Shown piece after piece: positions 1 to 64,000 of a stretch of 64,000 nucleotides of DNA. Below the pieces are notes generated by a model. That model saw only the letters and a list, made by a program, of their open reading frames with translations, had not been told where the DNA came from and ran no database searches. The translations under genes were made by a program, and so were the position numbers. Origin of the DNA: Deroplatys truncata (taxonomy: Eukaryota > Arthropoda > Insecta > Mantodea > Mantidae); NCBI GenBank assembly GCA_030765065.1, contig CM060990.1, forward strand, positions 8,304,001 through 8,368,000, given 5' to 3'. The stretch's first letter is position 1, and the number at the start of each line of letters is the position of its first letter.

Positions 1-3000
1 GAGACGGATAATATTTGCAACGCACCCTATGATAAGGCAAGTACTCATTATCATTGGAACTATGAGGACGTGAAACGGATGCGCGGATATTATAACCGTT
101 TCGGCGGTGGCCACACTGTGAAAGAAAAGCACTGCATATTGATTTATTTTAAAAAGAACCTTTATGTTACACTTTACGCCTGTGTAGTGCCATTATGTCG
201 TATTGGATATTCAATTAACTATATGTGTGTTTGAGACGGATATTGTGCCTTCTGTTGTTACGCATTAACATACGTTAGGATTTGTGGAAGCTTTTTCTTC
301 TATTTCAGTGCATTAAGGTAGCGACACGCATTAGAAGTGTTTGAGCTTGGAGAAAGGAAAAAGACAAGAACGCCTTTACTTTAGTTTGCTAATACATAAA
401 CCTTAAAATTGTACTTGCGACCTGTGCATGCTCGGCTACTTCTCGATCTGATTATTTATAACACAAAGAGGGGTCACATGAGTTTCTACAGGCAACAGAT
501 AAATGAAAACTCAGTACATTCTCCTGGCTCCTTAAGGGGATATAGGCGAAAATTTCAAATTTTTATGAAAAATTCAATAAATTGTTTTTTTGTCAAAAAC
601 AAGTGTAACAACCTTATTTTTTATATTCTGGAATTTCAAGGCCATAAGGTACTTGGAAACTTAAAAACTTCTGCCATTTTAAAAGAATGTTCTATTCGAA
701 TTAGCTGCAAAGTAGACTTAAAATGACGTCCTCCACAGCTCTGTTCTTGAAGCAGTTTGCTGAATTCAAAATCTATCTCCTCCTACAGATTGCACGCAAT
801 CAACTTGTTAAGTTTACGGATGTTCTAAAAAAGGTAGTTAGTGAAACTAAGTGTCGATTTTTTTATATTTTATGTAGTTGATTAACAAAAATTAAAATAT
901 TCGATAAGTTATAAAAATTGTGACAATTTTAAAGTTTAATTCATTTATTACCTTTCTATTTATCTTAGGAGCTAGATATTAAGCATCCGAATAATTTAAG
1001 TTAAGGGTACTGTAGGATGTTTTATAAATATTGTGCTCAAAATTTAAAGCAGATACGTTTTGAAATTCAACATGCTTTTTTAAAAAAGTTTAAAAAATTT
1101 TAAATCCCAGAAAGTTGAAAACTTAGTTGCTTTATACAGCTGCTACGGAAACTTTTTGTACCAAAAATCAAGCTTCTAGCTCAAATACTACATAAAATAG
1201 AAATTTCACACACTTCTTTCGATAAGATAAACTTTCAGAATGAAATATATTTCCTGGCAACTTTTGTACCTTGATTAAAATGCCCAAATAGCCTCCTGGT
1301 GAAAATAATAGTAAACATCCCGGGAAATAAACTGTAGATGTGTGTAATAATACTGACTGGAGCCACACTTATTAATCAAGCAGCTAATATTCCTACCCAG
1401 TCCATGAAAACTGATTTTCAATGGAGTACCTGAGACTAGGAGCATGTGTCACAGCATCAAGCTTCGTTCCTCTCACGTTTATCGTTATTTGGTGAAACTT
1501 TTTGCAATGGAGTTAATGAGCCCACAAATTTTACATGAACCTAACATCTCAATGTTTTAAAAGCCACTTATCCGCAATCTCAAAGTTAAAACCGTTATTA
1601 TTTGCAAATTGCTATTTTATACTTTCCTTTGTGATATTACTTTTGCAGATGAATGTCTTTAAATTTACGTCTGACAGAGTTATTATTGAAATAACCAGGC
1701 GCTTGATCAGACATATAATAAATAAAACAAATTAAAATGATGTACCCATTTTGTTACAGTAAAGGAATTAGAAGCTACTTTTCATTTCTCTGGCGTGTTT
1801 ATGACAGACCTCTCCACAAGTCCTGGTTATTCTGGAACCGAAACATGTGTTCATATCTTTGTTACAATTCATATTATGATTAACCTATAAATATTAAAAT
1901 GTCCTGAGATAGGGGATTTTAAGGGGGTTGTTAATTCAATTATCTATGTGATTATACTGCTTTCGAGTTTGAAGTCTCTTTGTGAAATAATGGATGAATA
2001 AATAAGTTTGCACTCACCTTGTTTGTGAAGCACAAAGATTTTAAGATGAACCCTTCGTTTTGTTAAATACTGTAACTAAAGGATTATCTTTTGACTGACT
2101 CATGCATGATAAACACAACTTAACCTATGGTTAAGAGACAGTCATATGCTCCTATTTGAAGACTAAACAACTTGTCCCATGTATACGTAATGCCATAAAA
2201 ACAAAGGAAAAAAGCAGCTCTCCGTTAAAACCCAGAATAAGCCTTGGTCAATAATTATATATGCCTAATACCAGGAAACCCATCTGCCATGAACTCGTGC
2301 CCTCTCATTAGTGACCAGCTGTTGAATAGGGAACAGCGACCAGCATTGCCTTAATTAATCCAACAGTGCTCCTCTTCGGCGTAGCCTCAACATATAGGTG
2401 TATACAGTTCACGTAACCCAGCCTTGTTATTCTACATAATATGTGGACAGGAGTTACGTCTTTAGGAATTAGGGGGAATATCCTTACTAAAAGTGTATAA
2501 ATTATATGCTAAACATATGGGTATGGCTTAGTAACAAATGTAATGCTGAAAGCCTTCAACATACTTATTTCTTTTTTCCTGGGAATAAAAGCGATTGCGC
2601 GGGTTCCTCTTAATATACAGATCGGTCGTCTTATGGCCCGTCCCTATCGCGAGTATGCTGACTGCTCCATTCAAAAACTGCCGCGTTACATGCTCATGAG
2701 TATTAACCTTGTTATAAGCGGTGTCCGTCTGTCATTCAGACATTGCTGGTATTCCTCGTTATCACGAGCTTACAATTTATCAACAATGGTCGCTCTGTAG
2801 GAATTAAATTTTAAAAGATTAAGAACTATATGTACAGAGGCTTTTGAATCACTCGCTTGCTGCGCAACACGTCTTAGACACTTCTTTGTAAGGTGTTCAA
2901 GTAGTTAAGCGACATCTGCAACTGGAATACGGGAAATTGTCTGCACACCTGTCTGTATGATTCGCTTTTTGCGTATGTATCGCAATAATAATTGTTTGTT

Positions 3001-6000
3001 CGAGCGTGCTTTATTATGTAGGCATTTCAGTGGACTAATAAAAAGACAAGAATAGCAACAATAATGAGAATGTTTGGATAAGGTTTCTCTTTTGAGATGC
3101 AAAGAAAGGAGATTACTCTTGCAACATATGCTGCGTACACTTGAGATGTCTCGACAAGGAACTGACGTTGCAAATATTTCTATGTTGTGTCTGTACTAGG
3201 TTAAAAAGCATTACATATGGTGGACGTTGAGGCCGCATTAATGTGACCGCAGCTTATTACTGCCGAAATGTGAAGATGCCAGCAAATGACAGAGTGGAGG
3301 AGGAAATGCTACATAACCGTGTCGTTCTGCAAAGAAAGGAGCAATCATTCCAGTATGGAGACACGATCTCCAAGCCAGCTACAACCAGGAAATATAGCAA
3401 GATTAATAGCCTGTGAACGGGGTTTCTTAATTAATGGCGCGCTTCAGTAAAGGCTACTAGATAGTCTAAGCATTTGCTCTCATCAGCTATACAAAGAAAC
3501 CATCACAGGAATTGTCGTTAATTAAGCATTTCGAAGCATTTACGAGTTTGAATATTCCAATTATATCACTTATTCCCATCAACAACTTCACTGAAGCTAT
3601 CATCCCTGTTCACACCCATGCCTGGAGCAACGAAGCTACTACCATAGCTAATAAACGTCCTTGCTCAACAGTAAATAACACTGTCACTGAGCAGTCAAGT
3701 AGCAGGGCTTAAACGAGCCCGGAGTGTCCTCGAGACGAACGCCGCGTCGAGCACGAGAATTTCCAACCGTCCAGCAGGTGTGCCACAAGTAACGGTAGGC
3801 AACCTGCAACAACCAACTACCCCGAACCACCATTCCAATAGAGGTGCCTCAAACATAGCGCCCAAACATTTATATGTGGTGTTATTCGTCTGTGTTAAAT
3901 AGCGCACATTATACATAATGCAAAGCTGGTTACGAACGGGGACATTGAAAACAAAGGGAACATGTTCATGTCACAGTTTTTAGGTGGTGTAAATAGGCAG
4001 TAATTTTGAGCGAATCAGGCTTTAATACCATTTGAGTATTGTTTACTGACATTTTTCAAAACATTACTCTGGAAAATAAAGAGTTATTTGGAAGTTGCAT
4101 TTATTTGTTGTAGCGGTGAAGGTGAAGCAAGGCATTGTGCGGTGCCTTTGTTAGAGTACGACGTAATTTTTTGTGGGGGTGCAAATGGTGGACATTCTGA
4201 ACAGAATCTGTGAAGTGGGTGAATCATTTGCTTTATTATGTATTCTTTTGCTGCCCATGTTAAAAGGACCACTTAGAACGGCCTAACGATGTAGGGTCCA
4301 TTTGTTTTGTGTTAACATCTCAGAAGGATAGTTTGGTTGATTTCATTACAGCAGTATCTATTGCAAAAGATATTTAGTTTTAATGTTGAACGAACTGATA
4401 AACATAGTCGTAGATTGTGAGTTTAGGTTACAAAACGCTCATTGGAAGATTCAGATGGAATTATTAGGAGGTAGCAGAAGCGAAATATTTATTTGTTTAA
4501 GGTCATTAGACACACGCTACTCTGAAGGCAAAAGTGAAACCACTTTATATGGTGTCCTACAATTGGTTTTGAAACTGAAAGCGACACTTTTGCTACCTTG
4601 GTTCAGCAACCCTTGCAACGTTGTAAGCAGTCTGTTTTATGTCCTCGGGAAACCTAAAATATCGCAGCAGGAAATAGTCAAAATGTCTTCCAAATAATGA
4701 GGTCTGTAACTGTTTTAAATTAATGTAATAAATTCTCTTTGACCCGGTATAGTTTAAAGAATGTTTTATAAAGAATCGTCAAAAGACGTTTATTTAATAT
4801 AACTGTTAATCAATGAGATTCTGTGGCTAGATAATTCTATCTGAAAAAAGTTAAAAGGTTAGTTTCTAATTGTTCTCATGTTATCAGATTGTACAAATGC
4901 TTCAGCTCTCTGTATCTGAGGTCTATTCCATAGCCCTGCTGAAAGTGAACTTGCCCCTCTTGAGATTATAGAAGCACCTAAAATACACCTTAATTTTATC
5001 ACACAAAAATTGCCACCTTCTTTAAATTACTAGGGGAAGATGAGAAGGGTCTCACGCTATATAGTTAAGTGTAGTCATTCTATAGAGAAGCCTGTAGCTC
5101 ATATAATCAAAGTAGGGGTTTGCAGGTGATAAAGAAGTGCTTTTATGATGCAAACCACTTGAATTGTAATTTTCTTCTTATTTCTTCTACTATCCCTTCG
5201 TTTTAAAATGCATGCCTTCCTTCTCCTTGTTCTTAGAATATGCTACTTGGCTTTCTAACATTTTCATGCGATACGGCCCCAGGTATGCCAGGATATACTT
5301 CTCACTAGCTTTGTGAGTGGATTTTCATCACAGAACCCGTGGATGAATTGTATAGATTCGGAACCACCACTGTGTGAGGTTGGCATTCAGTCATAAAACG
5401 TGCTTTCCCTGAAGTTATACGGTGTTTAGTTGAAGCAGTAACGGTGTGACATGATCACAGCAATTCACAAGTGTGCACATCCGGAATGATGTGTTTATGA
5501 AGACAGATATCCATGTACTGGCTGAAAACTGTACATATGACAACGGACTTCCCAATATCCCAAAAGCACTTAGCACTTTGATATCAGGTACGTTCATGAC
5601 TTCTTTAAGGAAAACGAATGAGAGAAAAGTTGTTTGGGCGACAAATAGAAGGCTATCTAGGAACCGTGCCGATAAAACAGGAATTTATCCAATTCTGCAG
5701 TGCGAATAACCGCCTATTATACAAGATACATAAGTGTCTGATACATCTTCCTGTATGAAGAAAACAAATCGTGCATTATCAAAGGAATACATCTTCATTA
5801 GTAGTTTTTCCCAAATCATGATAGCGTACACAGGTTGTAGCACATTTAGCACTTAGAGTAGAATAATATTATAAACGAAATTTCAAATTTATCACGATAA
5901 GTGCATTTACATTCGAAAAATGAGCCTAGGGGGGTACGATTTCATTTCAACGAACACTCTCAGATCAAGACTTAGAGTATTCAATCTAGAAATGGCAGCA

Positions 6001-6770
6001 TTAGCGGTGTGAATACTAAACTGAGGAATGGATCATAAAGTGAATCTTAATTTGCACGTGTATCACCAAACATTCCATAATTAATGAATTAATTTTGTTT
6101 CTATAACTGCAAGTGTGGGAAGTGAAATTACTCTCAGCATGATATCTCTGACTTTTTCAGTATTGTTTGCATTAAGACAAGGTCAGACTACACCGGCTCC
6201 AGCAGGTTGCAAATGTCTTAGAGCTTCACAATATACCAAGACAAGAAAATGTGTTTCTCCTACCCTAATCCTCCCGTGACGATGTTTGCGATTAGCACTG
6301 AAAGAAAAGTTAATATTTGAACGTCGCCGAATTTCACTTCACTAACTACACTAATTTCTATCCACTAGTGCTCAGAGAAAGTTTACTGCTCAAGTAAACC
6401 ACATCCTTATTAGAAACAATGCAGGTTGCACTGCGATACAGGAAACGCCTCCTCCAACCTGGCTGCTAACGATCGTAGTTGAATCCTCTGACGAACCAAC
6501 ATAACTACTGCGGCAGTTTCTCCAAGTTTAGTTTTAAGTGATAGTCGTTTCTTCGAGGTGATTTTAAGTGACTGCACTTTGAAGAAGTCTGATATTCATT
6601 GATTACTCATGTAATCAATATTACGTGCGGCTAATGAAACACAAGATGTTTACGTCCTTTACTGATGCTCAGCTAAATATCTTCTCGACGGCTTTCACCA
6701 TTGTTCCACGGCAACAGTCCCGCAACCCTCACAATATAGAAATGACATCCTCTTATACTGACGAACAGTA
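1..6770. other. AT-rich DNA without recognisable genes
   Basis: I see no protein family, tRNA-like head, long tandem array or terminal inverted repeat here. The longest open frames are about 105 codons (409-726 plus and 4383-4697 plus); neither resembles a family I know, and frames of this length are expected by chance in DNA this long. A short, more GC-rich patch lies near 3710-3840 without an identifiable feature. Confidence 0.6.
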
Positions 6771-6774
6771 TCAC

Positions 6775-7245
6775 ATTCTGGCTCCGCGGTAACGTCTGAA
6801 GCTCGCATTCGGGAGCCTCGGGTTCGATTCCCGTCAATCGCCCACTATGACCTTAGGGTTTTGTGGTTTACACTGTTCGATAAGCTAACGCTGCGGTGCC
6901 TTTTCATCTACAACGATTTACTTTCCATAATTTTCTTCTAATCTTTCAGATGTGCTCCTGGGTTTCGTGGCGTAAGGTGGCGTCGGACAGATGGGGCGAA
7001 TACTCGCTCAAAGGAAACAGTTTGAGGGCTGCTTGGTTGACGAATCGCTCATCGTCCTCTGTGGACAGGTAGTGGGATGGCTCTTCGAGCCAGGAATTGT
7101 TAAGGACTTCCGCACGTCTCTCTGGCATGTCTGTCTGTGGCTTATAGCCTCTTGTGGCTCCTTGGCTTCAACCCTTTCTCCTGGGGTTGGTAGTCGCAAT
7201 GGATCTCCCTTAGGTCACAGTGCGCGAGATGTCCCTCTTCGTTCT
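6775..7245 (+). repeat. tRNA-derived SINE, family A, copy 1
   Basis: A tRNA-like head runs from about 6780 to 6845, with a box-B-like GGTTCGATTCC near 6830. A non-tRNA body follows, including the segment around 6945-7210. The whole body aligns by eye with the copy at 8195-8655, for example the shared stretches reading roughly cagatggggcg, ttcgagcc and gtggctcctt. The open frames inside (6991-7389 plus and 7008-7199 minus) are products of this repeat, not genes. No clear target-site duplication was found, so both ends are approximate. Confidence 0.75.
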
Positions 7246-7249
7246 ATAC

Positions 7250-8190
7250 CCTATAATTTCAGATACGCCGCAAATATATTAAAGATGTCTACTGTTATTT
7301 GTGGCTGCATCACTCTCTACTGCTGTGTTCTGAACTCAGCTTTGTGGCACAGAGAAGATGGTTCCACATTTTATGATTCAACCGTTTAATGTGTAAACTA
7401 TGTATAGACTTAGTTATAGATAGCAGTGCAACACGTGGTATTACATAGCGAAAATCCTATTGACTGTTACAGGTACCACTGGGCAATGCAGAATATTATA
7501 GTGATTTAAAAATGAAACGAAGTTCTAAGCAGTGCGATACCATTTTAATTATATTTATTTTCTTCGTTCAGCCCACAGCCAGATCAAATATTACTATGTA
7601 GCTATGCCGTTGACTCAACTTCGGTTTGCTGTGCTTCCCGTAACATTGCTTCATTAAATTGTGCGCTTTCATGCAGATTGTAACTTTGTCCAGTTTTTCA
7701 CTGTCACTCCACTAATGCGATCTAGTTCAATTTTCTCTATTACTTCACTTTTCTGCGCGAAGCAGACTCCTCTTCCTCCTCTGGGGAATCGAACACAAGA
7801 CGCCTCTAATCTCTCGCACGGCACAACTGTCGTCACAAACTCCCTTGTAGAACGCACTTGATGCGACAGCGCCTGTTACGTGATAATTGAGCCCCATAGC
7901 TGCGTCACAATATAAATACAACATTCTTCCATTATTATACGACCATGATTAAAGCATCGCTGCTGGCATCATTATTACAATATATCTATATGAGGTTTTG
8001 CATCTTTTCCAGAATGCATGAACAAGCAGGGATAAAGAGAATCTTAAAGGAGTCTGATAGGGAACTGTGTTCGTAATGCTAAGCTTTTGCATATTCTGTA
8101 CGGCTGCTAAAGACGCCATGTTGTCATTAGGAGCTTCATCGTGATTAAAATAATTTGCGTTTATCTTTGTTTCAATTATATTGTTATTGT
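7250..8190. other. spacer between two SINE copies, nothing recognised
   Basis: AT-rich sequence with short open frames on both strands at 7660-7860 that overlap each other and match nothing known to me. A weak tRNA-like, box-B-type motif (GGGAATCGAACAC, near 7780, reading as a minus-strand head) may mark another very old SINE fragment, but the body is not recognisable. Confidence 0.45.
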
Positions 8191-8194
8191 TATT

Positions 8195-8655
8195 TATACC
8201 GAACGAGATGCGGTAACAAGTACGGCTCGCATTCGGGTGGACCCGGGTTCCATTCCCGTCGACTTCCCTCTCTGATCTTGAGTTTTCGTAGTATTTCCCG
8301 GTCGGAGGGTGTATCCTGGGTGGTTTCTCATCTACCATGATTTCCTATACATCATATTCCCTTCATTCCATTTCTTTCGCATCTTTCAGATGTGCTTCTA
8401 TGTTTCGTGATGTATGTGGGACCGAACAGATGGGGCGGACGTTTGCTCCCCGTGGACACTTGGTCGACCGATCAATTATCGTCCTCTCTAGACAGCTCCA
8501 TTATTGTGACGAATCTTCGAGCCTGGAACTGCTAGGGACTCCCGCGCGTCTCTGCGGCGTGTAGCCTTGTGTGGTTCCTTCAGTTCATCCCTTTTTTCCG
8601 GGTGTCAGCCACAATAGATGTGTGCGCCAGGTATCCCCTATCTATTATTACCGTC
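8195..8655 (+). repeat. tRNA-derived SINE, family A, copy 2
   Basis: The head contains GCTCGCATTCGGGTGG and a diverged box B (GGGTTCCATTCCCG near 8245). The body is colinear with copy 1 at 6775-7245 through the ends of both, including the region that reads as GATGGGGCGGACG near 8430 and the cgagcctggaac stretch near 8518. Divergence between the two copies is substantial, so these are old, independent insertions rather than a recent duplication. Ends are approximate because no target-site duplication is visible. Confidence 0.75.
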
Positions 8656-8659
8656 GCGA

Positions 8660-9850
8660 TTCAACTCTCACTTCTCTCTTCATATCTAAACCCGTCCCTA
8701 ACAGGATGACCTGTTGCCACTTTCGCTATGCTCTCAGAGAAAGCAAAGAACCACCTTTCTAAGAGGTACGAGCAAAAATGTTGCAACTGCACACGAAGAT
8801 AATGTGTAACTGTTGGTCTCGGGGAACAAATACATTGAGGAAGGTCAAGTCTGGACAATCAGCTATGTGAACAAAGCATGCTGCATGTTAACCTAACAGG
8901 TGAGGACGAGAAAGGAACGATTCTAAAACAAACAAGCTGTAACTCCGCAAACTTGCTATAGTTTGCTATGATGTGTGATGGTTCAAACAAGCACTGTAAC
9001 TGTCTTTGGGATTGGCAGTAGCATAAATTAAACGCATATTTTAATTTTAGTCTGAAAAAATTCAGAATCCCGTGCTTCTTAGCACAATGGCACATTTTCT
9101 TTCAATTTTACCTTTTCTTTTTTCTACTTCATTTGATTTCATTAAGCGATTAAAGTATTGCTCCAACCGGTCACGATTGGACTACCATTGTCACGTGCTA
9201 TGTAAGCTGTTTCGTCCGTAGGTTACTTCGGATAGAATTAATGTCCAGTTTTCTTTATAAATGGCAAAAATAATCCTAACTGACCTTCCATCAGCAGTTC
9301 AATACCATGATTGTAAGCGTTAATAGCTGTACTGTATCAGTAAAGCAATGGGAAAAGTAGTATCGTCAATGACACGTACGGAAATTAAATAAAAGGCAAC
9401 TCAAGTTAAAATAACTTAGGAAATTTAACACATCCTATAGGATTCCTACTCTGTCTAGTATCCAGTCCGAGTCTGCAGAAGATTAAATTAAAACAGTTTA
9501 TTCATGCAAACTTGAAATCCAACGAAATCTGTTGCTGTGCCAGAAAATGGGATAGGCTGTTCATTAAATGGCACTTATTAACCCTAACAGTTATGTAAAA
9601 CATTAAGCAGCGAAAAGGCTACATTTTAACGTGTATTGCTTTATTTTGTGTGTTCATTGTTATCTACATTTCACCTTAATCATAAAACAATTCCTCAGTA
9701 AATGTCATTGTTGCCCTTGTCGGGTAATTTGGATAGTTTGATTTGAGTGCTAAATTTCCAAGTTTTGTCTTATGGGAACAGAAAAATTGTACCCTATTTA
9801 TGCATAAGATAACATTTTAGATAACTTTACTCTATTTTAATTACCCCGCT
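8660..9850. other. AT-rich spacer, nothing recognised
   Basis: Short overlapping open frames only (at most about 78 codons). No repeat, tRNA-like or transposase signal was found. Confidence 0.5.
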
Positions 9851-9861
9851 TTACTTTAAAG

Positions 9862-10156
9862 TGTCGTACTCCGTAGTCTAGGGTTACCATGCTAGCCTCT
9901 AGTTCCCAAGGCCGCGGGTTGAAACCCAGTGTAGACCAATGGATTTTTTCGAGCGTAAGAATCCTTAGCATGGCTTCCTTTGGCAGGGAGGTAAAGCCGG
10001 TGGTCCCATGGCGCAGATTTGCGGCACGCAACAGAACCTCAAGCCTGATAAAGAGGTCTCTGAGCAAAATTTACGGTCTTTCACGCCCGATATAGAATGG
10101 GACCCTAGAAGGCACAGCAGTTAAAGAGTGTCTACAAATAAAAGCTAAATTAATTC
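9862..10156 (+). repeat. tRNA-derived SINE, family B, copy 1, with TSD
   Basis: The head has TCCGTAGTCTAGGGTTACC and a box-B-like GGGTTGAAACCC (about 9917). The body contains ccttagcatggcttcctttg and ggtctttcacgcccgatat, and the 3' end reads agagtgtctacaaataaaa. The same order of motifs occurs in minus orientation at 36797-37092 and 40394-40664. Imperfect direct repeats TACTTTAAAG (9852-9861) and TACCTTAAAG (10157-10166) flank it and are read as the target-site duplication, giving a full-length insert of about 295 bp. Confidence 0.85.
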
Positions 10157-10217
10157 TACCTTAAAGCAGAAAAATGCGTTACAGCAGGAGTAGACAAAAT
10201 CGTAGCTCTGTCTCTCG

Positions 10218-10868
10218 GTAGAACCGAGGCAGATGCTCCGAGTAACGTGTGAGGCTTGACCTCCATCGGAAAGCCATTCTGACCATTGTTTTTGTGGTTT
10301 CCCCGGTTCGGTAGGCGAATGATGGAGTGGTTCCCTTGCTACCATGAATTTCATGTCCGTCATTTATTGTCCCCATCGGTACATTTCATTTATTTCAGGG
10401 TTAAGGATCAGGCGACGGCAATTGATCTGTTGTAGGACGGTGGAGTTTACCCTTTGGAAAATATTTCTCCCTGGCGTTTGATGAACCTGCTGGGGCCCCC
10501 TTCCTGGTAGCTGTCTCAATTGCTACGGAACCCCCGGGGGCACGATGATTAAACAGTGCTGGCCAGCATCAGTATGGGCTCTATATGGAATCCTTAGAGA
10601 TCCCATTCTTTCCACCGCACCTCGACGTCCGGATCTAGTTGCCCTTCGAGTCTTCCCCAAATTCCTTCCTGCTAAGGGTCACTTTGAAAGCAAAAAGGGC
10701 CCAGCGTGTCCTACTTTCGGTGCCGTGCTCCTGAAACTACAGGCCATTCCGTCTGTCTCATACTCCTCCTGGTAGACCTCAACCATTCGGGTCTAGCGTG
10801 TATCTGACGTCAGAAATCAGTGAGCTGGCTGCACGCTTCTCAGTTCCACTACAGCGAGTATTTCACTA
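10218..10868 (+). repeat. long family A element with a single internal VNTR unit
   Basis: A tRNA-like head (around 10218-10290) is followed by the family A body (TTTCAGGGTTAAGG near 10396; tttctccctggcgtttg near 10466). Next comes one copy of the segment that is tandemly expanded at 25430-27625: GTCCGGATCTAGTTGCCCTT near 10628 and TTCCTTCCTGCTAAGG near 10662. A 3' part follows, starting gaaagcaaaaagggccca (about 10686). Its last ~100 bases, including tgagctggctgcacgcttct near 10821, recur at 13800-13958. Colinearity with the minus-strand copy at 25320-28012 defines the family. Its open frames (10545-10775, 10798-11007) are not considered coding. Confidence 0.75.
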
Positions 10869-11239
10869 TACATTGTCACTTTCTGTTCTGTCCTTGTCTA
10901 CCACGGGGGTGAGGAAAGCCGATTATACGACGGTCTCCTCACACCCTGGTTTTCTTGCCAAAATAGTTGCCCGCGAAAGTAACGGTGGTGGTTTGCGACT
11001 GTGCTAGAAGAAGTGAATTCTGATTTTGGTAAGAGTATAAGTATAAATTAGCAGTGTTATCAAGAAATTTACGAAATGCTTTTAGATTTTGTGAATGTTG
11101 CGTTTGTTGTTTTGATTGTGTTAGTAATATTTATTGCCAGTGTTGGAAAGAAAGGAAAGCTTATAAATCAGATGACAGTGAAGTGATAGTTAATGTCCAT
11201 TGGTGCTTTAGCGATGAATATTAAGTCTTAAAATGCACA

Positions 11240-12600
11240 ACACCAACATTTTCTATGACGAGTGCAATCGAAAGAACTGCTGCAGCTTCAGGTGTATCTT
11301 CTCGCACTATTAATAGGGCTCTAAAAGAACAAAATAAATCATAAGCAAGCGATAGGCTTTTGGAAACCCTGGAGAAAAAACGTCTCAATAGAGCAGGGGT
11401 AACGAAAACGCCTTGCTTCTACGAGTCATCAAATATGCAACACACACTACAGCATTCAGCAGGCTGTGAAAAATAAATGGATAGCCAGCCAAGGAAATAG
11501 CGGCGCCTGCGACTCACAGTGTCTCGCGAGTCCCATTTTCGCCACCCCTGCAATAGAGTATCCAAATAGACAGTGATCGAACCTTTTTTGCAGCGGCGAT
11601 TAGAAGAGTGATTTATTCATTGTATAGGACAGATTTTATACCTAGTTTAGAAGATATAAATAAGTCATTATAAGAAAACCTGTTCGATGGAAGCATAAGT
11701 ACTCTAAGAAACCTTTTGAGGAAAATAAACTTCAGGCCTGTAAAAAACGCAAAGGGAGAAAATTCTTAATGGAGAGACCCGACGGTATAAATTTTCACGG
11801 ACAATGAAACAATTGAGATCCACAAGTGCACCAATTATTTACCTGGATGAAACTTGGATTAATGTTAACCACATAAAACTAAAGTTTGGATATGCGAGGG
11901 AGACGAACTAAATTTCCCTCTTCGAACTCCCATAGGAAAAGGCCAACACTTTATAACTTTACATACAGAATGTTCAGCAGATTACATTCCCAACGCCCTC
12001 CGGAGTGTTAAACCGAAATCTAGCATAGACTACCACGAAAAAATTGACATTAAACTTTTAAGGACTAGTTTGTTAACCAGTTATTGCCAAACATTCCCTC
12101 CAATAGTGTCATTGTTCTCAATGATGTTTTCTATCATACCATAGAAATAAACAAGGCTCCTACTTCGGGATGCCTTAAATCAGAAATGGAATCCTGGCTC
12201 CGTAATAATAACATTGAATTTGATCCATGCTCTACTAAAGTTGATTTATATGAACTTATAAAGTTGAAAAAAGATCGTCTCTAACTTTATGAAATAGATC
12301 ACATAGCAGAAGAGTATGGTCATACCGCCGTAACAATCGACTTAAAAGCGATAGAGCTGATATGTGCCCAGATAAAAAACGATGTTGCAAAGCGCAATAC
12401 GTGTATATTTTTAAGATCAGTATTGTAAAGGAATTGTTTGATTGTGCAGTGCAAAAAGGGTCAATGGAAAAGTGGTAAAAAGCGTGCGAAAGTGTGCAAA
12501 AATCTGAGCAGTTTTATTGGACAAGGACGGTTTAATAGATGAGATTAGTAATGAATTTAGGAGACTCAGACAGTGAGTGCGAGGAACATTTGGAAATATC
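11240..12600 (+). pseudogene. decayed DDE transposase of the IS630/Tc1-mariner superfamily (DDE_3 type)
   Basis: Conceptual translation in shifting frames gives a familiar insect transposase order. First is an N-terminal helix-turn-helix-like stretch (GVSSRTINRALKEQN, about 11298-11336). Next are a middle part ending near KFLMERPD and the first catalytic segment YLDETWIN (about 11840). The second acidic segment is near 12117 (VLNDVFYHT), followed by TKVDLYELIKLKK. The third segment is around 12310-12400 (EYGHTAVTIDLKAIELICAQ), in place of the usual HHPDLNPIE-type motif. A tail rich in acidic residues ends near 12600. Several stops and frameshifts, plus a nested 157-bp MITE at 11394-11550, make it non-functional. 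Terminal inverted repeats were not identified. The longest surviving frame is 12084-12284. Confidence 0.85.
11394..11550. mobile_element. hAT-type MITE, 157 bp, with 8-bp TSD
   Basis: Inverted ends CAGGGGTAACGAAAACG (left) and CAGGGGTGGCGAAAATG (right end, reverse complement) bound a 157-bp insert with no coding capacity. The 8-bp sequence CAATAGAG is repeated exactly on both sides (11386-11393 and 11551-11558). Eight-base duplications and CAGGGGTGGC-type ends are characteristic of hAT transposons. It lies inside the transposase remnant at 11240-12600, so it inserted after that element. Confidence 0.9.
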
Positions 12601-13003
12601 CAATATAGAATAGGAGGAGGAATACCAATCATTGGCTCTTCTTGTTCTTTTCAAGGAATTTCTGTTCTACCCCACTAGCCGACCAATCCCAAAGGACGAC
12701 AGAGACAGCTAGAGCGGGTGAGTATTCTCTTTCTCTTTCTACAAAAACGAGTGACTACTTAAAGTACATATACTACAGAGAGAGCCAGAAAATTATGAAC
12801 CGGTTGCGCGGTGTTTTTCCTGTCAGCGCCCTCGGCGCTCGTTGCCGTCTGCCGCTATCATAGAAAGGCGAGGATGAAACCATACAACATTTTTAAAACT
12901 ATTTTTAAAGGCTTTACTTACCAACTTTATGAAAGGAGATGCTGAAATTGGACACCGTCTTGTCTATATATTTTTGACACCTCTTTACGAAACTATCCAT
13001 CAC

Positions 13004-13257
13004 TCACCGTAGTTCACGTTGAGAAATGCTGGCAATTTCCTGGCGGATATTTTGTTTTAATTCTTCCAGGGTATGTGGGTTTGTCTTGTACACTTTATGT
13101 TTTAAGTTACCCCAGAGATAGAAATCGCAGGGGGTTAGGTCGGGGGACCGAAAGGGCCACAAATCTCTGCTAATAATTCTGTCCTCAAACGCACTTTCAA
13201 TTGTTCTCATCGAAATATTGGCCGTATGAGCTGTTGAAGGGTCTTGTTGAAAAAAGT
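13004..13257 (-). pseudogene. mariner transposase C-terminal fragment, left arm
   Basis: Minus-strand translation gives FFQQDPSTAHTA, a degraded form of the second catalytic segment (usual pattern QQDGATAHTA). This is followed by SPDLTPCDFYLWGNLKHKVY, which holds the third catalytic aspartate (the D before FYLWG), and then KTNPHTLEELKQNIRQEIAS. The first catalytic aspartate and the DNA-binding domain are missing. It is the mirror partner of 13345-13552. Confidence 0.85.
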
Positions 13258-13344
13258 TAAAATCACGTTCCCTGGTTCTTAATTCTCTAAAAAAAAGGGG
13301 GGGGGCAAAATTGTATTCACGTATGTACGGGCGTCAACTGTTAC

Positions 13345-13552
13345 CTCGAAAAAAATTGAAAATGTGTTTGGGGACAGAACTACTAGTAGACATTTGTGGC
13401 CCACTCTGCACCCCGACCTAACCCCCTGCGATTTCTATATCTGGGGTAACTTGGAATATAAAGTGTACAAGACAAACCCACACACCCTGGATGAATTAAA
13501 ACATATAATCCGCCAGGAAATCGCCAGCATTTCTCAACTTGAACTACGGTGA
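13345..13552 (+). pseudogene. mariner transposase C-terminal fragment, right arm
   Basis: Plus-strand translation gives HPDLTPCDFYIWGNLEYKVY and KTNPHTLDELKHIIRQEIAS, a diverged copy of the left-arm fragment. Differences are scattered along its length, so the two arms have diverged since the palindrome formed, or came from different copies. Homology with the left arm fades upstream of about 13345, just short of the second catalytic motif. Confidence 0.85.
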
Positions 13553-13799
13553 GTGATGGAAGTTTCCTAAAGAGGTGCCAAAAATGTATGGACAACGACG
13601 GTGGCTAGCTTAAGCATCTCCTTTCATAAAGTTGGTAAGCCTTTAAAAGTAGCTTTAAGAATGTTGTATGGTTTCATCCGCATCTTTCTATTATAGCCGC
13701 AGACGGCAACGAGCTCCGAGAACGTGGACAGAAAGAACACCGCGCAGCCGGTTCGTAGTTTTTTGGCTCTCCCTGTATAATGAATCGACGTGTCGTTCC

Positions 13800-13958
13800 G
13801 ACCCAGTTTATGCTTTCGGTGCTGTACTCTGATACTACAGCCCCCCATCTGTCACCTAATACTTGGTAGACCACAGCCATTCGGATCTACTATGTACTCT
13901 GACGTCAGAAGAGAGTGAGCTGGCTGCACGCTTCTCAGTTCCATCGTGGGAGTATTGG
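13800..13958 (+). repeat. 3' fragment of a family A element
   Basis: From gacccagtttatgctttcgg through gacgtcagaagagagtgagc to agttccatcgtgggagtat this aligns with 10700-10868, the 3' end of the long family A copy. The head and body are missing, so it is 5'-truncated. The 5' flank is the foldback mariner 25 bp away. Confidence 0.7.
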
Positions 13959-13959
13959 G

Positions 13960-14560
13960 TTAACGAATCGACCAAACCTGTTCCCCGTGCTAATTATCTT
14001 AACTTGCAGTTTTAATGGGAGGTGTTTTCGTGACCGCTTTTGCTTTTATTCCTTTGTATTTTCTGTATTCCGAATTTTTTTTCTTTTTGCCCTTTACACA
14101 CCCTTACAGAGACACAATCACTCATGTCCGAGGCACGTCACGAACCCACAGTTTCCCACACCCCGGCGACCATGGAGACAGATGCAAAACCATAGTTGTC
14201 CATATCTGTCTTAGTTCGAGCCCTGCCTCTAATAACATACAAGTGCTTAAAATGATGTCACTGTTATGTTAACACTGCTGATGGCAAGTTGCACACTTTT
14301 CACTTGCCTTACTGCGCTGTTTTTAGCAACATCACTCTCATATAAGTTATATTTCGTAAATCATGAGAATGTAATATACACTGCAAATTTAAAATTCTCA
14401 TTATTAAACGATATAAGAAGTGTTTATCCATGAATAATACATTAGAGTAATCATTGCTGTTTCACTGTAGTGGTGTCTGGCTAACAAGTTGGAGAGATGA
14501 ATTTTTCAGTGATTGAAGTTTCCAACCCACTGCCTACACCCGCTTAGTGTGAAAGAACAA
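13960..14560. other. AT-rich spacer, nothing recognised
   Basis: Two overlapping frames of about 85-99 codons (13915-14214, 14015-14272) run through low-complexity T-rich DNA and match no family I know. Confidence 0.45.
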
Positions 14561-14564
14561 TTAT

Positions 14565-14790
14565 CAAACACAACTTCACCCTAACAGTAGTTCAAACACA
14601 ACTTCACCCTAACAGTAGTTCAAACACAACTTCATCCCAACAGTAGTTCAAACACAACTTCTCCCTAACAGTAGTTCAAATACAACTTCACCCTAACAGT
14701 AGTTCAAACACAAATTCACCCTAACAGTAGTTCAAACACAACTTCACCGTAACAGTAATTCAAACACAACTTTACCATAACAGTAGTTAA
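14565..14790. repeat. 28-bp tandem repeat, about eight copies
   Basis: The unit reads approximately AACAGTAGTTCAAACACAAC followed by TTCACCCT, repeated head to tail about eight times. Single-base variants appear in the later units (for example ttcatccc, ttctccct, tttaccat). No open frame or promoter-like element is associated with it. Confidence 0.92.
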
Positions 14791-14917
14791 CTATACATCT
14801 CGCAAATTTTGCAACATCACAAGTTAGGTTTTGGTGTAATAGCTGAGATGACCTTGAAGATTTACCGAAACACCTGAATCATATGAAAGGGCTTAATGAG
14901 CTAACGTTCATCTGGTC

Positions 14918-14995
14918 ATGGTAGCTCAGCGATAAATATTTGAAAAATGGAGGATTTCTGGTTCGAGTTCCGGCTAGGGATTGCAGTTTTCAAGT
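14918..14995 (+). repeat. tRNA-like SINE head (fragment)
   Basis: TGGTAGCTCAGCG resembles an internal A box and GGTTCGAGTTCC resembles a B box, spaced like those of a tRNA. The predicted acceptor arms do not pair convincingly and the anticodon arm is not clear, so this is read as a tRNA-derived retroposon head rather than a tRNA gene. Confidence 0.45.
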
Positions 14996-16890
14996 GTGAT
15001 TCTATTTCCAGCATATTTGTATATTAATTTAGGACCAGTTTCAAGCTGTGCAGATATTCTGCTTTCTTCAGACGTTTGTTTCATAATGCCGGGTTGTTGA
15101 GTTGTGTATGTGCGATATATGACTTGTTTTTTTCCACCCTACACTCGGAGAGAGCCAGTAATAGACATGTAAGCATTCAGCAGACTTAGCAGTCCTATCG
15201 GAAATCGCAAACCAGACAGGAAACCGAGAATACAAAGTGAGGTTCCTTCCATAAAACCTACTTCGTATCTGATCCATTCCCATATTAGCATTCTCAAAAC
15301 TCAGCTCCAAGACAGACTCATAAGACAGTCTCAGGTATTATTACAAATATAAACAACACAAAATTGGTGGCTTGTATACGTGAAGGGAACAAGTTGGTAT
15401 TGATTAGTTTTGTAACAACAGATGCACCGGAAACCTGAAGTGAGGTAATCAGTAGTGATATTTTATTTTTCCATATTCACTTCTGTCAATCATCTCCCCA
15501 GGGTGTGCGCCAGCAGTTCTCCAATATCTATTGTATATATAAACCCACCCCTTCCCATCCAAAGCGTATGTAATGGACTGTAATGGTTACAGGGAGATGC
15601 AGCATATTAAATGATAAAAACATTTTTACCCCAAATGCTTTGCTGGGAACCTGTGGGATATGGAATAAAATTTCCCATACGTAAGTTATAGATTAACTCC
15701 GGGCTTCCATTTAGGCACCCGACCAGAACGATGTCATTTGGGAATCCTGATGAGAGCTTTGGATGTACCAATACCAGAAATTTGGATCCGATTATCCGGC
15801 CAGCTATACTTTTGTTAAATGTGGTAATTTATAGAGCTTCATGATTTATGTACTTCGCAGCGGAAACGTTGACGGAATGGTTATTCCACTTAGGAATTTC
15901 TGGTATACATATCCCTACTTTTTATGCAGAAAGTGAATCTTGGGGCAGTGATTCACCCGTGTGGGTTGTGGACCTTTTGCTTCCATGTTTAAGGAGCGCC
16001 TTTCGTTTGCTGAGGTTTCACTTCATCAACTATTTTATCTTTTGCATTTCACTAGCATTAGTAAACCTTAAATAACTTTTATATAATGAATAATCTTTTA
16101 ATGGTCTTTAGTGCAGATACAATGTTCACATTGGAGATTCTATCAATGGTCGCTTCAAGGGCAAAAGCCTGCTACTAAGGACATCAGAAAGAATGAAGGT
16201 AATATATCTGCTTCACAGCCTAGCAGTGAACTACTTATATTCGTTAATTTAAGGGTTGAATGGTAATGCCGTTGAACGGATTCACTGTTATAATCTCATG
16301 GGTCATTTAAAATCATTAAGATCTGAGCGAATGCACCGCTTTCCATCGCGTTTTATTCGTTTAATTGAATCAGTGATGGAGGTAGGAGACCACCCATTGC
16401 CAATCTTCAGTAATGCGCGCAAATCTCTGTTGGTGCATTTCAACTGAAGATTAACACAAACCAAAGATTATGTGAAATAGTTGTTCCTTGCCATGAACAT
16501 AACTGCAGGGGACACTACAGTTGCGCCCTCGAGTGCTTTCTGGTACAAGAAACGCAACACCGAGGTTGCTCCCACTCGAATTTTTGTTTCTTACAATTGC
16601 AATAATCAATTTCCCACGTAGAAATCCCATATCTACATCAAGGAAACCCGACAAGATGAGAGGGAGACTTTTGGGGTGAAAGAAGAGCATAAAGGACAAG
16701 GAAATAGATAAAATATTTCTGAAAAATTCTCATTACGCGGAACTGATACGAGTCCACAATCTAAAGGAATTTACATTTGTCACATGTGGATTGTCAATCT
16801 TCTTCTTTAACGGATTATCCTCCTCTTTATAGGACTTACACCCCGAGGAGTTATAAGCTAATACCTTGGATCAGTAGCCTGTCGAGAAGC
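14996..16890. other. unannotated spacer
   Basis: AT-rich DNA with frames of at most about 82 codons. A TATA-like stretch (tgtatatataaacc near 15532) is not followed by any plausible gene. Nothing else is recognised. Confidence 0.45.
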
Positions 16891-16899
16891 AAGGAAGCT

Positions 16900-17140
16900 C
16901 TGGATCATAGAATATCCAGGTTTGGTGATCAGCCCAATGCCTGTTATGGTGATGAAGAAGGAGAAAATGAAACGTAGGGATGAAAGGAAAATTCACGGAT
17001 CAAATTATCCAACTCAGCATTCACCTAGCGGCCGGAGAAAACAGCCAAAAAACCTTCGGTCAGATTAGTCGGACCCGGGATTTAAACAAGCGACTCCTCG
17101 AACGTGGGCCAAAGACGTTAACGCCTGAGACATCCTGCTT
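16900..17140 (-). repeat. tRNA-derived SINE fragment, family A-like
   Basis: Reverse complement shows CGTTAACGTCTTTGGCCCAC then GTTTAAATCCCGGGTCCG, a decayed head. It is followed by the family A body signature ggttttttggctgttttctc and taggtgaatgctgagttgg. The body downstream (toward 16900) is poorly conserved. Overlapping open frames at 16777-17180 derive from this repeat. Confidence 0.6.
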
Positions 17141-17144
17141 GGTG

Positions 17145-18080
17145 AGTGTGTTAATCAAGGGGTTCAATCTGTGTTGTTAGACTGAAAGATTGGTGGTTGT
17201 GATCTCAGTAAGATTTTAAATGCATCATAGCTTAAATTGGATTTTTCACTAGAATATCTGAAAATTGTAAGCTTTAGCCCTAAATAAAACATCTCTGAAC
17301 GTTGTAGATTTTTAATATTACGTTCGACTAAAATCGGTTACTGTGACAAGCAATCGCTGAAATCTGTAGCTTCCTAAAGTTCAAACCCAAAAGTTGCAGC
17401 AATTTGAGCTGTTGCTCCGAAATAAATAACTATTAACTGTGCCTTCTTTTGAAACTTACAGTATCTTAAAACGGTATTCGAAATAAAAAACAGAGTTTAA
17501 GTAATTGTGTGTTCCATAAAATTACTATTGTGACGAAAGTTACTGACAAAATAAATATGTGGCAATTTCTCTCCCAAATTATAGTATTTAAAATCCACAA
17601 ACCATTTTTGAATTGTACTTTTTTACTTTCTGGAAAAACGCTATAGAGTTTCATTTAAATGCCTTCTAGAGATGTTTAGTGTGGATAAAATGTTCCATAG
17701 ATAACTGCAAAAGATAAACAGAGAGTGTATAGAATGAACCAGAATTAACCGACAAACTTTAAGAGGTTTGTTCAGGAATACCTTCTGAGTATTTTGGTAT
17801 AAGGGACCTACAGTCTCCGGCGACTCGTTGCGGAGTAATTGCATTTCATTTGGTTTCTTGCGCCAATTAGCTTTGTATCTGCATTACACTAAAAATAGTG
17901 CACAACAGTGCAAATGTCGACGGTATGCCCTGTGTGTCTTGTTTGTAAACAAATTGTTTCCATTCGCGTCACGGTACCTGCTGTTGACAACAGTAATGCC
18001 CTCTTTAACTCGTTGCCCTCAAGTTTGCATGCAGTACTGCTCGGTTCTGTATAGGGGTTTGTTTCTCCGACAGTGTTAGT
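17145..18080. other. unannotated spacer upstream of the 18-kb mariner
   Basis: AT-rich with short frames. The 5' terminal repeat of the mariner at 18.1-19.2 kb probably lies in its last few hundred bases but was not identified by eye. Confidence 0.4.
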
Positions 18081-18099
18081 TTTGCGCTAACAGTGATAC

Positions 18100-19170
18100 A
18101 TAGCAGTATGGTTAGGATTGCTGATGAAGAGTTGGCCGATACGTACCTTGTGTATGGGTTCACTTAATGCAATGGAAGAGCGGCACAACGACGCTATGCT
18201 GAGCTGTTCCCGCACCAACGGCAAGCACATCACAGTCTGCACTAGGCGCTTACGAGAAACTGCGTCCTTCCGTGCTGGAATGGAAGATACTGGCCATGCG
18301 AGGTATGCCAGAACAGCCGATTTGGAAGAGAATGTGTTACACGCGATTGGTGACAATCCTGTCGCTTGTAGTCGGCGCGTTGCACGAGCTCTGAACACAA
18401 GCCAATCAACTGTTTTGAGAGTTCATACATGAACAACAATTGCACCCATATTATCCACCGAAGGTGCAATCGTTACAGCCAGCGGACTTTCCATTTCGAG
18501 TGGAGTTTGCAAATTGGTCCCTGCAGTAATGTGTGGAAAATCACAGTTTTCTGCATTGGTGTAGTTTACAGACGAAGCCAAGTTTACAAGAGAGAGCATG
18601 TTCAATAGTAGGAATAGCCATGTATGGGATAACGGAAATCCATACACACTGGTGTGTCGATCCCATCAAAAGCAGTTTGCTGTGAATATATTGGCTGGTA
18701 TTGTCAACGATTTTGTGGTTGGAATTTACATGCTTCCTGATAAACGAACGTAGTCGTGTGCTAAACGTTTCTTTAATATGTCCTCCCACAGTTTCTAGAA
18801 GATGTGCCGCTGAGAACTTGTCAGCTTATGTGGTTTCAGTATGACGGATCCCTGCCACACTTTGCACTCGATGTTAGGAACGACATTGATGTACAGCTGG
18901 ACGACAATGGATTGGTCGTGGCAGTCCTGTTCCATGGCCAGTTCGGTCACCAGACTTGACAAGTGGACTTATTCTTCTGGGGGCATGCGAAGAGCCTAGT
19001 TAAGAATCTGCAGTCTATACTCGCATGGATCTGGTTGCTAGGATTATTGCAGCCGTGGAAATATTACGCCAAACTCCTGGAAGGCTTGAGCGTGTAAGAC
19101 AGTCGATGGTGCGTCGTTGTACTCTCTGCCGTGATCATTGTGATCGACATTTTGAACAATACCTGTAAGG
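18100..19170 (+). pseudogene. decayed mariner-type transposase
   Basis: Translation across several frameshifts gives an N-terminal DNA-binding part with NGKHITVCTRRLRETASF (about 18216-18270) and a second helix-turn-helix-like part (NPVACSRRVARALNTSQSTV, about 18357-18415). The three catalytic aspartates are still visible in separate frames: FTDEAKFTRE (about 18568), FQYDGSLPHF (about 18837) and VDLFFWGHAKS (about 18964). A C-terminal stretch resembles VRQSMVRRCTLCRDHCDRHF. At least three frame changes and stops separate these blocks. Length from first to last block (about 1.05 kb) is normal for the family. Terminal repeats were not located. Confidence 0.88.
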
Positions 19171-19174
19171 GAAG

Positions 19175-20620
19175 AGTTCTGCATTTGTTACGTACTGTAC
19201 TGCAAACTGACAGATCAGATTGAACACACTGTGATAAAAGTTTACGGGTTTTTTATCTGCGGGATTTTGCATTACTTTGTATTGTGTGTTGTGCGTTTTG
19301 GTTATTGCATATTATACAGGCTTCTTCACTGTTGTGAAGGCATTTTCACAGAAACTAGGGTGATTAGGGTAACAAACCAAAAAAATCATAATTACATTAT
19401 TACCTTGTAACGAGCATTGGTTTATTATACCAAAATATTCGAAAGGTATCTCTGAAAGTTTGTCGTTGGAGTTCTGGTACGTCCTACATAACAACTTAAA
19501 CACCGCTCTTTGCAATACGGTTTCAAAGAACGTTAAGAAAGAAATTTAAAGTCAATTGCTTCACAAGTTTTCTGATAGTAGAGATTCAAAATATGTAAAG
19601 TTGTGAACATTTTAGGTGTGAGAATACAGGGACTGAAATGATCGTGTGTATTAATGGGACCACAGTTTGTGTCCTAAAACATTAAGAGGAGAAAAACCCG
19701 AGACATTTTTGAAAGCTAAGAACTTAAATTATTTGTAGAGGAAGAATCAGAAAATCAGATCCTTCATAAAGGTTTCACTTTCTTCAGTAGTCATTTACCT
19801 TAAAACTCTAGTGTAGATCCACAGATTTACCTGATATCGTCCAGTCGGTTAATATTACGACGTTAGCTTAGTGCCCCTGACACTTTATACACTTATCAAC
19901 ATTCCTCCCACCTCTAAACTAGTGATCTTGACTAAAGTATTAAATATTTTACACTCAGAGATAAGAAAATTCCAAAATTGATTGAAATAACTCTGTGCTC
20001 CGTCGGAACTGATTTTTAGCAGGGCGCAAAATGACTCAGCACTCGAATCTATGTACATAGCATTCATTGTAGCGACATTACTATTCGATTGCGAAATAAT
20101 TTACTACCAGAACACTTGATAGATATTTGTTTGTAATCAAATTGTATGATTTAAAGTTAACGCTTGCATTAGTTTCCGCCTTTCTTATTTATTCTATTTG
20201 GTTTGAAAGTCGTTTGCTAAATCGTATTTTCGTTGAAGCGCAATACTTTGTGTAAATACATGCATATTGATGTTCATAATCTCCCCCTTTATCCCATTAA
20301 TGCATTTAATTAGGAATTTTGTTTTAACTTCTGAAATTACATGTTTCTAATACGTACAAAAGTGTCTTGTAATAGTTGTTGAAGTTTCATATTTTTCAAT
20401 TTTCAAAATATTGTTGGTCCTTTATAACGGATACAATGCGGTAGAGTTCTATATAACGAGCAAGAGCTATGATGCGATACGTTAGCAAAGGCTTATTTAT
20501 TAATCAAGTAAAAGGATTACCACAAGTATCAATAGAACATAATGCACAACTAAAATATTTTGTAAAAATTAGAAAAGAAATATAACTGTTTACACGACTG
20601 CTACGTTTGCATTGAAGCAA
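19175..20620. other. unannotated spacer
   Basis: AT-rich; no family recognised apart from the piggyBac remnant that begins to its right. Confidence 0.45.
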
Positions 20621-20624
20621 TTGC

Positions 20625-21540
20625 TGGATATGGTATTCTCTGAAGCATTTCGGATGAAGACCTAATTTACACTTGCTGCAAGTGAACGTTACATGAGGCA
20701 CCTTTACCTTTGTCATTTAGCAGTGGCCAATTACTCCATCAAAACGGACTTGTTTGATTGGTGTACGAAACAGTTTTCCTTGATGAAATTCATTCATTTT
20801 CAACAAGGTTACAGTGATGTAACGTGGACATTTCGGGCGTAACCTACTGTGCAGCAGCCAAGCATTTACAGCAATAATACATAGGAAGTAAGAACATTAT
20901 GGCCACCACCACTTCTTCTGCCTCGTGCGTGACCAATAAGCTGTCATATATTGGTAAAGTTGATCCATTGCTCCCATTCCTTTTTTACGATATAAAAGTG
21001 AGGGTTGTGCTGCGGAGACGTTGGTTTTCTTCTCACTTGACCACCAGGTCGCGGAGCCAATTTTCAAATGTTCATAATTTGTAGCGGCAGTGACCACACT
21101 GTTGTCATTCCAACCAACTAGTAGTACATTACCTCTGCTTCTACATCATATGATCATCTTTTCTCTTTTTTGATAATTATTTTGTTTTTTAGAGGACATT
21201 TTTCAATTCGGTTTTCTAGAAGTGCTCCTGTCACATATATTCCTCTTGTAGCTAGAGGTCATATTAGTTTGATAAAGGTAAAATAATTATCAAAAATATT
21301 TATGGCCTTTTTCTGGCTTAATTCCAGCTGCCTCAAATAGGAACAAGACAACGCCCTCACCAAGTCCATATTCTTTTGGCCTCTCATTTCCTTTACCGCT
21401 GTACACTTCAAATGTTACCAAGTAATCTGTATTAGAGAAAAATGCCCAATATTTTAATACAAAACGTATAGGCTTTCCTCGGATATACTGCTTAGGATAA
21501 TGTTTACCACCATAGTAGTATTATTATTAGTAGTAATAGT
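20625..21540 (-). pseudogene. decayed piggyBac transposase, C-terminal two thirds
   Basis: Read right to left on the minus strand: GGKHYPKQYIRGKPIRFVLK (about 21520-21461) is the conserved block after the first catalytic region. YLVTFEVYSGK and EYGLGEGVVLFLFEAAG follow. After a one-base insertion comes FDNYFTF, carrying the second catalytic Asp motif (DNYFT), then ATRGIYVTGALLENR. WNDNSVVTAATNYEH holds the third conserved region, and RQKKWWWP and NAWLLH follow. The C-terminal cysteine-rich finger is recognisable (FTCSKCKLGLHPKCFREYH, about 20690-20634). Internal stops and at least one frameshift inactivate it. The N-terminal third was not recognised, and TTAA-flanked ends were not found. Confidence 0.9.
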
Positions 21541-21544
21541 AGTT

Positions 21545-23380
21545 GTAGAATACCGAGATCCACTGTCTAAGACAGTAAAAGTTATGCACCTCCTTTGCAA
21601 TACAACAGCTTGCGTCGACTTTGCTTTACAGGTTTTTATAATTCTTCTACTAGGTTTTCTGATTGGTTTTTCGCAGAAAAATCACATACCTTTTTCAGCG
21701 ACTCTAAATGTTGATCGCACTTTACATGTCGCCTGAAGCATGTTCCTACCCGGATGCTTTAAGTTGGCATCGTGTTTGTCATTAGTTGTGCTACTGTCTG
21801 CATCTGTTTAAAACTCATCTTAAAAAGGAGTGAAAAAAATGGTTATTCATCTTCAGGTTGAAAGTCGTAAAAGATTTCCAGCATCTGGCTTACCTACAGA
21901 CTGAAAACGTGTGTGAGAAATCATTTCAATGCCCGCACACACATAAAACCATGAGAAACTAACAGCTTTAAAAATAAAAGGTACAGGGGAAGACAATTAT
22001 AAAAAGGCAACTAAAACTTTGAAGAAACAAAAGGAATAGGCACATTATAGTAGAGCATATATAGTCCAAATAAATAAATACACTAAAAAAGACAAAAATA
22101 TTGGACTCGAACCACGAGCAAAATTTAGAATTGCATTACGAGCTATCACGCATATCATGACTGCTTTACCTTTAAGGGCTCGTACTGTGACACTAGTATA
22201 ATTTCATTGGTGATGGTGTATATATGTCCACTACCTTAGAGTTCTCATTTTCAGTAGTTAAAGGCTTACGTCGCCCTGCCATCGTGTGACGAGCTCAATG
22301 TGTCTAATCATGCATTCTGAACCAAATTGCGGGAACACTTAAAGTCAAGTTAGGTACTTTCTTCCTGAAGTTAATGACACCAAGATGAAATACATAATTC
22401 GATTGAAAGAACCCCAAATTATGGGGTTATGCACTAATGGGTTATGTGAAACCATACTTTATATAAACAATATTACGCGCAGCTTCGAACATGCTGCGAT
22501 TTTTATGAATAACTGAGGGAATGCTAAAACCGTACATTTTACCACAACACGATGAAGTAGAACATTTACCTACGAGCATGTAGCTTCATGTGCTCGAGAA
22601 ATGAAAGGTATTAAAGTCGGCGCCAATCAAGAAAGTGATTGACAGTTACTAACCACGTGGCGAAAACCTTTAAATGAATGGGAGGGGATGCGTACGTCAA
22701 AGCGGTCGTCATAGCAACGACTGGAAGAACCAATTAGAACTAAGATGTTTCCATAGCTACGATAGACGCAAAAACCTTGTTGCCGATACTGCAACACGTG
22801 ATTAGCATGACGTGCTTGACGAGCGACCGTTGCAGTAACATCAACTGTACGTCTTATCTTTTGCTGTCGCTGCAGTTATAAACAATGCTTCCTTTAGCCA
22901 CAGCTTAATGTATTTGCATCACTTTAGAGATTGCCTGTGTGCCGACAAGTTATTTTGCATCATCCTATTTGTACAGTTATTTGCTTTGTGTTTACGTGGT
23001 TTGATTCCGTGTATCTCTGCGTGTGTTGTGAGCATTTACAATTATGTTAACATTTTTAATGGATATTTAACAATTTCCAAAAAATACTCACGAAGACAGA
23101 GAGCCAAACGAAAAATTGAGCGTACTGGTAACCGAATAAAATGTATTTTATAAAGGTATCCCAATTAAAGGACGATATTTCACAGATATGTCTCTCTTGT
23201 TAACGCAGATCTTTACACTGATTTATTCTTGCATGTGCTATCCTTTGCATGCAGATTCATTATCTTATAATTGTCTTCATATACGAATATAAGTAATACC
23301 CGCCCTTCAATGCAGATGCAACCCAGTCGCCTTCATACACAACTCTGACGCGCTCTCCACGTGATCGCGATAAGCGGCAA
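21545..23380. other. unannotated spacer with a possible tRNA-like head
   Basis: A short imperfect run of TAG/TAT trinucleotides lies near 21515-21545. Around 22090-22185 the minus strand carries GGTTCGAGTCC and an A-box-like stretch, perhaps an old SINE head. No coding frame is convincing; the 81-codon frame at 22908-23153 is unrecognised. Confidence 0.4.
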
Positions 23381-23381
23381 C

Positions 23382-23386
<5 letters not shown>

Positions 23387-23421
<35 letters not shown>

Positions 23422-23431
23422 TCTCTCTCTC
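23387..23431. repeat. (CT)n microsatellite
   Basis: About 45 bp of CT dinucleotides with one CC interruption. The minus-strand frame through it (23260-23514) reads as Arg-Glu repeats and is not regarded as a gene. Confidence 0.97.
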
Positions 23432-23654
23432 CACGAAATGTCAATCCCTTTCTTCTTTGGCAGCGAATTATAAATGCGAGATTTCACTGATTTATTCAAT
23501 GATTTTCCATCCATTTTAACATTTTATGAAACAATTAGTATTCAAAAAACCTTGTGACATCCTTAGTAATTTGGCCCGTCACCCACAACGACGAGAGACG
23601 GTTTCTGTGACTGAATTTATTACTTGCAACTGGAAATGGTCTCACCAGAACAAA

Positions 23655-24240
23655 TAAGACAAATATTCCTGTAGCTTCATCGACCCTTATGGCCAGGGAA
23701 CGGAAGGGTCATCTCGCACCTGGATCCAACGCCGATCTTCTGTTGTTACTACCTCCAGGAAGAACAGATGAGGTGAAAGAACTACAGGAGGCTATAGGTC
23801 GCAGGCAGGCAGAGTGGCCGACAGAGACGCGAAGAGGTCCCCAACGATTCCAAGCTTTATGACCCAGTCACATCGGCGGGCTGCTCAGAGAAAGCTTCCC
23901 TCTGGTGTAATTGGGGAGAACTCGACCCACCTGAGGTGACGCAGAGAATGCTTCCATCTGGCAGAACCGAGAATAACTTTCCAACATGCAAGCATCTGCG
24001 CCATCTGTCCGGCACCGACCGACCGACACAGCCCCTGAGGCTACCTGAAACTTGTAAGGGGAAGCGAAATGATAGATAATGAGGAAAAGAAAATTAGTAG
24101 TAGAAGAGAAACCACCCCAGCATTCGCCTTGCCAACCAGGGATAACCATGAAGAAACCATGGTCAGAGTGACCATGCTCTGGAATCGAACGCAGGACCTC
24201 CGGAATGCGAGTCTCGCACGTTACCGCGGTGGCATCTCGC
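23655..24240 (-). repeat. tRNA-derived SINE, family A
   Basis: In reverse complement the head reads ACCGCGGTAACGTGCGAGAC then GCGTTCGATTCC. It is followed by ctgaccatggtttcttcatg, ggcgaatgctggggtggttt and the later body seen at 6775-7245 (ggacctcttcgcgtctctgt; ctatagcctcctgtagttct). Frames at 23868-24149 and 24069-24323 fall within it. Target-site duplication not found. Confidence 0.8.
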
Positions 24241-24244
24241 TCGG

Positions 24245-25315
24245 TACTCTTAGACTAAGGTTGCAATACTGTGACGGCACATTCGGTTGTCATGCATATA
24301 TAAGGAGTGCAACGAGTAATTAAATATATTCTAGTTAGAGGGCATTACACTATTCTTACTGCCACTAGGTCCTTAGCGGTGTTAAAGAGGCTGAGGTTTC
24401 AAAACAAATGTCCTTGGCCGTGATTTGAGTATATACACTGACCACTCCACCAACGAGATTACGCTACATGTGAAGACATGAAGTAAATTAAGAAATGTAT
24501 TTCACGCCTTGGTTCTAAATAAGATCTTGCACACAAATATAATACGCGTAGGTTTATGCGGGACAGCGGTCTCTAGGTGTACATACCAAGCTGACTACAG
24601 ATTCAACAATTCTAGTTTATTGTGCTTCTGGTATTAATTAAGGAACATACAATGTTTTATTCACTATGTGACCTTCCATTATCTCTCTTTACGCAACAGC
24701 ACTCACCTTGTTCGTTACCAACTCAAATTTGAAATTCCGATTTCCGGCTAGTAGGAAGTATCCATATTAACTGTTGGTGTTTGTTTCTCCTATTAGTTTA
24801 TTTTGCTGAGGAACAGGCGATTTTTAGTAGATGGCAGTTAAAATTGCATTTTCGTCCCTTAACTTGCATTTGAAATTTGCCAGAAGCTCCACTACGTTCC
24901 TCTAAAACGTTCTAATCGCAGTGCTTTAGCGATTTGTGAGACATGTATAGATATCTTCTCCGCAACGTTTGCATAAAAGCGCGTTTATGGGCATTGATTC
25001 CCAGGAATCTAGGTTCGGGAAGAAATATACAGGATATTAATGGATTTTAACGGCGTATGTGGGGGAAAAATGTTGCAATGCCAGAAGCGAAAAAGGCCCA
25101 AGGGTGCATCTCGTAAAAAAACCAATTCAGATTATGAACTTCTCCCTCAGTGATAGACATTGTAAGTACTGACTTGCAGGTTTGCATGACTCTGAAATGT
25201 CATATTTCTTACTGGTATCATAAATATTATTCAGACGTTTCTTCAAGACCAGGAAGTCCGGAACACGGCTTAGCATACTTAATACTATGTTCCCCAAAAT
25301 AACAGTAGGGTCAGG
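24245..25315. other. unannotated spacer
   Basis: AT-rich DNA with no recognised element. The minus-strand frame 25127-25429 partly covers the 3' end of the neighbouring family A element. Confidence 0.4.
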
Positions 25316-25429
25316 TGGCCGCAAGAGTTTGAAGCAGGCAAACGGAGGGATCTCCAGCAACTGAAGCATAGCATTGAACGTATGCCACAGTGGGCCCTTT
25401 TTGCTTCCAGTGTGGGAGGAAGTGATCAA

Positions 25430-27625
25430 CGGGAAAGAAGGACCACCAGATCCGGACGATGATGTGCGCTAGCAAGGAACGATACCAACATGGTTGACAA
25501 AGGGGAGAGAAGGGCGACTAGATCCAGATGATGATGTGCGCTAGCAAGGAACGATACCAACATGGTTGACAAAGGGGAAAGAAGGACCACCAGATCCGGA
25601 CGATGATGTGCGCTAGCAAGGAACGATACCAACATAGTTGACAAAAGGGGGAGAAGGGTGACTAGATCCAGATGATGATGTGCGCTAGCAAGGAACGATA
25701 CCAACATGGTTGATAAAGAGGAGAGAAGGGCGACTAGATCCAGATGATGATGTGCGCTAGCAAGGAACGATACCAACATAGTTGACAAAGGGGGAGAAGG
25801 GCGACTAGATCCAGATGATGATGTGCGCTAGCAAGGAACGATACCAACATGGTTGATAAAGAGGAGAGAAGGGCGACTAGATCCAGATGATGATGTGCGC
25901 TAGCAAGGAACGATACCAACATGGTTGACAAAGGGGAAAGAAGGATCACCAGATCCGGACGATGATGTGCGCTAGCAAGGAACGATACCAACATGGTTGA
26001 CAAAGGGGAGAGAAGGGCGACTACATCCAGATGATGATGTACGCTAGCAAGGAACGATACCAACATGGTTGATAAAGAGGAGAGAAGGGCGACTAGATCC
26101 AGATGATGATGTGCGCTAGCAAGTAACGATACCAACATGGTTGATAAAGAGGAGAGAAGGGCGACTAGATCCAGATGATGATGTGCGCTAGCAAGTAACG
26201 ATACCAACATGGTTGATAAAGAGGAGAGAAGGGCGACTAGATCCAGATGATGATGTGCGCTAGCAAGTAACGATACCAACATGGTTGATAAAGAGGAGAG
26301 AAGGGCGACTAGATCCAGATGATGATGTGCGCTAGCAAGTAACGATACCAACATGGTTGACAAAGGGGAGAGAAGGGCGACTAGATCCAGATGATGATGT
26401 GCGCTAGCAAGTAACGATACCAACATGGTTGATAAAGAGGAGAGAAGGGCGACTAGATCCAGATGATGATGTGCGCTAGCAAGGAACGATACCAACATGG
26501 TTGACAAAGGGGAAAGAAGGACCACCAGATCCGGACGATGATGTGCGCTAGCAAGGAACGATACCAACATGGATGACAAAGGGGAAAGAAGGACCACCAG
26601 ATCCGGACGATGATGTGCGCTAGCAAGGAACGATACCAACATAGTTGACAAAAGGGGGAGAAGGGTGACTAGATCCAGATGATGATGTGCGCTAGCAAGG
26701 AACGATACCAACATGGTTGATAAAGAGGAGAGAAGGGCGACTAGATCCAGATGATGATGTGCGCTAGCAAGGAACGATACCAACATAGTTGACAAAGGGG
26801 GAGAAGGGCGACTAGATCCAGATGATGATGTGCGCTAGCAAGGAACGATACCAACATGGTTGATAAAGAGGAGAGAAGGGCGACTAGATCCAGATGATGA
26901 TGTGCGCTAGCAAGGAACGATACCAACATGGTTGACAAAGGGGAAAGAAGGATCACCAGATCCGGACGATGATGTGCGCTAGCAAGGAACGATACCAACA
27001 TGGTTGACAAAGGGGAGAGAAGGGCGACTACATCCAGATGATGATGTACGCTAGCAAGGAACGATACCAACATGGTTGATAAAGAGGAGAGAAGGGCGAC
27101 TAGATCCAGATGATGATGTGCGCTAGCAAGTAACGATACCAACATGGTTGATAAAGAGGAGAGAAGGGCGACTAGATCCAGATGATGATGTGCGCTAGCA
27201 AGTAACGATACCAACATGGTTGATAAAGAGGAGAGAAGGGCGACTAGATCCAGATGATGATGTGCGCTAGCAAGTAACGATACCAACATGGTTGATAAAG
27301 AGGAGAGAAGGGCGACTAGATCCAGATGATGATGTGCGCTAGCAAGTAACGATACCAACATGGTTGACAAAGGGGAGAGAAGGGCGACTAGATCCAGATG
27401 ATGATGTGCGCTAGCAAGTAACGATACCAACATGGTTGATAAAGAGGAGAGAAGGGCGACTAGATCCAGATGATGATGTGCGCTAGCAAGTAACGATACC
27501 AACATGGTTGACAAAGGGGAGAGAACTGTGTCTAGATCCAGATGGTGATCTGCACTAGAAAGGAACGATACAAACATGCTTGATAAAGGGAGGAGAAGGG
27601 CGACTATATCCGGATGATGGTGTGC
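25430..27625. repeat. 72-bp minisatellite, about 30 copies
   Basis: The unit contains GATGATGTGCGCTAGCAAGG, then AACGATACCAACATGGTTGA and a purine-rich stretch (caaaggggaaagaagg or taaagaggagagaagg). Nearly all units are 72 bp; a few are 71 bp. Because 72 is divisible by three, the minus strand stays open for 353 and 278 codons, with the 24-residue period beginning STMLVSFLASAHHHLDLVAL. The frames break exactly where a 71-bp unit shifts phase. I do not consider these frames genes. Confidence 0.97.
25530..27502. repeat. 1,007-bp higher-order tandem duplication within the minisatellite
   Basis: The block about 25530-26495 recurs almost identically at 26537-27502, offset by 1,007 bp (fourteen units less one base). 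Diagnostic variants are shared at this offset: a 71-bp unit with caacatagttgacaaagggg (25774 and 26781), ctacatccagatgatgatgt (near 26021 and 27028), and the run of aagtaacg units. One difference noted by eye is ATGGTTG versus ATGGATG near 26572. Confidence 0.9.
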
Positions 27626-28014
27626 GCTAGCAAGGACGAGGTCCCTAACGATTCAAGTATGGCACCAATCCAGAAGCCAGCTAGCTCTACCTAAGCTGCG
27701 AGCCACCCGGTTGTCCCCAAATAGCTCCCAGGAAGGGGGTTCCAGCGAACCCGCCAAACATCAGGGAGAAATCTTTCCAGAGCGCACGTTCCACCGTCCT
27801 GCCTAACACACAAACCGCCGCCAACTGGTCCTAGAACCCTGAAACTGATGGAAACAAATTATAGGGATAGGGAATGATGGACAGAAAATTCGTGGTAGAA
27901 TGGGGAATGACCCCAGCAATCGCCTACCGACCCGGTGAAACCGCGAAAATACCCATGGTCAGAGTAACCTGCCCTGGATCTCACACATCACCGCGGAGTC
28001 ATTTCACTTGGTCA

Positions 28015-29870
28015 GGGAGTCGTACAGATTATGCTACAGTCCGGGATTTGTAATTCAGAGAGCACTTCCTGCATAACCCAGCAATGAACACATCCAATAT
28101 CTAGTTAATGTATGTCATCGCTGTGATACTGTGACGTAACGATGGCGAAGACGCCATCAGCGCCTTCACCAGACGTCAGGAAAATGATGGGGATTACCAC
28201 AGAATGACATCGAGAGCTGGAAGGGTGGTGAAGCGGTGGCATTATCAGACATGTACTTCTGTTCTCAAGAGCCACTTTAATTTTTCCAATAACAAAAACT
28301 AAGCTACATTCAATGAGGGAGCAAGAGAGAGAGAGTTAGACAATTTGTTGATTTACCTTGTTGGCAGAAATAGTCCGGTGTCCTATCTTTGTCGTGCCTG
28401 GGGTCTATGTCGATGTTGAAACTAAGCACAAAGTAAGTTTAAGAAACATGCCAGCACAGGGTCCTGTTGGGCAAGTGATAGGCCGAGAGAGAGCCGTAAA
28501 AAATTAAAAACTCTCTAAGTCTAAATACCCGACAGAATGCTGACTAGTGCCTAGGTAGTAACTGACGTAAGCGTAATGTCAGCAGAAATTACATAACTCA
28601 CCCACGTATCGGACACGAGGTGATTTGTTTACCTAAAAATCATGCCACCAAACCCCTGCTTACATTAACATCCGAGAAATGACTCGCAAGATTTCTAAGC
28701 CAGTTTTCGGGATTTACTTAAATAAAATGTGTTTTGGGTACCTCGAACTTCATAAATTCGTATTTATCACCTTGTTTTAAAAGTAAAACTATAACCGTTA
28801 CAATATCACGAGCAGAATGGGTGTAATTGATCTCGATGACTCGCGCCCAAATATTAACAAAGGTTGAACAACATATGTTTAGGTTGAAAGAGAAAATGGG
28901 GTAAGTGTAATACGTGGTGTAGATTTTGTGTAAAAGACATTAACAGAAATATATTGAACAACTCCATGTAGTTTAATCCCAAACATAAGAATTTCGATAA
29001 ACTTTATACGGTTTTTATAGCGTTATAACACCATATGCTTGTTCGTTCCCTCTTGAAAGCATTTGCTGTATTTATAAGGTAGCAGCTAGAAATAGAAAAA
29101 TATTTCCATTATATATATAATTAAAACGTATTAACTTATAATCTCTTCCTTTTGGTATAAATAGGAGCTATCTTTAAGAATTATAAATATTATTTTACTT
29201 TACAAATACATAACAAATGGTCATCAACACCGCAGACTCATGCACCATAGTAAAAGTCTCCTTTTCGTAAGGAGATTTGTTTCCTTAATCCAGAGACAGA
29301 GAGTGAGAGAAGGGAGGTCATAAATAAGAAAAAGTTTCAAGACCAAATGGAGCTGCATGCTGAGCAAGAGAGAAAGGCAGTGTGGTCCAATTGCATAGAG
29401 CCATCAAAATTTTCAGGTTCATTCTTGGCCTTTAGATGGGTTATCACCCAAATTAATACACAATTGTTTTGGAAGGGGAGAAACATTTTAGTCATGAAAC
29501 CTACAGGGACGCTCAGCTTGTGCTGCAAAGAGTATTTCATATATTATTATGTAGGTATGGTGCTTAAAATCTTAGAGTTGTTAATAATCTCGCTTCACTT
29601 AAATCCAATAGAAAGCCCAAGTTTTACTAAGTAGTCTTTCCTTTTCGTGTTCTTTATTGCTGCATTATAGTTTGTCCGAAATTATTTCCATGATCGATGC
29701 GTCCGTTTTCAAATCTAGATGTGCTAAATTGTTTGAGTGCGGAGTGTGGATTCGTTATTTGAAAAAAAGCGTGAAAGTCGCTTTGTATGCATTTCAGCTC
29801 ACATATTTGTAGGAAAGCTTTTGTTAATGTAATTTTATGATAGCTACATTTTACTACATGCCTACTTTAG
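28015..29870. other. unannotated spacer
   Basis: AT-rich DNA with short purine-rich runs (gagagagaga near 28325). The 95-codon frame at 29347-29634 and its antisense partner are unrecognised. Confidence 0.45.
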
Positions 29871-29872
29871 TA

Positions 29873-30730
29873 AACATGTTTACCTTCTCCACCACGTATA
29901 TACTCATAGTAGTACTGTATTCGACATCGTGATTTCACCGGAAATACACGTTTTGAGCACTCTGAATCCAAGAAAAACATTTTTAGATAAAGCTCGGTGT
30001 GCGCTGTCTGCCCGTCTCTCTGTGAACAGCATAAATCAAAAAGGAGAAGTCGGATAAATATCAAACTTCGTATTCAAGTTGAGTATCTTAAAAAGGATGC
30101 GACACCAAGTTTTTCAAGAAAATCATTCACCCGAGCTATCCTTTACATGCAACATTTTTCGAAATGTTTTAGTTTAATAATATTGGATCTAACGATTTTA
30201 ATTAAAATACTTGCATCGCAAATAAAATGTGTATCTTCAAGTTTCTGGGAACAGCCTATGTAGTCGGGAGGAATTTTGCATAATCTTTTGTAACTGCTAA
30301 ACCTTAAGCCATAGACGAAAACGTACTACATCTACGAAAATGTAGATCTCTTTAAAACGCACAATTTACTTGAAATAACTTTTTTGTAGCATAAGGCATG
30401 TAGGAGATATTGCTTATTAATGGTTCGAATTGCTCAATACTTTGTCATTCTTTTCAAGTCCTGCCGAATTCAGTTGTTTCTCGCGATGTCATGGAAACAG
30501 TGTGGAATTTTAAGGCCAGCATATAGCGTCCAGTTGTTAAACATTTGACTATCGCTGTTCCCTCTGCACCTATATGTGTAATGTAGTTGTTTCTACAAAG
30601 GCTTATCTCTATTATAATGAAGTAGATAGAAAAAAAAGTTTTCGTAGGAATAGTTTGCATACCCATTAATAAACGATAGAGGGTAAAGAAAGTGATGTGA
30701 ATGTAACACGTGGGATTTCTTCATTAAAGC
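29873..30730 (+). repeat. family R dispersed repeat, copy 1 (one 119-bp unit)
   Basis: The left part (29873-29985) matches the unit that is tandemly repeated at 49195-50040 (ggaaatacacgttttgagca; aatccaagaaaaacattttt). The rest (29990-30730) is colinear with 50040-50460 and 51305-51905. Shared marks include aaaaaggatgcgacacc, tttttcaagaaaatc, ctaacgattttaattaaaat and, near the right end, gtgaatgtaacac. No protein-coding capacity or tRNA-like head is visible, so the class (non-autonomous LINE, Helitron or other) is unknown. Confidence 0.75.
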
Positions 30731-30734
30731 AAAC

Positions 30735-31660
30735 TTTTACGAAAAGTCACATGACGTGCAGGCAACAAATTTCCCATTACACATCTGATTGTCCTGGTGC
30801 TTCTTACCGTGTCCCTAATTTGTATTGTACTGCTTTCCCGACTATGAGGAAGAGAAAGCAAGAACACTGTCTTTGTAACAATATTTTACTCCGGTTTCAT
30901 CGCTCTTGTTACAAACAGATTCTCTTTTCTTAATTTCGCAAATGTTTTAATCGATACCAAAACAGTTGAAACTGCAGGGTAACGAAATGAAAACATGACC
31001 TACCAAAATTACCAACTTTTGAAGCTCCAAATTATTGGTACCAGAGTGAACTAACAAAATGAGAGAGTACTATAGCATACGTCACGACATCTAAATCACA
31101 GCTAGGTAGGTAACTACGATCCCCTACGATAAAGGAAGTGGCAGCGTTTGTTTGTTTGTTTATGTTTCCATAGTCGGTGTCTTCCTTTCTTATGTTTCAC
31201 TCCGCCAACGTTTGGTCACACACACTGTACATACAGTGTTGTTTGTTCCAATCCACAACACATTTTGAAATTTTCAACATCCTCTCATTCTTCTGAATTC
31301 ATTTTAATACATTATATAATCATTGCAACAGCGAATTTTCTTTAGTTCGAAGGCATTGTGATATTACAAAACCTTAATTTACTTGTAAACTAATATACGG
31401 GAACTAGAATTCGTATTATAATTATACGTTTTAGTTTCTCGTAATTACTAGGCTTATGACACCAATCAAAAGTTACGGCAAAAGTCGACTGTGTGCTACA
31501 GCTCCTTCAAACCTCGTGCAATATCCGAAGTGGTAACGCTTTATACTCAACCTCCCATCGCTGTAAATTAGTTTGCTAATGATTAGCAACTTTTTAAATC
31601 CTTGTATTTCATGGTAAATGCAAAAAGTAAACAATTTGAATTCAGACACTATTAACGTGA
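30735..31660. other. unannotated spacer
   Basis: AT-rich DNA with a short (TTTG)n run near 31148. Frames of at most 78 codons, none recognised. Confidence 0.45.
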
Positions 31661-31772
31661 TGAAATACAGGATTATTCAACAAGAAGGAACATACTAAAT
31701 ATTTATTTCTAATGAACGACAATAGATGGCGACAGATGCGATATATGACTGAATTGATAAAAGTTCAACATT

Positions 31773-31990
31773 TTATTTTATGTGTTCAAAATGAGCATCA
31801 TTTGTTATGCGAGGACAACCAGCGCTTTTCTGTTTGCATACGCAACCATCTTGTACGAATTTATTGTAGCAATTGTAAATTTTTATGACGAGGCGGCTCG
31901 TTGTTGAACTTACAACGAAATGTACGCTGCAACGAAACAATGGATACACCTTTGCATAATGCAGCACACAAAACGACTCACCATTTTCTC
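31773..31990 (-). pseudogene. mariner transposase N-terminal fragment
   Basis: The minus strand reads SRLVIKIYNCYNKFVQDGCV then CKQKSAGCPRITNDAHFEHI. This resembles the N-terminal helix-turn-helix region (DUF4817-type) of insect mariner-like proteins (pattern IYKWYKKF..TGC.CK.KS.GRP). The frame ends about 100 bp from the left terminal repeat, consistent with deletion of the catalytic core. Confidence 0.8.
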
Positions 31991-32099
31991 GTAAACAAAG
32001 ACTGCGCCGCTGTAGGCACCGAATGGAACTAATAGGTGGGGCTTAAAACATTGAACTTTCCTCCATTCAATGATGTTTCGTATGTGTCGCTATCTATTG

Positions 32100-32370
32100 T
32101 GCGACGTTATTCTTATAATATTATTTAATTTGTTTATTTATTTATTGTATTTGTTGAGCCCCAAGTTTGGGAGCCAATTTGCGACGGTATTCTTATAATG
32201 TTGTTTGAAAGCCCCACGTTTGGTAGCCAATTTGCAGTGGTATTATTAATGTTTGTGTATGTGTGTTTACTCAACGTGGTGAAGCCATTTTGTGACGTAA
32301 TTCTTTGTTAGGTTTGTAACTCCATCTGGTGTTAGCAATTTGCGGCAGTATTAGTTTTTGTTTGAAAGAA
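32100..32370. repeat. degenerate tandem repeat in the LTR U5 region
   Basis: Four to five diverged units of about 50-80 bp each begin near GCGACGGTATTC and end near GAGCCAATTT (unit starts about 32101, 32182, 32235, 32292 and 32342). Each unit has the pattern CCCC(A)AGTTTGG-like then AGCCAATTT. The array occupies the end of the LTR that would precede the primer-binding site. Confidence 0.7.
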
Positions 32371-32517
32371 TGCTACTGTTATTTTATTTAATTTTGTTTC
32401 ACTGTCATCCGGCTAGCTATGATCTTTTTGGTCGAGCACATCTCTATACAGGTTGTGTAAACGGAGAGGAGTCTATTATCCAAAGATAACACTGATGAAA
32501 GAATTTGTTTTACACTT

Positions 32518-32523
32518 TTTATT
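32518..32523 (-). promoter_or_regulatory. LTR polyadenylation signal
   Basis: AATAAA on the minus strand (within GACAATAAAAAGTG). The R/U5 boundary would lie shortly downstream, around 32490-32500. Confidence 0.55.
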
Positions 32524-32799
32524 GTCGAACACATTCACTATCACAATTTACACATTGATCTTGACACTCGCCAAACTGAAACTGTTATAATAACTTCTTA
32601 CTGATCACTTTTAATTCACGTACTTCAACCTTTTGTATAATTAACTTTACAACACTTGAGAATTTTCCTAACTCTGCTACGCGTAACTTGCGAATCGATA
32701 GCCGACGTATACTTTACAAATACTTCTGACGGATTGAAGGCGACGTGTAGCATACAAATATTTTCGGTGAACTGACGGACTCTACCTCTAACCTAGCCT

Positions 32800-32809
32800 T
32801 TTTTATACT
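32800..32809 (-). promoter_or_regulatory. LTR TATA-like box
   Basis: On the minus strand the sequence reads GGAGTATAAAAAAGGC, a strong TATA-like box about 375 bp into the solo LTR. It is about 280 bp before the AATAAA signal, matching a U3-R-U5 layout. Confidence 0.6.
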
Positions 32810-33244
32810 CCTACACCCCGATATGCCTAAAGATTATAACTGAGCTGCTATTGGCTAATAAAATGCGCCAACATTAGCGTCTATTTTTATATCCAATGAA
32901 AATTATGAATACATATGCTCTAGGTATGATGTTCCAGCAAATTCTAAAGGAAAACGCGCCAACATTACGTAACTTCCTCGTCTCTAATAATAATAAACAG
33001 CTCACCCCCTCGCTGCATTATTGCACGCTGTTATTGTCAGTTTCAGTAAGGCAGTATAAACTTACTTCTCAACAATAATTAAAATCAACAAACATCTCAA
33101 AACAATGTCACATAAAAATGCATATTCATACTGTAATCATTCTTTACATTTAAATAATTTGTGATACAAATTACTGCATCAATTGTCGTTCATTAGAAAT
33201 AAATATTTAAAATCTGCTCCTTCTTTTTGAATAAAACTGTGACA

Positions 33245-36200
33245 GTGAATGAAAGCGCTACGTTGAGACACCCAAAGGTTTGTGAACTGGTTAGATTTCT
33301 TCTCCTCCCAACACAAATACTTGATATGTGTAAAATGTAGTGGACTGCTGCCCGGCAAGGTTAGCTTCAGGCTATCTCTGGATACTACAACTTGTTTTTA
33401 TGGACACAGGTTGGGAAAGATTAGCAACTTCAATTTATAGAACATTAAACAAAAAGCTTATAGTCTCGGAAATGTAAAACCATGTACTTAGACAATTTTT
33501 CAGCTGTCTAAGTCAAAATAATTGTTTGATAATTTTTTAAACGTTCAGGATTTTGAGTTCCTAATACATCAGTTTACCAAACTAAACTTTTTTACATTTA
33601 ATGTTAATGCTTAAATAAGAATACAATTATGTCTGTATTTTCAAACTGAAGTAGGTATCATTGTTCAACTACTAACATTTATATGAAAAGATAAAGATTT
33701 CCTAGAGGTATTTGAATTACGACATTGACTGTGCTTGTAACCTGGTATACCCGTGCCCTTCAGGTTCTTTGTTCTGTGATGGGATGTACGTGTATGACGA
33801 CGAGAGCTGTTCATATGATGAAATAGCCACGTCACTATAAATCCACATTGTTAAACTCTAATCTCTTTAATGGCCGCAATGGCTCTAATATTACGAGTAA
33901 TGGGATTGACCTGACGCGGCAGATCTATTCCTCATCATACAGCGTTCCGGTGCTACCCAAAATGATGTAGCTTCCCGCAGACTAATAGGGTGAAAATTAC
34001 TGTGCGACTGACCTAAAGGACATATGCCTCAACAGACTTTGCCTGTTAGGAACCTTTTCATCTAAATACTTTTACCATATGTTAGCAAGCGGAGCACCGT
34101 TTCGGGATTGGGCAAATGCTTGGTACACAAAGATTCGAATTTAACAGAAGAACGGCCACATTCTCCTTCCAAATCCAAACACTAAATGATTGCTTTGATC
34201 CTTCCTTTCCCGATGCAATATTCTATACAATGTTAGGTTAACACTATTTCCTCGAGGTTTATTTCAGTAATTAACCTCAAAAAGTTTGCTGCAGCGCAGG
34301 TGTTCTCTCAGTGGCATCACAAAATCGGCAACAGTAACAACAGATGAGAACAATGAATACAAAATACAGATATATTTATGAAGAGAAGGGTCTTTTAATA
34401 ACTGATCACATTAATGCATGTTTATCAAGACTAGGCTTATATCTGAAGACCAAGAATTCTCCTAATGAACACTTCAGTGTATACATATAACACTGACTAG
34501 TAAACGAGATTAGTAACTATTTCCTACAGATAGTACCAACTATCACCCGAGATTAACAAAATACAAGACTAATCTCGAATAGACTCATGACTGTGTTTAA
34601 CCGGATTTCAATACCTAAGGAATTTGACCATGGCCCCTAATCAAGTACAATAAAAAATAGCATTAAAGGGAAAACGTAAGGAAACAATCTAGTTGGGGAG
34701 GGCAGATAATAAAATATGGAACATACAAGAGTGATATCAAATAACATAAAAACAGCACAAGAACTTGGCAGAATTCTCTCACTTTTATTCCAAGCGTCTC
34801 TAAATATCAGGAATTTTATAACTATTTCGCATTTTTCAGAAATATATATGTCACAGGCTTCTGCTTAAATCAATCATTTCGCGAAGATCCTAGCAGGTCA
34901 TGAAAAATCGACGTATGGTGTAACTTAATTCTATAAACCATCTAACGGGGCCTCTCAATGCCGACAGATAGAGAAACGTTAGGTTAATTTAGGTTAGTTA
35001 TAGTTAGGTTAGAGTTACACCATTTTTCTAACAAGCTCCGTCACACGAAGAATACGGCAGAACGCGTATTTTCGCCTGTTTTCAGCATAGGCCGGTTTTT
35101 CATGAACTGCGTAGGAACTTCGCGAAATGAACGAATTTCAGCAAAATCCTGCGCCATATAGACATCTTCTTTCCTATTTGTCAGTAGCCTCCATCATGTC
35201 CTTAGAGTTCGCACCCACGTCTCCTTGACGACGTAACACAATTTATTGCTTTGCTCATCTGCCATGCACCCAAACTTTGCGCAGAGAACTCTTTCTTCAG
35301 TTGGTCCTTGTTGGAATGTGCTGCTCTATTCTTAACTCATATTTTAGCTTCAACTGTGTTTATAGGAAGACCAATTTCGTGCTTTGTGTGATGGTGTCTT
35401 AGTCTTCCTCTTCAGCCTCCTCCTCAGATGGATTGCATTAACTTGACAACTACAAGATATGTGAAAATGTAACTAATGGCTTAGGTAACGGGTCTCTTCC
35501 TTGAGTTGACAATTTCTTTTAAGGAGACTAAAGGGTATATACGAGCGATTTTAACAGATTAGAAGCCAACCTAGAAGTTTTAACACGTCTGCTCTGAGAT
35601 GAGGATCTCTGGCTTCTAAACACTACATGTTCGAGTTAGTACAAACAAAATGAGAAAGCTTCTTATCGAAACTAAAAGATAGCTATATCTGGGATGTTAA
35701 AAGGGCCACCATCGCTGTTGCACGACATGATAAATGGGAAAAGAGAGCCATTGATTGGCAAACTGACTGTTGATACAATGTTTATCAGCAAAGTTGATCG
35801 GATACATGTGGTCTGCTTCCTCGCAAATGTCATTTCGCGCAATTTACATGAAATATGACGCATATGCACATAGAAAGCAAGTATTTCTAGCGTAAATGGA
35901 TGTGACAAAAACTGCATATTCAGAAGTACGATTAGTGAGGTCGTTCCACAAGTACCAATATTTTATAGTTTTTCACCTGTGCTATAAATCAGGGAACAAA
36001 TCATCCATATTCTTTAGCGAATATTGATCTATAATCCATCGGAACAACACATTCTGAATCCTGACGTTTTGCGCCTATAGTTAGAACTGGGTTTTCAGGA
36101 ATAATTGATGTTCATTCTAAGTACATACGTTGTGGAATTAAGTGTCATAGTACCATTGGAGGTTTCATTTAAGTGTGTCACTCACTTGTATATATCAAAA

Positions 36201-36780
36201 GTAAACAATTTGGGTGCATGGAAATAAGCCAACGGTCTGATGAATAAAGTTGGTAACTTGATTACCGTGAAAAACATTTAAGGCATGAAGTTAAATTTTT
36301 CAATGTCCTCGATACTTCTTGATGCACTTAAAATGTTGTGCTGTCCTCCAGTACCGCTAACTAACAATGAATATGGCACGTGCTGCTTTTTAGTCAGAGT
36401 GTAAACCTCTCATTTATATGAATTTTCTACACTACGGCAATGAAATAGTATCGCAACTTCACTGGAAATGTCTCTTTATGCATTTAGCTTTTACACTGCA
36501 CCTGCTCATACACAGAGGCCATTATTTCATTCACTTTCTATTAAATGCGACAATGCAAACAAATAAACTCATCAGCAACATTTAAAATTACACTTGATTA
36601 TTATCTTTACAAGTATACTTCATTTTGCTATATGAAGCTAATGCTTCCAAATTTGAGCAGGTGGAAGTAGAGAGAGGAGGGTACTCCCGGACAGCGGGTA
36701 TCCCCGGACAGACCTAGTTCATCTTGTGCTACCTGTTCTCTGTAGATCTAGTTGACAAAGAATACTGCCATTGTAGCATT
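33245..36780. other. unannotated spacer
   Basis: AT-rich DNA with no recognised element apart from a short TTAGG-like patch near 34980. Frames reach only about 81 codons (35672-35917 minus), unrecognised. Confidence 0.5.
34977..35022. repeat. short degenerate TTAGG-like patch
   Basis: The sequence contains GTTAGGTTA, TTTAGGTTAG and AGTTAGGTTAG within about 46 bp. TTAGG is the usual insect telomere repeat, but this short imperfect run may equally be a low-complexity tract. Confidence 0.35.
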
Positions 36781-36796
36781 AACCGTTAGATTGGTG

Positions 36797-37092
36797 AAAT
36801 TGAAAATGAGTTTTATTTATGGACGCCCTTTAACTGCTGTGGTCCTTAGCGTCCCATTCCATATTGGGAGTGAAAGACCGGTAATTTTGCTCATAGGCCT
36901 CTTTATCAGGCTTGAGAGTTTTTTACGTGCCGTAAATCTATGACACGAGACCACCGACTTTACTTCCCTCGCGAAGGAAGCCATGCTAAGGATTGTTACG
37001 CCCGAAAAAATTCATCTCCCTCCGTCGGGTTTGAACCCGTGGCCTCGGGAACCAGAGGCTAGCAAGGTAACCACTACACCACGGAGGACAAC
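36797..37092 (-). repeat. tRNA-derived SINE, family B, copy 2, with TSD
   Basis: In reverse complement the head reads TCCGTGGTGTAGTGGTTACC and contains box B GGGTTCAAACCC, a near-canonical tRNA-like promoter. The body and 3' end (gcgtccataaataaaac) match copy 1 at 9862-10156. Direct repeats CCGTTAGATTGGTG (36783-36796) and CCGTTAGTTTGGTG (37093-37106), differing at one base, flank it. About 296 bp, full length, the least diverged head of the three. Confidence 0.9.
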
Positions 37093-37329
37093 CCGTTAGT
37101 TTGGTGGGAAGTTGTTTGTTCAACATATTTGTTTTCTTCTACCTGTGTAACTTTCTGTGATTCTTCATACAATTTACTAAGTTAAGCTTCTGATATGAAT
37201 ATTTATCTAGAACGGCAAGCATATTATTCAGAGGATAATAGCAGAATCCTAGCTTCGTAATATTAACACAGAATTAATCAGAACTTTCGAAATAAACTGC
37301 TCGGCTAAAGGTAGCCCCGGACAAGCCTT

Positions 37330-37985
37330 GAAACAATGTGGTGTGTTCCAGGGCTTGGAACCATGTCGAGATTCAAAGGAAAGATTAATAGATAGAGGTT
37401 CTTGGGATGAAAATAGTGTCAAGATAGTTTGGGATATGGTGATTTCTGTAGAAATAACCATCAGAGAGGCAGCAATCCGCTAAGGTGTGCCAAACAGTAC
37501 ACTACACGACAGAACCAGAGCCATAACGTCTGGCTTACAAAATATCAACCTGAAGGGTAAACTTGGTAGACTTAACAAAAAATTCCCTTATCTATTGGTG
37601 GAATATGTCTAAGGATCTGGATATTCAACCAATGCCCTTATCAAAAAAGCGATTTCTACAAATTCTCGAGGAAAAGGCAGCATCCAAATCAGCGAATGAT
37701 GGGAGTAGGCCAAAGTGTGCAGATGATTCAAACGGTCCAAAGAAGAACGGTGCCAAGAAATATGCAGGTGTAATTTCAGTTACAGCATATCAAAAACCTA
37801 CAGATGAAGAAACCACCACTTGCATTCTTCGTGAAGAGAGCTTTGACGAAGATTGAATCCAATGCAAGGACTGTATAGGATGGACCCATGAAGCTTGTGT
37901 CAACATCGATTCCATTGATGGTTTCTATCCACGTGACCACTATAGAAAAGCACGTCGAAATGACTTTTCTTATGTATGTACTCAA
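37330..37985 (+). pseudogene. pogo-like transposase remnant lacking its catalytic core
   Basis: An N-terminal pipsqueak-type helix-turn-helix is visible (TIREAAIR, then GVPNSTLHDR after one stop; about 37466-37520). Downstream comes a C-terminal region containing MPLSKKRFLQILEEKAASKS (about 37636) and a PHD-like zinc finger: TCILREESFDEDWIQCKDC then GWTHEACVNI (about 37820-37905). The roughly 200-residue DDE core between the two is absent. Stops and a frameshift occur. Whether the core was lost by one deletion is inferred from the abrupt junction near 37550-37600. Confidence 0.75.
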
Positions 37986-38165
37986 TCTGTGATGTGAATA
38001 TTGCTTGTCCGTTACTACACGTTACTTTCATAGACAACAGTTGTCTATGACAGACAAAGGAAGTGAAGTTTTTCATATTAATTATTAAATATTTTTTCAT
38101 AACTGCTCAGAATTAAAGTAAATACATCTAATTTCAAGCTCCATTTCTCGCTCTGTAATTCTATA

Positions 38166-39483
38166 CAAGGTGTATCTTTATTGGTGTCATACACTTCCGG
38201 GACTTGTTCCTGACATTCAAAACAGTACAAAAAGTTCAAGTGTACATGGGTCTGAAAATCAACCGTTTCGTTGTTATAGGCCAAAGAAGAATACACCTGA
38301 GTGAACAGACGGATGTGCACTACACGTCTGGCCGTGCAGACGGCAATGCAGCACGAGCACGTGAACTTTAGCAGAAAGGTACCCTGACAGGCAGTTACCG
38401 TGTGCAAGAACTTTCGCACGAATTCACCAACGCTTGAGAGAGAACGGCGCATTTAAGAGGAGTACTAGGGAAGTTGGGAGATCAAGAGCGGCACGAGGCA
38501 TTGAGGTTGAAGATCGAGTTCTTCGTGCTGTGGATGCAGACCCATCACAAAGCACAAGACGTATGGATGTAAGGGAAAGAGTTAGTCATATGACTATCTG
38601 GAGAATTCTGCCTGAAAATGTTCTGTACCCGTATCACCTTCAACGTGAGCAAGGATTAAATGAGTCGGACTTTGAGCTAAGAAGACGTTTCTATCAACGC
38701 GCGTTACAGCAGGGCGCTGAGTTCATAAATTTCCTAGTCTGTATCTTATACACAAATGAGGCTGGTTTTACCCGCGACGGCATCTTCAATTTTCATAACA
38801 CTCATAACGGGCATTTGAAAATCCTAATGAAGTACGACAGGACAACCATCAACATAGGTTCTCTTTCAACGTTTGGGGTGGAATCATTCATCATCACCTT
38901 ATTGGTCCCTACTTCTTCCCTCCGCGTCTGAATGGACAAACCTATCTCCAGTTTCTCAGAAATGAGTTGCATCACTTAACTGATAATGTGCCTCTGGACA
39001 TAATCTAATGAATGTGGTTTTTACACGATGGTGCTCCAGCTCATTTCAGTATGATAGTTCGTATGCTTTTTGAAAGATCGATTTCCGCAAAGTTGGATTG
39101 ATCGATGGGGACCCACTACATAGCCTGCTCGATCGCCTGATTTGAATCCAGTGGATTTCTTCATCTGGGCACATTTGAAGTCGTTGGTTTATGCCACTCC
39201 TGTGTCTGATGTCGACATTTTGAGAGAACGTATCCAAACTGGATTTTACCAAATACGAAACACACCAGGAATTTTCAACAGAGTACGCCAGAGCATGGAG
39301 CGCAGGCTTACTGCATGCATCGAAGCAAGAGCAAGGCACTTCGAGCAATTTCTGTAACTTTCGATTTTGTGTTGTAACTCTGAAATCAATGATTTTCAGA
39401 CCATCTTCATATGAACCATTTTTACTGTTTTGATGTCAGGAACACGTCCCCGAAATATATGACACCAATAAAGATAAAACCTG
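38166..39483 (+). mobile_element. structurally complete mariner-type element, 1,318 bp
   Basis: Inverted ends run about 60 bp: left CAAGGTGTATCTTTATTGGT (38166 on) and right, in reverse complement, CAGGTTTTATCTTTATTGGT. Both continue through catacacttccgggacttgt-like sequence to tcaaaacagta. TA lies directly outside both ends (38164-38165 and 39484-39485). Between them is a full-length but broken transposase reading frame on the plus strand. Confidence 0.92.
38290..39357 (+). pseudogene. mariner-type transposase, frameshifted, first catalytic Asp replaced by Asn
   Basis: The N-terminal part reads VHYTSGRADGNAARARELLQ-like and then FARIHQRLRENGAF-like. The longest surviving frame is 38434-38931 (165 codons), with VEDRVLRAVDADPSQSTRRM and the first catalytic block as YTNEAGFTR (codon AAT at 38755-38757, where the family has Asp). 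The second aspartate is in LHDGAPAHF (about 39024) and the third in NPVDFFIWAH (about 39148). The C-terminus ends normally at VRQSMERRL...RHFEQFL and a stop at 39355-39357. Frameshifts near 38930 and 39000-39120 plus the Asp-to-Asn change inactivate it. Confidence 0.9.
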
Positions 39484-39752
39484 TATTTTTTTCTGAAACA
39501 CAGGCTTATTTATGGTTAAGTTTTGGGAGCTACCCACCTCTCCGCTAAATTACTGCAATGTGTGAACAACACAGCCTCATGCCCTAATAACGGTTGATGT
39601 CAGAGGGCTTTATAGGTTGATCGGTCTAGATGTCAGAAAGATAAAACGTTATATACAAGAGATTAATGCACACATCTTTGAGCAGTTTGTTGTAAAATAA
39701 GCGGAAAGAATGGAAGTTAACAATGAGTGATGTTTCACACTTCATCCAAATG

Positions 39753-39965
39753 TCAAGGCAGCGCTATTGTGCATAGGAGGCAAAATGAGTATTGACACAA
39801 CAGCGCACTCAGTGTGCTGTATGGTATGTGAAATGTGTAGTTTGAGACGTGTGGGTTCTCGGTTTCCCAAATAATACAGTTATGTTTGTTGAGTCGGCCA
39901 CTCTCATGAAATGTGGCTTTGTCCACTAACATGCATCGATTTACCATCGATCGTCCACTTCCTGC
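39753..39965 (-). pseudogene. mariner transposase fragment around the first catalytic Asp
   Basis: Minus-strand translation gives DKATFHESGRLNKHNC, close to the DEATFH.SG..N.HNCR.W block of mariner-like transposases. WETENPHVSNYTF follows. Upstream, LKLFPSIFSESML is a trace of the preceding helix. The second and third catalytic blocks are absent. Confidence 0.8.
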
Positions 39966-40277
39966 CTCTCACACATCATGGTACAAACTAGAGATGAGCT
40001 TGGTAGTTGCTCGGTGTCAGAGCATACTTTCGCTGAATATGGATGGAAACAACTTAAGGTGTTGTCTAACAATCCTCTTAATACATTGTGTATGCTGTAT
40101 TCTGCTCTGCTCGTAAGTGGAGGAGTAACTGCCAGGGGCTTCCACCATTTTGCCTCCTATGCACGATAGTGCTGCCATGCCACGCGGATGAGGTCTGAAA
40201 CGTCACTCATTGTTAACTTCCATCCTTTCCGCTTACTTTACAATAAACTGCTCAGAGATATGTGCATTAACCTCTTA

Positions 40278-40280
<3 letters not shown>

Positions 40281-40313
<33 letters not shown>
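40281..40313. repeat. (AT)n microsatellite
   Basis: About 33 bp of alternating AT inside the right arm of the inverted-repeat element. The corresponding place in the left arm (around 39650) reads only ttatatacaa. Confidence 0.97.
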
Positions 40314-40314
<1 letters not shown>

Positions 40315-40393
40315 CGTTTTACTTTTCTGACATCTCAAAGGGATTACCTGTTGTTTCTCAACAGCTGGAATATGGGATAACACACTGCATCTG

Positions 40394-40664
40394 GAATTGA
40401 GTGTTTTTATTTAAGGACGCTCTCTAACTGCTATGGTTCTTAGCGTCCCTATATTGAGCGTGAAAGACCGGAAATTTTGCTCACCGGCCTCTTTATTAGG
40501 TTTTATCAGGCAACACGTGTCCAAAGGCTTTATTTCCCTTCCGAAGGAAGCCATGCTAAGGATTTTTACGCCCCCCCCCAAAAAAAACCCTACAGCCCTC
40601 CGCCATGTTTGAACTCGCGACCTCGTAAACTAGAGGCTAGCATGATACTCCTAGACTTCAGAGG
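40394..40664 (-). repeat. tRNA-derived SINE, family B, copy 3, with TSD
   Basis: Reverse complement shows the decayed head (box-B region gcgagttcaaacatg), the shared body (ccttagcatggcttccttcg; ggtctttcacgctcaatata) and a 3' end agcgtccttaaataaaaac. The exact 12-bp repeat ACACTGCATCTG flanks it (40382-40393 and 40665-40676). A C-rich run near 40573-40580 and an adjoining A run sit inside the element. Confidence 0.9.
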
Positions 40665-40679
40665 ACACTGCATCTGAAG

Positions 40680-43425
40680 TAGAGACGATTTGGAGTGGGG
40701 TGCTATCAGCCATAAAAACTGGAACAGTTCGCCTTCTATCCAGAATGACCTTATAATTTCAAAATAACTAAGTTAGAAATAAATCATTATCCAGTGCATC
40801 TAAAACAAATAAACAGAGTAATATCTAATTAAACCTATTATCAAAACATTGCTTCCCAAGACTTTTATCTCTTCAAAAAGAATAGGAATGCAATAGTCCT
40901 ATAATTCTCAACCTAGAACAAAATTCGTGCAGAAGCCGGTTAAAACTCGAATCCACGTATTTGGACTGCAGTGGACTTCACGTTTAATGCAGATTTAAAG
41001 TCTGATCCATGTAAACGGATCTACAACAACGAAAATGGTGTTGTGCTCAAACAGATGTTATCATGGCAAACTAAACAATGATTATTTGAAAATAAGCAGC
41101 TCGGCGCCTACGGGCGTTTGTCCAGGCTTTCGTGATTCACCCAGTCACATCCCCTTTAAACGCGGCAAGAGCGTTACAGTCCCGCGCAAGAGGCATAAAA
41201 CTTTCCCTCTCATTTCCTAAATTAAAATATTGGACATAACACATAGCTAGCAATTAACCGAGGCAGTAAGGCAGTTATTTCCTTGGTAATTTCACTCCAA
41301 CTTGCTGCCTTAGCTTGATTTCGGAAGATAGGGACGTAGTCGAATTAGCTTCAAAATAGGAGTGTCTTAAATGTCACATTTTAAATTTCCTTGACATTAA
41401 TGGTTTTAGATTACAGTGCCTGGATAGTGTCACTAAGTCTCTTGAAAGTGGATGTCTGTTGCTGGCGCACCCTTCAAATATGTGTTGTTACAGAAGCTTG
41501 TTTTCGGATGGGTTGAAATAATTATTACGTTTCCTGTGAATCATTCAAGGAAACGCGTGATGTTCTTCAGTCACAACCTCGAGTGTGCGTAGGGCTAGTT
41601 ATAATACATGAGGATCCAGAAATCGTAAGTTAATAATATTTAATTAAGGGTAGTCGTCAAGCCCTATCTCACTAATGTTAAATTAGCTATGTTAATGACC
41701 GTTTTCTCAGAACCTACTTGATATAGAAATGTGATACTTTCACATGATGTTTATTCATTTCTTCTGAGTTGACTGATTCATTTTGATGTTAAACAACTGA
41801 TTGGATAAAATGACTTTTTATAAATCTCTAAAGTTCAATAACATTTCGGACGTTTTATGTTTTAAAAAGTACACTAATTGAGCAACTTCAACGGAAGCAC
41901 TTGCACGGATGATGGGATTTTTTTACTGTGTATAAAAATTGTATGTAGATACACTTTGAAATTTCAGAGAAAACGGGTCATTTATGTTGAAAAATGTTGC
42001 TTTCGGTAATTTCACATTTAAACTAAAGATGTCCATAAAGCTCACTTAATTATATTGTTAGAAATTATTTATAATAGTAAATATTTGAATCTTTTACTGA
42101 ACCAACACCAAATTAAGCAGAATTAACCATATTTTCATAAAATGCAAAAAGTAAAACTCAAAACTTTTTTTTCATTTTTGGCTTGACGGCTCCCCTATAT
42201 AGGATACATTTAAGGGCACATTATACTACCAATACAAAGAATTTTAGTTTACCTTTCGAAAGTAATAACGAACTTACCTTGCATCTGATGTAAATCAGAA
42301 TTACATCTCACAACTGTGAGATTCGTAAAAAGGTGACAAGGAAGTAATAATATGTTATCATTTCTTTAATACACAAGCTTTATAAATATCCTAAGCCCTA
42401 CGAAAAAATTGGCTTAAATATCAAACATACCTTATTTTTTAACCCGAATCGGAGAAAAAATCTGTTAACATTTCTACTACTTGTAACCTACAAATATTTA
42501 GTTTAGTATTTATGCACTTATTAAGAAATATTTTCTTAATAGGGGCAGAAGAAGACCATTTATCATTTGGATTCTCTCCGTAAGGTTGTAACGTTGAATC
42601 TTCGCTTTCCTTACCGACGCTCTTATCACTGAGTTACCGTGACTGATGCGTCGAATGCGCAATTATGCTTCCATAAAAAGCACAGAAAGCGTATTACATG
42701 TTCAGTGCACTTATGCTAAAGCGGGTCACATGATCCAGAGAGGAAAATCAATCAAAGTTTTATCATGTAATCTATTACAGTTCTCTCTTAGCCCTGTTCC
42801 ATATGGCCAAGTACAGTTTCACAAACGCTGCATGAAACGCCTGTCCTCTTTTGATAAGTAATGGAGTTGGAGAGATGTGGGATCCAGAGAAGCTGCAGTC
42901 CAAATATGGCCCCAGATACTTGCCCACAATTCATGCAAAATAATTGGAAAATGACCAACCTACTCGAATTCTGACTGTGCTTGTCACTGCGCGTTCTATG
43001 ATCAACTCCACTGTGCGTCTAAAGGAACATATCTGGCACAACGTCCCACCTGTAACGACAGGAAAGCTGGAATTGTAATGTGACGCTTTTGGGACGTGGC
43101 TATGTGTTAACAACTGTATTCGAATTATTAATTGGATTCTACAATCCGTTCTTCTCAAATTGTATTGAAATTTTGTAAATAGCCAGTAAATAAGTTTTAC
43201 TACATGTTATAATAACATATACTTGATTTCCTACACTAAACATCAAACTTACTCTAAAAACTAAATTTTAGACTTTAGAAGTACATACCTACCACAAATT
43301 GTAGTCAACCATTAGAGGCAGAACTAAGTTGAGCAGTATATTCAAATAGTACATGAAGAGGCGTTGCACTACTAAGGGAAGCGTACTATAAATAAACAAA
43401 ATAAAACTAAATATCTGATAATTCA
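40680..43425. other. unannotated spacer
   Basis: AT-rich DNA, frames at most about 75 codons. No tRNA-like head, terminal repeat or tandem array recognised. Confidence 0.5.
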
Positions 43426-43429
43426 GAGG

Positions 43430-44420
43430 TATACCCAAAATTGGACATAAGGGAAGTACATGACGCCAGGGAAGAAACCTCTAAGTTTGCAAGCTACCAT
43501 CCAACTGCAACCCAGGTACGGCCACAAGCTATCAACCTCCAGGGTCTCCCGGGTGCAGCGCTCTTGGAGGAGAGACCTAACTAAGCAGTACGGCGGCGAA
43601 GCCAGGGAAGAGACCTCTACGTGAGCAGCCACCATCCAGCTGAAACCCGGGCACGGCCACAAGCCACCAACCTCCAGAGTCCCTCGGGCGCAGCCCCTTT
43701 CCGAGGAGAGACCTAACTGAGCAATACAGCAGCGACGCCAGGGAAGAAACCTCTACGTGTACAGCCACCACCCAACTGCAGCCAAGGCACGGCCACAAGC
43801 CACCAACCTCCAAGGTACCACTTGTGAAGTCCTCTTGGAGGAGAAGCCTAACTGAGCGAATCCGCAGTGACGCCAGGGAAGAAACCTCTAGGTGTGGAAG
43901 CCACCATCCAGCTGCAACCCGGGCTCGCCCACAAGCCACCAATCTCCAAGGTTCCCCGGGTGAAGTCCTCTCGGAGGAGAGACCTAACTGAGCGATACCG
44001 CAGCGACGCCAGGGAAGAAACCTCTACATGTGCAGGCCACCATCCAGCTGCAACCCAGGCACGGCCACAAGCCACCAACCTCCAGGGTCTCCCAGATGAA
44101 GCCGTCTCGGAGGAGAGAGCTAACTAAGCGATACCGCAGCGACGTCAGGGAAGAAACCGCTAGTGAGCGTTAGCCACCGCCCAGTCGCAACCCGCCAAAC
44201 ACGTTGTCTGGTGCTACAACCCTGAAACAGATGACAAGGAAGATGATGGGTACTGGAAATGAGAGGGAGGAGAGCCGTGGTAGAAGATGAACCACCCAGT
44301 ATTCGCTTGGCGACCCGGGAAAACCGCAAAAAACCCATGGACCAGAGTGGGCGGTCGCCGGGGATCGATCCCGAGACCTCCCGAATGCGGGTCGCAGGCG
44401 TAACCGCCTGAACCATCCCT
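43430..44420 (-). repeat. family A element with a 136-bp tandem array
   Basis: In reverse complement the head reads GGCGGTTACGCCTGCGACCC and contains gggatcgatcccc. The body follows with ccatgggttttttgcggttt, gggtcgccaagcgaatactg and tttcagggttgtagcaccag. At cggtttcttccctgacgtcg it passes into a tandem array. The same body place in the 10218-10868 copy reads atttctccctggcgtttgat, so the array unit grew from that segment. Frames in this stretch on both strands derive from the repeat. Confidence 0.75.
43445..44165. repeat. 136-bp minisatellite, about 5.3 copies
   Basis: Units start at the gacgccagggaagaaacctct landmark near 43462, 43597, 43734, 43869, 44005 and 44141, giving spacings of 135-137 bp. 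Internal marks are gccaccatccagctgcaacc, cacggccacaagccaccaac and ggaggagagacctaactgag. GC content is clearly higher than the surrounding DNA. Confidence 0.93.
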
Positions 44421-44424
44421 CTGG

Positions 44425-47400
44425 ATGAATGTGATGTATTAGTTGACAATACATACAAGTTTTCAAACCATAGGTAATTGCAATTTCTTAATCTGCATGA
44501 TGGCCCGAACCTTGCGGCTTTCCTTGCTTGATATTCCTTAAGCAATGTTTGAATGTACAGTTGCCAGTTTAGAGACGAGACTCAACTTTAGAGAGAACTG
44601 GGGCATTGAGATATGTCATCGGATATTTAAATGTGTGTTGTTTGTAATACATCTGTTCTATGAGAGGTGTGTATGTAGCCGTAGAACATGCCTAAAGTAA
44701 ACTAAAACACATTTCTTCTACTCCTGAAGTCCTTCATTCTTATATGTTTTTATTTCGAATTTGCATTGTGTGGAAAAATAGTAACATAGGTACTCCCTGC
44801 CACCAAAAGCTAAAATGCAACATTTTTACAAGGGGATACCAAAGAAAGAAAATCCTCAACGTCTGAAGATGTACAGAAAGAACGTAAGAAGGTGAACATG
44901 AAATCCTGTAACTCGTAACAAAGCACCGCCAGTAATGTTTTAATAGCGGTATATTAAATGAACTTTACTATTTTGAAGTAGACTATAAAGGATGATCCAA
45001 AGTTTCCAAAGCCCTCTATGGACATTCTGATGTCGGACGAGGCAAGAGCTCGCACAGGGAAAGCGAAAAGTGCGTTGATGAAAGAACTTCAACAGTGTTT
45101 GAGAGTTTTTTGGGGGGAGGAGGAGGGACTAGTTCAATTTGAATATCACTGAGCACGCGTGGGCCAAGCTACAGGACAGTTTCTCTCGGTCGACTATTGA
45201 CACAGCAAGTGACTATCACACAAACTTGGCATAGGATAAACAGATGTATTTGTATTACTTCATAACCAACATTTTCTGTATTATGTAACAATGTTCGTGT
45301 TAAAATCCTGAATTTTAGAAGCTTTTGAACCGCACTGTCACTGGATGTCAAAGGTACGATGCTATTTATATAAAACAGCGGCACAAATGGAAAAAGTTAA
45401 TATCCATTCCACTAACAGTATTAATTTAATGGATGACTGAAGTCAAGAGCATTAATATATCGAGTTACAATAAAGTGTAGCCTTGAATACTCGTATAAGC
45501 AAATGAATGAAGTTTCCGGAATTTTCAAAAAATAATTCTAACATCAGCGTCTTTAAAAGGTTATTAAACGTAGATCAGAAATTGTTGAGATTATAGTTGA
45601 AGTGGGCACGGCGCTCTAGCTTCTTTATAAACCATGTGTATCTGTTCACGCAAGCAACGTTCCCATATTCTTTCTTATCTAAAGCATATACTATTGAACG
45701 AGGCAACTCAGAAATGATAGTTACGTTCTGAAAGAACAGAATTCTCTCTCATAACCTATGCGTAAGCAATTGATGGTGTCAGCGATCTTGTGCTTGTTAA
45801 AATGGTTAAAGGTGGCTACAGAGGTAGCTACTATGCTTTGGAATCCAACAATAATCCAGGGTAATTTTAGTGCACCGAGAAAGTTACAGTTTACAACAAG
45901 ATAATTCAGGTCTTTATTTATAGCACTCCAGCAATGGTAAGACGTATTATCACGGCAGTTACCGTCAGGGGTGTGCTCGACGTGACCAATGTCTGCCGCA
46001 AACGTTTGTGAAAGTAAAGAAAAGGAAGCCCAGTGTAAAGACTATATAGCCCCGAAAACCTTCATTCAATCGACACCGGCCGTGAAAATCTACGTTCCCT
46101 AATGATATTACAAATATTAACACTCGCTGTAAAGTGTGCAAGTTACATTTCTCTTTCTTTAGTGACTATAAAGATATGTATTATTCTCAAAATTGTAATT
46201 CTCGAAAAATGTTCTCCATATACGGAAATATCGCCCAGCCTGTTCAAAACCTTTAGAATAATTTAGGGATAATTGGGTTCAAAAGAAGGGAGGAATGGTG
46301 ATAGCAGAAAGAGAAGGAATGAAGTGAAGAAGTGTGTAAAGCACATCTAGAACGGGCTTTGTCTAGCTCTTGAGATATGTGATGGGAGTAAAGTTAGTGC
46401 ACATGAATATGATACTCTAGATGTAAATAGTAGCCATCTTTCAGCCCAAGACCAGTTTCAAAAGAAAAGATTTTTAAATAATTCCAACCGGGGAAAATAA
46501 TTGAATAATATGCCTCATAGCTTGAGCTTTCTACAGCTCCTTAAATCGTGTAAAAAAGAGAGGAAGTTTCACATTTAACACAAGTGAGTGGGATATATAA
46601 AGGTTGTGTGTGTGATACGATTTTGTTGTAAGAAAGAATTAAGCACATTTATGTATGTCTATTTCTGAAAACAATGCTAACATAAACTAAAATAAACAAA
46701 GTCAAAACTATTGAAGCATTTAACGTTTACAATTCAGCCAGGAGACTCTTAATAGTCCAGAATTTCTTATTTAGGGTTATTTTCGTGTATCTAATTCCAA
46801 ATGATTATTGTATTTTCCACAATATTTTACATTTCCCTTGGCATTATATTTTACTGCCGAGCCCTTCATTTAGGTAAATATACGTTTATTTTAATATTCA
46901 TAACTTATTGTGTTAAAAATATATTCTATCTTAGAAGAGCTTTGTTCTTTCGGCCTCTATCCTGATAAAGGGTTACACAAGGCTATGCAGAAGTCTGATT
47001 AGCCTCCTCTCACCCCTTGACCTGTCAATGGTGGTAATCTTTTGAAAGATATTTGTTTTTCTCGAGGAAACCACAAGTTTGTATAGAGGCTGGTTTCGCT
47101 GGCTCTCTGCCAACTCGCGACTCGAATCTGTGCACTGTCAAGGAATCCTTTTTCTAGAATGGAATTCACTATTTCTTTCTTTTCTCCTCCTCTACTCTTC
47201 CCAGTACCCGTGAAGGATATTTTGATTCCGCCAAATAAAGTTACTTTTTTCTGTCCTTTAAAGCAAGAAATGTAACTTCTATTGTGCATTGTAGGTTTGC
47301 ATGTTGGTCGCTAAAAGTTAAAGGCAAAGATTGATCATCTCGATGAATACAAATTAATTATAGATGAAGTTGTTATGTTATGCTAGAATAGGAGGTTACC

Positions 47401-49190
47401 ATTCTTTTCTCCTTTTATTCTTAAAATAATCATATAGGAGGTACAGATATTTTAACCACTATTCCTTACTCAAATATTTGTTCCTTTTTTACCCAAACAC
47501 TTTGTAATATTCATACCAATGAACACAAACGAACGTTTTGATTGCTGTTTTTAGCTCTGATTGAGCAAATGTGCGATATGCAATAAAATGACTTGTAAAC
47601 AACTGAGAATATCGCTAACTTGGACTTTAAAAGCAATGGTTAATGAACAAATACCTGGAAATAATGCTTCTATCCATCAATGGCATAATTTCGATTTGTG
47701 TTCAATCAAATGTGATAGCTTTAAACTTCTCTGTAAAGCCTTTACTAGACGCTTCGAACATATTAATATGTTCAGTGTTATGTTTGGGTTTACCTACTGT
47801 GTAATAAAATGAGCAAGACATTCATACCTTGGAATTTAGAGAAAGGAGATTGCTTTAGAGGTATATTGTCAAATTTCTTACAGCCCAATGTCAGTTTTGG
47901 ACTCTTATGTGGTTAATCGCCACAAATTCACATTTACTATCACTAGAAACAAATGCTCACATTCGAGGAGTGCCCATTTGTGTGCCGTGTTTCTTATAAA
48001 TACAAGATTTGAGTTCCATTCACGAAACTGAAAGGAATGAGTAATAAAACGGTGTCCTAGGCCACATGACACATTGCCAAAATTCGGACTGAACGTTCCC
48101 TTTTTAATACTTTGGTCCATTTGAACCTGGACCTTAGCTTTTAAGTATTTATCAGTTATAAGTTTATAAGGAAGAACTAATATTTATCTGCATTTCTTCA
48201 CAAATAGCAATTTTATTCATATACACTTTAATTCACTAAAATAACGTTCTCAGTTTTGTATATGGTTATCTTCATTAATAAAGCTGGCATTGAGAATCCA
48301 AACGATCAAACTCTACGATAACCTAAATAGGGAGCGAAATAACGTTTTGGGCAAATGGACTTTATTTCATCCACTAGGGAGTGGGACTGAAGGCACTATA
48401 GGTGTGAATTCACCCCTCCCCCTTTCGTCCCCGCTAGGTAGATCTAACTAAACCGGTATTAGTCCCGTGACAGTCTTATCAGTGTAGTGGTGGATTTCAT
48501 GAGTGAACGACGAATGTTTAATCGAGACAGGGCGAACAATTTTGTTTGTGTTTCTTCAAGATGTGTTCTTCACAGTGTTTGATATGTCCTACTAACATTG
48601 GCTGGAGGCTATAGCAAAGACAAATTGCCAGGTGAGGCAGATAAGAGTGGCTCAGCTTTACCTAAGTACACAATACAGACGGCTCCAAATGTTTTCCGTG
48701 CCACGTGCTTGTAACCGCAGGGCATCTTATCGAGAGGTTATGCCGGGTGCCTTAGCTCATACCTGCTCTACAAGGTCAAAGGATGTAATACTGCTAAAGA
48801 AAATATCATTCCAACACATTCTCCTTAGATTTGGCTGTAAGAAAGTAATAACTGTGAAAAAATCAGCAATAACATTACAGTACAGCGACATAAGCAGTAA
48901 ACAAACTATTTTTTTGGAATTAGAGGCATCATATCATCGTATAGGTAAGTGTTAAAACAAAATGTTTGGTTTTCAATATTCACTTACTTCTCTACCCATT
49001 TTCAACTATCATGGTCTTTATTTATCATAATATCGTTATAAATTATATTTTTCCGTACACTTTACCTTAAACGTGACAACAATTTAGGCCAGAAATTATT
49101 TCAAGTTACAGTCTAAGTTACACTTTTCCCTATTTGGTTGCATGCAAGATGCCGTAACGACAAGCAGGCGTTTATCTGTACCACAACTCT
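44425..49190. other. unannotated spacer
   Basis: AT-rich DNA with no recognised family. Frames up to about 107 codons (48632-48955 plus) and 96 codons (46999-47289 minus) have no resemblance I can name. A stretch near 44990-45120 (gatgatccaaagtttccaaa) resembles Tc1/mariner termini but has no partner. Confidence 0.45.
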
Positions 49191-49194
49191 TCTT

Positions 49195-50040
49195 CTCACT
49201 GTCTCTACAACTTACCTGTAATAAGTGGGGTAAGTATTGCATTGCAATAAAAAATTCAATGGTGAGACTCACATAAAATACACGTTTTGAGACCCCTGAA
49301 TCCAAAGAAAGCATTTTTACTTATTCAACCACTCACTTACTGTAAGTTGATGAATAGTGTGTTCCACCCAGAAATTCAATTACGAGATTCACAGGAAATA
49401 CACGTTTTGAGACGCCCTGAATCCAAGGAAAGTATTTTTACCTTCTCTACTACGTAGTTTCAGCAAGTAGAGAAAGTATTGTACACCATCCAAAAACTCA
49501 ATACCGTGATTCACTGGAAATACATGCTTTGAGACCCCTGAATGCAAAGAAAACATTTTTATTTTCTCTACTACGTAGTCACAGTAATTAGAGGAAGTAT
49601 TGTATTCCACCCAAATATTTAATAACGAGATTCACTGAAATACGCGCTTTGAGACCCCTGAATCCAAAGAAAGCATGTATACTTTCTCTACTTCGCAGTT
49701 ACAGTAAGTATAAATATTGTATTACACCCAAAAATTCAATAACGTGTTTCACTGGGAATACCCGTTTTGAGGCCCCCAATCCAAAGAAAGCATTTTTACT
49801 CTCTCTACTGCGTAGTTACAGTAAGTAGACGAAGTGTTGTATTCCAACCAAACATTTAATAACGAGATTCACCGGAAATACACGTTTTGAGACCCCCTGA
49901 ATACAAAGAAAGCATTTTTACTTTCCCTACTACGCACTTAAGTGTAAGTGGACGAAGTATTGTATTCCACCCAAAACTTCAATGCAATTTCACCAGAAAT
50001 CACGTATGAGACTCCCTGAGTCCAAAGAATGTATTTTTAG
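49195..50040 (+). repeat. 119-bp tandem array, about seven copies (family R)
   Basis: The landmark cacgttttgagacccctgaa recurs near 49280, 49400, 49522, 49640, 49757, 49878 and 50000. Each unit carries tccaaagaaagcatttttac, a ctctactacgtagt-like segment, agtattgtattccaccc and aattcaataacgagattcac. Units differ at many positions, so the array is old. A single unit of the same sequence begins family R copy 1 (29873-29985). Confidence 0.93.
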
Positions 50041-50460
50041 AAAAAGGTCCAAGTGTGTGTTTACGTTCAACACCTTCCAAGGATGCGACACGAAGCTTTC
50101 CAAGAAAATCCCCTTTACATTGGCCAATTGTCGAAACTTTTTATTGGTTCAAAAATGACTCTAACGATTTTCATTAAAACACATATGTTTAAGCTATTTT
50201 CATGATAAAGCATACATGATAAATAAAATGAATATCTTTAAATTTCTAGGAATGGTCTGTAAATTCGTCTTTATTGTGAATGACTTTTAATAATTAGTTA
50301 ACCCTAAGAGAGAGAAAAAAATCTTACTGCAAAACAAATGTAGGTCTTGTTAAAGCACGAAATTTATGTAAATAACATTATTATGGTGTTAACCTATTCT
50401 TAAATATTTTTTGTTATTAGTCATGAATTTTCAAATACTTTACCTACACTTCTCTCAACT
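50040..50460 (+). repeat. family R, copy 2, downstream part
   Basis: Follows the 119-bp array directly and is colinear with 29990-30460: aaggatgcgacacgaagctt, aagaaaatc, tctaacgattttcattaaaa, aaatgtaggtcttgttaaag. Interrupted on the right by the (TTTC)n tract and a SINE. Confidence 0.75.
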
Positions 50461-50497
50461 ACAAATCGGTATTGTTTTTCATTTCCTTTCTTCCATC

Positions 50498-50498
<1 letters not shown>

Positions 50499-50563
<65 letters not shown>
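50499..50563. repeat. (TTTC)n microsatellite
   Basis: About 65 bp of pure TTTC tetranucleotide lying about 50 bp upstream of a SINE insertion. Confidence 0.97.
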
Positions 50564-50614
50564 GTATTTATTTTTCGTGTTCACACACAGAGAACAGAAT
50601 TTCCAAGCTATCAC

Positions 50615-51121
50615 GTCTATGGCACGCATTCGGAAGGTCGTGGGATCGATTCCCGTGGCCGACTTTCCTGACCCATGTGTTTTTTGACGGTATTTCCCGG
50701 GTCGCCAGGCGAATGCTGCGAAGGATTTTCACATCCCCGGAATCTCCTGTCCCTCCATTGTCTTTCATCCGTTGGTCTCTTTTTGGGGTTGGAAGTGTCG
50801 GTGATGGTATTTCGGTGCAGCGTGGCAGGAGAAAAGAATACTCTCCGTGACTCCGTCCCTCGGATTCGGCTGGCTGCCGGGGGTATTCGAACTCCCTTGA
50901 GGGGCGTTGGACCCCGTCTGCGCGGGGTGGGGTCTCCGGTCTGCCTATCCGTCTGCCGGAGAGCCTCTATCTGGAAACTTAGGGACCCTGCCATTCCTGC
51001 GCCGTCACTCCTGGTTCCGGAACCTCGGTGTCTCCTCCCGGGGGCGCCTCCTCGTGGGGCGTAGGCACAATATCCACTATGTGGATCAGTGCCGACTCTC
51101 CTCCGTGGCCAATCCAATCCA
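50615..51121 (+). repeat. tRNA-derived SINE, family A subfamily 2, with TSD
   Basis: The head reads GGCACGCATTCGGAAGG and then GGGATCGATTCCCG. The body has gacccatgtgttttttgacg, ttcccgggtcgccaggcgaa, a G/C-rich middle (tctgcgcggggtggggtctc) and a 3' end ctctcctccgtggcc. The 10-bp repeat AAGCTATCAC occurs at 50605-50614 and 51122-51131 and is read as the target-site duplication. The 129-173 codon frames here are repeat-derived. Same subfamily as 52350-52900. Confidence 0.85.
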
Positions 51122-51169
51122 AAGCTATCACATAGCAATCAGCTTTGAGGGGCTTGGCTATTGCTTTAG

Positions 51170-51905
51170 CTTTATGTGTTCTGGTTATACCTACAACGAA
51201 ATGTGTAAGGTTTATCTGTATTAACATGAAATAAATACAAGAATAAGCTTTGTAAGAATAGTTTTAGAAGAGTGAGTACAGAAAGCCAGTGAATGCAACA
51301 CATATTTTATAGAAAAAGCTCCGTATGCCTGCGTGTCAGTGAACAACATAGCTCCAAAAAGAAAAGTCGGTCAAATACCAAACTTGATATTTAAGCTCAG
51401 CATCTTTAAAAGATGTGACATGAAGATTTTCAAGAAAACATGCCCCACCCCGAACAACCCTTTACAAGGAAAAAAATGTCAAAATTTGGTATTTTCTCAA
51501 AAAAGGCTCCAACGATTTTGATTAAAATACTCTCTGTTTAAGATATTTTCATGACAAACGAAATATATATTTTGAATTTTCTGAGAAGAAGCCCACAAAT
51601 CTTCTTCATTCCAAACGACTTTTGTATAACTGGTAAACTGTAAAATATGGACAAAGCTCTACTTCACAAGAAATGCGGACCCCTTTAAAGTACACAGTTT
51701 GTCATACATATATTTTCTGAAATTAACTATTTCCCAGATATTTTTTGTTATTGGTTTGAATACCTTTTATAACTAGGAAGTCGCTATTCATTTTGTTTTT
51801 GTCGCGGTCATACAAACAGTATGGCGTTTGAAAGCTTAACGTTGTGACATGCTTTTTTAAAAAGTGACTATCGCTTTATCTACGTATCCCACCACGAAAC
51901 GTGTA
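51170..51905 (+). repeat. family R, copy 3
   Basis: Colinear with copies 1 and 2: aagtcggtcaaataccaaac, atgtgacatgaagattttca, ctccaacgattttgattaaa and atattttttgttattggttt. Its left part (51200-51310, ending agtgaatgcaacac) matches the right ends of the units at 30650-30720 and 52190-52240. Copies 2-4 therefore lie in tandem about 1 kb apart. Confidence 0.72.
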
Positions 51906-51924
51906 AATGTGAACTACTTCCTTT

Positions 51925-52125
51925 AACCGGGCAGGCCATTACGGACGGTGAAGGAACCAAATACTCAAATGTGACCGTGGTCCCTAGAGCTTATAGTTGC
52001 GTACATTTGCCTTCTCAGGGTACGGGAAATAAACTTTATCCAGGTAACTCACTCTAACCGAGATTCGAACTCTGGACCTCTTGAATACGAGGCAGGCCCC
52101 GCACCATAGAGATGGGTTAAATGTG
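51925..52125 (-). repeat. tRNA-derived SINE, separate family
   Basis: Reverse complement has TATGGTGCGGGGCCTGCCTC as a head with box-B-like GAGTTCGAATCTC. It is followed by a non-tRNA body (ataaagtttatttcccgtac; gaccacggtcacatttgagt). It interrupts family R sequence. The body does not match families A or B. Confidence 0.6.
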
Positions 52126-52129
52126 AATT

Positions 52130-52345
52130 GAAAGTTTATCTGGATTATCAAGAGTTAGATAGAAAAATAAGGATTAGTAAAAATAATTTGTAGAATGGTG
52201 AGAAGAGAAAGTTGCGTGAATGCAACACATTAGATTTTTCTCGTGGTAATGCCAAGAGTGTAGAATTTCAAAGGCACCACATAAAATGTTGACTATCGTT
52301 TCAGCTGTGTTCTTCTTTGTCATGACAGTTTATCTCAATTAATAA
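52130..52345 (+). repeat. family R, partial copy 4
   Basis: Matches 51205-51300 and 30610-30720 (tttatctggattatcaagag; gcgtgaatgcaacac). It also has a gaatttcaaaggc stretch like 30505-30540, before being cut by the next SINE. Confidence 0.6.
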
Positions 52346-52349
52346 GAAG

Positions 52350-52900
52350 TGACTAACACCTGCGACTTGCATTCGGGTGGTCCCTGGTTCGCTTCCCCGC
52401 GACCGTCCACTCTGACCCATGGGATTTTTTGGCGGTTTTCCCGGGTCGTCAGCCGAATGATGGAGTGGTTTATCTCAGCCCCCGAATTTTCTGTCCCTAC
52501 CTATTGTTCCATTACTCATTTCATTCATCCTTAACCCCGTTAGGTCTGTTTCAGGGATGGAAGTTTCGGCGATGGTGTTCCGGTGCGGCGTGGCGAGGGA
52601 AAAGGATGCTCTCTTTGGAACCGTATCCATCTTTCGGTCTTCGGCTGGTTGCCGGGGTACACAGTGCTCCTTGGGGCGTTGGACCCTCTGTGTGGAGCGG
52701 GGTTCCCGGTGTGCCTGCCCTACGGTTGAGGCATCTCGGTTTTGGAAACTATAGTGACCCTGTCATTGCTATACCGTCACTCCTTGTTCGGCCGCCCGGT
52801 GTCTTTCAGCTCATCCCTCTCGGGATCGCCCCCTTGAGGGGCACAGGCGTAATATCCTCATTCACTGGATCTGTGACGAGTCCCCTTCGTTATATATTCT
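52350..52900 (+). repeat. tRNA-derived SINE, family A subfamily 2, second copy
   Basis: Head CACCTGCGACTTGCATTCGG and box-B-like GGTTCGCTTCCCC. The body is colinear with 50615-51121: tttttggcggttttcccggg, gaagtttcggcgatggtgtt, ccggtgcggcgtggcgaggg, gttcccggtgtgcctgccct, and tggatctgtgacgagtcccc near the 3' end. The 176-codon frame 52429-52959 is repeat-derived. No clear target-site duplication. Confidence 0.82.
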
Positions 52901-52934
52901 GTTCCATTCAAGACCAGGGAAGAGAGGCATTTTT

Positions 52935-54030
52935 TAAGAATTCAAAACGTGAATCATAATACAAACTGTCTAAGTCTAACACCGTAAGTTATTTTCGAAT
53001 TATTTTCCTTTTCTTTCTTCAGAGTTGTAATTTGAAAGCAAGTTTACTTTTGAAAGCAATTGAATTTACAGAATAGCCTGCTTTCAAACCAGGAACCAAT
53101 TACATCAAAAGTATTCAACTATTTTGCATTAACACTTTCGTTATCACTATTTTGAAATGTTACACAAACCGAATAAAACAGCTATATAGAAGCTTCATAT
53201 TTCGCGCTAAACGTTGTTTCCTCGTATCTATTGTAATTTTCTCCTTTTAGATACAATGGCTGTTTTTACTCCACGTCCATTATACTGTTGCCACGGTTTT
53301 TCTTCCTTTATCCTGTGATTGTGTGAAGGGGGAACTATGCTTCAAATAAAATAATCTATATTCGCTTATCAGCAACAAACGCAAAATGGATCTCATTTTG
53401 AAGAAAATGGAATGTTGCACGTAATTGTGCTCAAACTGCTTCAGCCGTTTGATATTAATATTACCTTTTTTCGTGCTTTTTAAACGTTACTTGAATATTA
53501 TGAGAATTGAATGTGCCAACTGTATAGAACTACACACTTAGCAATAAACCTTGAAATAAACCTGTATGAAGATTAACAAGCGAAACAATCTTATATTCAA
53601 GATAATAAATATCCTCTGTTGTCGGAGTTCACGTACAGCAGTCCTTTGAGTGGTAATTATGAAACAATTCTTCTTATTATTATTAGCAACAAACGTTAAA
53701 AACAAGATATACATTATGTGAACCTTGTTTCTCAAGAAAACTATTGAATATTGCATCTTAAACTTCTGTATCACCCACATAAATGGTGCAATATTTGCTC
53801 TTTAAACAATATATTATGTGAAGAAATTTTTAATTTATTTCGTTTGGATAGATCCAGTAAAGAGACAAGCATTTAGTTTCGTCTTCTTTCCCCTAAAAGT
53901 CAGGTCGCTGAATTATACGAGCATACACAAAAGTAAATGTGACCTTTGAGACGATACCGGCACTTACTATAGGCTATAGCCCCGCATAGCTAGCCGAGAA
54001 GACATTCCTTCCTTCTCCTGCTCTACACCT
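52935..54030. other. unannotated spacer
   Basis: AT-rich DNA; the 80-codon minus frame 53538-53780 is unrecognised. The N-terminal zinc-finger part of the hAT element to its right may have started here but cannot be read. Confidence 0.4.
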
Positions 54031-54034
54031 TCTG

Positions 54035-55495
54035 GTCCACCGGAAAACATTTGGAACAAATGCTTTGCGTGCTAACTACGGAATCGCACACTATATTGCT
54101 AAAACATCGAAACCATTTTCTGATGGAGAGTATATTAAACATGTTTGCGTATCGCAGTAGAAGAACTTTGTCCAACGTTAATGGAAGCGTTTGAAGCTAT
54201 CAGTTTGTCACGAGGTACTATTACTAACAGAATTGTTGACCGAGGCAAAAACTTGGAGGAACAGTTAAAAGACAAATTAAAGAAACTTGTTCATTTTTCC
54301 CTTGCCACGGACGAAATCATTGATATTAAAGATATGGCGCAATTTGCTGTGTAGAGGTGTAGATACAAAATTAGTTGTGATCGAACGGTTACTGGACGTT
54401 GATCCAAGGAAAGATCGCATGAGCAGTGATGAAGATGGCGTCAAAGTTTGGGATTGAACGGGAGAATTTGGTCTGCATAGCTACAGATGGTGGCAACTCA
54501 AATGTGTCTAATAGGGACTCCTTCCTCAAAATGGATATTCCTCTCGTAGGTCTGTAACCGTTCATTGCATTATTCACCGAGAAGTACTCTGTACAAAGTC
54601 AGCTACTTTGAATAACATTATGTCCTGTGTTACAACTGTAAATCTAATCAGAGCACACGCACTGCGGTACAGACAGTTTCAAGAACTTTTGACAATCTCA
54701 GGCCCCGAATATTTGGATTTACCATACTACTGCCAGGTAAGATGGCAAAATGTTGCAAAGAATATTCGACCTACGGAAAGAAATTAATATTTTCCTAACA
54801 ACTCAAGTGATTTCAGTTCCAGAAGTTAAAGATTATATTTTTATTTGTAATTTGGCTTTTCTAAGCGATTTAACTGTTCACCTTAACGAATTTAACTTTG
54901 GTTTACAAGGTAAACACAGCACATTTGTACAGTTAACACATTGTGTGAAAGTGTTCATGCAGAAATTAAAATGTGGCAAAGCCAAATAGAACGGAACAAA
55001 CTGCACCATTTTCCATCTTTAAAATCGGTTATGAAGGATGTAATGCATAATACAAAATAAAAATATATTACTGTATTAGAAGAGTTATCAGAAGGATTCT
55101 CAACGAAATTTGTGGACGTGCAAACGTTAGACAACGACTGCAGGCTTTTCAAAAATCCAATTACATAGGATCCTTTGGTGATCCAAGATGGACTGCAATT
55201 GGAATGAATTAACCTTCAAAGCAACACCATTGCGCAGTTCAGGAAAACGTGGTTTCGATTTGTACACATCACTACCGAAAACATTTGCCAAGCTGCGTCG
55301 TTTTGCAAGAAATTACTGGCCATGTTTGGGAAAACTTATCATTGTGAACAACTGTTTAGCATATTGAGATTGAACAAGACCCTGCTACACAGTAGCAGTT
55401 CGGACGAAAATCTTCAATTTGTTCCACGTTTACGGTAATCTAGTTTGCAGTCGAACATTGAAACATTTACAAAGAAACCAGTCGTGTAAACTAAG
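54035..55495 (+). pseudogene. decayed hAT transposase (ZBED/GTF2IRD2-like type)
   Basis: Translation in shifting frames gives KTFGTNALRANYGIAHYIAK (about 54043), SKPFSDGEYIKHVC, then VEELCPTLMEAFEAISLSRG. ITNRIVDRGKNLEEQLKDK follows in the frame 54145-54354, with HFSLATDEIIDIKDMAQFAV carrying the first catalytic region (ATDE). VHCIIHREVLCTKSA (about 54560) and LSDLTVHLNEFNFGLQGK (about 54867) are next. Near the 3' end are FGKTYHCEQLFSILRLNKT and LLHSSSSDENLQF (about 55325-55430), the C-terminal dimerisation region. Many stops and frameshifts occur. The order and spacing match GTF2IRD2/ZBED-like hAT proteins. Terminal repeats and the 8-bp duplication were not found. Confidence 0.87.
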
Positions 55496-55499
55496 GGAG

Positions 55500-57935
55500 T
55501 ATTATTATGACTACAAAACTGTCGAACAATGTAGATTGTACTCCTAAATAATTGCAATACACTATCCAGCTAAGTGGTGACGTTTATTTTGGGGAAAACA
55601 GTATAGAAAGTACTTAAATGTCCTAGGCAGCACAAGGGAAATAATTAGCAGTGTATAACAACTATTGCATAATAAAAACAATAACATGGATTTTAATTCT
55701 GTGGACCTGCTTTTGCCAGTTTAAGGTTGGCTAGAGTTAGAAATGTGGTGAGAGAGCGGTTTCACACACAACGAACAATACGAGTCGTCTAAGCATTGTC
55801 ACTACGTCCTTGACTCATAATCTCATTACTTCTGTTGTGCTTTCCTAGCCACTCTTGAATTCAAAAGTATGCAAGGACCGCCACTGTGGCCCACATCACC
55901 TGCCAGGCAGAGCATCTCACATTTGGTATTATCTATGTGCTCTGACGCAACATAACACTGGATTTGTGATGAAACAAGAATGGGCAGAATTATGCCCCAG
56001 TTTGGGCCGTGAGGATGCACCTTGAGAATACCTTGGTAATAAGGATATGATTCACTTAAGAAGTTTGTCAGAAATGATCACATCTTCTGAAGCCGCAGTC
56101 GAATGACAGTACGCCTTAGCAATGTGTAAAAGAAATAGACGAATTTTAATTACCGCGAGATTTTACAGAATAACGCCATTCTTATCTCTTCTTCAGAAGC
56201 ACTATGAATAGGGTTTATGTCTACTTAGTTATTAATATCATGAGAAAAGCATGTTCATTTTCGGTCTGGAAAGAACCGCATTTTGGTTTAGTTTACCTAG
56301 AAGTTATATTAACTTAATTTCACAAGAGTATTCTGTATCTTGAAATTGCAATTATATGACTCCTATTACACTTATAAATAACACAAGTATGCTGAATGGT
56401 GATCAAACGAGAAAACATTCATCAGCACGCTGTATTTTATTTTTACTGGACAGGTATAATGTTATTGATACTACATTGACCAGGAAGGATGGATATATTC
56501 TACCTCGCATAAAAGTTTCATCGATATGTGTACTATCTTCCGTAATTAGGACATTATTGAATATCTCTTAAACAATTGGTCTATTAAATGGTGGAAGTAA
56601 TCTTAAATAAAATTGGTACACCCAAAATAAGGTGAGCATACTATAATGCTTAGCAACAACGTAACTGGTAAGTGTGCATTTACACATATTTTAGCTTGAA
56701 TTTGGCACTTAAATCGTCTGTTTTTTTCATGATATATTTGTACGTCGGCATCCTTTTTATTGGAAACCATTATTGGGATGAAAACTAAATTTATGAAAGG
56801 AAATACAGAATTTAAGCACTAAACAGTGGTCACGTAAATGGAAGCATTCCAAAGAGTACTGTACTGTATGAAACCATTTGTCAGCAAGGCAACCTATGCC
56901 CGGATATGGAACGTAATTCCGTAGAGGAGACACCTTGTGTTCATAATTTGCACCTTCATTCTCCAAATTGCCAGCATGTCCAAAAACATAGCCCGAGATA
57001 TTTTATTTTTACCACCATCTTTAAAAGTTTTTGTAGTTCAAGAAAGTGTGAGAAAACCAAAGAATCTGCTTGTAACACACATGGCATGGGGCAAATCGTA
57101 ATTCCTCTTTAAATTAATTCCTTGAACCGTCAGCCATGTTGATATGGCGCAATGCTCTGCTGAAACCGCGATCATCAGACATTAATGCTCTTTCGTGGTT
57201 TGTTTCGTAAAACATGTATCGATTTGAGCGGCGTGATAGCCACAACTGACATTTCCAGTGAAAGTGATGTCATAAAAAGAACTGTAGGCTTTTTTTCTGA
57301 TAGACCCTAAGCTATGCAAGGTTACAAGATTTTGAGAACACTATTACGGGACAAGACCAGGCAACGGTTTGTTTAATGTCACCAAGTCAAAAATATGTGT
57401 CACACTTTCCATCCTGTGGATTTCTTGTCTCGATTACATTTACCGATACCGCGGAATATGTTGAATTTTCACAAGCTGGTCTTGCACTAAGCAATACGTT
57501 GTTAACATTCAGTGGAACCTGCAGGTGCATCAGCAAATGGAAACGAGACAAACGATGCGTAATCTTAAGATATAATAACATACACTTTACATATTCTGGG
57601 TAGAGAAAAACCACTCACTTAAGGCAAATAGAACTGGTCTCGATCATATATAAGTCGGAAGTCTAATAACAAACTTTTATGTGGCGTAAATGAGATTAGA
57701 AGCGTACAGATACAACATTGGAGTTGCTTGCGTTTTTCAATTTCTGATGCTATAATTATTATCCTTTGTGTAATATGTTCGCTGAAATTAGCAAAGCCTC
57801 TGCAGTGTGCAGTCTGTCATGCTAAGTATAAAACTCTAACTGACTATTGAAGAAGGTGTTTTGTTACGTTATTTGCACCACTCTTTGGGCGTCAATTTGA
57901 AGTAGTTTGTATTAAAGGAGTTGTATTATATTTCA
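55500..57935. other. unannotated spacer
   Basis: AT-rich DNA. Frames at most 75 codons (57376-57603 plus, overlapped antisense), unrecognised. Confidence 0.45.
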
Positions 57936-57939
57936 ACTG

Positions 57940-58740
57940 TTGGGGAACCGAACTTGTAGTAGTTGCAACCGCACGTATGGTACCCAGTTTACGGTAGCCT
58001 TCACCCCAAATTGCATTTTTAGGTGGCCTTTGCGCCAAATTTTAAAAAATTATTAACTTTGTAATTAAACTGTTTCTTTAAATATTATATATTTATGTTT
58101 GCCTCGGCTGCGTCAGTATTATTGTTAGAGACATGGAAGTCTTGGCAGGGCGTGATGCGACAAGAATGTAGGCTTACACAGATTTTAAGTTTTAAGTCAC
58201 TCCTTTTTATTAATCCTTGACACAAATTAAATAACACTTCACTGATATCGAGAGCTCTGAGATTCTTTTATTTAATACTTGCACCTTTTAATACATATGC
58301 TATTTTCGTCTCACACGAATACGTATTTAATTTCTCGAGGACGCATCATGCATCCGGTTACTATCACTGTCTGCAGGCAACTGACTAGATTTCAACCGTC
58401 TAAACTTGTAAATTTCTGTATTTCAAGTCCCTGATTCGCTAATCCCACTCCAATAGAATACCTGCATTTAACTAAAGCTTTTTCTGGTTGTAGATTGGCC
58501 ATTTTTAAACTGTCACTTAAATTAAATTATTGCTTCCAAGAATCACAAATAACATTTAAACTCTCAAACTCATTATTGCATCAAGGTTACCTCATTGTTA
58601 GCAAATTATTCTCACAGCTCCTACATTATTAAATTACGTAATATATTCACATAGCATCATGACACATGGATACAATACTATAAGCATATGCAATGATTGT
58701 TACATACATTTTAAAAATTATTACATACACATATTGCTTC
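57940..58740 (-). repeat. possible second LTR, low confidence
   Basis: The left end reads TGTTGGGGAACCG and is followed by ggtacccagtttacggtagc, recalling the U5 repeats at 32150-32350. A minus-strand AATAAAAAGGAGTG (near 58205) resembles the AATAAAAAGTG of the solo LTR. No TATA box, right end or target-site duplication could be fixed, so this may be unrelated. Confidence 0.25.
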
Positions 58741-58744
58741 AAGG

Positions 58745-59390
58745 CAGGCCGTTATTGAATTTACACATTATGTAACCAGACTGAAATCATTCAAAGGATA
58801 AAAATATTGCCTCACTGTCGACAGTATGTACGTATGAGTTTGTTATACCTGATTTTGCATAGTAAACATATTATACAGTAAAAGTAAATATGTAAACTGA
58901 ATATTGTTTCATTTTTCCGTAAAAGTAGGATTTTGGACTTCCCAAATGAGGTGGGTAGGGCACAAGCCTTCTCAGTTTCAAATCCCAAACACCAGATAGG
59001 CTTATAGCTATGCAGGACGAAGGTGACAAATTCTAATTTGGGAGAGGTTAGTATTGATTGATCGTGCTCATAGCGAGGCTATCTGTTATATTGACTTATA
59101 TACTCCAAAACTTTAGTTTCGTAGACAAATTGCTGTCGAATATGTCTTTTACAATTTTTAGTAAATTACGTAACCGTTATATATATCGGGTAAACATTTC
59201 AAGGTTTACTTATCAGAAACCTGGAATCAAGCAAATACAACGAAAATATAAACATTGTGCAGAAATATTCAAAATGTGACAAACATTGAGGAAATGTCTC
59301 TAAGGTGGAAGCTTTTCTTGTTGAGTACATTCAGTTTCAGAATTCAAAACTGCACCAATTTTTTTCAACAAACACGAAACACAGTTAATT
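58745..59390. other. unannotated spacer
   Basis: AT-rich. A weak tRNA-like stretch near 58930-58990 (gtttcaaatccca) is the only thing noted. Confidence 0.4.
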
Positions 59391-59391
59391 G

Positions 59392-59436
59392 TCTCTCCTG
59401 GTTCAAGAGGTTAAAGACCTCTTGAACCAGGAGAGA
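59392..59436. repeat. perfect 20-bp hairpin with 5-base loop
   Basis: Left arm TCTCTCCTGGTTCAAGAGGT (59392-59411), loop TAAAG, right arm its exact reverse complement (59417-59436). Pairing does not extend into the flanks. The arms belong to no repeat recognised in this window. Confidence 0.97.
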
Positions 59437-60435
59437 AGATCATAAGATAACCCAGCTGCGAGTACTGAATTCCTATGATTTTTTACATGACCATGAACCT
59501 TGTCTCTTCAACACTTTAAGTACTTCCACACAGCGCAAACAACTCAGGTGCGGATTCTTCTTGCAGCAGATGCCTGCTTTCTCCTCTGTCTCGCTGTGAT
59601 TAACAACGGTTTTTCTATCCCTAAAAACTGCTGGGGGGGGGCTTAAGGGCGCTCAACTGCTATTAAAAATTGCTGTTTAATGCAAAGGAGGCAAAGGAAA
59701 TTAAACCATGCTTTACCGTTTTATGTTTTCTAGCGTTTCCTAACGCTGAATACGTACTTACAGCCTTGCAGAAAGAGTAACTTCTAAGCTTGAAGCTATT
59801 TTTAACTCCCACAAAGCATTTAATCCTGATGTATTGGAATAGATCTTCTCATCGCGCATGTCCTATTGGACAGTATGAAAATTGGCAGATGGTCTCTGTC
59901 TCTTTTCCTCGATATCGGCCTCAGCACTGGCTTTCCGTGTTCAAGGTTGCTTGTTCGATCCCGGACTGAACATTGAAGGCCGCATAACTGCAGCAAACTC
60001 ATGTCATTGAATTTACAGCATATAAAAGAACAGCAAGACACACATTCTGCCACATCAGCTACGCCATTGTGATGTTGGGAGTTGCCATTCTATTTAATGA
60101 TTCATTAATACCCCTCCCCCGTTGGCTGTCTCAGAGACGTATCCATTCCAAAAACAGGCAGAGCATGCAAGTCTTCTAGTGCTGCAATATTCCCTACATA
60201 TCCAACGATGGCCATTTGTTCAGGCAGCATTAAATGCACTTGGAAGTAGTAACATCTTTGCTTACCTTAGACCAGTGTAAGGCAACTGAGACCTCTGTCT
60301 GTGACGACAGAATATGTCTCTCTTGCTCCCGACAGAGAAAGTGATAAGTGTAGTGCAGTAACCACCAGATGCACTTTACTAACGAGGATAGGACTTGTCG
60401 ACCAACGGGATTCGTGTTGTACTTTGTACGTCATT
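59437..60435. other. spacer with a tRNA-like head
   Basis: Around 59910-59975 the plus strand has cctcagcactggctttccgt and cttgttcgatcccgg, spaced like A and B boxes. It is followed by ggactgaacattgaaggccg, probably an old SINE. A G run lies at 59633-59640. Nothing else recognised. Confidence 0.4.
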
Positions 60436-60439
60436 GTAA

Positions 60440-60850
60440 AACCGAGCAAGATAGCTCCTCGGTAACGCGTGACGCTCGCTTCGGAAGGTTCTGAATTCGA
60501 TTCCCATCAGGTCGGGCCCTCTCACAATGGGTTTTTCGTGGCTTCTCTTGGTCGGTTGACGAATTCTGTGGTGGTTTCTCTTCTACCACGAATTTCCTGT
60601 CCTCAGCAGTTTCAAGTTTGTATGACAGACGACGGCGTACGGTGTGTTGCGGCTCGCTTTGGAAAGGTTTATCCCTGGCGTCGGTTGGACTGCTGACGCA
60701 TCCGCTTTTTGTAGGCACCCCTGGGCCTTAAGGAGCTCCCGGAGACTCGAGACTTGTGGGCAAGGCTGGCTGGCTTCCGGAACCGATAGGGATCCGGCCG
60801 TGCTTGCACACATCGTCGGCCGGATGTGGTTGCCTTCGAGTTGACCCCTC
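60440..60850 (+). repeat. tRNA-derived SINE, family A
   Basis: Head CTCGGTAACGCGTGACGCTC with a decayed box B (gaattcgattccc). The body follows with aatgggtttttcgtggcttc, ggttgacgaattctgtggtg and gtttctcttctaccacgaat. A later part, ctttggaaaggtttatccct, resembles 10445-10470. No target-site duplication seen. Confidence 0.78.
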
Positions 60851-60854
60851 ATTT

Positions 60855-61435
60855 GTTCCTCTCAGTGGTCATGTTAGGAGTAAAAACTTGCCGGTTTCGG
60901 GAGCAACTCCGTGACATACACTCCTACTCTTACTCACTGCGAAAAACGAGGCAGTCAGTGTTACGTTCCTTTCGCATAACTTATCAGCTACTGTCTGGAA
61001 GGAACCATTCGGTTGGTGTTCTCCTACCTCATCCAACTGTTGACCTTTCCTTAGTAACTAGCTTTGATGAACTTGCAGTTTAAGTAGACTCAGCTTTCAA
61101 ATGTTCTCTGCCTATCGGTAGTTCGTACTACCTAAACAGTAAATCTTACTTCCTAGAAATTTAACGGAAATACATTTTAAATTATGCTTTTTCGTGAGAT
61201 TGGAAATACGTTAGAATAAAGGTGATTAGGAGAAACAGAAAAAAGAATTCTCTCAGTATTATGCTTTCTTAATACCTACGTATGTTTATCTGTATTCATA
61301 ATGTAGTTAAAAAGCTTTAAATTAATCCTGAGTATTACAAAATTAACTGTTTCTTGCCCTCGAATATCGGCATTTGGGACACCCACAGTTTATAATATGA
61401 TGCGCAGGAGCATAGAGGGTAATATATTTTTACTT
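60855..61435. other. unannotated spacer
   Basis: AT-rich; the 85-codon frame 60826-61083 begins inside the SINE and is not supported as a gene. Confidence 0.45.
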
Positions 61436-61439
61436 CATA

Positions 61440-62080
61440 ACTTTTAACTTTATGATAAACTCCAATTTGTTGCACCATGACTCTTGGGTACCAATACAAA
61501 TAAAGGAGTTGAGCTTCAAGATGATATGAATCTGGAATACCAGTAACGTTCAGGATGTGCAGTCCTGGTATGTTTGCTAAGCTACAGTTTGTTTTCTCAT
61601 GACATTGGAGGACCAATCCCGATAAAGAGGTGAAGCTGCTTAGCTTCGTGCTGGGCTCCAGTTTGTTACCTCTTTACAAAGGAGGACCAATGGAGATAAA
61701 GAAGCTGAGCTCCTGATCTTCGTCCTGTGCTCCAGTATTTTGTTTCATGATATTGGAGGACCAAACTTGATAAAGAATTTGAGCATCTAAACTTTGTGCT
61801 GGTATCCCGTTTGCTATCTTTTTACAAAGGAGGACCAATGTAGATAAAGACTTTGAACTCCTGAGCTTCGTCCTTTGTTCCAGTTTGTTGCCCCAAGATA
61901 TTGGAGGACCAATGCGTATAAAGAAGCTGAGCTCCTGAGTTTCGTGCTGGTATCCAGTTTGTTTTCTCGTGGCATTGGAGGACCAATGTAGATGATGAAG
62001 TTGAGTCCTTAGCTTCGTGCTGGGCTCCAGTTTGTTGTCTCATGAATCTGGAAACCCAATGCAGATAAGGAAATCTATAT
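61440..62080. repeat. 75-bp tandem repeat, about eight diverged copies
   Basis: The landmark ggaggaccaat(g) recurs near 61606, 61681, 61757, 61831, 61904 and 61976, spaced 72-76 bp. Each unit has agataaagaagctgagctcc, cttcgtgctgggctccagtt and tgttttctcatga-like segments. Alternate units end either ctcatgacattgg or tctttttacaaagg, hinting at a two-unit higher-order pattern of about 150 bp. Minus-strand frames reading RQQTGAQHEAK-like are by-products. Confidence 0.9.
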
Positions 62081-62159
62081 TGAAAAGGGAAATCACGGTT
62101 ACCACATTTACTTTCAGTGGACAAACAACCCAGCCGTTGGATTGTTAACGACATGCGAA

Positions 62160-62520
62160 AATATTGATTTGGAAGTATACTTCACGCACAGTCAAATAAT
62201 GGTGGAGGGGGCGGAGTCAACTTATGCTACTGACGTACATGCGTCATAATTTGCCAAAGATGCACATTTACATTTTTCTTTATCCACGCAGCCTTGTTTT
62301 CTTTCGTCACACGGTAGAATGATTTTAATGTTCTAATGTATTAAAATGAATCTACTATACCAATAACAGTGCATTAGAATAGAATCCTACACTACGAATA
62401 CTAAAGGAGAGATTTTATTTCAGTTTTCTTTAAAAATGTATTAACACAATTACGAATCCTATGATTTGAAACGTTATGTCATTTTCAACACGTTTCCATT
62501 TTGGCGATATACATTTGATA
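62160..62520. other. unannotated spacer
   Basis: AT-rich DNA, nothing recognised. Confidence 0.45.
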
Positions 62521-62539
62521 ATGTCTATAATGTCTCATA

Positions 62540-62571
62540 GGGCGGCGCCGTGGTCGAGTGGTTAGAATGAA
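62540..62571 (+). repeat. 32-bp retroposed tRNA-like head with 14-bp TSD
   Basis: GGCGGCGCCGTGGTCGAGTG followed by gttagaatgaa resembles the first third of a tRNA gene or SINE head, including an A-box-like TGGTCGAGTGG. It lies between exact 14-bp direct repeats TATAATGTCTCATA (62526-62539 and 62572-62585). The empty site is therefore readable directly. No B box or body is present. Confidence 0.85.
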
Positions 62572-62750
62572 TATAATGTCTCATAACTTCTTCGTCAGCT
62601 ATTTCCAAATGTTTGCAGCAAACGGTTCACGTTGAATGAAGCAAATGCTTGTTAGTTATTCTCAGTTTAAAGGCAGTACAAAAATAAAAGTTTTGAGGTT
62701 AAGACCATGAATTCGAAGGTACAAGAGAGCTGAATGAACATAACTGAAAT

Positions 62751-63064
62751 TGGGGCGCCGAGGTAGCGCAGTTTAGTTTCCGGCTCTCGTACTGAGAGTC
62801 CGCGGTTCGATTCCCGGCTCTGGAGTGGCGATTTTAAGTTGACCCTATCCACGCCTTCTCCTCTGATGTACTTATAAGTATCCCCAATCCCAAAGTGATT
62901 TGTAAAAGCTGTAGTTCCTTTCATTCCACCGCCATCCTCATCATAACCCCACCATCAAAGGCCACGGATTCCGTCCGCTGGGTACCTCCACCTCAGTCAT
63001 CGCTTGCTGGAGTGAGGTATCCCCCGAAGGTCACGGGCCATATAGTGAATGTTAGAAACGAGGT
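62751..63064 (+). repeat. tRNA-derived SINE, family C, 314 bp
   Basis: Head GGGGCGCCGAGGTAGCGCAG with box B GGTTCGATTCCCGG. The body runs from gagtggcgattttaagttga to gaggtatcccccgaaggtca. Near-identical flanking repeats CATAACTGAAAT (62739-62750) and CATAATTGAAAT (63065-63076) are read as the target-site duplication. The head resembles that of the 32-bp insert about 200 bp upstream. Confidence 0.75.
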
Positions 63065-63079
63065 CATAATTGAAATCTG

Positions 63080-64000
63080 ACTTATCAAACATATTCATTT
63101 CCAGTCAAAATGGAGTGTAACTCGCATTACACTTCTCAACTAATGAATGGTGGTACAGAATGAAAAACTAACCATTACATGCGTGTACTGTCCTGCACTC
63201 TTTGTTCGGCATTTTCCTTTTGGCCTTACTCAGCTCGATGTGCATTAGTTGGAGAAACCCATTATCTTCCGCTAGGGGTTTTGGATTCGTTGTAGAAGAA
63301 CGGCTTTTAGTAGCTTAGGCATTTGTAGTTGCACCGCGCTAGGAGTCTCACTCTCCAACCTTCTCCTCGTTTGCGTTTGTGCCTGGCCCGGTCGAAAAAA
63401 ACATAGTACACTATCCAGTAGGCTTCTCAACACAAATACAGCATTGAACAACAGACACACCTAGTGACCGTGACTAGTACTGTGCAAGAGTGCGTTTTGC
63501 TTGCATCTGACATTCACAATCGGAGATGCAGTACATAAAGTTGCACGAGGCCTCGCCCCTATCTTCCAAATGCGCATTTAGTTGTACTGCACCCAGTATA
63601 ATGTACACATATTTATAAATAAACAAGAAACCTTGAAACTACCGATGTTGAGAATAATGTTTGTGATGGCGCTAATAAGCCTCTTTTCTGTTTTGAACTA
63701 ACAAAGCTCACAGTGAAAACCTCTGTTGTTTATCACTTTACATTAATAATTAAAGTAAGGGTATGAAAAAATATCTCTCTAAAAGCTACATTTACTCTTT
63801 ACTGTTTTTCGAAATACTGACCTACTTTATCATTGCGGTCGAAATATGAGGGACATGTAGTAACATACATTTTCTTAGAGTGGAAAGTTGAAGAGACTTG
63901 CAAGTGTTTCTGAATTACTCGGCAGTAGATATACACAGGCGCATAATGTACGTTTCGAGCACCATTTTCACTTTCAATCGTTTATGGTCTCGTAATTAAT
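63080..64000. other. unannotated spacer
   Basis: AT-rich DNA; frames at most 62 codons. Nothing recognised to the window end. Confidence 0.5.

Follow-up and report, generated by a model that had tools for sequence, protein, structure and literature searches.

The window (the whole 64-kb stretch of DNA that was analysed) contains at 25325-28012, on the minus strand, one copy of a tRNA-derived SINE whose body is broken by a run of 72-bp units, about 31 in number and arranged head to tail. Judged from its sequence, the array is best read as a SINE-derived satellite, a kind of structure already described in squamate reptiles. It is in all probability a minisatellite that grew in place within a single old and defective copy of a SINE of approximately 584 bp, is private to that copy and does not form part of a mobile unit, and in a related subfamily at least four copies were converted in a similar way, probably separately.

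The 72-bp array within its SINE copy

The array was delimited by TRF at 25431-27636 with a period of 72 bp, 30.7 copies and 92% matches. Cut at an anchor sequence, it falls into 31 units, whose 30 spacings measure 72 bp in 28 cases and 71 bp in two; the 31st unit is partial and merges into the SINE tail. The original prediction of a SINE-like element with some 30 internal units is thus confirmed, and the flanks on both sides belong to one and the same SINE (Table 1). The unit corresponds to positions 392-475 of the SINE consensus minus 11 bp and 3 bp, and the 11 bp deleted from the units are still kept in the SINE sequence directly before the first unit. Since the unit maps to the consensus body and keeps register with the flank on either side, the array consists of body sequence of this very SINE, as had been claimed when it was described as internal to an element and not free satellite DNA. 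The converse explanation, a free satellite that received pieces of a SINE, is contradicted by this mapping and was rejected; we give it practically no weight.

Table 1 SINE copies and arrays in the window and on scaffold C16 (positions in the window unless a scaffold is given)
Feature	Position	Strand	Evidence or description
SINE 5' part with damaged tRNA-like head that lacks the B box, conserved domain and body	27582..28012	-	consensus 2-475, 85%
72-bp array, 31 units (last partial), holds doubled 14-unit block	25405..27634	-	TRF, unit cutting and typing, consensus mapping
Same SINE copy, 3' part including last partial unit	25325..25476	-	consensus 420-581, 86%
Unexpanded copy of the same SINE	10223..10767	+	consensus 2-576, 81%
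Second unexpanded copy, 3' end shorter	60441..60886	+	consensus 2-508, 78%
Further SINE copy, head and conserved domain	24074..24234	-	self-BLAST, head profile
Two copies (6786-7204, 8210-8619) with another 3' body	6779..8619	+	64% mutual over 442 columns
Two copies (50626-51106, 52369-52890) with a third 3' body	50592..52890	+	68% mutual over 531 columns
SINE-B copy, 5.2 units of 136 bp; 3' part not seen	43462..44422	-	TRF 43462-44162; head and body = consensus 6-396
SINE-B array	C16 13.889-13.905 Mb		112- and 142-bp units, ~15 kb
SINE-B array	C16 14.21 Mb		10.2 x 141 bp, includes 35-bp sub-array
SINE-B array	C16 695.15 Mb		22.8 x 122 bp

An unexpanded counterpart had been placed at 10218-10868. 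The parts do occur there in the same order, on the strand opposite to the array element, but the SINE part stops near 10767. In the self-BLAST of the whole window, 27595-27991 matched 10249-10647 (68%, E 5e-46) and 25336-25476 matched 10608-10758 (65%, E 2e-9), while 10714-10862 was common to 13813-13956. The latter segment resembles the 3' flank of the 10223 copy (80%) and adjoins a palindrome of approximately 1 kb at 12774-13777 with arms 79% alike.

The ARAGORN and Rfam scans of the window gave no match. Long reading frames across the array are frames through the 72-bp repeat and were not counted as genes, and a Pfam scan of a 188-aa frame at 38365-38931 was without a match.

The SINE family and the age of the expansion

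The consensus was derived from an alignment of 30 sequences, namely 28 loci (L002-L030 without L004) picked for their likeness to the array-bearing copy and the copies at 10223 and 60441; L001, which is the array locus itself, and L004, a fragment of 144 bp, were left out of the 28-locus set. Near full length was found for 24 of the 28 other loci. The co-occurrence of both flanks elsewhere, on which the original prediction leaned, was borne out, with 27 of these 28 loci reaching both sides of the unit. In the consensus of about 584 bp, a tRNA-like head is followed by a well-conserved stretch at approximately 100-180 and by a body, and CTCCTAA repeats close the tail. It contains an A box at position 13 (two mismatches) and a B box at position 56 (no mismatch). 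The B box lies within two mismatches in 18 of 26 unexpanded copies and exceeds them in the other eight; it was deleted from the array-bearing copy and is also gone from the copy at 10223. The designation of the head as tRNA-like therefore rests on the consensus of the other copies, and ARAGORN called no tRNA in the consensus head. Loss of the B box is not peculiar to expanded copies, as these eight unexpanded copies have lost it or nearly so, and the expanded copy at 13.9 Mb on scaffold C16 has a perfect one.

The head profile matches ten places in the window, where one conserved domain precedes at least three different 3' bodies. This is as in SINEs with highly conserved domains, whose domain is described as common to SINEs with different 3' bodies (compare PMC6887750); CORE, V, Deu, Pln and others are domains of this kind, and domain names are listed in PMC8010984. 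Flanking direct repeats scoring at least 9 were detected in 5 of 30 copies, two of the five in simple sequence, versus 1 of 300 mismatched pairs. No convincing target-site duplications were found around the SINE copies within the window, and the best flanking repeat at the array element is 11 bp long with one mismatch, its 3' member falling within the tail of the SINE. A 144-bp piece of the array-bearing copy (27739-27882) is also present on scaffold C15 (111395690-111395833, i.e. positions 1501-1644 of L004) with 99.3% identity between otherwise unrelated flanks, and looks as if it had been pasted in there during repair.

The array-bearing copy differs from the consensus by a K2P distance of approximately 0.17, the average for the 28 look-alike loci being 0.14. 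The 28 core units are 93.6% alike, and likeness to the core falls to 88 and 85% in the two units at the 5' edge. Typing of the units gave the order A B, C D C C C E F G E H E I J K, C D C C C E F G E H E I K L, M, in which a block of 14 units is doubled in the assembly; 12 of the 14 unit pairs at a lag of 14 are identical. Had the array grown at insertion and not turned over, a copy of this age would carry more diverged units than those observed. An old copy but homogeneous units and a doubled block together argue for an expansion that is younger than the insertion, or has been renewed since, with a recent step. Homogenisation could mask an older origin of the array.

On these grounds, the following course of events may be proposed. 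The SINE would have been inserted, and a stretch of its body (consensus 392-475) would later have lost 11 bp. Tandem duplication of the shortened stretch would have followed, and unequal exchange or slippage, which we presume to be the motor, would have raised the number of units to about 31, a block of 14 units being doubled in a recent step. In a related subfamily, at least four copies would have undergone a similar conversion, in another segment of the body and probably separately. The way in which the first duplication arose and any part played by recombination at chromosome ends are likewise inferred.

SINE-B arrays and competing explanations

A second array-bearing copy, of the related subfamily SINE-B, lies in the window at 43462-44422, and its 136-bp unit is the body segment just 5' of the segment behind the 72-bp array. 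A query of two SINE-B units gave 93 matches (best 40 of 2445 candidates) and led to three more arrays, all of them on scaffold C16 (Table 1). In the array at 13.9 Mb, about 10 kb of approximately 15 kb were read, in three pieces that are presumed to be continuous. Each of the three arrays outside the window is bordered by 5' sequence of the SINE at one end and by 3' sequence at the opposite end. Both SINE termini are thus present at these three loci and at 25.3-28.0 kb of the window, and only the 5' terminus at 43.5-44.4 kb.

A census of the unit junction in the assembly, at up to two mismatches, yielded 58 matches (reversed control, 0), 42 of which fell into the four SINE-B arrays and 16 elsewhere. 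The census is insensitive to diverged arrays because the large array at 13.9 Mb gave only three matches. A second unit was absent in 11 of 11 single SINE-B copies, which comprised seven of the 16 outside junction matches and four others. Unit identity (units of 115-150 bp only) was 0.80-0.94 within loci versus 0.70-0.80 between them. The mean likeness of the arrays to the 11 single copies was 0.65-0.71, below that of array to array, and yet for each array two or three of the 11 single copies were closer than the nearest other array. In a tree of the units, single copies were interspersed among the arrays with weak support. Separate growth from similar parent copies is favoured by these comparisons, though not proved.

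A single ancestral duplication could instead have been spread within one scaffold by ectopic exchange, without transposition, which would leave only the 72-bp array as fully separate. The identical junction in all four SINE-B arrays, their common location on C16 and their being closer to one another than to the average single copy agree with such a history. We nevertheless consider it unlikely, as the units cluster by locus, the periods differ (136, 141, 122 and 112/142 bp), some single copies are nearer to each array than the other arrays are, and C16 is rich in single copies too. A direct repeat inside the sequence might have seeded the SINE-B arrays, but this is a possibility only, since the best internal repeat does not go beyond shuffled sequence: that of the segment was matched by 8 of 100 shuffles, and those of three SINE sequences by 12, 34 and 6 of 40.

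The parallel with SVA that had been drawn, in which the VNTR travels with the element, was not supported by the searches of the 4.29-Gb assembly. Two units of the 72-bp array gave 57 matches (best 40 of 72 candidates): 18 lie inside the array, all 17 matches of at least 140 bp fall in the window array, and the 39 matches elsewhere are single pieces of 39-84 bp. At the other loci, 28 of 28, TRF detected no array with a period of at least 20 within the SINE. The search with the SINE-A consensus, in which the best 40 of 13265 dispersed candidates were scored, returned 40 of 40 contiguous copies that are 82-89% identical, with no young copy among them. Similarly, 39 of 39 non-self copies were contiguous in the SINE-B search (best 40 of 13423). 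The trait of SVA, a VNTR that dispersed family members have in common, was therefore not observed, the best copies being single-unit throughout (28/28, 40/40 and 39/39; best 40 candidates per search). A two-unit array at one locus and single-unit relatives indicate that the array is private to one copy among the matches scored. As the best 40 candidates were scored (of 72, 2445, 13423 and 13265), rarer or more diverged expanded copies may be missed.

An SVA-like mobile element, whose expanded form retrotransposes so that the dispersed arrays stem from one expanded founder, would fit with the presence of the array in a retroelement and with the common junction and greater average mutual closeness of the four SINE-B arrays. 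It is very unlikely in view of the single locus of the 72-bp array among the scored matches (best 40 of 72), the lack of dimers in all 11 single SINE-B copies examined, the concentration of 42 of the 58 junction matches in four arrays with all seven fetched of the 16 others being single-copy, the single copies closer to every array than any other array, and the contiguous best copies of both subfamilies (best 40 of 13423 and of 13265); SVA-like mobility was not supported among the scored copies. An expansion younger than the insertion also speaks against it. An artefact of assembly, whether a misjoin or a collapse, might account for the array or for the near identity of the two 14-unit blocks (12 of 14 unit pairs). 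This is scarcely credible, since the ends of the blocks differ (unit types J, K and L), the array is in register between matching SINE parts, and similar arrays are present at other places. Growth in place within individual SINE copies thus remains the preferred reading.

Known systems and position on scaffold C16

The structures most like the present ones are the SINE-derived satellites of squamate reptiles (sSats), the restriction of which to squamates was left open by the authors (Vassetzky et al. 2023, PMC10702118). As described there, sSats repeat part of a tRNA-related SINE in tandem and are bordered by SINE termini; they are mostly of separate origins, with homogenisation within loci and a preference for subtelomeric positions. 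The arrays reported here are similar in anatomy and in homogenisation, probably also in their separate origins and possibly in position. The same account has most sSats keeping one SINE end, whereas four of the five arrays here keep both, and some sSats reaching 1000 units and many loci, whereas five loci are known here. The SINE families that it names are unrelated by name to the present SINE. The anatomy of sSats in an insect genome would answer the open question of the squamate authors. SINEs are listed among the sources of satellites in a 2025 review (PMC12692304), and none of the open-licence PMC papers listed (at most 20 per search) was seen to describe arrays of this type in a SINE of an insect. 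The stages from no array to approximately 15 kb among related SINE copies would allow the emergence of a satellite out of a mobile element to be traced from copy to copy.

A VNTR expanded within a SINE, as here, is also described for the mouse B1 VNTR family and human Alu minisatellites (PMC6947457, PMC9659126), the units of which are much shorter in those accounts (e.g. GGCAGA) than the 72-142 bp found here. SVA is presented in PMC4432496 as a CT-hexamer, an Alu-like part, a VNTR with units of 30-50 bp and SINE-R, mobilised by LINE-1. The likeness of SVA, LAVA, PVA and FVA to the present case lies in a tandem array, remodelled at the DNA level, within a non-autonomous non-LTR element; their VNTR is, according to the same source, part of the mobile element, whereas the array here is private to single copies. 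The 5' part given for SVA-type elements is CT-hexamer/Alu-like, unlike the consensus head here, which is tRNA-like with A and B boxes. The layout of tRNA/SINE plus VNTR that had been attributed to SVA is accordingly wrong in detail, the composition in PMC4432496 including no tRNA part. An array inside a SINE need not mean a new mobile VNTR element.

The five known arrays are located at 8.33, 8.35, 13.9, 14.2 and 695.1 Mb of the 707-Mb scaffold C16. All five are within 14.3 Mb of an end of the scaffold, a post hoc observation that refers to scaffold ends and not to located telomeres. Such a near-end position was found for 3 of 3 arrays outside the window versus 0 of the 37 best-preserved single copies on C16 (Fisher p 1e-4, post hoc). 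A single SINE-B copy at 1.24 Mb is a counter-case, and the window holds single copies too. C16 makes up 16.5% of the assembly and holds 18 of 39, 19 of 39 and 27 of 40 of the best-scoring single SINE copies, an excess with binomial p of 1e-5 (18/39) and 3e-6 (19/39). The concentration of arrays on C16 is weak evidence because C16 also holds many of the best single copies. This scaffold may evolve more slowly, e.g. as a sex chromosome.

We suggest only tentatively, and with less than even confidence, that C16, possibly a sex chromosome, repeatedly made satellites from segments of SINE bodies near both of its ends, with five conversions, one of them of approximately 15 kb. If this were true, the chromosome-end context and not the SINE would determine which copies expand, and SINE-derived satellites would extend beyond squamates.

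The 64-kb window, which was chosen for such features, contains five tandem arrays with a period of at least 20 and four or more copies, versus one in 143 kb of 44 other loci. No SINE origin was traced for those at 14564-14788 (28 bp x 8), 49232-50039 (120 bp x 6.7) and 61581-62072 (74/148 bp x 6.7). A diverged 71-bp array with 10.3 copies and 65% matches lies on scaffold C14 near 25.39 Mb (L052, 2029-2750), at a distance of about 450 bp from a SINE copy truncated at its 5' end, and showed no likeness to the SINE consensus in BLAST. On C16, the segment of 1.6 Mb at 203.7-205.3 Mb holds six of the best 40 SINE-A copies (of 13265 candidates).
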